DNA of 32,779 bases from a virus. This document shows positions 1 through 32,779 of the stretch, piece by piece (position 1 is the stretch's first letter; every line of letters starts with the position of its first letter). The notes under the pieces are model-generated. The model did not search any database. It saw only the letters and a program-made list of their open reading frames with translations, and was not told where the DNA came from. The position numbers and the translations under genes are program-made. Location: positions 1-32,779 of the IMG/VR virus record IMGVR_UViG_3300035158_000526. One strand, 5' to 3'.

Positions 1-210
1 TCAGATTGGTTACGTGCTCGAAAAAGATCCCCAGCGAGGCCTCGGCGTGGATCGACTCGACCTGACGCAAGGTTCCGTCACGGAGTTCGGCCACCGCGCC
101 CGAGCGGCCGTCCCCCACCCCGTCGAGCGAGATCACGGTCCAGTCTCCCGCTCCTGCCGTGAACGCCGCGGCGCACAGATGACAGTGGTGGTGATCGTAA
201 GCATGGACGG
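1..210 (-). pseudogene. Internal fragment of a NodU/CmcH-type carbamoyltransferase, truncated at both ends
   Basis: Reading the minus strand from about 208 to 2 gives an uninterrupted frame whose start resembles the N-terminal domain of NodU/HypF-type carbamoyltransferases: a His-rich motif (VHAYDHHHCHLCAAAF) followed by a hydrophobic strand and SLDGVGDG, the family's usual 'LDGVGE' stretch. A stop codon (218-220) lies just beyond the motif, so the protein's first ~100 residues are missing; the other end runs off the window. The first 180 bases contain 121 G/C (67%), unlike the rest of the window (about one third). A cellular carbamoyltransferase fragment fused to phage DNA is best read as a chimeric assembly or recombination scar. 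The frame and motif are seen directly; the family is recognised from the motif only. Confidence 0.6.
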
Positions 211-378
211 AATAAAATCAAATGCGATTGGTGCCGCAAAATGCGGAAACACGAACGATCACACATTAAACGCCTCACAAAACACCTTGCATTTCATACA
301 GAAGATTTGCAAGCTCAAGAAGCTTTGGAGAAATATCAGAGTTTACTTAAAGATAATGTGCCGCGAAAGCGTCACTAA
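211..378 (+). CDS. C-terminal part of a small zinc-finger-like phage protein (5' end lost at the junction)
   Basis: From about 211 the frame encodes NKIKCDWCRKMRKHERSH and continues as a charged helical tail ending PRKRH at the TAA at 376-378. The C-x2-C pair followed by H-x3-H (HERSH) suggests a small zinc-binding knuckle. There is no convincing start: the frame runs back into the GC-rich segment, and the only later ATG (241) would remove the cysteines. I therefore read it as the remaining 3' end of a phage gene whose beginning lies beyond the junction. Function unknown. An overlapping longer frame (14-697) runs through the tRNA gene and is not credible. Confidence 0.5.
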   Translation, partial: NKIKCDWCRKMRKHERSHIKRLTKHLAFHTEDLQAQEALEKYQSLLKDNVPRKRH

Positions 379-404
379 GCGGTTTATCATCCAGCCGCTA
401 TGGT

Positions 405-480
405 TGCGGGCGGGAGGCAAGGCAGTCTCGTCGGTCTCATACGCCGGAAAAGATGGGTTCGATTCCCATGCCCGCTACCA
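405..480 (+). tRNA. tRNA-fMet (anticodon CAT), initiator type
   Basis: A 76-nt cloverleaf with encoded CCA. The acceptor is 405-411 with 470-476 (six pairs plus an unpaired T1/T72), the D stem GAG/CTC (414-416 with 427-429), the anticodon stem TCGGT/GCCGG (431-435 with 443-447) around loop CTCATAC with anticodon CAT at 438-440, and the T arm ATGGG-TTCGATT-CCCAT (453-469). Three features point to an initiator rather than elongator Met or Ile-CAT: the 1-72 mismatch, the A11-T24 D-stem pair (the other four tRNAs here have T11-A24), and G29-C41/G30-C40 followed by a T31-G39 wobble. The run CTCGTCGG-CTCATA also resembles bacterial initiator tRNA. Confidence 0.85.
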
Positions 481-707
481 TGAAAATAAGAAAGTTGGCA
501 GCAAACTCTGTCTGCTTTATTTCATCAGTCGGAGTCACAATCCACTTTGGATTCGATTCTCCGACACGGGATTCGAGCCCGTACGATCGTATGGTGAGGA
601 GCAATTGATATGCTTATCGGGCTTTATGCCACACTCCCCACATTATAATCTATTTTATAGGGGTCTTAAAGACATCATGCGCTCCTCTTTTTATTAAGGA
701 GAAAAGA
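481..707. other. Structured intergenic stretch with no supported gene
   Basis: No credible coding frame is visible here. The sequence is rich in inverted repeats. An outer 7-bp stem GTCGGAG/CTCCGAC (528-534 with 559-565) encloses a 5-bp stem AATCC/GGATT (539-543 with 549-553). Next comes ACGGG-ATTCGAG-CCCGT (566-582), which on the minus strand looks like a tRNA T arm (loop CTCGAAT). A perfect 10-nt palindrome TACGATCGTA spans 582-591, and GTGAGGAG/CTCCCCAC (594-601 with 633-640, one mismatch) forms another possible stem. It could be a decayed tRNA cluster or an unrecognised small RNA; I could not fold a complete tRNA on either strand. Confidence 0.4.
644..649 (+). promoter_or_regulatory. Possible promoter -10 box (TATAAT)
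   Basis: A perfect TATAAT lies about 60 bases before the small membrane-protein gene at 708, inside the only sizeable intergenic gap on the left side. At the expected -35 distance there is only a poor match (around 621-626, GCTTTA); a better TTGATA at 605-610 is too far away. It may drive the 708 gene, tRNA-Ala and the head genes, but the support is a single hexamer in AT-rich DNA. Confidence 0.3.
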
Positions 708-878
708 ATGGACTTAATTGGGCTTGTGAAGGATAAAGGGTTTTATACATTTTTAGCTATTGTTGTTGCGGCAGTGATAGGTTTAGCAAACCCAGGATTT
801 GTTGATTGGGTTTTGATTATCGGTGGTCTGGCAGGAGTAGCAGGAGTTTTGTATAAAATTTTCGTTGAACATAAATAA
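708..878 (+). CDS. Small two-helix membrane protein, holin-like
   Basis: A 56-residue protein beginning MDLIGLVKDKGFYTF. A strong ribosome binding site (AAGGAG, 696-701) sits 6 bases before the ATG. Two hydrophobic segments, roughly residues 13-28 (FLAIVVAAVIGLANPG region) and 34-51 (WVLIIGGLAGVAGVLY region), are separated by a short polar turn, and the C-terminus is charged (EHK). Size and topology fit a small phage holin or other membrane protein, but no family is recognised. The stop codon is followed after one base by tRNA-Ala. Confidence 0.7.
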   Translation: MDLIGLVKDKGFYTFLAIVVAAVIGLANPGFVDWVLIIGGLAGVAGVLYKIFVEHK

Positions 879-879
879 T

Positions 880-955
880 GGGCTGGTAGTATTAATGGGA
901 AAACGTCAGCCTTGCAAGCTGGAAGATGTGAGTTCAAATCTCACCTAGTCCACCA
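880..955 (+). tRNA. tRNA-Ala (anticodon TGC)
   Basis: A 76-nt cloverleaf with encoded CCA (953-955). Acceptor GGGCTGG (880-886) pairs with CTAGTCC (945-951) and contains the G3-T70 wobble, the classic alanine identity element, with A73. Anticodon stem TCAGC/GCTGG surrounds loop CTTGCAA (anticodon TGC). T arm GTGAG-TTCAAAT-CTCAC. The D stem is weak, with one A-A mismatch. It starts one base after the preceding stop codon, and its final A is also the first base of the AAGGA ribosome binding site of the next gene. Confidence 0.9.
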
Positions 956-964
956 AGGAATAAT

Positions 965-2233
965 ATGATAATTACTGCAGATATATGGAAACAGATTTTA
1001 CCTCAGCTAGAAGAAGCAGATAAAGCTCTAACTCAGAAAGCTTATCGCGACATTGCGATGACAGCTCAGACAAATGTTTTCTTTATGATGGGAATGGAAA
1101 ATCCTGAATTGATGCAAGCTGGATTTGCTGAGTATAATAAAATTCTGGCTTCTTTTCGAACAGACATGACTGATCTTGTTGCAAAGTTTCGAGCGGGACG
1201 TCTTACTCCATCTCAAACATTGGCGAATGCAAAAAACATATTTGGAAATAGATACCAGGAAATGTTTCGAGCTGGTACAATGGCAATTGGGAATCCATAT
1301 TACCAAGATATTGGAATGACTCGAAAAGACTTTGCTTTTTTAAATAAAGCTAGACGACATGAATTGAGATATTTAAAACGATTTCTGGCTGATATAAGAA
1401 ATCCTGCTCATAAACCTGTCCGACATCCTTATTCTCAGAGAGCTAAATATTATGCTGAATCTGGAAAAGCTCAATTCTATAATGGAATGGTAGCTGGAGC
1501 GGGAACTAAAATGGATATCTATTGGGTTCTAGGAGCGCCTCAGACAAAACATTGTGATGTTTGCCCAATATATCACGATGGCAGTCCTTATACCTGGGAG
1601 AGTCTTCCTACAGTCCCTAGAGGCGGTGATACTCCTTGCTTGTGGAAATGTTATTGTCATTTAGAGATGAGACCAAAAACAAAGGCGAAAACAGTCAGTT
1701 TGGCGGGAAGTGCGACAGACGCGGCATTAGTAGCTCCAGGTCGTTTTGCTAGAATTTTCGATTCTAAAGGACAACAAATTGGTGGGGCAGTTCAGGCAGA
1801 TTTTGAAGCGATGTATGCAGAAATGTATAAAGCTCGTCAGATGGTTGAAATTACAACTGGAGCGGAAAAGGCAAGTTGGATTGCAACAAGACGGCGATTA
1901 AATCAAGCAATTATTGAACGTGCTAAAGGTGGACAATATCGAGTGGTTCCAACGGTGTCAGTAAAGGATTTAGTTGAAACAGTAAAGATGGCTGAAGAGA
2001 GTGGAGGAAGATTAGTTGATTTTCTCCAAATTGGGGTAGCTGATGAATTGCTTTTTGTTCGATCGGATTATTCATCGGCTGGTTCTGTTTTTGAAAGAGG
2101 AAATCGATTATGGTTTCAATCTCCTTCAGGAGTAGAATTGGAAATCCAAAATGAGTCAGATATATTGTTTTTACTTGGTGCTCGATCAGATACGGCTACT
2201 ACGGTTATTGGTGGAGAAGGTGGAGGAACATAA
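965..2233 (+). CDS. Phage head morphogenesis (minor head) protein, SPP1 gp7 / Mu gpF family
   Basis: 422 residues. The central region (about 165-235) carries the family's cysteine signature: a helix with YAESGKAQFYNG, then HCDVCPIYHDG (C197 and C200), SLPTVPRGGDTPC and KCYCHLEMRP. This matches the Cys/His-rich minor head proteins (SPP1 gp7/Mu F type) that ride in the procapsid next to the portal and affect DNA injection; they are normally coded just after the portal gene, which would lie left of this window. The N-terminal 150 residues are mostly helical. The start ATG has AAGGA 5 bases upstream, partly made of the tRNA-Ala 3' end. The stop overlaps the next ATG by one base (TAATG). Confidence 0.82.
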   Translation: MIITADIWKQILPQLEEADKALTQKAYRDIAMTAQTNVFFMMGMENPELMQAGFAEYNKILASFRTDMTDLVAKFRAGRLTPSQTLANAKNIFGNRYQEMFRAGTMAIGNPYYQDIGMTRKDFAFLNKARRHELRYLKRFLADIRNPAHKPVRHPYSQRAKYYAESGKAQFYNGMVAGAGTKMDIYWVLGAPQTKHCDVCPIYHDGSPYTWESLPTVPRGGDTPCLWKCYCHLEMRPKTKAKTVSLAGSATDAALVAPGRFARIFDSKGQQIGGAVQADFEAMYAEMYKARQMVEITTGAEKASWIATRRRLNQAIIERAKGGQYRVVPTVSVKDLVETVKMAEESGGRLVDFLQIGVADELLFVRSDYSSAGSVFERGNRLWFQSPSGVELEIQNESDILFLLGARSDTATTVIGGEGGGT

Positions 2234-2457
2234 TGCCTGATGTTGTAATTCGTTTTTCTGACATTCCTCTTCAGAGTGACCCAAGAAAATTTAAAAAATT
2301 CTATATGAAAGTTCTTAGGAATAAGGATTTATATAAAGAATTTTTAGAAATATACGATGAAGTGGTAGAAGAAGGTTCTCCTATTCCTGTTAAGATAACG
2401 TGGATTAGATTTCGAGAAAGGTATAAATCGGAAGATGGAAACTGGGTACCTAAATGA
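2233..2457 (+). CDS. Small hypothetical phage protein
   Basis: 74 residues starting MPDVVIRFSDIPLQ, with no hydrophobic segment and no motif I recognise; mixed charge, ending RERYKSEDGNWVPK. It starts on the last base of the head-protein stop and ends overlapping the next start by 4 bases, so it is translated as part of the same chain. Likely genuine because of this coupling and the codon use shared with its neighbours, but no role can be given. Confidence 0.65.
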   Translation: MPDVVIRFSDIPLQSDPRKFKKFYMKVLRNKDLYKEFLEIYDEVVEEGSPIPVKITWIRFRERYKSEDGNWVPK

Positions 2458-2642
2458 TCAATCGAAGACGTATTGTCAAAACAATAGTATACCGCATTTG
2501 CAGTGCACTAATTACGGTAATCATAGTTTTTATTGTTATAGGAAGAATCGATATAGCAGGAATCATTGGAGGGATAACAACGGTGGTTAAAACGATTTGG
2601 TATTATGTTTTCGAATCGTTATGGAAAAAGTGGAAATTATGA
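2454..2642 (+). CDS. DUF2061-like small membrane protein
   Basis: 62 residues: an Arg/Lys-rich N-terminus (MINRRRIVKTIVYRI), a hydrophobic helix (about 15-30), a short turn, a glycine-containing second helix (about 34-50), then YYVFESLWKKWKL. The pattern KTxxxR...G...GGIxxxxKxxxYYxxExxW resembles DUF2061 membrane proteins found in bacteria and phages; their function is unknown. It lies directly before the amidase, whose ATG overlaps this stop (ATGA at 2639-2642). A holin-like or envelope role beside the endolysin is possible but is only inference. Confidence 0.72.
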   Translation: MINRRRIVKTIVYRICSALITVIIVFIVIGRIDIAGIIGGITTVVKTIWYYVFESLWKKWKL

Positions 2643-3301
2643 GAACGAAGATTATGTTTGACCCGGGTCATGGTGGAAAAGACCCAGGAGCAATTGGTCA
2701 TTACGAAATTGTACATCGTGACGTTCCATATGGACATAATAATTATGAAGATGTAGAAGTTAAAGAAAAAGATTTAACTCTCAGAATTGGCCGATACATT
2801 CGTCGATTAATTGTTCGAAGGAATTATCCTATACTTCCACTTCTTACAAGAAACCGAGACTATTATGTTAGTTTAAAAAAGAGATGTTTCGATGCGAACT
2901 ATATGGTAACTCCATCTGGTTCGGTTATGTCAGCAGATTATTTTGTTTCTATACATCATAATGCCAGACCAAGACCTGGCAAATATGGAATTGAATTGGA
3001 AGCGTGGCATTGTCCAGGTTCGGCGATTGGCTACAAACTCTCAGAAGTTATTCTTAATGAAGTTCTTAAATATTTGAACCAATATTCAGATATGCCAGTT
3101 TGGAATAGAGGAGTAAAATCGAAAGCGTTTTATGTTTTGAAACATACTAAAATGCCAGCGACGCTTCTAGAACTTGGCTTCGTGAGCGATTCGGAAGAAG
3201 CTAAGTTTTTGCATAAACGGAGAAGCCAGAAGATTCTGGCTGTAGGGATAGTAAATGGAGTTATGCGCTATCTCGATCCAAACTATACTTATGTAGGATA
3301 A
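2639..3301 (+). CDS. N-acetylmuramoyl-L-alanine amidase (endolysin), Amidase_3 family
   Basis: 220 residues. The zinc-amidase signature is complete: FDPGHGGKDPGA (His11), a following glutamate in EVKEKDLTL (Glu43), VSIHHNA (His106) and LLELGFVSD near the C-terminus supplying the catalytic Glu. These enzymes cleave the amide bond between MurNAc and the peptide stem of peptidoglycan, so the protein is the likely lysis enzyme, or possibly a virion-associated cell-wall enzyme. The catalytic domain fills the protein; there is no cell-wall-binding domain and no signal peptide. I chose ATG 2639, overlapping the DUF2061 stop, over the upstream in-frame ATG (2621) because conserved sequence begins just after it. 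Confidence 0.9.
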   Translation: MRTKIMFDPGHGGKDPGAIGHYEIVHRDVPYGHNNYEDVEVKEKDLTLRIGRYIRRLIVRRNYPILPLLTRNRDYYVSLKKRCFDANYMVTPSGSVMSADYFVSIHHNARPRPGKYGIELEAWHCPGSAIGYKLSEVILNEVLKYLNQYSDMPVWNRGVKSKAFYVLKHTKMPATLLELGFVSDSEEAKFLHKRRSQKILAVGIVNGVMRYLDPNYTYVG

Positions 3302-3305
3302 ACAT

Positions 3306-4625
3306 ATGAGTTTATGGAAAAAAGAATGGAAAGCATATCTTACTAAACGTGTGAAGAAAGATAAGATTCATCCTTATGATGTTTGGCAAGAAATGCTTAA
3401 GATGTTCAGTGATTTTAAAAAGTCTTATGCAAATGTTCGAACTTGGTTATATGATAATCAGATCGGATATGCGGGATTAGTTAAAAAAGAAGATCAAGAG
3501 AAAAAGAAACCAAAACCAGTAAAAGAAAAAGTCAAAGACGATGTTGAGCAACACAAATTAAAACAGAAATTAAGTGAAGTTCAAGAAAAATATCAAGTTC
3601 TCGCAAGAGAAAAAGCTTTAGGAGATCGGATTGAACAAGTTCTTAGAGACGAATTAAAAGCATTGCTAAAAGTCAACGTAGTATGGAGAGCTCCTCAAGT
3701 TAGGAAAGAAACTACGACAAAAGAAATTGCTACATTGCTATTGGGTGATTTGCATATTGGAGAAAAAGTTAGCCGAGAAGAAGTTTATGGATTTGGTGAA
3801 TATAATTTTGATATTTTTGCAAAACGATTGAAGTTTTTATCAGAGTCAATTAAAAGTATTACGATGCGGAAGTTGAAAGGCTATTGGATTGACAAGCTCG
3901 TTATCTTTGGTTTAGGAGATATGGTTTCAGGTCGCATTCATGAAGAGATTATTGAGAATGCAGAGGACATTGTTTTCCAAGTTATGAATGGGGCTTTTGT
4001 TACAGCTCAATTTGTTTTGGAGCTGTCGAAGATGTTTAAAGAAATTGAAATTGATGGTGTTTTGGGAAATCATGGTCGAGTAAAACAGCGAGTATATTAC
4101 AAGAAGAGATATGTCAATTGGGACTATATGTTTTACCAAATGTTGGGAATGTTTTTGGCTAATAACGATAGGATTAAATGTAATTTTCCGAAATCATTTT
4201 TCCTTGTGAAGAAAATTCACAATTGGAGCTTTCTTGTTTTACATGGAGATCAGATTAGAAGTTGGATGAGAATACCATGGTACGGTATTGAAAGAATGAT
4301 GTGGCGATTGGGCGACTTATTGCAAGGGAAAGGAATTAACGTTCATTATCGTGTCCTTGGTCATTTTCATAACACTGGAGAACTTGATAAAGTTCCAGGA
4401 GAGATGGTTATTAATGGCTCGATGATTGGTGGAACGGAATATTCATTAATCAATATGGCAGCATTTGATAGACCGACTCAATTGTTTTTTGGTGTTCATG
4501 AAGATATAGGTATGACTTGGAGATACCCATTAAGATTAGATTTACCTGGAGTCGATAAAGTTGTACCATATAAATATAACCAAACATTGGATGCTGCTAA
4601 ATACATGAAGGAATTTTTAAAATAA
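3306..4625 (+). CDS. Calcineurin-like metallophosphoesterase with a coiled-coil N-terminus
   Basis: 439 residues. The N-terminal ~135 residues are charged and helical, including a Lys/Glu-rich linker. The catalytic domain follows with the standard two-metal motifs in order: GDLHIG (about 147-152), GLGDMVSG, GNHGR (about 254-258), LHGDQ and GHFHNTG (about 350). This fold includes SbcD/Mre11 nucleases and many phosphatases. Phages often carry such a protein near structural genes; nuclease or phosphatase activity cannot be decided from motifs. It ends in a TAATG overlap with the next gene. Confidence 0.88.
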   Translation: MSLWKKEWKAYLTKRVKKDKIHPYDVWQEMLKMFSDFKKSYANVRTWLYDNQIGYAGLVKKEDQEKKKPKPVKEKVKDDVEQHKLKQKLSEVQEKYQVLAREKALGDRIEQVLRDELKALLKVNVVWRAPQVRKETTTKEIATLLLGDLHIGEKVSREEVYGFGEYNFDIFAKRLKFLSESIKSITMRKLKGYWIDKLVIFGLGDMVSGRIHEEIIENAEDIVFQVMNGAFVTAQFVLELSKMFKEIEIDGVLGNHGRVKQRVYYKKRYVNWDYMFYQMLGMFLANNDRIKCNFPKSFFLVKKIHNWSFLVLHGDQIRSWMRIPWYGIERMMWRLGDLLQGKGINVHYRVLGHFHNTGELDKVPGEMVINGSMIGGTEYSLINMAAFDRPTQLFFGVHEDIGMTWRYPLRLDLPGVDKVVPYKYNQTLDAAKYMKEFLK

Positions 4626-4999
4626 TGTTGATAGTTAAAATCTTTTCAAATGATAAAGAGATCGATGAGATTCGTATTTTAAATACTGGTAAAAAGTCTC
4701 TAGATGGTGATACGGTTTATCGAATTATTAAACCAGAAGGTCTTGAACAAAGGATAGTTTTATTGCATAGGCCGGAGAATGGATATGAGGTGCTTTTGAA
4801 TGGAGCATTACAAGCAATACATAGAAGTGGAGTGACTTTAAACACTCGTCGATTTCTTAAATCATTAGCTGAAGAAGGAAAAAAAGACAGTCTCGAGGTC
4901 GAAGTGGAGGAGACATTGCCCTGTCACGGCAAAGAAAGCGGGTTCAACTCCCGTCGGGACTGCCAAGATAAAAAGAAAAAGAACGAGAATGTTCATTAA
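4625..4999 (+). CDS. Hypothetical protein whose 3' end reads through a tRNA gene
   Basis: 124 residues. The first ~85 (MLIVKIFSNDKEIDEIRIL onward) look like a compact mostly beta domain with an unremarkable phage composition. Residues 89-114 are simply the translation of tRNA-Asp (4889-4965), and the frame ends 34 bases after that tRNA. The ancestral gene probably ended near residue 85-90, and the tRNA has been inserted at or fused to its 3' end without breaking the frame. No family is recognised. The start is coupled to the preceding stop (TAATG). Confidence 0.62.
   Translation: MLIVKIFSNDKEIDEIRILNTGKKSLDGDTVYRIIKPEGLEQRIVLLHRPENGYEVLLNGALQAIHRSGVTLNTRRFLKSLAEEGKKDSLEVEVEETLPCHGKESGFNSRRDCQDKKKKNENVH
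4889..4965 (+). tRNA. tRNA-Asp (anticodon GTC)
   Basis: A 77-nt cloverleaf with encoded CCA. Acceptor AGTCTCG/CGGGACT (4889-4895 with 4955-4961) is fully paired with one T-G wobble; D stem GTC/GAC; anticodon stem TTGCC/GGCAA is perfect around CTGTCAC (anticodon GTC); T arm GCGGG-TTCAACT-CCCGT. Discriminator G73 fits aspartate identity. The whole tRNA lies inside the 3' end of the open reading frame 4625-4999, on the same strand. Confidence 0.92.
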
Positions 5000-5001
5000 A
5001 C

Positions 5002-5076
5002 AGGTTGATGGTGTAATGGCTAACATCTTCGGCTCCAACCCGAAGGCTCTGGGTTCGAATCCTAGTCGACCTGCCA
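5002..5076 (+). tRNA. tRNA-Trp (anticodon CCA)
   Basis: A 75-nt cloverleaf with encoded CCA. Acceptor AGGTTGA/TCGACCT (5002-5008 with 5066-5072), anticodon stem TTCGG/CCGAA perfect around CTCCAAC (anticodon CCA), T arm CTGGG-TTCGAAT-CCTAG, discriminator G73 as expected for tryptophan. It lies 36 bases after tRNA-Asp and 19 bases before the next gene, whose ribosome binding site (GGAG) lies between. Confidence 0.92.
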
Positions 5077-5095
5077 AATAAAATTGGAGATTTAA

Positions 5096-5590
5096 ATGCC
5101 TTATATTAAAAAAACGGATAGAAAAAAATTCGATGCAATCGTTTCAAAAATTAGACAATTATCAGTTAAATATGGACAGGATAACGTTTGGGGAACAATT
5201 CTTGAACGTTTCTGTAAGAATTTTATTGAACCTTCGTACAATAATTACAAAAACTTCTTAGGTGAAATCACTGAAAGCGCACATGAAATCATTCGGCGGT
5301 ATAAATTGACTGCAAATCCTTACGATACGTTGGGAGATTTTTATCAGAAACCTGATGGAGATTTATCGGAAGAAGAAAAAGGAATGATGGACGATATATT
5401 CAAATTAATGAGTAAAGAAGTTAAAGTGAATGGTGATTTAAATTATTGTATTTTTGCTTATGCTGTCCGACATTCATCTAATCTTGATAGATTCGTTCAA
5501 GGGCTTTTGGCGACTGCTCGGTCATTAAGATTAGAAATTTTGGCGCCTTATGAAGACCTCAAAATAAAAGAGAATGGAGATGTGGAGTGA
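5096..5590 (+). CDS. Phage protein with a conserved PYEDxKIxENGDV C-terminus (DUF6899-like)
   Basis: 164 residues. The N-terminus MPYIKKTDRKKFD, a central GDLNYCIFAYAVRH and the C-terminus LAPYEDLKIKENGDVE match a family of phage hypothetical proteins I know as DUF6899 (the number is from memory). Those proteins are usually 80-120 residues; this one has an extra helical insert of about 50 residues between the conserved ends. They are found across phages near structural or metabolic genes and have no established function. The binding site TTGGAGATTTAAATG precedes the start. Confidence 0.72.
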   Translation: MPYIKKTDRKKFDAIVSKIRQLSVKYGQDNVWGTILERFCKNFIEPSYNNYKNFLGEITESAHEIIRRYKLTANPYDTLGDFYQKPDGDLSEEEKGMMDDIFKLMSKEVKVNGDLNYCIFAYAVRHSSNLDRFVQGLLATARSLRLEILAPYEDLKIKENGDVE

Positions 5591-5591
5591 G

Positions 5592-5969
5592 ATGAAATTT
5601 AAAATATTTGAAAAGCATTCTTCAAAACTTCTTTCTTTATTGCTTGTTGCTTGTCTTATTGGAATTGGATACTTCATTGGCGTAATAACAGCGGATTCTG
5701 TTAAAGTTGATGGATTAAAATTTATTGATATTGAAAATGAATATATGAGGCTTTATACGTTTAAAAATGGTGACGCTTTATTTATTCAACATCCCGCTGC
5801 AGAAGTGAAAAAGGGTGATTATGATTGGATAGTGGATAAGAATGGAAAAATTGCTTGTATCCAACAAGATAGCTGGAATTATGTTTTAATTTATATGGAC
5901 CCTGAATATCTTGATCAGCAAATTCCGAAGAAAGAAAAATCGAAAGGAAAACAAAGCTATACATATTAA
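5592..5969 (+). CDS. Membrane-anchored hypothetical protein
   Basis: 125 residues from ATG 5592, which follows the preceding stop by one base and has GGAG about 5 bases upstream; an earlier in-frame ATG at 5574 would overlap the previous gene. A transmembrane helix spans roughly residues 12-32 (LLSLLLVACLIGIGYFIGVI), followed by a soluble domain of about 75 residues and a Lys-rich tail (KKEKSKGKQSYTY). Domain and function are unknown. The single N-terminal helix implies attachment to the inner membrane. Confidence 0.65.
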   Translation: MKFKIFEKHSSKLLSLLLVACLIGIGYFIGVITADSVKVDGLKFIDIENEYMRLYTFKNGDALFIQHPAAEVKKGDYDWIVDKNGKIACIQQDSWNYVLIYMDPEYLDQQIPKKEKSKGKQSYTY

Positions 5970-5978
5970 GGAGAGATA

Positions 5979-6281
5979 ATGAAAAAAGAGATGAGAGAGA
6001 CTGACAATAGTCTATTTCCAAGAGGAAAAGATATTGATATTTCAAGTGAAATTTATAGAACTTACCGGTTTCCCGGTGGTGAAAAAATAAAAATAAACGA
6101 ACCAAAGACTTTAAGAGTCACTGATAATGGGCATCGGATAATCGATAGCCGAGGTAATTCTCACTATATTCCTTATGGTTGGATTCACATATTTTGGAAA
6201 GTTCGAGAAGGTGAGAGAAACTTTCATTATCAGAGATCAGATAAGGAGAAAGAACTACTTGTCGAAGAGGATAAGAAATAA
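5979..6281 (+). CDS. Hypothetical phage protein
   Basis: 100 residues with a strong binding site (AAGGAG) before ATG 5979. The middle (TYRFPGGEKIKINEPKTLRV, then DSRGNSHYIPYGWIHIFWK) looks like a small beta-rich domain of the kind common in uncharacterised phage proteins. No catalytic motif, no membrane segment, and a highly charged C-terminus. Function unknown. Confidence 0.65.
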   Translation: MKKEMRETDNSLFPRGKDIDISSEIYRTYRFPGGEKIKINEPKTLRVTDNGHRIIDSRGNSHYIPYGWIHIFWKVREGERNFHYQRSDKEKELLVEEDKK

Positions 6282-6286
6282 AAAAA

Positions 6287-6487
6287 ATGATGGGGTATCT
6301 TGTTCATCGTCCCAAACTAATGAAGTCTACAGAAAAATCTGTAGTTACTCGATTTGCGAGAAAATTAGAACCAAAAATAATTTGTGAATATGAAAAAGTC
6401 ACTGACGACTTATTTGTTATAAAAATAGATTTTGATAAAAAGAAAAGTTATGACTTATTTATTGAAAGATTTTGGGGAAAACAATGA
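6287..6487 (+). CDS. Small hypothetical protein
   Basis: 66 residues, starting MMGYLVHRPKLMKSTEK and ending SYDLFIERFWGKQ. The upstream sequence is A-rich without a good Shine-Dalgarno, so ATG 6287 or 6290 could be used. It ends overlapping the cupin start (ATGA at 6484-6487), which supports it as a translated member of the operon. No recognised domain. Confidence 0.55.
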   Translation: MMGYLVHRPKLMKSTEKSVVTRFARKLEPKIICEYEKVTDDLFVIKIDFDKKKSYDLFIERFWGKQ

Positions 6488-6900
6488 ATGAATTAAAAGA
6501 AAAAAAGATTGTAAAAAAACCCTGGGGAGAGGAAATTTGGTTTGCTCGTGTCCCTGGGAAATATATGGGAAAAATCCTCGTTATTAATCCCGGTGAACAA
6601 GTTAGTGTTCATTGTCATAAGAATAAAGAAGAGACAATGTATGTGATGTTTGGCATCATTGAACTTTATACAGTTGGTCAGAATGGAACAATTGTGTTGG
6701 AAGAAGAAAAACACGCTGAAGATGTACTTCATTTCGAACCCGGAATGACACATTCAATGAAATGTATTTCGGAAAACTGTCATGCTGTTATTTTTGAAGT
6801 TTCTACAGATCATCCCGACGATTCGATTAGGATAAAAGATTTTTATGGAAGAAAAGAAGATGGAAAAGAAGGAAATGGAACTCAAGCTGGAGAAGCTTGA
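6484..6900 (+). CDS. Cupin of the mannose-6-phosphate isomerase / mannose-1-P guanylyltransferase type
   Basis: 138 residues from ATG 6484, which overlaps the preceding stop; a TTG 12 bases earlier is a less likely start. Motifs KKPWGEEIWFA, then GEQVSVHCHKNKEETMYV, then FEPGMTHSMKC and EVSTDHPDDSIRIKDFYGR are typical of the single-domain cupins that accompany nucleotide-sugar and capsule genes. The His-x-His...Glu and the later His would bind a metal. Possible roles are isomerisation of a phosphosugar or a sugar-binding accessory. It lies 7 kb before the glycan island but could serve it, for example by feeding GDP-mannose supply (inference). Confidence 0.75.
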   Translation: MNELKEKKIVKKPWGEEIWFARVPGKYMGKILVINPGEQVSVHCHKNKEETMYVMFGIIELYTVGQNGTIVLEEEKHAEDVLHFEPGMTHSMKCISENCHAVIFEVSTDHPDDSIRIKDFYGRKEDGKEGNGTQAGEA

Positions 6901-7120
6901 GATACAATTCAAACATTTACTAGAAGACGTACAAGTTTTCTGTGGACAAACGAACACATTTATGGCTGAAGTTGTAAAGAGATTAAAGATATTGCGAGAT
7001 GAACATAAAGTTGCGTGGAAAGAAATACAACCTTTAATTGATGACTACGAATATCGAATGGAACAAGCTGAAAACGAACTTTTCGAGAAAGTTAAAAAAG
7101 TACAAAAATATCTAATGTAA
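6845..7120 (+). CDS. Coiled-coil hypothetical protein
   Basis: 91 residues, almost entirely charged helix (MEEKKMEKKEMELKLEKLEI onward) with heptad-like spacing of Leu/Ile, two breaks near FCGQTNTF and PLIDDYE, and a basic C-terminus. The start inside the cupin gene (ATG 6845, or 6860 in frame) gives an overlap of up to 56 bases, long for this genome but supported by continuous codon use to 7120. A structural or regulatory helper; no family recognised. Confidence 0.55.
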   Translation: MEEKKMEKKEMELKLEKLEIQFKHLLEDVQVFCGQTNTFMAEVVKRLKILRDEHKVAWKEIQPLIDDYEYRMEQAENELFEKVKKVQKYLM

Positions 7121-7161
7121 TACGGACACATTAGGTCTGGGGATTTTGGTGGAGAGGGAAT

Positions 7162-8091
7162 ATGAAAAAAGTTTTATTTCTGTTTTTTATTATTGCTTTT
7201 TTCATTGGATGTGCTACAGTTTCACAACAAGTTGAGCGAATTCTTCAGTCGACGTATAAACTAGTAGATGATCATGCGGTAACTATTGTTGTGAATTATT
7301 ATATGTCTGACGAAGAATATGAAAAGAGAATAGAAAAAATAAAAAATGACACTCTTGTTATAAGAAAAACAGAGGATGGTATGATGTATATCGTACCTCA
7401 AATTGTTTTTAAACTAAATGATTTTATTGAGCTTTCGTATAAACAGGTTATTGTTGTACCAACAAAACCTGGAGTAAATTCAAAAACTGGAGAACCGGTG
7501 AAGTGTATATCGTACATTGGTTCGGGAACAATTTTAAAACAAAACTATATTCTTTCAGTAAGACATTTATTTACACAAGACATAAATACATATGATAGTA
7601 TTGTTTGGGTTTTTAAACAAGGTCTCGATCATGCAGTCGAGGCTGATTTGGTTGCATTGAGTGATGGTATAGAATTTTGTGATGATTATGCTATTGCTCA
7701 TATGAAAGAAGATTTAGGGTTACCTGGATTAAAAATTGCAGAACCTGGATCGTTACAATGGGGAGATAAAGTAATTTCGACAGGGTCTCCTGGAGGATTA
7801 GCTTTTTTCCATCGTGTAGGGTTTGTAACGGAACTTCAATATTTTGTAAGAAGAGTTCCTGGCGATAATAATGCTTTGACTCTTTTACATTTTGAAGAAT
7901 TTAAATACTGGGTAGTTTATCCTGGGGGTCCAGGAGATTCAGGTGGGTCGGTTAAAAACCTCAAGGGAGAAATTGAAGCAGTTCTCTATTGTGGTGTAAA
8001 TGTATACGAAGAAGAATATATTTTCTGCAATCCTCTGGAAATGTTATGGTGTTTTCTAGAGTCACAGAATCTTGCGTGGCTTGGTAAGTGA
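7162..8091 (+). CDS. Predicted lipoprotein with a trypsin-like (chymotrypsin/HtrA-fold) serine protease domain
   Basis: 309 residues. The N-terminus MKKVLFLFFIIAFFIGCATV is a signal peptide ending in a lipobox-like FIGC, so the mature protein should be a lipid-anchored envelope protein. The protease triad is readable in family order: His about 135 in YILSVRHLF (after GSGTIL), Asp about 174 in FCDDYAIAHM, and Ser about 260 in PGGPGDSGGSV. Between them, GDKVISTGSPGG matches the fold's usual Gly-rich strand. A binding site GGAGAGGG precedes ATG 7162. A secreted phage protease could act in superinfection exclusion, receptor trimming or lysis; that is inference. Confidence 0.8.
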   Translation: MKKVLFLFFIIAFFIGCATVSQQVERILQSTYKLVDDHAVTIVVNYYMSDEEYEKRIEKIKNDTLVIRKTEDGMMYIVPQIVFKLNDFIELSYKQVIVVPTKPGVNSKTGEPVKCISYIGSGTILKQNYILSVRHLFTQDINTYDSIVWVFKQGLDHAVEADLVALSDGIEFCDDYAIAHMKEDLGLPGLKIAEPGSLQWGDKVISTGSPGGLAFFHRVGFVTELQYFVRRVPGDNNALTLLHFEEFKYWVVYPGGPGDSGGSVKNLKGEIEAVLYCGVNVYEEEYIFCNPLEMLWCFLESQNLAWLGK

Positions 8092-8438
8092 GTTATTATC
8101 GGGAGCCTTCTTCAGATTGCACTAAACTTGGTGCAATCATGTTTGTTGTTTTTATAATTCTTGCTATTGTTATTATGTTCTGTTGCTGTTATATTACTGA
8201 AGTAGAAATTGAATCTAAAGTAAGACCAAAAACAACATATCGCCATCCAACAAATGGAAAAATTCTGAGAGATTTTAAAACGTTTTATAATTGGGGTATA
8301 TCAGACGAAGAATTTATAGCGTATGTGAAATGGAAAGTAGAAGAAACTGGATATAACGATATTGCTTTTAGAGAGGGAAGGCAACTTGTCGGAGGAATGC
8401 GGTTAGTGACAGCAGTTGTTTATTATTATAAGAAATGA
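8088..8438 (+). CDS. Small membrane protein with a cytosine/cysteine-rich helix
   Basis: 116 residues from GTG 8088, which overlaps the protease stop (GTGA). A hydrophobic helix covers about residues 15-37 (IMFVVFIILAIVIMFCCCYI), followed by an 80-residue soluble domain with alternating charged and aromatic residues (YRHPTNGKILRDF, then ISDEEFIAYVKWKVEE). Four nearby cysteines (SSDC and CCC) mark the membrane border. Membrane-anchored, function unknown; likely coexpressed with the protease. Confidence 0.62.
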   Translation: MSYYREPSSDCTKLGAIMFVVFIILAIVIMFCCCYITEVEIESKVRPKTTYRHPTNGKILRDFKTFYNWGISDEEFIAYVKWKVEETGYNDIAFREGRQLVGGMRLVTAVVYYYKK

Positions 8439-8584
8439 TAGATTGGAAAACGGCGGGGTACTTTTTTATCATTATAGCATATTTTTGGACTATGGGTTTT
8501 TTATGCGGCCGATGTTATGAGACTATTAAAGGATGGTTTAGAATACTATGGCGAAGGATAAAAAAGTTATACGAGAATTGGTAA
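8435..8584 (+). CDS. Very small single-helix membrane protein
   Basis: 49 residues (MIDWKTAGYFFIIIAYFWTM... ending KKLYENW). The ATG overlaps the previous stop (ATGA, 8435-8438). One hydrophobic helix at about residues 8-26, then a basic amphipathic tail (WFRILWRRIKKLY), so an N-out or hairpin-like small membrane protein. The topology fits accessory lysis or pinholin-like proteins, but no family is recognised. Confidence 0.55.
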   Translation: MIDWKTAGYFFIIIAYFWTMGFLCGRCYETIKGWFRILWRRIKKLYENW

Positions 8585-8600
8585 ACGCCTTGGATAAATT

Positions 8601-9893
8601 ATGAATAGATTATTTTGTTTAGGTTTAATTGGATTTATTGCTATCTCTTTAGGAAGTATGGTTCCTGTGCAAGATAGAATGATTTCAATCCCTAAGTCTC
8701 CATACGATTGGGATTGGACAGGGATTGATGGAAGAAAATGGAAAACTGTCTCTGTCTGTTTTGAATCAAAAAAACTTCCAACTGAATATTGTACTGATGT
8801 GCGTGGTTGGCCTTTTGAATGGCCAGATGGAATCCCGACTGAACAATGTCACATTCACGCTCCTCAACTAACTTATTCAGTTAAAAAATTGAGACAAGAA
8901 TTTGATAGGCCAATATATCTTACTGCATGGCTTATGCCATCTCTCCTTATAAATAAGAAAGCGAGTTGGGAAAGGTATAAAGATTTTATTGATGATATGG
9001 TCAAACTTGATGGTCCTAATTCGCTACGAGCTTTTTCTGCTGGAGTGTGGGAAAGAAATACAGTTGATGAGGTGAGATTTCCTTTCTTAAAAGTTAAAAC
9101 ACCAAATGGTTGGAAGTTCGATCTTGAGCAGGTGAACCCAGAATGGCTTGATGAGACGTTGAGAAGAATTGAGTACTTTGTTTCTCGTGGTGGGACGTTT
9201 ATTTACACTTTAATTGATAAATGCTCGACGTATCCGAATAGAAACGGCTGGTGGAAGTTTCATTGGTGGAATGGAAATAATAATGTAAATGGAACTCATA
9301 TTGAACCTAAGGCTATTCGACATATGTATAACTGGTCGACTCGTTCTATTCCAGGAGCAAAAGAAACTAAATACTATGTACTTAAGTTTATGACGGATAT
9401 GGTAGAGCTTCTTGAGGAGAGATTTCCAGATTCAATCGTCTATGATTTTAATGAGTTCAATGCTGAAGCTTATTGGTACTTGAACGTGGACAGAGATGTT
9501 TTTCGAAAATTCAACATACCGAAGCATCGCAAGATGTTTTCGATGGTACATGCACATGGAGGATTTCCATTTGGTGAGGTTGCTCAGATAATGCCGAAAT
9601 ACATCTGGCAGCCACATGGAATTTGCAATCTTACAGAGTACAATAGAATAGCGCCGCCGGCTGCTGGTTTAATTCATCCAAGCGCTGACGGATGTTGGCC
9701 GTCTGTTCCTGCTGAAGAAATGAAATGGATTGTATTTAATAGCTTGATGGATGGAAGGGCTGGATTTGAGAATAACAGAGCGTGGCATGATGATTGGATT
9801 AATAACGAAAATAATTACTGGAGACAAGCCGACTGGAACATTGCAAAGGGCATGAAAGACGGCTTCTTGATGTGGTATAATGCACATAAATAA
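8601..9893 (+). CDS. Secreted TIM-barrel glycoside-hydrolase-like protein
   Basis: 430 residues. Residues 1-20 (MNRLFCLGLIGFIAISLGSM) form a signal peptide. The rest is a single large domain rich in Trp/Tyr, with features of GH5/GH-A barrel enzymes: strand-like segments such as DRPIYLTAWLMPS and GGTFIYTLIDKCSTYPN, and a DFNEFNAEAYW motif near residue 284 resembling the 'NE' acid/base strand, followed by SMVHAHGG. The nucleophile glutamate is not obvious. Phages use such domains to degrade surface polysaccharide, though these are usually tail-borne rather than signal-peptide-bearing. Substrate unknown. tRNA-Gly begins one base after its stop. Confidence 0.65.
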   Translation: MNRLFCLGLIGFIAISLGSMVPVQDRMISIPKSPYDWDWTGIDGRKWKTVSVCFESKKLPTEYCTDVRGWPFEWPDGIPTEQCHIHAPQLTYSVKKLRQEFDRPIYLTAWLMPSLLINKKASWERYKDFIDDMVKLDGPNSLRAFSAGVWERNTVDEVRFPFLKVKTPNGWKFDLEQVNPEWLDETLRRIEYFVSRGGTFIYTLIDKCSTYPNRNGWWKFHWWNGNNNVNGTHIEPKAIRHMYNWSTRSIPGAKETKYYVLKFMTDMVELLEERFPDSIVYDFNEFNAEAYWYLNVDRDVFRKFNIPKHRKMFSMVHAHGGFPFGEVAQIMPKYIWQPHGICNLTEYNRIAPPAAGLIHPSADGCWPSVPAEEMKWIVFNSLMDGRAGFENNRAWHDDWINNENNYWRQADWNIAKGMKDGFLMWYNAHK

Positions 9894-9894
9894 A

Positions 9895-9969
9895 GCGGGA
9901 CTGGTGTTAGTGGTAGCATCTCTGGCTTCCAACCAGAAGGGGTCAGTTCGAATCTGTCGTTCCGCTCCA
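9895..9969 (+). tRNA. tRNA-Gly (anticodon TCC)
   Basis: A 75-nt cloverleaf with encoded CCA. Acceptor GCGGGAC/GTTCCGC with one G-T wobble, anticodon stem TCTGG/CCAGA perfect around CTTCCAA (anticodon TCC), T loop TTCGAAT in a stem with one T-T mismatch, discriminator T73 as usual for glycine. It lies between the stop of the glycosidase-like gene (one base away) and the next gene, whose GGAG starts two bases after the CCA. Confidence 0.9.
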
Positions 9970-9980
9970 CGGAGAAATAA

Positions 9981-10667
9981 ATGAAAAATAATAAAACTAC
10001 ACTTATTTTAATTGGATTTTTATTAATTGCTTGTGTTGCTATTGGATTTTTGTGGGCTGATAGTAAAGCTAGTAAAAACATGGTTCAAATGGTCGAGGAT
10101 GTGAACCGAGAAAAGATTGCTGGCCTTGAAGCTCAGATGGCAGCAAAAGATCAACAAATATTTGGATTAGAAAAAGAAGTAAAAGAATTTTTGGAGCAAC
10201 TTCAAGGTTTAAGAGACGAGCTTATTGATATTAGAAAAGATAACGAAGAGATGAAGGAAAAGCTCAAAGATGCTCCTCCAGAACATTTAGTTAATGAGGC
10301 AAAAAGGATTGTGGAGACAGATGAGATTTGGTTAGCTGGAACAGAAGTAAAATTCTCTTTGGCAGCATTCCGGGACAATACAATTATTTTATCAGAGTGG
10401 GAAAATTGGAAGTTGAAATTGCACCCAAATCTTTATGCCACAATTGATACACAGAGGAAAACAATTAATACTCAAGCGGCTGAGATTGTTCTTTGGAAAG
10501 AGAAAGAACAAATTTGGGAAGATCATCTTGATACAATGGAACGGATCAATGAAGCTTGGAAAGATTATATAAAGAAACAACAACGTAAAGGATTTTTTGA
10601 CACAGTCCTTAAGATAGGAGCTGGTGTTGGAGTGGGCTTTCTTATTGGAAGCATATTGAGCAATTAA
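9981..10667 (+). CDS. Coiled-coil protein with hydrophobic segments at both ends (spanin-like architecture)
   Basis: 228 residues. N-terminal transmembrane helix (about 6-26, TTLILIGFLLIACVAIGFLW), a long Lys/Glu/Gln coiled coil (about 35-100 and 140-195), and a glycine-rich hydrophobic C-terminus (VLKIGAGVGVGFLIGSILS). The N-terminal anchor plus periplasmic coiled coil recalls inner-membrane spanins; the C-terminal Gly-zipper helix could insert in a second membrane or in the same one. The binding site ACGGAG starts one base after the CCA of tRNA-Gly. The next gene is a small holin-like protein, which fits a lysis cassette. Confidence 0.6.
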   Translation: MKNNKTTLILIGFLLIACVAIGFLWADSKASKNMVQMVEDVNREKIAGLEAQMAAKDQQIFGLEKEVKEFLEQLQGLRDELIDIRKDNEEMKEKLKDAPPEHLVNEAKRIVETDEIWLAGTEVKFSLAAFRDNTIILSEWENWKLKLHPNLYATIDTQRKTINTQAAEIVLWKEKEQIWEDHLDTMERINEAWKDYIKKQQRKGFFDTVLKIGAGVGVGFLIGSILSN

Positions 10668-10909
10668 TGAATAACAATAATGACGGTGGGTTTGGAACAA
10701 GAAAGACAAGATTTTTTGCGTTTCTTTATGGAGCAGTCAATATTGAAATTTGTCTGCTTTTAAGTGTATTTACTGATGTTCCTGTTGATTTTCTATATAA
10801 GATGGCTATGGCTGGAATCGGCTTGGCTGGACTTTATATCACAGGTCGCTCAGTAACACATTTTGCAAATAGAGGAAATAATGCCAATACCCAAACCAGG
10901 AAAAGGTGA
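10667..10909 (+). CDS. Small membrane protein, holin candidate
   Basis: 80 residues starting MNNNNDGGFGTRKTRFFAFL. Two hydrophobic helices (about 17-35 and 45-60, the latter KMAMAGIGLAGLYITGRSV) joined by a short loop, a polar Asn/Gly-rich N-terminus and a basic C-terminus. The start overlaps the previous stop. The topology fits a class II holin, and its position after the spanin-like gene agrees, but the amidase is 8 kb away, so the assignment is tentative. Confidence 0.6.
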   Translation: MNNNNDGGFGTRKTRFFAFLYGAVNIEICLLLSVFTDVPVDFLYKMAMAGIGLAGLYITGRSVTHFANRGNNANTQTRKR

Positions 10910-11471
10910 AAAAGAAGATAAATTTGTTGGTCGTTGTATGAGCAACGAAACAATGAAACGTGAGTATCCCAAAAATGTTCAACGTTTTGCTGTTTGCATG
11001 TCATCATGGCGAAAAGCAAAAGGGATTAAAAGGAAAGCGGAAGTATTAATGTTTAAATTATCAAGAATTATCAAAAACGTAGAAATAATTAGAAAATTAA
11101 CTGGACAAACAAAAGAAGATTGTGGATGCCAAGAGAAAAAATTCGAATATAAAGGAATTGTATTTTCGGAAGCGTTTCAGTCGCTTAAGAGTGCTCTTGA
11201 TAAAGCGGTCGCAAAACGTTTTGGAAAAGATTCTTATGTTCAAGATTTTTCTAATAAAGAAGTTATTGCGGTTCAGTACAATGTTCCAGGTGACGAAAGA
11301 GAGAGATTCTGGAAAGTAGGATTTAAATTTAAAACTGGAGTAGTTACTTTAGCTGCTAGTGCGCAAGAAGTCGATCTGGTAACAAGTTACGAACAAGAAA
11401 TAACAGTCTCAGATTTATTGGATTTAGTTGACATTGAGGTTCAGTTAAAAGGTAAAGACAATGAAAAATAA
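10881..11471 (+). CDS. Capsid-module protein with the MPIPKPxxGE...C...W phage N-terminal motif
   Basis: 196 residues from ATG 10881 (AGAGG 5 bases upstream; the TTG further up is rejected). The N-terminus MPIPKPGKGEKEDKFVGRCM followed by NVQRFAVCMSSWRK is a recurrent motif of phage proteins coded just before or within prohead protease genes; it carries two conserved cysteines. The rest is a mixed alpha/beta domain ending in an acidic DLLDLVDIEVQLKGKD. Its start overlaps the holin-like gene and its end overlaps the protease gene by 11 bases, so it is tied to the capsid operon. Exact role unknown. Confidence 0.68.
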   Translation: MPIPKPGKGEKEDKFVGRCMSNETMKREYPKNVQRFAVCMSSWRKAKGIKRKAEVLMFKLSRIIKNVEIIRKLTGQTKEDCGCQEKKFEYKGIVFSEAFQSLKSALDKAVAKRFGKDSYVQDFSNKEVIAVQYNVPGDERERFWKVGFKFKTGVVTLAASAQEVDLVTSYEQEITVSDLLDLVDIEVQLKGKDNEK

Positions 11472-12894
11472 GGGAAAAATTCTTCTTGAATATCAACCGG
11501 TCGAAATTGAAGTTGTCGATGAACGTATAGTTGACGAAAAAACAGGTGATAAGGAATTAGACATTGATGTAATTTGGCAGAAGGCGGATAAGATTAATAG
11601 TAATAGCCGGAGATACCGGAAAAAAGTTTTGGAAAAAGAAATTGATCGTCTTCAAAAACCATTAAAAAATAAAGAAGTCTTTGGAGCTGCTTATCATCCC
11701 ATAGATGGAATTGGAGAAACAACTGACGTATCTCATCGTTGGAACAAAATTTGGATGGATAAAGAGGGAACTTGTAAAGGAAACTTAACAGTTCTCCCAA
11801 CATCTAAAGGAAAAGACATTCAAGTTATTGTGAAAGCAGGACGGATCGGTATGAGTTCTCGTGGCTTTGGAACAGTTACGAAGAAAGAAGAAGACATCGA
11901 TGGAAAGAAAATAAAATTCGACGATATCGATGATAATTTTAAATTGAAATCGCCCGGTGACTTTGTAATGTCACCTAGCGTCGAAGGTGCAGGAAACACT
12001 GAGATTGCTGAGGCGGTACAATTACTAGAATCCAAATTGAACGAAACTTTGGATTCACAAACTCAAATTGAGGAAGAAGAAATAATGAGCGACAAAATTA
12101 AAACAATTGAGGACTTGAAAAAGGAATATCCTGAGCTTACTCAAGAAATTGAAGAAAAAGCAAAAGAGGGATTATTTACCGAAGAGCAGGTCCAAGAGCG
12201 GGTTAATTCAGAACTAGAGACAAAGAAAAACGAGTGGAAAACTGAAATGGAACCTGAAGTCCAACAGAAAATTGATGACGCTACAGAGAAAGCAAAAGCT
12301 GAAGGTACTATTGAAGCTTATCGCGACGTGGTTAGTTATACGAGCGAAAAAGATGGTGTGATTCCTGAAGGCGAAAAGAAAAAGATCGAAAAAGAAGAAA
12401 ACAAAGAAGAAATCAATGCTCTTACTCAAGAGCGAGACGACTTGAAGAAAAAAGTCGAAGATTTCGAAAACGCCGAAAAGGAAAGAAAGGAAGCCGATAA
12501 GAAAGCTAAAGAAGGCGCTGAACTCCAAACAGCTCTGAGAACTAAATTGGACGAAGAGCTTGAGAAAGAAGAACACAAAGCGTACAAAGAACTAATTGAA
12601 AAAGAATTGACTGATGATGAAGGAAAAATCACAATCGATTCGGTTGAAGCTGTAGAAGAAGCTGTAAAATCTCAGAATGAGAAAATTGCGTCTCTAGCTG
12701 TCGAAGCCGAAAAGGCAAAAATTCTTGCTTCAGGTACCAAACCAAAAGGTGAGGTAGAAAACCCAGAAGGTGATGAGGACGAGAAGAAAGCCTTGATGGA
12801 CAAACAACGAGCATTTTATAAAGAAGCTAAAAATGCCGGACAATTCAAGGGAACTTTTGAAGATTACAAGAAAGAGTTTCCGATCGAGGAATAA
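11461..12894 (+). CDS. Prohead protease (S80/U9-like) fused to a scaffolding domain
   Basis: 477 residues. Residues 1-175 resemble T4 gp21-type prohead proteases: NSNSRRYRKKVL (about 46-57), AAYHP, DVSHRW (candidate catalytic His92), GNLTVLPTSKGK and GRIGMSSRGFG (catalytic Ser132/133). Residues 180-477 are extremely Glu/Lys-rich and predicted coiled coil with no cysteines, as in scaffolding cores. The enzyme would cut scaffold and capsid proteins during head maturation. It sits directly before the capsid gene. The fusion suggests that the protease is carried into the prohead by its own scaffold domain. Confidence 0.82.
   Translation: MKNKGKILLEYQPVEIEVVDERIVDEKTGDKELDIDVIWQKADKINSNSRRYRKKVLEKEIDRLQKPLKNKEVFGAAYHPIDGIGETTDVSHRWNKIWMDKEGTCKGNLTVLPTSKGKDIQVIVKAGRIGMSSRGFGTVTKKEEDIDGKKIKFDDIDDNFKLKSPGDFVMSPSVEGAGNTEIAEAVQLLESKLNETLDSQTQIEEEEIMSDKIKTIEDLKKEYPELTQEIEEKAKEGLFTEEQVQERVNSELETKKNEWKTEMEPEVQQKIDDATEKAKAEGTIEAYRDVVSYTSEKDGVIPEGEKKKIEKEENKEEINALTQERDDLKKKVEDFENAEKERKEADKKAKEGAELQTALRTKLDEELEKEEHKAYKELIEKELTDDEGKITIDSVEAVEEAVKSQNEKIASLAVEAEKAKILASGTKPKGEVENPEGDEDEKKALMDKQRAFYKEAKNAGQFKGTFEDYKKEFPIEE
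12085..12894 (+). CDS. Possible internal in-frame start giving a free scaffolding protein
   Basis: Within the protease-scaffold gene, ATG 12085 (MSDKIKTIEDLKKEYPEL) is in frame and lies exactly at the change from protease tail to coiled-coil scaffold. A purine-rich AGGAAG (12071-12076) precedes it, with a spacing slightly longer than ideal. Translation from here would give a 269-residue scaffold without protease, as lambda makes Nu3 from inside gene C. The site is seen; its use is inference. Confidence 0.5.
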   Translation: MSDKIKTIEDLKKEYPELTQEIEEKAKEGLFTEEQVQERVNSELETKKNEWKTEMEPEVQQKIDDATEKAKAEGTIEAYRDVVSYTSEKDGVIPEGEKKKIEKEENKEEINALTQERDDLKKKVEDFENAEKERKEADKKAKEGAELQTALRTKLDEELEKEEHKAYKELIEKELTDDEGKITIDSVEAVEEAVKSQNEKIASLAVEAEKAKILASGTKPKGEVENPEGDEDEKKALMDKQRAFYKEAKNAGQFKGTFEDYKKEFPIEE

Positions 12895-12904
12895 GGGACA
12901 GATA

Positions 12905-14143
12905 ATGTTACACGAAAGAGTAAGAAGTTATCTTGAAAATCAAAAGAAACGGTTGCTGAAGCGAGATGGAGCTTCAGAGGAAACTGATTGGTTAACTGAA
13001 AAAGAGGAAAACAAATATCATTTTGCTGTAAGAGATAGAAAGCTTGGGCGTCGGTATGGTTTGATGGAAATGTTGTACGACAACACAATTGAATGGATTA
13101 TGTCACAGGGTCGAGGAGCACTTCGGTTCGAGTTCTATGATCTTGAACAACCTGGAGTAATTTCTGAAGACACGACTACATCTAACATTGCTACGTTTAC
13201 AACTGCTCTACTTCCTGCTGTAAGACGGATTTATGCAAGCTTGATTTCTATGGATTTGGTTTCGGTTCAGCCACTAAGAGGTCCTTCGGGATATATTTAC
13301 TGGCTAGATCATGTTTACACTTCTGATTTTGGTACTGATGGAATTACTGCTGGAGATCGGCTTGACCAAGATGGAAAAGTTGATGAGTACACAGACAGTT
13401 CTGAGGCAGGGACAATTCGAGAGATCGAATTCAAATTGACAAAGAAACTGATTTCTACAGAAAGCAAAAAGGTGAAAGCTGATTGGACAATTGAAGCTGA
13501 GCAAGACTTGAGATCACAATGGGGTCTCGACTTGGAAGGCGAATTGGTTCCTGAACTTTCAAATCAGATCGTTCGTGAAGTTGACCGAAAAATCATTAAT
13601 GCTCTTACTGCTGGTGCTGGTGCTGGAAATGTTAACTGGAATAAAAACACAAGTGAGACTCTAACTAGCGAAAAAAATGCTTACTATCAAACTCTATACC
13701 ATGCTATTGCTGAAGCAAATAGTAATATTTTTCAGAAAAAATTCGTTAATGCTAACTGGCTATTGATGAATGGAAATACATATTACTACTTCCAGAGACT
13801 GGAACAGTTTAATGCTGATCCTCATGCTATTAATCAAGCTGCAACACTAGGTCGTCGGTATGTTGGAGATTTGGCTGGACTTTACAAAGTGTATATCGAT
13901 CCTTGGTACACTGATGATAAAATTCTTATGGGTGTCCGAGGAGATAGCTGGAAATATGCTGTGGGTTATTACTCACCATATATTCCTCTGTTCTTGAGTG
14001 ATAAATATATCGCTAATGACGATTTCACACAGTTCGTGAAGGGAGCCATGACTCGTTATGCTTATGGAGTACTTCCAGAAACAAGCACACAAGATCCTGT
14101 TAAAAATAACGGTTTGGCTACAATTACACTTACAAGCTCATAA
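12905..14143 (+). CDS. Major capsid protein, T4 gp23-like HK97 fold
   Basis: 412 residues from ATG 12905 (AAGGGACAG upstream); an upstream frame extension into the scaffold gene is rejected. Signature segments of gp23-type capsids occur in order: ATFTTALLPAVRRIYASLIS, DLVSVQPLRGPSGYIYWLD, a variable loop with DGITAGDRLDQD, KVKADWTIEAEQDLRSQWGL plus LVPELSNQIVREVDRKI, and a C-terminal half with VYIDPWYTDDKILMGVRGDS and YYSPYIPLFL. It follows the protease-scaffold gene and is closed by a strong terminator, as expected for a highly expressed structural gene. Confidence 0.88.
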   Translation: MLHERVRSYLENQKKRLLKRDGASEETDWLTEKEENKYHFAVRDRKLGRRYGLMEMLYDNTIEWIMSQGRGALRFEFYDLEQPGVISEDTTTSNIATFTTALLPAVRRIYASLISMDLVSVQPLRGPSGYIYWLDHVYTSDFGTDGITAGDRLDQDGKVDEYTDSSEAGTIREIEFKLTKKLISTESKKVKADWTIEAEQDLRSQWGLDLEGELVPELSNQIVREVDRKIINALTAGAGAGNVNWNKNTSETLTSEKNAYYQTLYHAIAEANSNIFQKKFVNANWLLMNGNTYYYFQRLEQFNADPHAINQAATLGRRYVGDLAGLYKVYIDPWYTDDKILMGVRGDSWKYAVGYYSPYIPLFLSDKYIANDDFTQFVKGAMTRYAYGVLPETSTQDPVKNNGLATITLTSS

Positions 14144-14157
14144 TGAGTAACCGAATG

Positions 14158-14198
14158 ATGGGGAGCGATTCTGTCGCTCCCCATCTATTCTTATTTTA
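14158..14198 (+). terminator. Rho-independent terminator after the capsid gene
   Basis: A perfect 11-bp stem ATGGGGAGCGA/TCGCTCCCCAT (14158-14168 with 14174-14184) with loop TTCTG, followed by a T-rich tail CTATTCTTATTTTA running to the next ATG. It lies 14 bases after the capsid stop and separates high capsid expression from the downstream glycan genes, probably letting some read-through pass. Confidence 0.8.
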
Positions 14199-15221
14199 AT
14201 GGAACGATTGTTTAATCTCGCTGTGAATACAAGTGGGATTCAGCAATCATTTTTTACAAAGAAAGGAAGAAGATTTCGTGCTTATCCAGAATCTATTGTT
14301 GATGTTTCACAACTTCGAGAGGGAGATCGAGGCATTCTTAGTCCTGTTGATAGCTTTATTGGTGAGTTAAAAAAACGGAATTTAAATTCTTTCTACATAG
14401 AAAGAACATATAATTTTGGAGATGTTTTGTTATTGATACCAGCAATTCGAGAATTAAAAAGAAAAGGATATAATCCTATTTTGCGAACTCGATCTGCATA
14501 TTCACCTATTTTAAAGAGATTGAAAATTGATTATACGATGTGTCATTCTACAATAACACCACAAGGTTTTGGGATTGTTTTGGATAATACAATCGAAAGA
14601 GATCACGAGGAAGATCGTTTAAGAGATAAACACAGAGTGGATTTGTATTTTAATATTTTTGGAATTGAGGATGGGATAGTTGATTGGAGTTGTGATTTAG
14701 ATGATTTTGATTTCTTTGACGAATTTATGGAAAAACGATATTGTGTTTTTCAAGCTCAAGGTTCGACTCCAAAGAAAATGTTATACGATACAACGGCTCG
14801 ATATATTATTGAGAGATTAAACGATATGGGAGTCAAAGTGGCATATATTGGAGAAGAGATTTTTATTCCCGATAATGAAACGAATCATGGCTATTTTATG
14901 GACTTAAATTATGTTGAATTATTCTCTTTAATCGGTCATGCAGAATTTCTAATAACCATGGATTCAGCTCCACTTTGGATAAGCCATTTTACAAAAACTC
15001 CACTTATTGCACTGTTGGGACCTAGCCGTCCATCGGAAAGAGTCACAAAACATCCATTATATCCACAGAAAGCTTTTGGGCTGGAATTAAATAAAGAAAT
15101 AAATTGTGAGAGTTGTTTTGAATGTTCTAAGGAATGTGGAGATTTGATTTCTTGTTTACATATAAACGATAAACGGATATTTGAATTAATAAAGAAAAAG
15201 GTGGACCAGTTATGGCTTTAA
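14199..15221 (+). CDS. GT9-like (heptosyltransferase-fold) glycosyltransferase with a phage-type N-terminal extension
   Basis: 340 residues. From about residue 65 the protein follows the GT9/GT-B pattern: TYNFGDVLLLIPAIRELKRKGY (N-lobe loop with Gly-Asp), YCVFQAQGSTPKKM at the second-lobe entry, and LFSLIGHAEFLITMDSAP followed by TKTPLIALLGPSRPSERV, the usual nucleotide-sugar binding region. Near the C-terminus a cysteine-rich CESCFECSKECGDLISC is unusual. The first ~55 residues (KKGRRFRAYPESIVDVSQL) resemble short phage head-associated proteins rather than a transferase. No good Shine-Dalgarno precedes ATG 14199; the terminator lies just upstream. It overlaps the next gene by 10 bases. Confidence 0.75.
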   Translation: MERLFNLAVNTSGIQQSFFTKKGRRFRAYPESIVDVSQLREGDRGILSPVDSFIGELKKRNLNSFYIERTYNFGDVLLLIPAIRELKRKGYNPILRTRSAYSPILKRLKIDYTMCHSTITPQGFGIVLDNTIERDHEEDRLRDKHRVDLYFNIFGIEDGIVDWSCDLDDFDFFDEFMEKRYCVFQAQGSTPKKMLYDTTARYIIERLNDMGVKVAYIGEEIFIPDNETNHGYFMDLNYVELFSLIGHAEFLITMDSAPLWISHFTKTPLIALLGPSRPSERVTKHPLYPQKAFGLELNKEINCESCFECSKECGDLISCLHINDKRIFELIKKKVDQLWL

Positions 15222-17920
15222 AATATTTTAAGCTTCCACATGGTGAATTGGTTGTTAATGCTGGAGACGTTACGGAATCGATTCAAGATAGTTCTGGAAA
15301 TTTTATCCGTTTAGCTCCTGGGAAAAGTCATTTCTTTGGGACTTGTGGATTAGATTTATATAGCTATTTTATGAATCAAAAATTCTGGGATTCTAAATTA
15401 GCTGTCGATAAAGTGATCGAAGAAAAAGGAGAAATGAATCTTCTTATGCGGTCAGAGAAAGTAGATAAATTTGGTGATCAGATTATGTTTACAATTATTC
15501 CAGCTGCATATAAAGAGACTTACGAAGATAAAGTAAATATAGATATTTTAATTCCTGAATGTGTAAAAGAGATATGGGAAAATAATACTCATATAAGAAA
15601 TGTTTTCTATAATGAAAATGAAATAAAAGAAGAATACGATATTGATTATAGTGTCAATAATTTAGAATTAAAATTTGACCGGAAGGATAAGAAAAGTTGT
15701 TCAGATATTATTTTAGAAAACATTCAACTTCATTTAGTAAATAAAGCACCTATATTCATTTTGTCAGAAGAAGAAAAACAGTGGGCGAAAAAAGAATTAA
15801 AAGATTTCGAGCGAACTAAAATTGGTATCCAAATAAAGTCGGCAGTTGCGTCAAGGACGTATCCTTATATGAAGGAGCTTGGAGAATTACTTCACATGAA
15901 AGGATATGACGTTATTATACTAGATAGTATAAAACCAAATGGTAAATTTCAATACAGTTTCCGTAAGATGGCAGCAATAGCAAATGAATGTGATTTGATT
16001 GTTACTCCTGATTCGGCAATTTTTCATTTGGCTGGTGCATTAAAAAAGAGAACGGTGGGGATTTTTGGTTATACGGATGGGAAGATTTATTCTGAGAATT
16101 ATGAGAAAACTTCTTATGTTCAAGCTAAATGTCCACATGGAAAACCTCCTTGCTGGTGGAGCATCAATTGTCTTCCGGGAAAAACTCACCAAGAAAAAAC
16201 GGACCAAGGATATGTTGATTGTTTAACTCAGTTGACACCAGAAAATATTTTAGGGAAAATTGAAGAACAGTTTAATGAGCCAAAAAAAGTTCTGGTTGTA
16301 ATGCTGACATATAATCTTCTAATGATGACGAAGAAAGCTATCGCTTCAATTCGAAGTTTTCATGATTATGAACTATTCGTTGTTGATAATGAAAGTACTG
16401 ATGGTACACAAGAGTGGTTAAAGGAAAATGGGATCGAATTTGTTTCTAAAAAAACTAGTGTTGCGGCGGCTCAAAACATTGGTATACAAAAATTTTTAGA
16501 AGGACAATATGATTATTTTATGCTACTGAATAACGATGTTGTTCTTAGATTCGATACAATCGAAAGGTTGATAGAAGATTCGAAAAGAACTGGAGCATGG
16601 GCAGTTATGTCGTCTGAAGTTCCAGGAGCCCAACCGTGGACTATTGATTATACTAAATCAATGAGCCAAAGGGTGGAAGAAATAATTGATATTCCAACAG
16701 GTTCTTATTCATGTACTTTATTCACTCGAGAATGTATTGAAAAGACTGGATTTTTTGACGAACGTTATGCACCACGTTATATTGAGGATAATGATTATAC
16801 TTTGAGAATGAGATTAGCGGGTGGAAAATTTTATAAATCTGAAGCAGCTATTTATTGGCATTATCTTGGAGCTGTTGTTAAATTAAATAAAAAAGAGAAA
16901 GAAAGTGGAAATGAATATTGGGATCGAAATATCAAATTGTTTATTGAAAAATTTGGAATCCATCCCCACGACCATCAGGATTTAAATAAGCTGGGATTGG
17001 AATGGAAAAGAAATGTTAATGTTGATGAAATAGAAAAAGCATTAAAGGATCGAGGGAGTGTAAAAATTTTAGTCGAAAGACGCATGGGGGGGTATGGAGA
17101 CATTTTATTTACGACTGTAATTGCAAGAGAATTAAAGAAGAAATTTGGTAATAAAGTAACGATTATTTATAGAGTTCCTTCGGATTTTCATATGCTATTG
17201 GATAATAATCCCAATATCGATATGATAGGAGAATACGGCGTTAGAATACATCCAGACTTCAAAATCGATCTTACAGACCTCGAGTTTCGGGTAGAACTCC
17301 AGGAGATGCAGCAAAATGGTGGGATTCTCAGCGCTAGAACGGAAATCTACCTTAATACGATAGGTCTTAATGGGGTTAATAACCTCAAACCAGATTACTT
17401 TCTTACTGATTCTGAGAGAGCTTGGGCGGAAGAACAATGGAAACATACTGATAAATTTCGGATCGCTTGGGCAATGAAAGGGAGCAACAAATTAAAACAA
17501 TGGCCTTATATGAGAAAACTATGGGATATGTTCAAAGGAATGGATATTGTTTCGTATGTTATATGGGGCTCAGATGGAGTGTCGGAATTTTCTTTCCGAG
17601 AATCTGCAGCTATTGTAGCAACGGCTAACTTAGTGATTTCTCCTGATTCAGGAATTTCTAATTTAGCTGGTGCTCTTGATGTGCCGGTTATTACAATTTT
17701 TAGCAATAGGAACAAAGAAAATTTTGAGAAGATGTTTGATACCATGGTTGGAATCCAAGGACATTGTCCTTTTCTTGAGAAAGATTATTGCGACTTTTTC
17801 TGCCCATGTTTAGGAGATGGCCCACATCGATCGAAAGAAGAAAAACATATTCCTGAATGTTTAAATAATCTCCAGCCAGAAGAAGTTTTTAAAGAGGCTA
17901 AGAAAATAATCAATGGATAA
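15212..17920 (+). CDS. Tri-domain glycosyltransferase: GT9-like, GT2, GT9-like
   Basis: 902 residues. After an N-terminal beta segment (1-60), a first GT9-like unit spans about 75-350 (KVDKFGDQIMF; then CDLIVTPDSAIFHLAGALKK and VGIFGYTDG). A GT2 GT-A domain spans about 358-600: VLVVMLTYN, VDNESTDGTQEWL, YFMLLNNDVVLR (the NND metal/nucleotide site), and YIEDNDYTLRMRLAG (the ED base region). A second GT9 unit spans about 615-900: RMGGYGDILFTTVIARELKK, then ANLVISPDSGISNLAGALDV. Both GT9 units end with a Cys-rich patch (CPHGKPPCWWSINC and CPFLEKDYCDFFCPC) and a similar 'CL..L.PE.' tail, suggesting internal duplication. It likely adds several sugars in sequence to one acceptor. It overlaps both neighbours. 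Confidence 0.85.
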   Translation: MALKYFKLPHGELVVNAGDVTESIQDSSGNFIRLAPGKSHFFGTCGLDLYSYFMNQKFWDSKLAVDKVIEEKGEMNLLMRSEKVDKFGDQIMFTIIPAAYKETYEDKVNIDILIPECVKEIWENNTHIRNVFYNENEIKEEYDIDYSVNNLELKFDRKDKKSCSDIILENIQLHLVNKAPIFILSEEEKQWAKKELKDFERTKIGIQIKSAVASRTYPYMKELGELLHMKGYDVIILDSIKPNGKFQYSFRKMAAIANECDLIVTPDSAIFHLAGALKKRTVGIFGYTDGKIYSENYEKTSYVQAKCPHGKPPCWWSINCLPGKTHQEKTDQGYVDCLTQLTPENILGKIEEQFNEPKKVLVVMLTYNLLMMTKKAIASIRSFHDYELFVVDNESTDGTQEWLKENGIEFVSKKTSVAAAQNIGIQKFLEGQYDYFMLLNNDVVLRFDTIERLIEDSKRTGAWAVMSSEVPGAQPWTIDYTKSMSQRVEEIIDIPTGSYSCTLFTRECIEKTGFFDERYAPRYIEDNDYTLRMRLAGGKFYKSEAAIYWHYLGAVVKLNKKEKESGNEYWDRNIKLFIEKFGIHPHDHQDLNKLGLEWKRNVNVDEIEKALKDRGSVKILVERRMGGYGDILFTTVIARELKKKFGNKVTIIYRVPSDFHMLLDNNPNIDMIGEYGVRIHPDFKIDLTDLEFRVELQEMQQNGGILSARTEIYLNTIGLNGVNNLKPDYFLTDSERAWAEEQWKHTDKFRIAWAMKGSNKLKQWPYMRKLWDMFKGMDIVSYVIWGSDGVSEFSFRESAAIVATANLVISPDSGISNLAGALDVPVITIFSNRNKENFEKMFDTMVGIQGHCPFLEKDYCDFFCPCLGDGPHRSKEEKHIPECLNNLQPEEVFKEAKKIING

Positions 17921-18752
17921 GATATACGAGAAACTTGATTACCCTCAGACACTATTTGTGGAGCCTACAAATTTCTGTAATATACGATGTAGCATTTGTC
18001 CATACGAAAAGATGACGCGAAGAAAAGGAAATATGAGTTGGGGAACGTTGAGGGTTATAATTGAGGAATCGAAAGGACAATCAAAAGTTTGTTATTTCAT
18101 GGGGTTTGGAGAACCACTATTACATCCTGAAATAATTCCTATGATTGAATATATCGAGTCTGAAGGGATTGCTGTTTATCTGAGCACAAATTCAATGTTG
18201 CTGGACGAGGAAACAATCCATAAACTTTTTGATACAGAACTAACTCGATTGTATTTGCCTCTGTCATCTTTGAACAAAGAGACATATGAGAAAATAAGAT
18301 GCAGAGCTGATTTTAAAACTGTCATAAAGAATATTGAAAATTGTATCAGAATAAGAAAGATTCGAAGATTTGTAAAAACTAAAGTATTTATAGTCCCAAT
18401 TGCTATGAAAGAAACTATTGACGAATTTGACGAGATTGCTGAAAAATATCGTCCGTTTCTTGAGGGAATTGGCGGAGTAGAATTAAAAAGTTATTGTACA
18501 TATGCTGGAGCGGTTGAAGACAAATCGGTTGCATGTCATAAAACTCCTCCCGGATTTTGCACAATGATGAATTACGGAATAAATATTTATTGGAATGGAG
18601 ACGTATCGATCTGTTGTAATGATTATGATTGTTTCACTCTTGTGGGAAATGTTCGCGATAAAAATATTAAAGAAATTTGGGATTCTGTCGAATACGAAAA
18701 TCACAGGTTCATGGGAAATGATTTTTGTAAGAGATGTTTAAATGAAAATTGA
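17913..18752 (+). CDS. Radical SAM enzyme with a SPASM-like C-terminal cluster
   Basis: 279 residues. The [4Fe-4S]-SAM motif C-x3-C-x2-C is at Cys22, Cys26 and Cys29 (FCNIRCSICP), followed by the GGEP-like GFGEPLLHPE and TNSMLL strands. The C-terminal third has eight cysteines including GFCTMM, WNGDVSICCNDYDC and FCKRCLNEN with GNVRDKNIKEIW between, the layout of SPASM/twitch domains that bind extra iron-sulfur clusters. Such enzymes modify peptides, sugars or other small molecules; anaerobic conditions are implied for activity. Here an unusual sugar or peptide modification is possible. The start overlaps the GT gene and the end overlaps the sulfotransferase by 11 bases. Confidence 0.85.
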   Translation: MDKIYEKLDYPQTLFVEPTNFCNIRCSICPYEKMTRRKGNMSWGTLRVIIEESKGQSKVCYFMGFGEPLLHPEIIPMIEYIESEGIAVYLSTNSMLLDEETIHKLFDTELTRLYLPLSSLNKETYEKIRCRADFKTVIKNIENCIRIRKIRRFVKTKVFIVPIAMKETIDEFDEIAEKYRPFLEGIGGVELKSYCTYAGAVEDKSVACHKTPPGFCTMMNYGINIYWNGDVSICCNDYDCFTLVGNVRDKNIKEIWDSVEYENHRFMGNDFCKRCLNEN

Positions 18753-19437
18753 TAATTGGATTGTAGCTTATCCTCGATCGGGGAGCACATGGCTCCGATA
18801 TTTATTTGCGTGTATTGCTAAACCCAATGACGATTTAACATATAACGACATGAATCGAATAATGCCCGATCTTCATTCTCATAGATTTTGGAAATTTAAA
18901 GCGTGGGAAGAATTGGATTTTGTGATTTTTAAATCTCATTTTAAAGAAGAAAAATGTGAAGGTCGGAAAGTGGTTTATTTATACAGAGATGGAAGAGACA
19001 CTGCGTTGTCTTGTTATTATTATTATAACCACGAAGGGACAGATAAAATATTTAGCAAATATCTTGTTGAAGATTTTATTTCTGGAAAGATGAGATTTGG
19101 AGGTTGGAAAACTCATGTTGAAAGATGGCTTCAGAAAACATTTATTGGAATATATTTTCTTAAGTACGAAGAGTTATATTCTGAGACTTTCAGTCATTTA
19201 AAAAATATTGTATCGTTTTTTCAGATTGAAACTACTGACGAAATTATTCAACAAGCAATAGAAAAATCTGAGCTTTCGAAGATGAGAAAAATAGGAGCAG
19301 CTGAAGGCTATCATCCAAAGTTAGTTGGGTTATCGGGTAAACCTGGAGGGTGGAAAGAAAAATTCAGCATGGAAGATTTGAAAAATTTTTGGAATTATGC
19401 TGGTGATCTAATGGAGAATTTGGGATATTGTAAATGA
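18742..19437 (+). CDS. PAPS-dependent sulfotransferase
   Basis: 231 residues with the three hallmarks of cytosolic-type sulfotransferases: the 5'-phosphosulfate loop YPRSGSTWLR (about 10-18), the 3'-phosphate site YLYRDGRDTALS (about 76-88), and near the C-terminus GKPGGWKEKFS, the equivalent of the family's G-x-x-G-x-WK motif. It would transfer sulfate from PAPS to a hydroxyl, most likely on a sugar in this context. Compared with typical 280-300 residue members it is short, but no motif is missing. It overlaps the radical SAM gene and the methyltransferase (ATGA-type, 4 bases). Confidence 0.88.
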   Translation: MKIDNWIVAYPRSGSTWLRYLFACIAKPNDDLTYNDMNRIMPDLHSHRFWKFKAWEELDFVIFKSHFKEEKCEGRKVVYLYRDGRDTALSCYYYYNHEGTDKIFSKYLVEDFISGKMRFGGWKTHVERWLQKTFIGIYFLKYEELYSETFSHLKNIVSFFQIETTDEIIQQAIEKSELSKMRKIGAAEGYHPKLVGLSGKPGGWKEKFSMEDLKNFWNYAGDLMENLGYCK

Positions 19438-20084
19438 AAAAACGAACAACAGCTCATTTATATAATGAATGGTATTTTGCTAACAAATACGAAAAGTGGT
19501 TTAAAGACGGACTGAACATGGATAATAAAACAATTAAAGTAGAGACGGAAAAGAAATTGAATTTTATATCTCATTATATGCCAGATGTAAAATCTATTCT
19601 TGTTCCTGGTTGTTCGTTTGGAATGCTTGTTTTTTGGCTCAATCAAAATGATTATGAAGCTGAAGGAATTGATGTTTCTGATTTTGCTTTAGAAAAAGCT
19701 CCTGAGGAATCAAGAAAATATCTTAGAAAAATGAGTGTTACGGATATGAATGAGTATTCTGATAATAAATTTGATCTGATTGCAGCGTTTGATATTTTTG
19801 AACATTTGTATTATGAAGAAATTTTAAAAGCTTGCAAGGAAGCTAGTCGCGTAGCAAGTAAATATATTTTAATTCGTGTTCCTTCTCCGAAGTATGATGC
19901 TGAACCTGGAATCGCTGATTATAGTAGTTTTAATAAAGTAGATGGTGGACATGTTTCAGTTTATCCATATGATTTTTGGGTGCGACGATTTGTTGAGGTT
20001 GGCAAATATGATTTTTGGTTTGCTTCTATATGGAACAGACCAAGAGAATCGGAGACGTGGATAGCTTTTCGGAGAAAAAAATGA
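19434..20084 (+). CDS. Class I SAM-dependent methyltransferase
   Basis: 216 residues. Rossmann-fold methyltransferase motifs: motif I VKSILVPGCSFGMLVFWL (about 52-68; the usual G-x-G-x-G is reduced to GCSFG), an acidic strand end AEGIDVSDFAL, FDLIAAFDIFEHLYYEE (motif IV region with the FEHL of Methyltransf_11/23-type enzymes), and KYILIRVPSP. Likely O-methylates a sugar, given its neighbours; the substrate cannot be read from sequence. Coupled to both flanking genes by 4-base overlaps. Confidence 0.82.
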   Translation: MKKRTTAHLYNEWYFANKYEKWFKDGLNMDNKTIKVETEKKLNFISHYMPDVKSILVPGCSFGMLVFWLNQNDYEAEGIDVSDFALEKAPEESRKYLRKMSVTDMNEYSDNKFDLIAAFDIFEHLYYEEILKACKEASRVASKYILIRVPSPKYDAEPGIADYSSFNKVDGGHVSVYPYDFWVRRFVEVGKYDFWFASIWNRPRESETWIAFRRKK

Positions 20085-20674
20085 CTCATCCAACTGAATG
20101 TGGGTTTACGAAGATAGGAATCAAAAAAGTTGAAGTAGAACTTGTGAAGTTTAAACAATTTATGGACGATATTGGAGTTGAGTTTTTTCTAACAGCTGGG
20201 GTTCTTTTGGGAATTGTTCGCGATGGAGAATTAATAAAAGTTGATAAAGATTTTGATTTTGGTGTAATGAAAGAATCGGATGTTGAAAAGATTCGAATTG
20301 AAGCTGAAAAACGAAAGTATTATGATGAAATTCATTATGGCCTATGTGTTCCTAAAGGAACACTCTTTTGGTTAAAGAAATATATTGATAATTATGTTTT
20401 GCCTATTGAAATACAAGTTCATTACGTAAAAGATAATTATACTTATTATAATCGACATTTGGAAGATTGGAAGTTTTCATATGGAAGATTAGTTTGGAAA
20501 AGAGAACTTTTTGAGAATCTTGCTGAAATTAATTTTAAAGGGATCAAATTGAATATTCCCAATCCGGCTGAAGATTTTCTTGTAACACATTATGGAGAAG
20601 ATTGGAAAACACCCAAGGAATATTCAGATTGGCGTTATCATTGTAAAAATATATATGAAGGTTTTTGGGTTTGA
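20081..20674 (+). CDS. LicD/fukutin-family phosphosugar or phosphocholine transferase
   Basis: 197 residues from ATG 20081, which overlaps the methyltransferase stop; the longer frame upstream is rejected. Family motifs: FFLTAGVLLGIVRDGELIKV followed by DKDFDFG (nucleotidyltransferase-fold metal-binding acids), VLPIEIQVHY, and NIPNPAEDFLVTHYGEDWKTP near the C-terminus. LicD proteins attach phosphocholine or related CDP-activated groups to surface glycans. A cytidylyltransferase two genes downstream could supply its CDP donor. Confidence 0.82.
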   Translation: MTHPTECGFTKIGIKKVEVELVKFKQFMDDIGVEFFLTAGVLLGIVRDGELIKVDKDFDFGVMKESDVEKIRIEAEKRKYYDEIHYGLCVPKGTLFWLKKYIDNYVLPIEIQVHYVKDNYTYYNRHLEDWKFSYGRLVWKRELFENLAEINFKGIKLNIPNPAEDFLVTHYGEDWKTPKEYSDWRYHCKNIYEGFWV

Positions 20675-21165
20675 ACAAAATAGTAATAAATCCCAAAAAG
20701 GATTTAATTTTTGATTTGAAAGTTAGAGAAATGTGTAAACAGTGTAAGCGGTATGGGAAGAAAGCTTCTTGCCCTCCTTATGTTGAAACGGTTGAATACT
20801 ATAGTAAATTACTTCCAACTTATCAGAATGGAATAATTTACTATAAGATTTTTCCGATTCTTGAAGATGACGATCCCATGGAAGTTGGGAAAGAAAGTAG
20901 TTTAGAAATTTGGAGAAAGATAACGTCAGAGCGCACGAAATTGTTTAATCAAGGACATTATCTTATTATAGGATTTGGAGCAGGTTCTTGTAAAATTTGT
21001 GATGAGTGTCAGTTTCCTTGTCATACACCAAGTAGAGCATTAATGCCTCTTGAGGCTACTGGAATGGATGTTGTTAAAGTAATGAAGCAGTTTAATGTGG
21101 AAGTAAAATTTCCTTTTGAACAAGCAAAAACTCTTTGTCGAATAGGAGCAATTTTTTATGACTAA
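20671..21165 (+). CDS. DUF2284 cysteine-rich predicted metal-binding protein
   Basis: 164 residues from TTG 20671, overlapping the LicD stop (TTGA), with GAAGG about 8 bases upstream; another in-frame TTG lies at 20665. Two cysteine groups, MCKQCKRYGKKASCPPYV near the N-terminus and AGSCKICDECQFPCHTPSRA in the second half, plus the conserved MPLEATGMDV, mark DUF2284. The family is proposed to bind an iron-sulfur cluster and its function is unknown. Next to a radical SAM gene, a role as electron carrier is possible. Confidence 0.8.
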   Translation: MNKIVINPKKDLIFDLKVREMCKQCKRYGKKASCPPYVETVEYYSKLLPTYQNGIIYYKIFPILEDDDPMEVGKESSLEIWRKITSERTKLFNQGHYLIIGFGAGSCKICDECQFPCHTPSRALMPLEATGMDVVKVMKQFNVEVKFPFEQAKTLCRIGAIFYD

Positions 21166-21580
21166 AAAATACAGAGTTTTCGTCCCTGGTGCTTGGGACT
21201 TATTTCATATTGGTCATGTGAGACTATTGAAGCGAGCTAAAGAATTTGCGGACACTTTAATTGTTGGAATCGATTCTGATGTATCAATAGAAAAAAGAAA
21301 AGGACGACCCCCTGTTGTAAATCTAGAAAATAGAGCGTCGATTCTTGATGCTATTAGTTATGTGGATAAAATCCACATTGGACATGAGAATGGGGTAATA
21401 AACCCAGAGTTATTAAAAGAATTAGAGATAGATATTTTAGTTTTGGGAAGTGATTGGTGCGGAAAACCAATGCCCGGATTAGACGAAGCAAAAAGATTCG
21501 TTATGGTTTTATACTTCCCTTATACTGAAGGAATTAGTACAACAGAAATTATGAAAAAAGTGCAGGAAAAACATAAATGA
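21158..21580 (+). CDS. TagD/HldE-type cytidylyl(adenylyl)transferase
   Basis: 140 residues covering the whole single-domain family: GAWDLFHIGHVRLLKRA with the HxGH nucleotide site (His17, His20), LIVGIDSD, a Lys/Arg loop RKGRPPVV, and YTEGISTTEI, the equivalent of RTEGISTT. The domain is that of glycerol-3-phosphate cytidylyltransferase and of the heptose-1-phosphate adenylyltransferase part of HldE. CDP-alcohol production would suit LicD; ADP-heptose would suit the GT9 enzymes. Sequence alone does not settle it. Overlaps both neighbours. Confidence 0.86.
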   Translation: MTKKYRVFVPGAWDLFHIGHVRLLKRAKEFADTLIVGIDSDVSIEKRKGRPPVVNLENRASILDAISYVDKIHIGHENGVINPELLKELEIDILVLGSDWCGKPMPGLDEAKRFVMVLYFPYTEGISTTEIMKKVQEKHK

Positions 21581-22509
21581 ATAAGGAAGTTTTAATAACT
21601 GGTGGAGCTGGATTTGTTGGTTCCGTTTTAACTCAGTTATTATTGAGTGAAGGTTATAAGGTTAAAGTACTAGATAGTTTAGTGTATGGAGTAGAACCTT
21701 TATTAGGATTTTTCTCTAACCCAAATTTTGAATTTATTTTAGGAGATATTCGAGACCCTAAAAAAGTAATGGAAATTTCTCGCGACTGTGGGGCGATAAT
21801 TCATTTGGCTGCAATCGTAGGTTATCCTGCTTGCAAGAAAGATAAAGTAAAAGCAATATCCGTTAACGCTGAAGGAACTCAAGTGATTGCTGATGCAACT
21901 CCTCAAGATATTCCTTTTATATTTGCTTCGACAGGATCTTGTTATGGAAATTTGGAAGAAATTTGTACTGAAGAATCTCTTTTGAAACCTTTAACGATTT
22001 ATGGTGAGTCTAAAGAAAAAGCGGAAGAGTTTGTTAAGAAAAGAAAGAATTTTACTATTTATCGATTTGCTACTGGATATGGAGTTTCGTTAAGATTAAG
22101 ATTGGATTTAATGATAAATGATTTTTGCTATAAAGCTGTAAGAGAAAAAAATCTTATCGTCTATGAGAAACATTTTCAGAGAACATTTATTCATGTAATG
22201 GATATGGCAAGATCATTTATGTTTGGAATAGAAAATTTCGAAAAAATGAATGGTGAAATTTATAACGTTGGTTCAGAAAAGATGAATCTGACAAAGAAAG
22301 AGATTGCTGAATTAATTCAAAAGAAAACAAAATATTATTTACATTATGCTGATTTTGGGAAAGACGAAGACAAAAGAGATTATGAAGTAAGTTATAAAAA
22401 AATTCGCGAATTGGGATTTAAACCTCGAGTTTCTTTAAACGAAGGAATCGATCAATTGATAAAGTTATTTCAAGTCTTCGAGGTTAAGAATGAATATTCA
22501 AATGTTTAA
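21577..22509 (+). CDS. NAD-dependent nucleotide-sugar epimerase/dehydratase (extended SDR)
   Basis: 310 residues. Rossmann signature TGGAGFVGS (about 8-16), GDIRDP, HLAAIVGYPAC (extended-SDR strand 4), FASTGSCYG, the catalytic YGESK (Tyr-x3-Lys), RFATGYG and FIHVMDMARSF. These belong to the GalE/RmlB-like extended short-chain dehydrogenases acting on NDP-sugars. The subfamily with HLAAIVGxPAC occurs in many surface-polysaccharide clusters, with substrates mostly unassigned. Its ATG overlaps the cytidylyltransferase stop. Confidence 0.87.
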   Translation: MNKEVLITGGAGFVGSVLTQLLLSEGYKVKVLDSLVYGVEPLLGFFSNPNFEFILGDIRDPKKVMEISRDCGAIIHLAAIVGYPACKKDKVKAISVNAEGTQVIADATPQDIPFIFASTGSCYGNLEEICTEESLLKPLTIYGESKEKAEEFVKKRKNFTIYRFATGYGVSLRLRLDLMINDFCYKAVREKNLIVYEKHFQRTFIHVMDMARSFMFGIENFEKMNGEIYNVGSEKMNLTKKEIAELIQKKTKYYLHYADFGKDEDKRDYEVSYKKIRELGFKPRVSLNEGIDQLIKLFQVFEVKNEYSNV

Positions 22510-22511
22510 AA

Positions 22512-22706
22512 GTGGTAAAACCGAGAAAATTCAAAGAGTTCCAGACGTTGATTCCTCTTGTTGGCCAACGTCCACCGACATGTAGGATTTGGATAGCTGA
22601 TGATGTATGTATTGAATGCAAATGTAAGCTATCGTGGTTTAATAGATTAATGATTAAAATATTTTTAGGATGGGAATACGAAAAAATAAATAAGGAGAAA
22701 AAATGA
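22512..22706 (+). CDS. Small cysteine-containing hypothetical protein (start uncertain)
   Basis: 64 residues from GTG 22512. The sequence TCRIWIADDVCIECKCKLSW has a C-x2-C-x-C group and is followed by a hydrophobic FNRLMIKIFLGWEY. No Shine-Dalgarno is visible before the GTG, and a competing 31-codon frame starts at ATG 22489. It fills the only non-enzymatic gap in the island and ends overlapping the next ATG, which supports it modestly. Function unknown. Confidence 0.45.
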   Translation: MVKPRKFKEFQTLIPLVGQRPPTCRIWIADDVCIECKCKLSWFNRLMIKIFLGWEYEKINKEKK

Positions 22707-23647
22707 GATTAAAAGACAAAAGAGTTTTATTAACTGGGGGTTCAGGATTTCTTGGGCGCATTGTTAAAAGAAAGCTTGAGCAGAAAGGAGCTAAAGTGTT
22801 TGCTCCACGGTCATATGAAATGAATTTGCTTGATTTTCAAAATGTTCAAAATTATTTCGATGGTATTCAACCTGAACTTGTTATTCATAGTGCAGCACTT
22901 TATGGAGGGTTGGGAATTAATAAAAATTCTCCTGCAGATATTTTTTATGAAAATACAGTAATGTATGCTAATATTCTAGAATGTGCATCATTGTGGTCTG
23001 ATAAAATTGTTTGTGTTGGGACGGCATGTTCATATCCTGACGGGTTGGATATTTTAAAAGAAGAAGATCTTTGGAAAGGCCCTGTCCATAAATCAGTTCA
23101 GAATTATGGTGGTGTAAAAAAAATGATGCAGATTGGATTGGAATCTTATCATACTCAATATGGCATGGATGGGATTCATGTTCTTTTAGCTAATCTTTAT
23201 GGACCATGGGATTCGTATAATCCAGAACGTTCTCACGTTGTTGCAGCTTTAATTCGAAAATTTGTTGAGGCTTATTGGGGTGGAGAAGATGTGACATGTT
23301 GGGGAACAGGCAAACCAATTCGAGAATTTCTTTATGTCGAAGATGCAGCTGAAGGAATTATTCGGGCGATAGAAGAATATGACGATATTGAACCATTAAA
23401 TATTGGAACTGGAATTGGAACATCGATAAAAGAATTAACAGAATTAATTGCAAAAATTACGGGAATGACCGAAGATAAAATCCATTGGGATTCAGATAAA
23501 CCAGATGGTCAGTATAAAAAAATATTTGACGTTTCTAAAATGAAAGAGGTTTTAAACTGGGAACCTCAAACTTCATTAAAAGAAGGATTAATAGAAACTA
23601 TTGAATGGTTTAAAACAAATTATGATGAAGCAATAAAGCGCTGGTAA
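22703..23647 (+). CDS. GDP-L-fucose synthase-like NAD(P)-dependent epimerase/reductase
   Basis: 314 residues. TGGSGFLGRIV (cofactor), HSAALYGGLGINKNSP, VGTACSYPDG, YGGVKK (catalytic Tyr-x3-Lys), NLYGPWDSYNPERSHVVAAL, and WGTGKPIREFLYVEDAA track GDP-L-fucose synthase (GMER/WcaG) along its length. The residues equivalent to E. coli Cys109 and His179, used in epimerisation, are present (TACSYP and SHVVAAL); the Ser107 equivalent is Thr. A partner GDP-mannose 4,6-dehydratase is not in this window. A strong AAGGAG precedes ATG 22703. Confidence 0.85.
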   Translation: MRLKDKRVLLTGGSGFLGRIVKRKLEQKGAKVFAPRSYEMNLLDFQNVQNYFDGIQPELVIHSAALYGGLGINKNSPADIFYENTVMYANILECASLWSDKIVCVGTACSYPDGLDILKEEDLWKGPVHKSVQNYGGVKKMMQIGLESYHTQYGMDGIHVLLANLYGPWDSYNPERSHVVAALIRKFVEAYWGGEDVTCWGTGKPIREFLYVEDAAEGIIRAIEEYDDIEPLNIGTGIGTSIKELTELIAKITGMTEDKIHWDSDKPDGQYKKIFDVSKMKEVLNWEPQTSLKEGLIETIEWFKTNYDEAIKRW

Positions 23648-23648
23648 A

Positions 23649-23822
23649 ATGCGTTTAGAAAAAACTAAAGTTCAAAATAAAAAGGACTATGATATTAGTG
23701 TGAAAGATGCATTCGGAAACGAACATGTTCTTTTCCCACAGGAGGAAAAAGAGATAATCGTTCTTGTATCATCGGGGAAGAAGAATGGACCAAAGTCAAT
23801 TAATCGACGGAGTTCGAGCTGA
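23649..23822 (+). CDS. Small hypothetical phage protein in the connector module
   Basis: 57 residues starting MRLEKTKVQNKKDYDISVKD, with DAFGNEHVLFPQEEKEIIVL typical of very short phage proteins found between capsid and connector genes. It begins just after the reductase stop and its 3' end overlaps the start of the connector gene by 38 bases. No clear Shine-Dalgarno. It may be the first gene of the resumed structural operon. Confidence 0.5.
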   Translation: MRLEKTKVQNKKDYDISVKDAFGNEHVLFPQEEKEIIVLVSSGKKNGPKSINRRSSS

Positions 23823-24474
23823 ATGTGGGAAATTAGAAAATACGGTCGAATTAGAAAATGACGACATAATTCGTTATTCTGGTTGGATATTAGACAGGAT
23901 TGCCGAAAGAATTACAGTTAAATCAATACGATATATAACATCGATAAAAGACGAACGAGAATACGATGTTGCATCAACAACTTTGAGAATACAAAAAGTG
24001 TTTCGTTGGGATGGAATTGATGATACTCTTTTGAGTGATTTGGGAACACATAAAGAATCAACAAATATTACTGATGCGACGTCTTATTATAATTTTCCTT
24101 CGCTTTGGAAAATCGAGATGGCGAGAAAAATTCGAGGCCTTCCTAGAATAAAATATGATTTCGATCCAATAAATCGAAAGCTTCATATCGATCCAGCTCC
24201 TTCAGAAGCTGGAAAAAAATATTGGTATGTTTCGGTAGAAAAAACACAGTGGACATTGGATAAAGTTCCAACGGATTTTGAAGAACTGGTGATTATTGGA
24301 ACGACTTTTAGAGCTTTAGAACAAGTGGCTCTTAAAAGAACTGAACAAGGAGGAATCCATAGGGAAGGCGGAACTGTCGATTATCCAGCTTCAGAACTAA
24401 AGAGATTTGTAGATTCTAAGAAAGACGAATTCTACGATCAGCTTCGAATCAAAGCTATGATTTATAGTAGATAA
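23785..24474 (+). CDS. Head-tail connector/adaptor-like protein
   Basis: 229 residues from ATG 23785 (GGGGAAG just upstream; the TTG start 21 bases earlier is less likely). The N-terminal helices (DIIRYSGWILDRIAERI), the beta strands and the late helix PTDFEELVIIGTTFRALEQVAL fit gp6/gp15-type adaptor proteins that bind the portal ring. The assignment rests on its size and its place between the capsid and the HK97 gp10-like gene more than on a signature motif. Confidence 0.6.
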   Translation: MDQSQLIDGVRAECGKLENTVELENDDIIRYSGWILDRIAERITVKSIRYITSIKDEREYDVASTTLRIQKVFRWDGIDDTLLSDLGTHKESTNITDATSYYNFPSLWKIEMARKIRGLPRIKYDFDPINRKLHIDPAPSEAGKKYWYVSVEKTQWTLDKVPTDFEELVIIGTTFRALEQVALKRTEQGGIHREGGTVDYPASELKRFVDSKKDEFYDQLRIKAMIYSR

Positions 24475-24966
24475 ATGAGATTAAATTTTAAAGTAGATTC
24501 GCGTATTTTCGAGACAAAGATGAAACGTCTCGGAACGCGTTTAGGGCCATATGTGAGCGCAACAGCTCGTAGAATGATTGAAAAAGCCTATAAGATAGTG
24601 CAGGAGAAGACTCCTAAGCCCAGAAAAGGGCGGACGGATATTAGATCATTATGGAGAATAAAACATTCTAAGAGAGCCGCTGTAGAGGAGTTTATCATAC
24701 ATAATCTATATCCTAACGAAGATGTCCTTGTATATATTGAGGAAGGAACTCGTCCACATATTATTTTGCCTAAACGTCCTGGCGGATCGTTGCATTTCTT
24801 TTTAGATTCTGGAGAGGAAATTTGGGCTTCATGGGTTCTACATCCAGGAACTCCAGATCACCGAATGGTTGCGACAGCCGAAATGGAATTAGAAAAGATG
24901 ACTGATTTTTATGTGAAAGAAACATTTAAACAAATTGATAAATTAACTAAAGCAGGATTGAGATAA
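24475..24966 (+). CDS. Tail completion / minor protein, HK97 gp10-like
   Basis: 163 residues. A basic N-terminal helix pair (TARRMIEKAYKIVQEKTP) and the diagnostic core VYIEEGTRPHIILP followed by SLHFFLDSGEEIW and VLHPGTPDHRM match the HK97 gp10/Mu G-type neck proteins that join head and tail. It begins directly after the connector stop and overlaps the next gene by one base. Confidence 0.8.
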   Translation: MRLNFKVDSRIFETKMKRLGTRLGPYVSATARRMIEKAYKIVQEKTPKPRKGRTDIRSLWRIKHSKRAAVEEFIIHNLYPNEDVLVYIEEGTRPHIILPKRPGGSLHFFLDSGEEIWASWVLHPGTPDHRMVATAEMELEKMTDFYVKETFKQIDKLTKAGLR

Positions 24967-25394
24967 TGGCATACTATGGAAAGGGAACTAAAGAAGGGAT
25001 TATGCAAGACCTCTACAACAATATCAATGGGATTTCAGGAATTAAATTTGTCGATTGGCAGAGAGTTTATAATACTGGAATTACACCTGATAAATATCCT
25101 GGTTGTTTCATTAACGAAATAAGAACTGATAAAACAAAGATTCTAAAAAATATTATCAAAAATATATTTCAGGTGGGGTTGGTTTGTTGGGTTTATGCAA
25201 ATCAGGGAGAAAACCTTGGTTCGAAAATGAATACTTTTTTAGGAAGTATAAAGACAGCAGTTCAATCAGACCCAAATAGAAATAGTAATGCTTATGATAC
25301 TACTATTGATATTACTCAAACAGACGCTGGAAGTAGACATCCTCAAGGAGTTTTCATAATGACACTAACAGTAATTTATTTTAGTTCGGAGTAA
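24966..25394 (+). CDS. Tail terminator-like protein (first copy)
   Basis: 142 residues with the shape of tail terminators (lambda gpU/SPP1 gp17 type): N-terminal helix LYNNINGISGIKF, strand YPGCFINEIRTDKT, strands IFQVGLVCWVYANQ, helix LNTFLGSIKTAVQ-like, and a closing strand GVFIMTLTVIYFSSE. No catalytic motif. Identified mainly from layout and position before the tail tube. A second protein of identical length follows. Confidence 0.6.
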   Translation: MAYYGKGTKEGIMQDLYNNINGISGIKFVDWQRVYNTGITPDKYPGCFINEIRTDKTKILKNIIKNIFQVGLVCWVYANQGENLGSKMNTFLGSIKTAVQSDPNRNSNAYDTTIDITQTDAGSRHPQGVFIMTLTVIYFSSE

Positions 25395-25397
25395 AAG

Positions 25398-25826
25398 ATG
25401 AGTCAGAATAGAAGAACAATATTAAGTAACTTGACAACGGCTTTAGGGAATGTTACTGGTGTCACAACTGTGGTTAGAACAATAACTGAAATTGATATAA
25501 CACAATATACGGAATCACAACTTCCTCTAATTAATGTTAGAGAGCCAGAAGAAAATACTGAAGACGAAATGACAAGTATGAAATCAATGATGAACTTGGA
25601 AATTTTAACTACAGTATTTTTTATTCGTTGGGGGATGGACCCTGATTCAACATACGAAACTTTAGTTAAAAATATAAGAAATCAAATCGGTGCGAATTTT
25701 ACGTTGAATGGATCGTGTACAGGGACATGGGTCACTGACGTTTCGTTAGTTACAGGTGAGATGCCTTTGTTCCGATTTGATGTGATTTTAAGATGCGAGT
25801 ATTATCTTGACTTAAAATCTACATAA
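25398..25826 (+). CDS. Tail terminator-like protein (second copy)
   Basis: 142 residues: helix RRTILSNLTTALGNV, strand SQLPLINVREPEENT, strand MMNLEILTTVFFIRW, helix YETLVKNIRNQIG, closing strand PLFRFDVILRCEYYLDL. The same order of elements and the same length as the preceding gene, with low identity. One of the two probably caps the tail tube; the other may be a neck or stopper protein. A short gap with AAAAG separates them. Confidence 0.62.
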   Translation: MSQNRRTILSNLTTALGNVTGVTTVVRTITEIDITQYTESQLPLINVREPEENTEDEMTSMKSMMNLEILTTVFFIRWGMDPDSTYETLVKNIRNQIGANFTLNGSCTGTWVTDVSLVTGEMPLFRFDVILRCEYYLDLKST

Positions 25827-25834
25827 GGTGAATT

Positions 25835-26062
25835 ATGGCGAAACGAAAAAGAACAAGGTCAGAACAACGACCAAAGAAAAAAAGAATTACAAAATACTAT
25901 GCGACCTATATAGGGCCGCCTTGTATTTTAAAACTTTCCGGAGTAGGAGAAATTACACGCGGAAAGCCAGTTTTAGTCTCGGAAAAAGTTGCGAATGCTT
26001 TACGCTTGTCGGAGAATTGGGACGTCAAGCCGAAGCATGAGTATGTCGAGATAGATGAGTAA
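25835..26062 (+). CDS. Small basic structural-type protein
   Basis: 75 residues with AAGGTG before ATG 25835. A Lys/Arg-rich N-terminus (MAKRKRTRSEQRPKKKR) is followed by a small beta domain with GEITRGKPVLVSEKVANALR, a pattern seen in short phage head-tail proteins ('x-KG-x-PV-x-VS...A-x-L'), and an acidic end. Function unknown; its place before the tail tube suggests a virion or assembly role. An overlapping frame (25828) is rejected. Confidence 0.62.
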   Translation: MAKRKRTRSEQRPKKKRITKYYATYIGPPCILKLSGVGEITRGKPVLVSEKVANALRLSENWDVKPKHEYVEIDE

Positions 26063-26073
26063 GAGGAGAAACG

Positions 26074-27228
26074 ATGAGCACGATAGCATATGCTAATCAA
26101 GAAGAATGTTTTGTCAAAAAAGAGACAACAGCTGGAACTTTGATAAAACCAGGAACTGAAGATAGAGTTTACTCTGTTGGACCAGTTGACTTCAAGCAGG
26201 AACGTGAATTGTTAGAAGATGAGCAAATTCGAGCTTCAGCATCTAGACTCCCTTCGATTAGAGCAAGAAAAATGCCAGGTGACTGGGGACTGACATCATA
26301 CGTAAAACCCAGTGGGGCGAAAGGAACTGTTCCTGAACATCAGGTTCTTTTTGAAGCTTTGATGGGAACAGAAACAATTAGCGGCGGAAACTACGTTGAT
26401 TATACTTTAGCTAATCAACTTCCTTCATTTTCATTGTGGATGAAAAAAGGACATACAGTTTTTGCATCAAGGGGAAATACAGTCAATACAGCGACATTTA
26501 GTATTGCTGGAGAGTCTATTGCTCAAATCACTTGGGGTGGACAGTATATGGAACAGCTTTGGGCTGGAACATGTACATGTAACGATAGTATGACACTTGG
26601 AAAAACTACATGTCAATTGAACGCTCCAGATGCACAACTTTACACTGAAGGAATGTATATTGAAATTGGAGACGATGATAATTCAGGAGCTGGATACCAG
26701 ATCACTGATGTTAATTTTGAAACTAACATCATTACTTTCTCACCTTCACTTGTGACTGATCAAGGAAGTGATCCACAAATTACTCCTTGGTGGCCAGGAT
26801 CTGGAACCGAAGTTGGGGAACCAGTTCACGGAAAATCTGGAATCGTTACAATTGATGCATTGAATTGTATCATTCTAACAGCTGAAGTAACACTTACTAA
26901 CAATTTAAAATATTACAACTACGAGAAAAACAACGTTTGGACAGCTGAACAGTATGGTCGTCCTGGAAAAAGAGAAATCGAAGGTACTATGACACTTCAT
27001 TTAATCGAAGATGGTGCGATGTATTTCTACAGAGCTGATTATCAAGTCAATGATGCGCTGATAATTCCAGCAGGAAATGTTGATGGAAAGATTATGGAAT
27101 TGAGTATTCCATACGCTGAATATCGCTCACCTGATGTTACTGGAGATGAGGAATTTATCGAAGGACTTCCTTTTATGGCTGTTGCCAGTTCGTCATTGAA
27201 TGACGAATTTAAGATTAGATTTAAATAA
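26074..27228 (+). CDS. Major tail tube protein
   Basis: 384 residues preceded by AGAGGAGAAACG. The N-terminal segment FKQERELLEDEQIRASASRL followed by PGDWGLTSYVKPSG and VLFEALMG is typical of phage tail tube proteins (Phage_tube_2-like). The rest is beta-rich with many Gly/Thr and a mid-protein insert (about 165-255, containing TCTCNDSMTLGKTTCQLNAP) that may be an extra surface domain. It is followed by a hairpin and the tail assembly chaperone, the standard order. Confidence 0.78.
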   Translation: MSTIAYANQEECFVKKETTAGTLIKPGTEDRVYSVGPVDFKQERELLEDEQIRASASRLPSIRARKMPGDWGLTSYVKPSGAKGTVPEHQVLFEALMGTETISGGNYVDYTLANQLPSFSLWMKKGHTVFASRGNTVNTATFSIAGESIAQITWGGQYMEQLWAGTCTCNDSMTLGKTTCQLNAPDAQLYTEGMYIEIGDDDNSGAGYQITDVNFETNIITFSPSLVTDQGSDPQITPWWPGSGTEVGEPVHGKSGIVTIDALNCIILTAEVTLTNNLKYYNYEKNNVWTAEQYGRPGKREIEGTMTLHLIEDGAMYFYRADYQVNDALIIPAGNVDGKIMELSIPYAEYRSPDVTGDEEFIEGLPFMAVASSSLNDEFKIRFK

Positions 27229-27240
27229 GATTATTTTTAT

Positions 27241-27270
27241 CCGGGAAAGGTGTGTATTCACCTCTCCTGG
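27241..27270 (+). promoter_or_regulatory. Hairpin between tail tube and chaperone genes
   Basis: An imperfect 12-bp stem from CCGGGAAAGGTG to CACCTCTCCTGG (one A-C mismatch, one G-T) with a six-base loop TGTATT. No T-run follows on the + strand (the next bases are A-rich), so it is a weak terminator at best. It could stabilise the tail tube message or lower downstream expression. Confidence 0.5.
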
Positions 27271-27300
27271 AAATTAAAAAAAATAATTGGAGGAAAACTA

Positions 27301-27774
27301 ATGGAAAACAAAGAGACTACAAGCTTAGTCGAGTCTATTCGTAAAGCGGGAAAAGCTGAACGGATAGCAGAATTCAAATGTCCCTACATTGCTGATTTCT
27401 TTGTCAAAGTTGCTTATGCAAGCAAGTTTGTTTTGAATCAGATTAGGGAAGCATCGACAGAAACTTCTACGAACGTAAGAACAAGAGAACCAGAAGAAAG
27501 ATTAAACGATGAGAAACTACGGGATGAATATTCTCGCAGAATCATCCATGGATGGCGAGGATTGACACCTGAAAAGTTGGAAAAAATTCTTCCTGGGTTA
27601 GAACTTGAAGGGATTGAACCTGATGAAGAAATTCCTTTTAGCCAGGAAATTGCTTTGGCTATTTTAGAAGTTTCATTAGAATTCGAAGATTGGGTAGTTA
27701 GTACTGCAATCACCGTAGAGAATTTTACTAAAAAATTAAAAGAAAATCAAAAAGATCTTGAAAATTTAAAGTAG
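27301..27774 (+). CDS. Tail assembly chaperone, upstream frame (gpG-like)
   Basis: 157 residues from ATG 27301 with a strong GGAGG seven bases upstream; the longer frame from 27250 would start inside the hairpin and is rejected. The protein is acidic and helical, ending TKKLKENQKDLENLK. It occupies the tail-tube-to-tape-measure slot used by lambda gpG-type chaperones, which coat the tape measure during tail assembly. Its last codons contain the slippery heptamer described separately. Confidence 0.75.
   Translation: MENKETTSLVESIRKAGKAERIAEFKCPYIADFFVKVAYASKFVLNQIREASTETSTNVRTREPEERLNDEKLRDEYSRRIIHGWRGLTPEKLEKILPGLELEGIEPDEEIPFSQEIALAILEVSLEFEDWVVSTAITVENFTKKLKENQKDLENLK
27762..27768 (+). promoter_or_regulatory. 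-1 programmed ribosomal frameshift site (A AAT TTA)
   Basis: In the reading frame GAA-AAT-TTA-AAG-TAG, bases 27762-27768 form a perfect X-XXY-YYZ heptamer two codons before the stop. A -1 slip leads through AAA-GTA-GTG-GCG into the downstream frame without a stop, joining the chaperone to the 27774 gene as in lambda gpG-GT. No convincing stimulatory hairpin is visible, only a G-rich run. The site is seen; its use is inferred from the conserved arrangement. Confidence 0.72.
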
Positions 27775-28214
27775 TGGCGGAGTGGGCGGTAAAGGGTAAG
27801 AAGCAAAGTTGTAAAGATTGTAAACGAATTACAGCACAAAGTTCTTTTGCAAAAGGCATTAGAATTGGTAAGACGAAACAATTTAGTTGTGAAGATTGTC
27901 CAGTTTTAAAGGCTATTCCGAATCGCAATAATGAAAACATTATTGAATTGTATTCTGCGTTGCCGCGGAATTATGACTTTAATGGGGCGCGAATTATAAC
28001 GGCGTCAGATGTTGAGTTTGTTTTTAAAATTTACGAAATTGACGAATTATGGTGGTCTACTTATTATCAGAAGATTATGTATTTTCACGAACAAGTAATG
28101 CAATTTAATTACGAAGAAATGAAGAAAAAAGAGAAGCAAAAACAATCGTCTGAAGATTGGAAACGAAAAAGGCTTCAATCTGCTGGAGGGCAAAAAACAG
28201 TAAAGAGACAGTAA
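27774..28214 (+). CDS. Tail assembly chaperone extension (gpT-like), made by frameshift or from GTG
   Basis: 146 residues if started at GTG 27774, which overlaps the chaperone stop. More likely it is the C-terminal part of a frameshifted fusion of about 300 residues. The N-terminal part has two C-x2-C pairs (SCKDCKR and SCEDCPV), a possible zinc knuckle; the middle has ELWWSTYYQKIMYFHE, and the C-terminus is very basic (KKKEKQKQ, WKRKRLQ), plausible for binding the tape measure that follows. Confidence 0.7.
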   Translation: MAEWAVKGKKQSCKDCKRITAQSSFAKGIRIGKTKQFSCEDCPVLKAIPNRNNENIIELYSALPRNYDFNGARIITASDVEFVFKIYEIDELWWSTYYQKIMYFHEQVMQFNYEEMKKKEKQKQSSEDWKRKRLQSAGGQKTVKRQ

Positions 28215-31200
28215 ATGGCTAAGAAAGACATTATCGTCGTTCTGGAAGTCGATGATAGAGGAACTCCTAAAATCAAGAAGGCAGTTGCGTCTACTAGGAG
28301 TGAACTAAAAAAACTTCGAACTTCGACAAAACAAACTTCGGCTGGTTTTACACAGATGAAAAATTCTGTTTCAAAATCGGGCCAAAGCATGAGTGTCTTT
28401 AAGAAAATTGCTGGTTCTACTTGGGGCCAAATGGCTGCAGGAATGGGTGTGGTTGTTGGGGTTCAAGCTGGTATTCGAATGTTGAAGGATGCGATTACTG
28501 ACGTGATTCGAGTAGGTCGAGAATTTGAGAAAACTTGGGCTAATGTAACAACAATGATGACAGTTGCTGATGGAAAAATTGAAGGAACAAATATGACATT
28601 GGACGATATGAAATGGCAACTGATTTCAATGAGTCCAGTATTGGGTGATACAACGGAATTAGCTAGAGGAATGTATCAGGTTTTATCAGCGTCAATTGAG
28701 CCAGCAAAAGCTATTGAATTTTTAGGAGAAGCTGCAAAGTCTGCTAAAGCTGGAGTAACGGATGTTTTTACTGCTGTGGATGCTTTGACTACTGTTATTA
28801 ATGCTTATGGATTGGAAGCTGAAGATGTAACGAAAGTTTCTGATGTTATGTTTCAAACGGTTAAGAGAGGAAAGTTAACTTACGAAGGAATGTCGGGAGC
28901 ACTAGGAACTGTGGTTCCAGTTGCTGCTCAAGTAGGAATTGAATTTACAGAGATTGCTGCTGGCATGGCAACGTTGACTCGTTCTGGAATCGATGTTAAT
29001 ACAACAACTGTTCAATTACGACAGATTCTTGTTTCGCTATTAAAACCACAAGAAAAGGCAATCAAATACGCTGAGAAGATTGGATTGGAATTTAATACAG
29101 CTGCTGTTGCTTCTATGGGATTAGCTAATTGGTTAAAACATTTGCATGAGAAAACTGGAGGAAGTGCTGAAGCTTCTGCGATCTTATTTGGAAATGTTCG
29201 AGCTTTATCAGGTGTTATGGGATTGGCGGCTAATGATGCAGTAGAATTAGCTAAGGATACTGGATTAATGACTGACGCTTGGGAAAAAGGAGGTCAAACT
29301 CAGGAAGCGTTTGCTAAACAAATGGAATCGATTGATTTCTGGATGGAAACTTCGAAGAATACAATGAATAAATTAAAAATTGCTTTCTTTGAAGGTTTAA
29401 TCGATCCTGCTAGAAAAGGAATTAAATCAGCGGGTGAATTAGAACAAAAAACTGGTGAGTTAGTTAGTGCTACAAAATTATTTGGAAACATTCTTGGTTG
29501 GGTATTAAAAACTAGGTTGAGTGGTACTGTAAAAGCGTTACATATGCTTAGCACAGCTCAAGAGATGGGAGCGAAAGGTTTTTTGATGTTGGCATTTTCA
29601 ATGACAGGAGCAGGAATACCAGCTGCTCGCAAGATGTACCGAGAACATCAGAGAAACAAAGAAGCTGCTGCAGCTTTAGGTGAAGGTGTTGATTGGGTGA
29701 GAGGAAAATATGATGACTTTGTTGGAGTTTTGAAAAAAGGTTGGAATGCGCTTAAAGAAGCTCAACAAAAAATGGACGAAACTGGAAATACAAGTTTAGA
29801 AATGATGGAGCTTTTTGAAAAGCTTAAAATAAAAACTAGAGACACATTAGTTGTTGAAATGGAAGTTGCAGAAGATCGTCTTGGGAAAGTTATTTCTTCA
29901 GGTAAAGCGACAAAAGATCAGATTGGAAAACTTGCTGATGAATTGGTAAAAATGAAAGAGAGTCTCGGTCGCGATGTTAGCCCTGAACTACTTAAACTAA
30001 CGACTAATTTCATAAACATGAAAAAGAAAATTACTGATTCTATTCCTTCAATGACAAATCTTCAAATAGAAACTTTAGCGATGACTGAAAGTATAAAGAA
30101 ATTGGTCTCAGAAGGATATAGAGAAGATGAGATCTTGCGGTTGTTAGGGAAACAAATAATCGATTTATATGAGGAAGGAAAGAAATTTGAAAAGGTAACG
30201 GGGCAATTAATGCCTGATGCATTATCAAATCTTGGAGTAGCGGCAACTAATGCTACGACGGAAGTAAAATTATTGAAGAAAGAAAGTGTTGATGTGAATA
30301 AGGTTTTGGAACGAGCTGTAGAACGTTATGATGCAGTTGCAGGTTCAATGCTTGGACTTACTCCTCAATTTTTAAAAGCTGTAAAATACATTCGCGATCT
30401 AGGAAAAGCTGCTGAAGAATCTGGATTAAAAACAAAATTACAATTAAGAACAGAATTAGAAAAGTTAGAGAAAAACTTTCGGCACTTAAGAGGAGAAGGA
30501 CAGTTAACTGCTAATGAGACAGTCAAAGGCGTAGACCAGATTATAGCAATTTACAAAGAACTTGGTCTTAAAGTTCCTGCTGAATATAAGAAGATCAGAA
30601 AAGAAAGTAAGAAAGCTGCAATTGAATTTGCAGAAGATTGGGCAAAATCTCTTGAAGCTACTGGTATATTATTTAAAGTTTTGGGAGATCAAGTTGGCGG
30701 AGCATTCGGAAACGTTATTACAGCTACAGGTTCGTTAGTTCAACAGGTTGGTGCGACAATTAAATCAGGAGTCACTAATGTTGGAGACATTTTAGGAGCT
30801 GTCTCTCAACAAGTTGGAGCTCTTGGTGGCGCTATTGGAGAAATGATTTCAGGAGCGAAGGATTCGTTTGCAAGTCTTGGAGCGTCGATTGGTGGAATGA
30901 TTGGTGGGATTTTCAGTCCACTTGGAAAAGCGATTGGAAGTTTCTTTGGTGGTTTGATTGGTGGATTATTTAAAAAGAAAAAAACAGCTGAACAAATTGC
31001 AAAAGAAGCTGCGGAAAAAGCACAAAAAGATTTAGAGGGAAGAGTTAAAAGTATACAAAAAACTCTAACGAAATTCGGAGAAGTTTCAGAAGCAACGGCA
31101 GAAAAAATTGCAAAATCGTGGCAAAGTGGATTGGAAGGATTTGCGGCTGTGTCACTTCATTTTGCTGATGTAATACGTGACGTTGGAATAACACAAAGCA

Positions 31201-32483
31201 ACCTTAATGATTTATGGGTAAGAACTGGTGAAATTATTCATCATGTACAAGATGGATTTTTGGATGCTGAAGAAGGAATAGACGTATTAAATGAAAGTTT
31301 TAATTTATTAATCGAAGGAGCGAGGAAGTTAGGAAAAGAAGGTTCGCAAGCGATGATTGATTTTATCCGAAACGTCCGTGAATCTGGTTTAGAAGTTGGA
31401 GCTGTAACGGAATATATTCTGGAACAATTGGATAAAATTCCTGCTTCGCTAGAAACGTTGATTAAAAATGTTATTCCTGAAAACTTGGTTGAGATAACAG
31501 ACGAACGAGCGCTCCGGCTAGAGAATAGATTAAAAGGATTAGCTCAAGTGACCATGGATACTTTTAACGCTATGCTGTCTGAAGGAAGAACATATCTGGA
31601 AACGATGCGAGCGTTAGAAGGTCCATTGACGGCATTATTCGATCAGTATGAAAGATTGGGGAAAGAGATTCCAAGCTTCTTAGTACCATTTAAAGAGATG
31701 ATTGATTTGATGCAAGAAAAACCAAAAATCTTTGAAGATTTGGATGCAGCAATTTCTATTCTACAATCATTATCAAATACGGCTTATTTAACTCAAGGAT
31801 CGTTTGACGCGCTTGCTGAAAGTGCGACAAAATTTGCAAAATCAATCCTTGGTGTTGAAGGGAATTTAAATAAAGCGATGAGGTCTATGGAATTGACTCA
31901 GTCACAAATTATGGCACTGCTCCCTATTGTTGCGCAATTTGTGGGATCAGCGGCATTATTTGGAATTGGTATTCCTGAATGGATGAAGACTTTCGTAACA
32001 AAACAACTTGGAGTTGATTGGTCAGAATTTAAACAAGTAGCTAAAACTCAGGCAAATTCTGGAATTGCTACAGTCGAAAAATTAAAACAACTACTCGATA
32101 CTACGAGAGATCAACATAAGCGAGACCGTGACGTTGTGAATGATTTTAGAAGAGAAAACAGAAATCGATTGGATGATTTAATTCGAGTTACAAGAAATTT
32201 AGGCGACAATATGGGAATAAAAGCTCAGCATGGGGTCCATGGAGTATTTACTGGACCTCAGTCGTTCCATATTGAACCAGGAATGAGAGAAAGAGTTGAT
32301 ATTGCTCCTGTTACTCAACAAGGGCCAGGAGCGGCAGGGGGAGTAACAATAATCGAACGACCTATGAATATTAAACCACTAATGATTTCGAAAGAAGATT
32401 TGGGAATGTTGCTTATCGAGTTCTTCGAGGAAGCATCTCGAGACGAACGAGTGATTTGGAGTCCGAAAGGAGTTAGAGGGTAA
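28215..32483 (+). CDS. Tape measure protein
   Basis: 1422 residues, the longest gene of the window. The N-terminal ~350 residues follow the phage tail tape-measure domain (TIGR01760-type), with SPVLGDTTELARGMYQVLSA, GVTDVFTAVDALTTVINAYG, and TLTRSGIDVNTTTVQLRQIL. The middle is coiled coil. A Gly/Ala/Ser-rich hydrophobic stretch with four or more short segments lies around residues 835-915 and ends in FKKKKTAEQ. At about 0.15 nm per residue a tail near 210 nm is expected. No peptidase motif was noticed. The 5' end is one base after the chaperone frame. Confidence 0.9.
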   Translation: MAKKDIIVVLEVDDRGTPKIKKAVASTRSELKKLRTSTKQTSAGFTQMKNSVSKSGQSMSVFKKIAGSTWGQMAAGMGVVVGVQAGIRMLKDAITDVIRVGREFEKTWANVTTMMTVADGKIEGTNMTLDDMKWQLISMSPVLGDTTELARGMYQVLSASIEPAKAIEFLGEAAKSAKAGVTDVFTAVDALTTVINAYGLEAEDVTKVSDVMFQTVKRGKLTYEGMSGALGTVVPVAAQVGIEFTEIAAGMATLTRSGIDVNTTTVQLRQILVSLLKPQEKAIKYAEKIGLEFNTAAVASMGLANWLKHLHEKTGGSAEASAILFGNVRALSGVMGLAANDAVELAKDTGLMTDAWEKGGQTQEAFAKQMESIDFWMETSKNTMNKLKIAFFEGLIDPARKGIKSAGELEQKTGELVSATKLFGNILGWVLKTRLSGTVKALHMLSTAQEMGAKGFLMLAFSMTGAGIPAARKMYREHQRNKEAAAALGEGVDWVRGKYDDFVGVLKKGWNALKEAQQKMDETGNTSLEMMELFEKLKIKTRDTLVVEMEVAEDRLGKVISSGKATKDQIGKLADELVKMKESLGRDVSPELLKLTTNFINMKKKITDSIPSMTNLQIETLAMTESIKKLVSEGYREDEILRLLGKQIIDLYEEGKKFEKVTGQLMPDALSNLGVAATNATTEVKLLKKESVDVNKVLERAVERYDAVAGSMLGLTPQFLKAVKYIRDLGKAAEESGLKTKLQLRTELEKLEKNFRHLRGEGQLTANETVKGVDQIIAIYKELGLKVPAEYKKIRKESKKAAIEFAEDWAKSLEATGILFKVLGDQVGGAFGNVITATGSLVQQVGATIKSGVTNVGDILGAVSQQVGALGGAIGEMISGAKDSFASLGASIGGMIGGIFSPLGKAIGSFFGGLIGGLFKKKKTAEQIAKEAAEKAQKDLEGRVKSIQKTLTKFGEVSEATAEKIAKSWQSGLEGFAAVSLHFADVIRDVGITQSNLNDLWVRTGEIIHHVQDGFLDAEEGIDVLNESFNLLIEGARKLGKEGSQAMIDFIRNVRESGLEVGAVTEYILEQLDKIPASLETLIKNVIPENLVEITDERALRLENRLKGLAQVTMDTFNAMLSEGRTYLETMRALEGPLTALFDQYERLGKEIPSFLVPFKEMIDLMQEKPKIFEDLDAAISILQSLSNTAYLTQGSFDALAESATKFAKSILGVEGNLNKAMRSMELTQSQIMALLPIVAQFVGSAALFGIGIPEWMKTFVTKQLGVDWSEFKQVAKTQANSGIATVEKLKQLLDTTRDQHKRDRDVVNDFRRENRNRLDDLIRVTRNLGDNMGIKAQHGVHGVFTGPQSFHIEPGMRERVDIAPVTQQGPGAAGGVTIIERPMNIKPLMISKEDLGMLLIEFFEEASRDERVIWSPKGVRG

Positions 32484-32662
32484 TGAAGAACAAAAAACTT
32501 CAAGAATTAGTGCGAACAGGCAAAGTGAGAGAAGATTTATATGACACTATTCATAATTTTGAGATGGTTATATTAGATCGAAAATCTCGTCTTAATAAAA
32601 TAGAGAAGCAATGTATTGCTATATGGTTAGAAATTCTTTCGAAAGATTTTTCAGAAGAATAA
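32483..32662 (+). CDS. Small helical hypothetical protein
   Basis: 59 residues (MKNKKLQELVRTGKVREDLY... ending LSKDFSEE), starting on the last base of the tape-measure stop (TAATG). Charged and helical, no hydrophobic segment or motif recognised. The coupling to the tape measure gene supports translation. Function unknown. Confidence 0.55.
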   Translation: MKNKKLQELVRTGKVREDLYDTIHNFEMVILDRKSRLNKIEKQCIAIWLEILSKDFSEE

Positions 32663-32749
32663 ATGAATAAAAAATTGTCTGAATTGCATAAAGAAAAGCG
32701 TAGAAGACTTTCGAAGAGAGGATGTTATATTAAAAAAGATACATCCTAG
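32663..32749 (+). CDS. Very short basic peptide gene
   Basis: 28 residues (MNKKLSELHKEKRRRLSKRG then CYIKKDTS), starting right after the preceding TAA. Strongly basic. Its 3' half lies inside a hairpin (32715-32754), so it may be a chance frame over a regulatory element. Confidence 0.35.
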   Translation: MNKKLSELHKEKRRRLSKRGCYIKKDTS

Positions 32750-32756
32750 TCTCTTT
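32715..32756 (+). terminator. Possible terminator hairpin near the right end
   Basis: GGATGT (32720-32725) pairs with ACATCC (32741-32746), extended by AGAGA/TCTCT (32715-32719 with 32750-32754) across a three-base bulge; the loop is 15 bases and a T/C-rich tail follows. The loop is large and the tail weak, so it may act poorly. Confidence 0.4.
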
Positions 32757-32764
32757 CTTCATTG

Positions 32765-32770
32765 TATAAT
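32765..32770 (+). promoter_or_regulatory. Possible promoter -10 box (TATAAT)
   Basis: A perfect TATAAT just after the putative terminator, at a place where a new transcription unit would be expected to begin. No recognisable -35 box lies at the right distance, and the window ends nine bases later, so the downstream gene cannot be seen. Confidence 0.3.
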
Positions 32771-32779
32771 ATAAAAAGA

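Follow-up and report, generated by a model that had tools for sequence, protein, structure and literature searches.

Virion glycosylation is already known from mycobacteriophages and chloroviruses. The known cases among phages are few, and acceptor sites are difficult to predict. In the Cluster O mycobacteriophages, exemplified by Corndog, a methyltransferase gene and three glycosyltransferase (GT) genes lie between the portal and protease genes, and their products have been proposed to modify the capsid (PMC4351075). A review reports, citing Freeman et al. 2023, that mycobacteriophage capsid and tail tube subunits carry C-terminal glycans (PMC12619734). The locus described here resembles these systems in the presence of methyltransferase and glycosyltransferase genes in the head module, in capsid subunits as the proposed target, and in the C-terminal position of the glycans. 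It differs in comprising some ten enzymes behind the capsid gene rather than four genes between portal and protease, and in having a GT9-family, TibC-like first GT, sulfation and phospho-transfer enzymes, N-terminal tags, and an exchangeable cassette. Chlorovirus PBCV-1 also has virus-encoded, organelle-independent capsid glycosylation and a protein with three transferase domains (A111/114R). However, it is a eukaryotic virus with N-linked glycans, an unrelated capsid fold, and other GT families (PMC7826918).

Counterparts of individual enzymes are found in bacteria. The autotransporter heptosyltransferase TibC transfers heptose straight onto protein Ser residues in the cytoplasm, with Asp110 as the base and Trp305 contacting the sugar. 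Four Cys residues of TibC hold iron in an "iron finger," an N-terminal β-barrel contributes to the dimer interface, and the assembled enzyme is a dodecameric ring with a β-hairpin thumb (PMC4358343). In Campylobacter jejuni, Cj1427 oxidizes GDP-heptose at C4, and the reductase family that includes Cj1428 serves the following steps (PMC10680097). In the Pnt/Lic phosphonate and phosphocholine pathways, cytidylyl activation is followed by transfer to a glycan (PMC6697681).

The window analyzed here is the whole 32,779-base stretch of an uncultured virus record that is classed as linear and is probably a fragment of a genome. The original prediction described a glycan-synthesis island at 14199-23647, between capsid and connector genes. 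ORF calls, family matches, and a motif check confirmed its ten named enzymes as open genes on the + strand with catalytic and other key motifs intact, and the families and motifs support the glycan-synthesis interpretation. On the 5' side lie an S77 prohead protease gene and then the gene of a 436-residue Gp23-type major capsid protein (12833-14143, + strand; PF07068, 2.6e-52), which bears out the capsid half of the predicted location. On the 3' side, head-completion genes are followed by tail genes as far as the tape measure protein. The first gene past the island, HCP1 (23764-24474, + strand), forms a conserved flank that was aligned with the L002 contig and found in relatives. HCP1, which stands in the place of the predicted connector, itself matches no family in PHROG or Pfam and is called a head-completion gene by position. 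The capsid ORF begins 62 bases inside the protease gene (12833-12894), and judging from relatives the true start may be farther downstream. Elsewhere in the window are five tRNA genes (Met, Ala, Asp, Trp, and Gly, at 405, 880, 4889, 5002, and 9895); none was found in the examined stretches of L003, L004, L005, and L012. A protein with a trypsin-like peptidase domain (7162-8091), which has a relative in L005, lies in a region free of phage family matches.

Neighboring island genes overlap by 4-11 bases, as predicted, with the exception of the LicD gene. The longest LicD ORF, from a TTG at 20015, overlaps the upstream gene by 70 bases. The more likely start is an ATG at 20081, with which the overlap would shrink to the 4 bases ATGA. 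Two small ORFs had been missed: one of 64 aa with a GTG start (22512-22706, + strand; ORF call) and one of 57 aa (23649-23822, + strand), which is part of the end of the island and has a counterpart at the same position in 7 relatives. Between the capsid gene and the first transferase gene, terminator scanning and folding located a strong hairpin with a T-rich tail (14153-14190, + strand). Its folding z score is -7.75 in the window, and the relatives have a median of -3.8, with 25 of 31 below -3. The hairpin is probably an attenuator or mRNA 3' end, as would be expected if the capsid gene were expressed far above the enzymes. The GC content of the island (33.3%) is only about 4 points lower than that of the head (37.1%) and tail (37.4%) genes and shows no sharp break, and on composition a recent foreign insertion was rejected.

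A search with the capsid protein alone returned 14 distinct loci. In 11 of these, the next gene after the capsid gene encodes a relative of GT9a, the first island transferase; the other three (L015, L016, and L018) have capsid proteins of ∼30% identity and no transferase. Loci found by other queries carry GT9a at the same position in nearly all cases, and transferase queries added contigs with the order capsid, GT9a, usually a GT9-GT2-GT9 fusion, a variable cassette, a small protein, and HCP1. The repetition of this layout in dozens of independent contigs from different samples rules out both chance and an assembly insert. The other refuting outcome open to sequence comparison, an island at unrelated loci in related phages, is likewise excluded. 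The one exception to the order is L040, in which GT9a is displaced ∼7.5 kb upstream of the capsid gene. In L040 (9060-9908) and L079 (9989-11032), an ORF that by eye alone looks homing-endonuclease-like lies between the capsid gene and the GT fusion. The minimal form of the locus, L180, consists of capsid, tagged GT9a, stand-alone tag, and HCP1. The arrangement had been called uncommon. It is the rule inside this uncultured lineage, but a search of 50,697 phage records turned up no GT9a homologue, and the fusion had only partial GT2 matches among sequenced phages. A scan of cellular genomes found GT9a only in L097 and L098, contigs binned into metagenome-assembled genomes. These bins, a Candidatus Methylomirabilis (L097) and a Bacteroidetes (L098), are the only hints of a host; the contigs belong to the same phage lineage and may be mis-binned.

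GT9a (14199-15221, + strand; 340 aa) consists of an N-terminal tag (residues ∼1-46) and a TibC-like GT9 domain. The structural model (pLDDT 91) has its closest fold matches in TibC (PDB 4rb4; Z-score 20.9 over 282 residues, aligned from residue 26) and WaaF (PDB 1psw; Z-score 20.3), followed by a Veillonella GT9 (Z-score 20.0) and WaaC (Z-score 18.6). TibC and the LPS heptosyltransferases are therefore effectively tied as the nearest structures to the model. Asp75, Trp260, and four Cys residues (303/306/313/319) are invariant in 18 relatives. Trp260 aligns with TibC Trp305, where the LPS heptosyltransferases have His. The four Cys include a CX2C motif at the matching end of the protein, with shorter spacing than in TibC (339/342/358/370). 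GT9a shares with TibC the GT9-like GT-B fold, the catalytic Asp, the Trp, and an N-terminal β domain, and its four Cys may correspond to the iron-holding cluster of TibC. The two differ at the adenine-contacting Arg286 of TibC, for which the phage profile has another residue at the aligned position. The GT9a model is of a monomer. Furthermore, the neighbor of TibC is an autotransporter, whereas no autotransporter substrate gene lies beside GT9a, whose neighbors are the capsid and island genes. Phage GTs are also known to hypermodify DNA (review PMC12619734), and the island transferases could in principle modify phage DNA bases. We consider this very improbable, given that the island showed no gene for preparing bases, such as one for a pyrimidine hydroxymethylase, that the best fold matches are heptosyltransferases, and that the genes are in the head module.

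The C terminus of the capsid protein varies with the presence of the transferase. In a first comparison, every GT9a-positive capsid protein ended in Ser, and three GT-negative ones ended in Leu or Ala. The idea was then checked by a wider capsid search and a later GT9 search. In a count that includes L180, a terminal Ser is present in 35 of 36 distinct GT9-positive capsid proteins, the remaining one ending in Thr, and in none of 35 distinct capsid proteins from GT-negative relatives. The five GT-positive contigs found after the idea was formed (L108, L122, L125, L126, and L180) comprise four Ser and one Thr. GT-positive capsid proteins extend about two residues farther past a shared ATVT strand. 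The constancy of the terminal Ser, which in the window is Ser436 (codon 14138-14140, + strand), is about that of the 14 best conserved of 371 capsid columns, and position -2 is free to be Ser, Gln, Thr, Ala, Gly, or Leu.

GT presence requires at most three changes on the capsid tree, and one when strongly supported branches are counted. The association is clustered, so few independent events lie behind it and shared descent may account for the Ser pattern; an independent-contrast test of Ser against GT was without power. Chance together with shared descent could explain part of the pattern if the virion were glycosylated on another protein, such as a small head protein or a tail protein, or if the Ser were unmodified and served assembly. 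The stand-alone tag-like proteins that close the island in many relatives would be candidates for such an acceptor. However, a hydroxyl residue was kept at the capsid end in all five later-found contigs. The last residue of tail tube homologues is Lys or Arg, and among the protein families of the window a conserved C-terminal Ser is confined to the capsid protein (background 12%). We therefore judge another acceptor, or a structural Ser, to be improbable, and favor the capsid C terminus as the acceptor.

Both GT9a and the fusion start with an N-terminal segment of ∼40 residues, the tag, with the pattern N-x(5)-Q-[IV]-[FY]-Y-D-x(4)-P-[IV]-x-[LV]-x-P-G-E. The domain corresponds to no family in Pfam or PHROG. 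Profile comparison related the tags to the stand-alone small proteins at the end of the island, with E 9e-11 for the fusion tags (probability 97; column shuffles ≤1.4) and E 9e-8 for the GT9a tags. The comparison of GT9a tags with fusion tags was set aside after one shuffled control gave a high outlier twice. Six GT-negative relatives (L127, L128, L131, L133, L135, and L137) were left out of a tag profile, which then detected a small protein in each of them (E 6e-6 to 0.011), all between the capsid gene and HCP1 and 4 of the 6 directly behind the capsid gene. The occurrence of tag homologues alone at this position makes it plausible, from sequence comparison, that the ancestral order was capsid, small protein, HCP1. 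The 57-residue protein of the window has weak profile similarity to the tags (E ∼1e-3) and is probably a divergent stand-alone copy.

In the model of GT9a, the tag forms four strands that are predicted with confidence. A model of the stand-alone tag (pLDDT 88, pTM 0.42) had no significant viral match and PDB Z-scores of at most 4.1, a result that does not establish a new fold. The TibC alignment starts at residue 26 of the GT9a model, inside the tag, and the β-barrel of TibC forms part of its dimer interface (PMC4358343). The tag may accordingly be an oligomerization domain of the TibC kind, with targeting provided from elsewhere. This deserves serious weight but appears unlikely to us, since the same domain stands alone between capsid and connector genes in relatives that have no GT. 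A tether derived from a head protein is the reading that we prefer.

The two GT9/GT2 transferases of the original prediction are in fact GT9a, a single GT9, and a 902-residue tag-GT9-GT2-GT9 fusion (15212-17920, + strand; two PF01075 matches and PF00535, with motifs and an alignment of 12 relatives). The following genes, all on the + strand, encode a radical SAM/SPASM enzyme (17913-18752; PF04055, PF13186; CxxxCxxC at residue 22), a sulfotransferase with intact PAPS-binding motifs (18742-19437; PF00685, 1.8e-25), a SAM-dependent methyltransferase (19434-20084; PF08241 and related families), a LicD-family phosphotransferase (20081-20674; PF04991, 32.4 bits against a cut-off of 22.6; LLGxxR and DKDFD motifs), a Cys-rich DUF2284 protein (20665-21165; PF10050, 1.8e-30), a cytidylyltransferase-like enzyme (CTPT; 21158-21580; PF01467; HxGH and TEGISTT motifs), and two short-chain dehydrogenase/reductases, SDR1 (21577-22509) and SDR2 (22703-23647).

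SDR1 matches PDB 6vo6 over its full length (residues 1-307) with 282 bits and has SDR motifs; the next best solved protein scores 100 bits. We take 6vo6 to be the Cj1427 structure of Huddleston et al. 2020, a paper that PMC10680097 cites. SDR2 belongs to the GDP-fucose-synthase family of C4-reductases (PDB 1bsv, 191 bits; NF047922, 234 bits, below the cut-off of 500), the family of Cj1428. In contrast to the Campylobacter system, no C3/C5 epimerase gene is present beside SDR1 and SDR2, and the product would be used by a phage. Heptose chemistry in both the transferase and the SDRs is a consistent sign, with a mismatch in donor: Cj1427-type enzymes use GDP-heptose and GT9 enzymes usually ADP-heptose. 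The window holds no complete heptose-nucleotide pathway, and the earlier steps must be supplied by the host or by an unseen part of the genome. The best solved relative of the cytidylyltransferase is the ethanolamine-phosphate cytidylyltransferase 3elb (7e-25), and glycerol-phosphate cytidylyltransferases are also near; its gene shares a block with that of LicD, which fits a phospho-substituent. The pair recalls the Pnt/Lic pathways, except that the cytidylyltransferases here are of HxGH type rather than LicC/PntC type.

The prediction had left open whether the glycan is built on the capsid or on the host envelope. The main functional rival is alteration of the host envelope during infection, which might exclude superinfecting phages or shield the cell. 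In its favor, the enzyme families of the island are all frequent in the surface-glycan clusters of bacteria, LicD and cytidylyltransferases act in the decoration of surface polysaccharides, and Cj1427-type SDRs serve Campylobacter capsule synthesis (PMC10680097). However, the flippase, polymerase, or lipid-carrier transferase genes of a Wzx/Wzy- or ABC-type exported polysaccharide locus are absent from the island, and none of its proteins has a clear transmembrane stretch; a product built on a cytoplasmic protein is thus more likely than an exported one. Nor does the envelope reading predict the shift of the capsid C terminus with GT presence, and GT9a is a gene of the late head module that varies together with the capsid gene (below). 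We regard modification of the envelope as rather improbable. The terminal Ser, the tags, the co-variation, and the absence of export genes from the island favor the capsid.

When pairwise distances are set against capsid protein distances, GT9a (r = 0.745, n = 27) correlates about as well as the protease (r = 0.833) and HCP1 (r = 0.756), and in this respect behaves as a head-module gene. The GT fusion gives r = 0.32, and SDR1 (-0.05), SDR2 (0.11), CTPT (-0.04), and GT2 proteins span -0.05 to 0.11, in small samples of 5-7 genomes per cargo gene. The methyltransferase and radical SAM enzyme do track the capsid protein (six genomes each), and most of the cargo appears exchangeable. By these sequence comparisons GT9a is a fixed core behind the capsid gene, and the decorating genes are swapped among relatives, a pattern in which the cassette would act as a capsid serotype locus. 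Across relatives the cassettes include methyltransferases, sulfotransferases, GT2 and sulfatase-fold enzymes, radical SAM enzymes, SDRs, LicD with cytidylyltransferase, asparagine-synthase-like and DUF362 proteins, and a Gfo/Idh oxidoreductase with a hexapeptide acyltransferase. The block LicD-DUF2284-CTPT-SDR1-SDR2 is common to the window, L033, and L087.

The capsid-adjacent island of L021 (= L044; 11370-14665) encodes a PEP mutase (EDK...NS motif), a TPP decarboxylase divided between two ORFs that overlap, a class-V aminotransferase, and a cytidylyltransferase. By analogy with described pathway logic (PMC6697681), this set is likely a pathway of 2-aminoethylphosphonate synthesis and activation in a phage, and it extends the resemblance to the Pnt/Lic systems. 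Two further features of the islands may be recorded. The asparagine-synthase-like and DUF362 proteins of L005 (16653-18813) possibly perform amide or iron-sulfur chemistry on the glycan. An 84-residue protein matching the C-terminal half of DUF4254 is encoded repeatedly (L078, 18259-18513; also L087, L043, L045, L044, L032, and L038), in several of these islands just ahead of the closing small protein.

Taken together, we consider it probable that the island is a capsid-glycosylation locus of the following kind. GT9a would be tethered to the capsid protein or the prohead by its N-terminal head-protein domain and, acting as a TibC-like cytoplasmic protein glycosyltransferase, would place the first sugar, probably heptose, on capsid Ser436. 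The tagged GT9-GT2-GT9 fusion would then add as many as three further sugars. A modified heptose nucleotide would come from SDR1 and SDR2 and a phospho-substituent from the cytidylyltransferase together with LicD, and capping of the chain would fall to the sulfotransferase and the methyltransferase, with putative tailoring roles for the radical SAM and DUF2284 proteins. From gene content, synteny, motifs, tag homology, the Ser association, and the co-variation of GT9a with the capsid protein, all of them sequence-level results, we infer the acceptor residue, the order of transfer, the identity of the sugar, the function of the tether, and the biological benefit. More tentatively, and at slightly less than even odds, we suggest a dedicated system of C-terminal Ser O-glycosylation, in which a head-protein domain was duplicated and fused to GTs as a tether, the capsid protein gained a Ser-ended tail, and heptose, sulfate, methyl, phospho, and phosphono cassettes were swapped to give capsid serotypes.

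In the part of the literature that we covered, no description was found of a tagged TibC-like core, a C-terminal Ser rule, or a cassette this large behind a capsid gene. What is new here is an acceptor rule, a head-domain tether, and a swappable cassette, all putative in chemical terms. Comparative genomics in this case predicts a single acceptor position, the Ser at the capsid C terminus, together with one initiating enzyme and one tether domain. If the proposal is correct, an uncultured phage lineage would possess exchangeable, bacterial-style sugar coats on its capsids, some of them sulfated or carrying phosphonate, with consequences for the encounter of particle and host and for survival in the environment. 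The locus would also represent a compact system for putting glycans on a protein C terminus.
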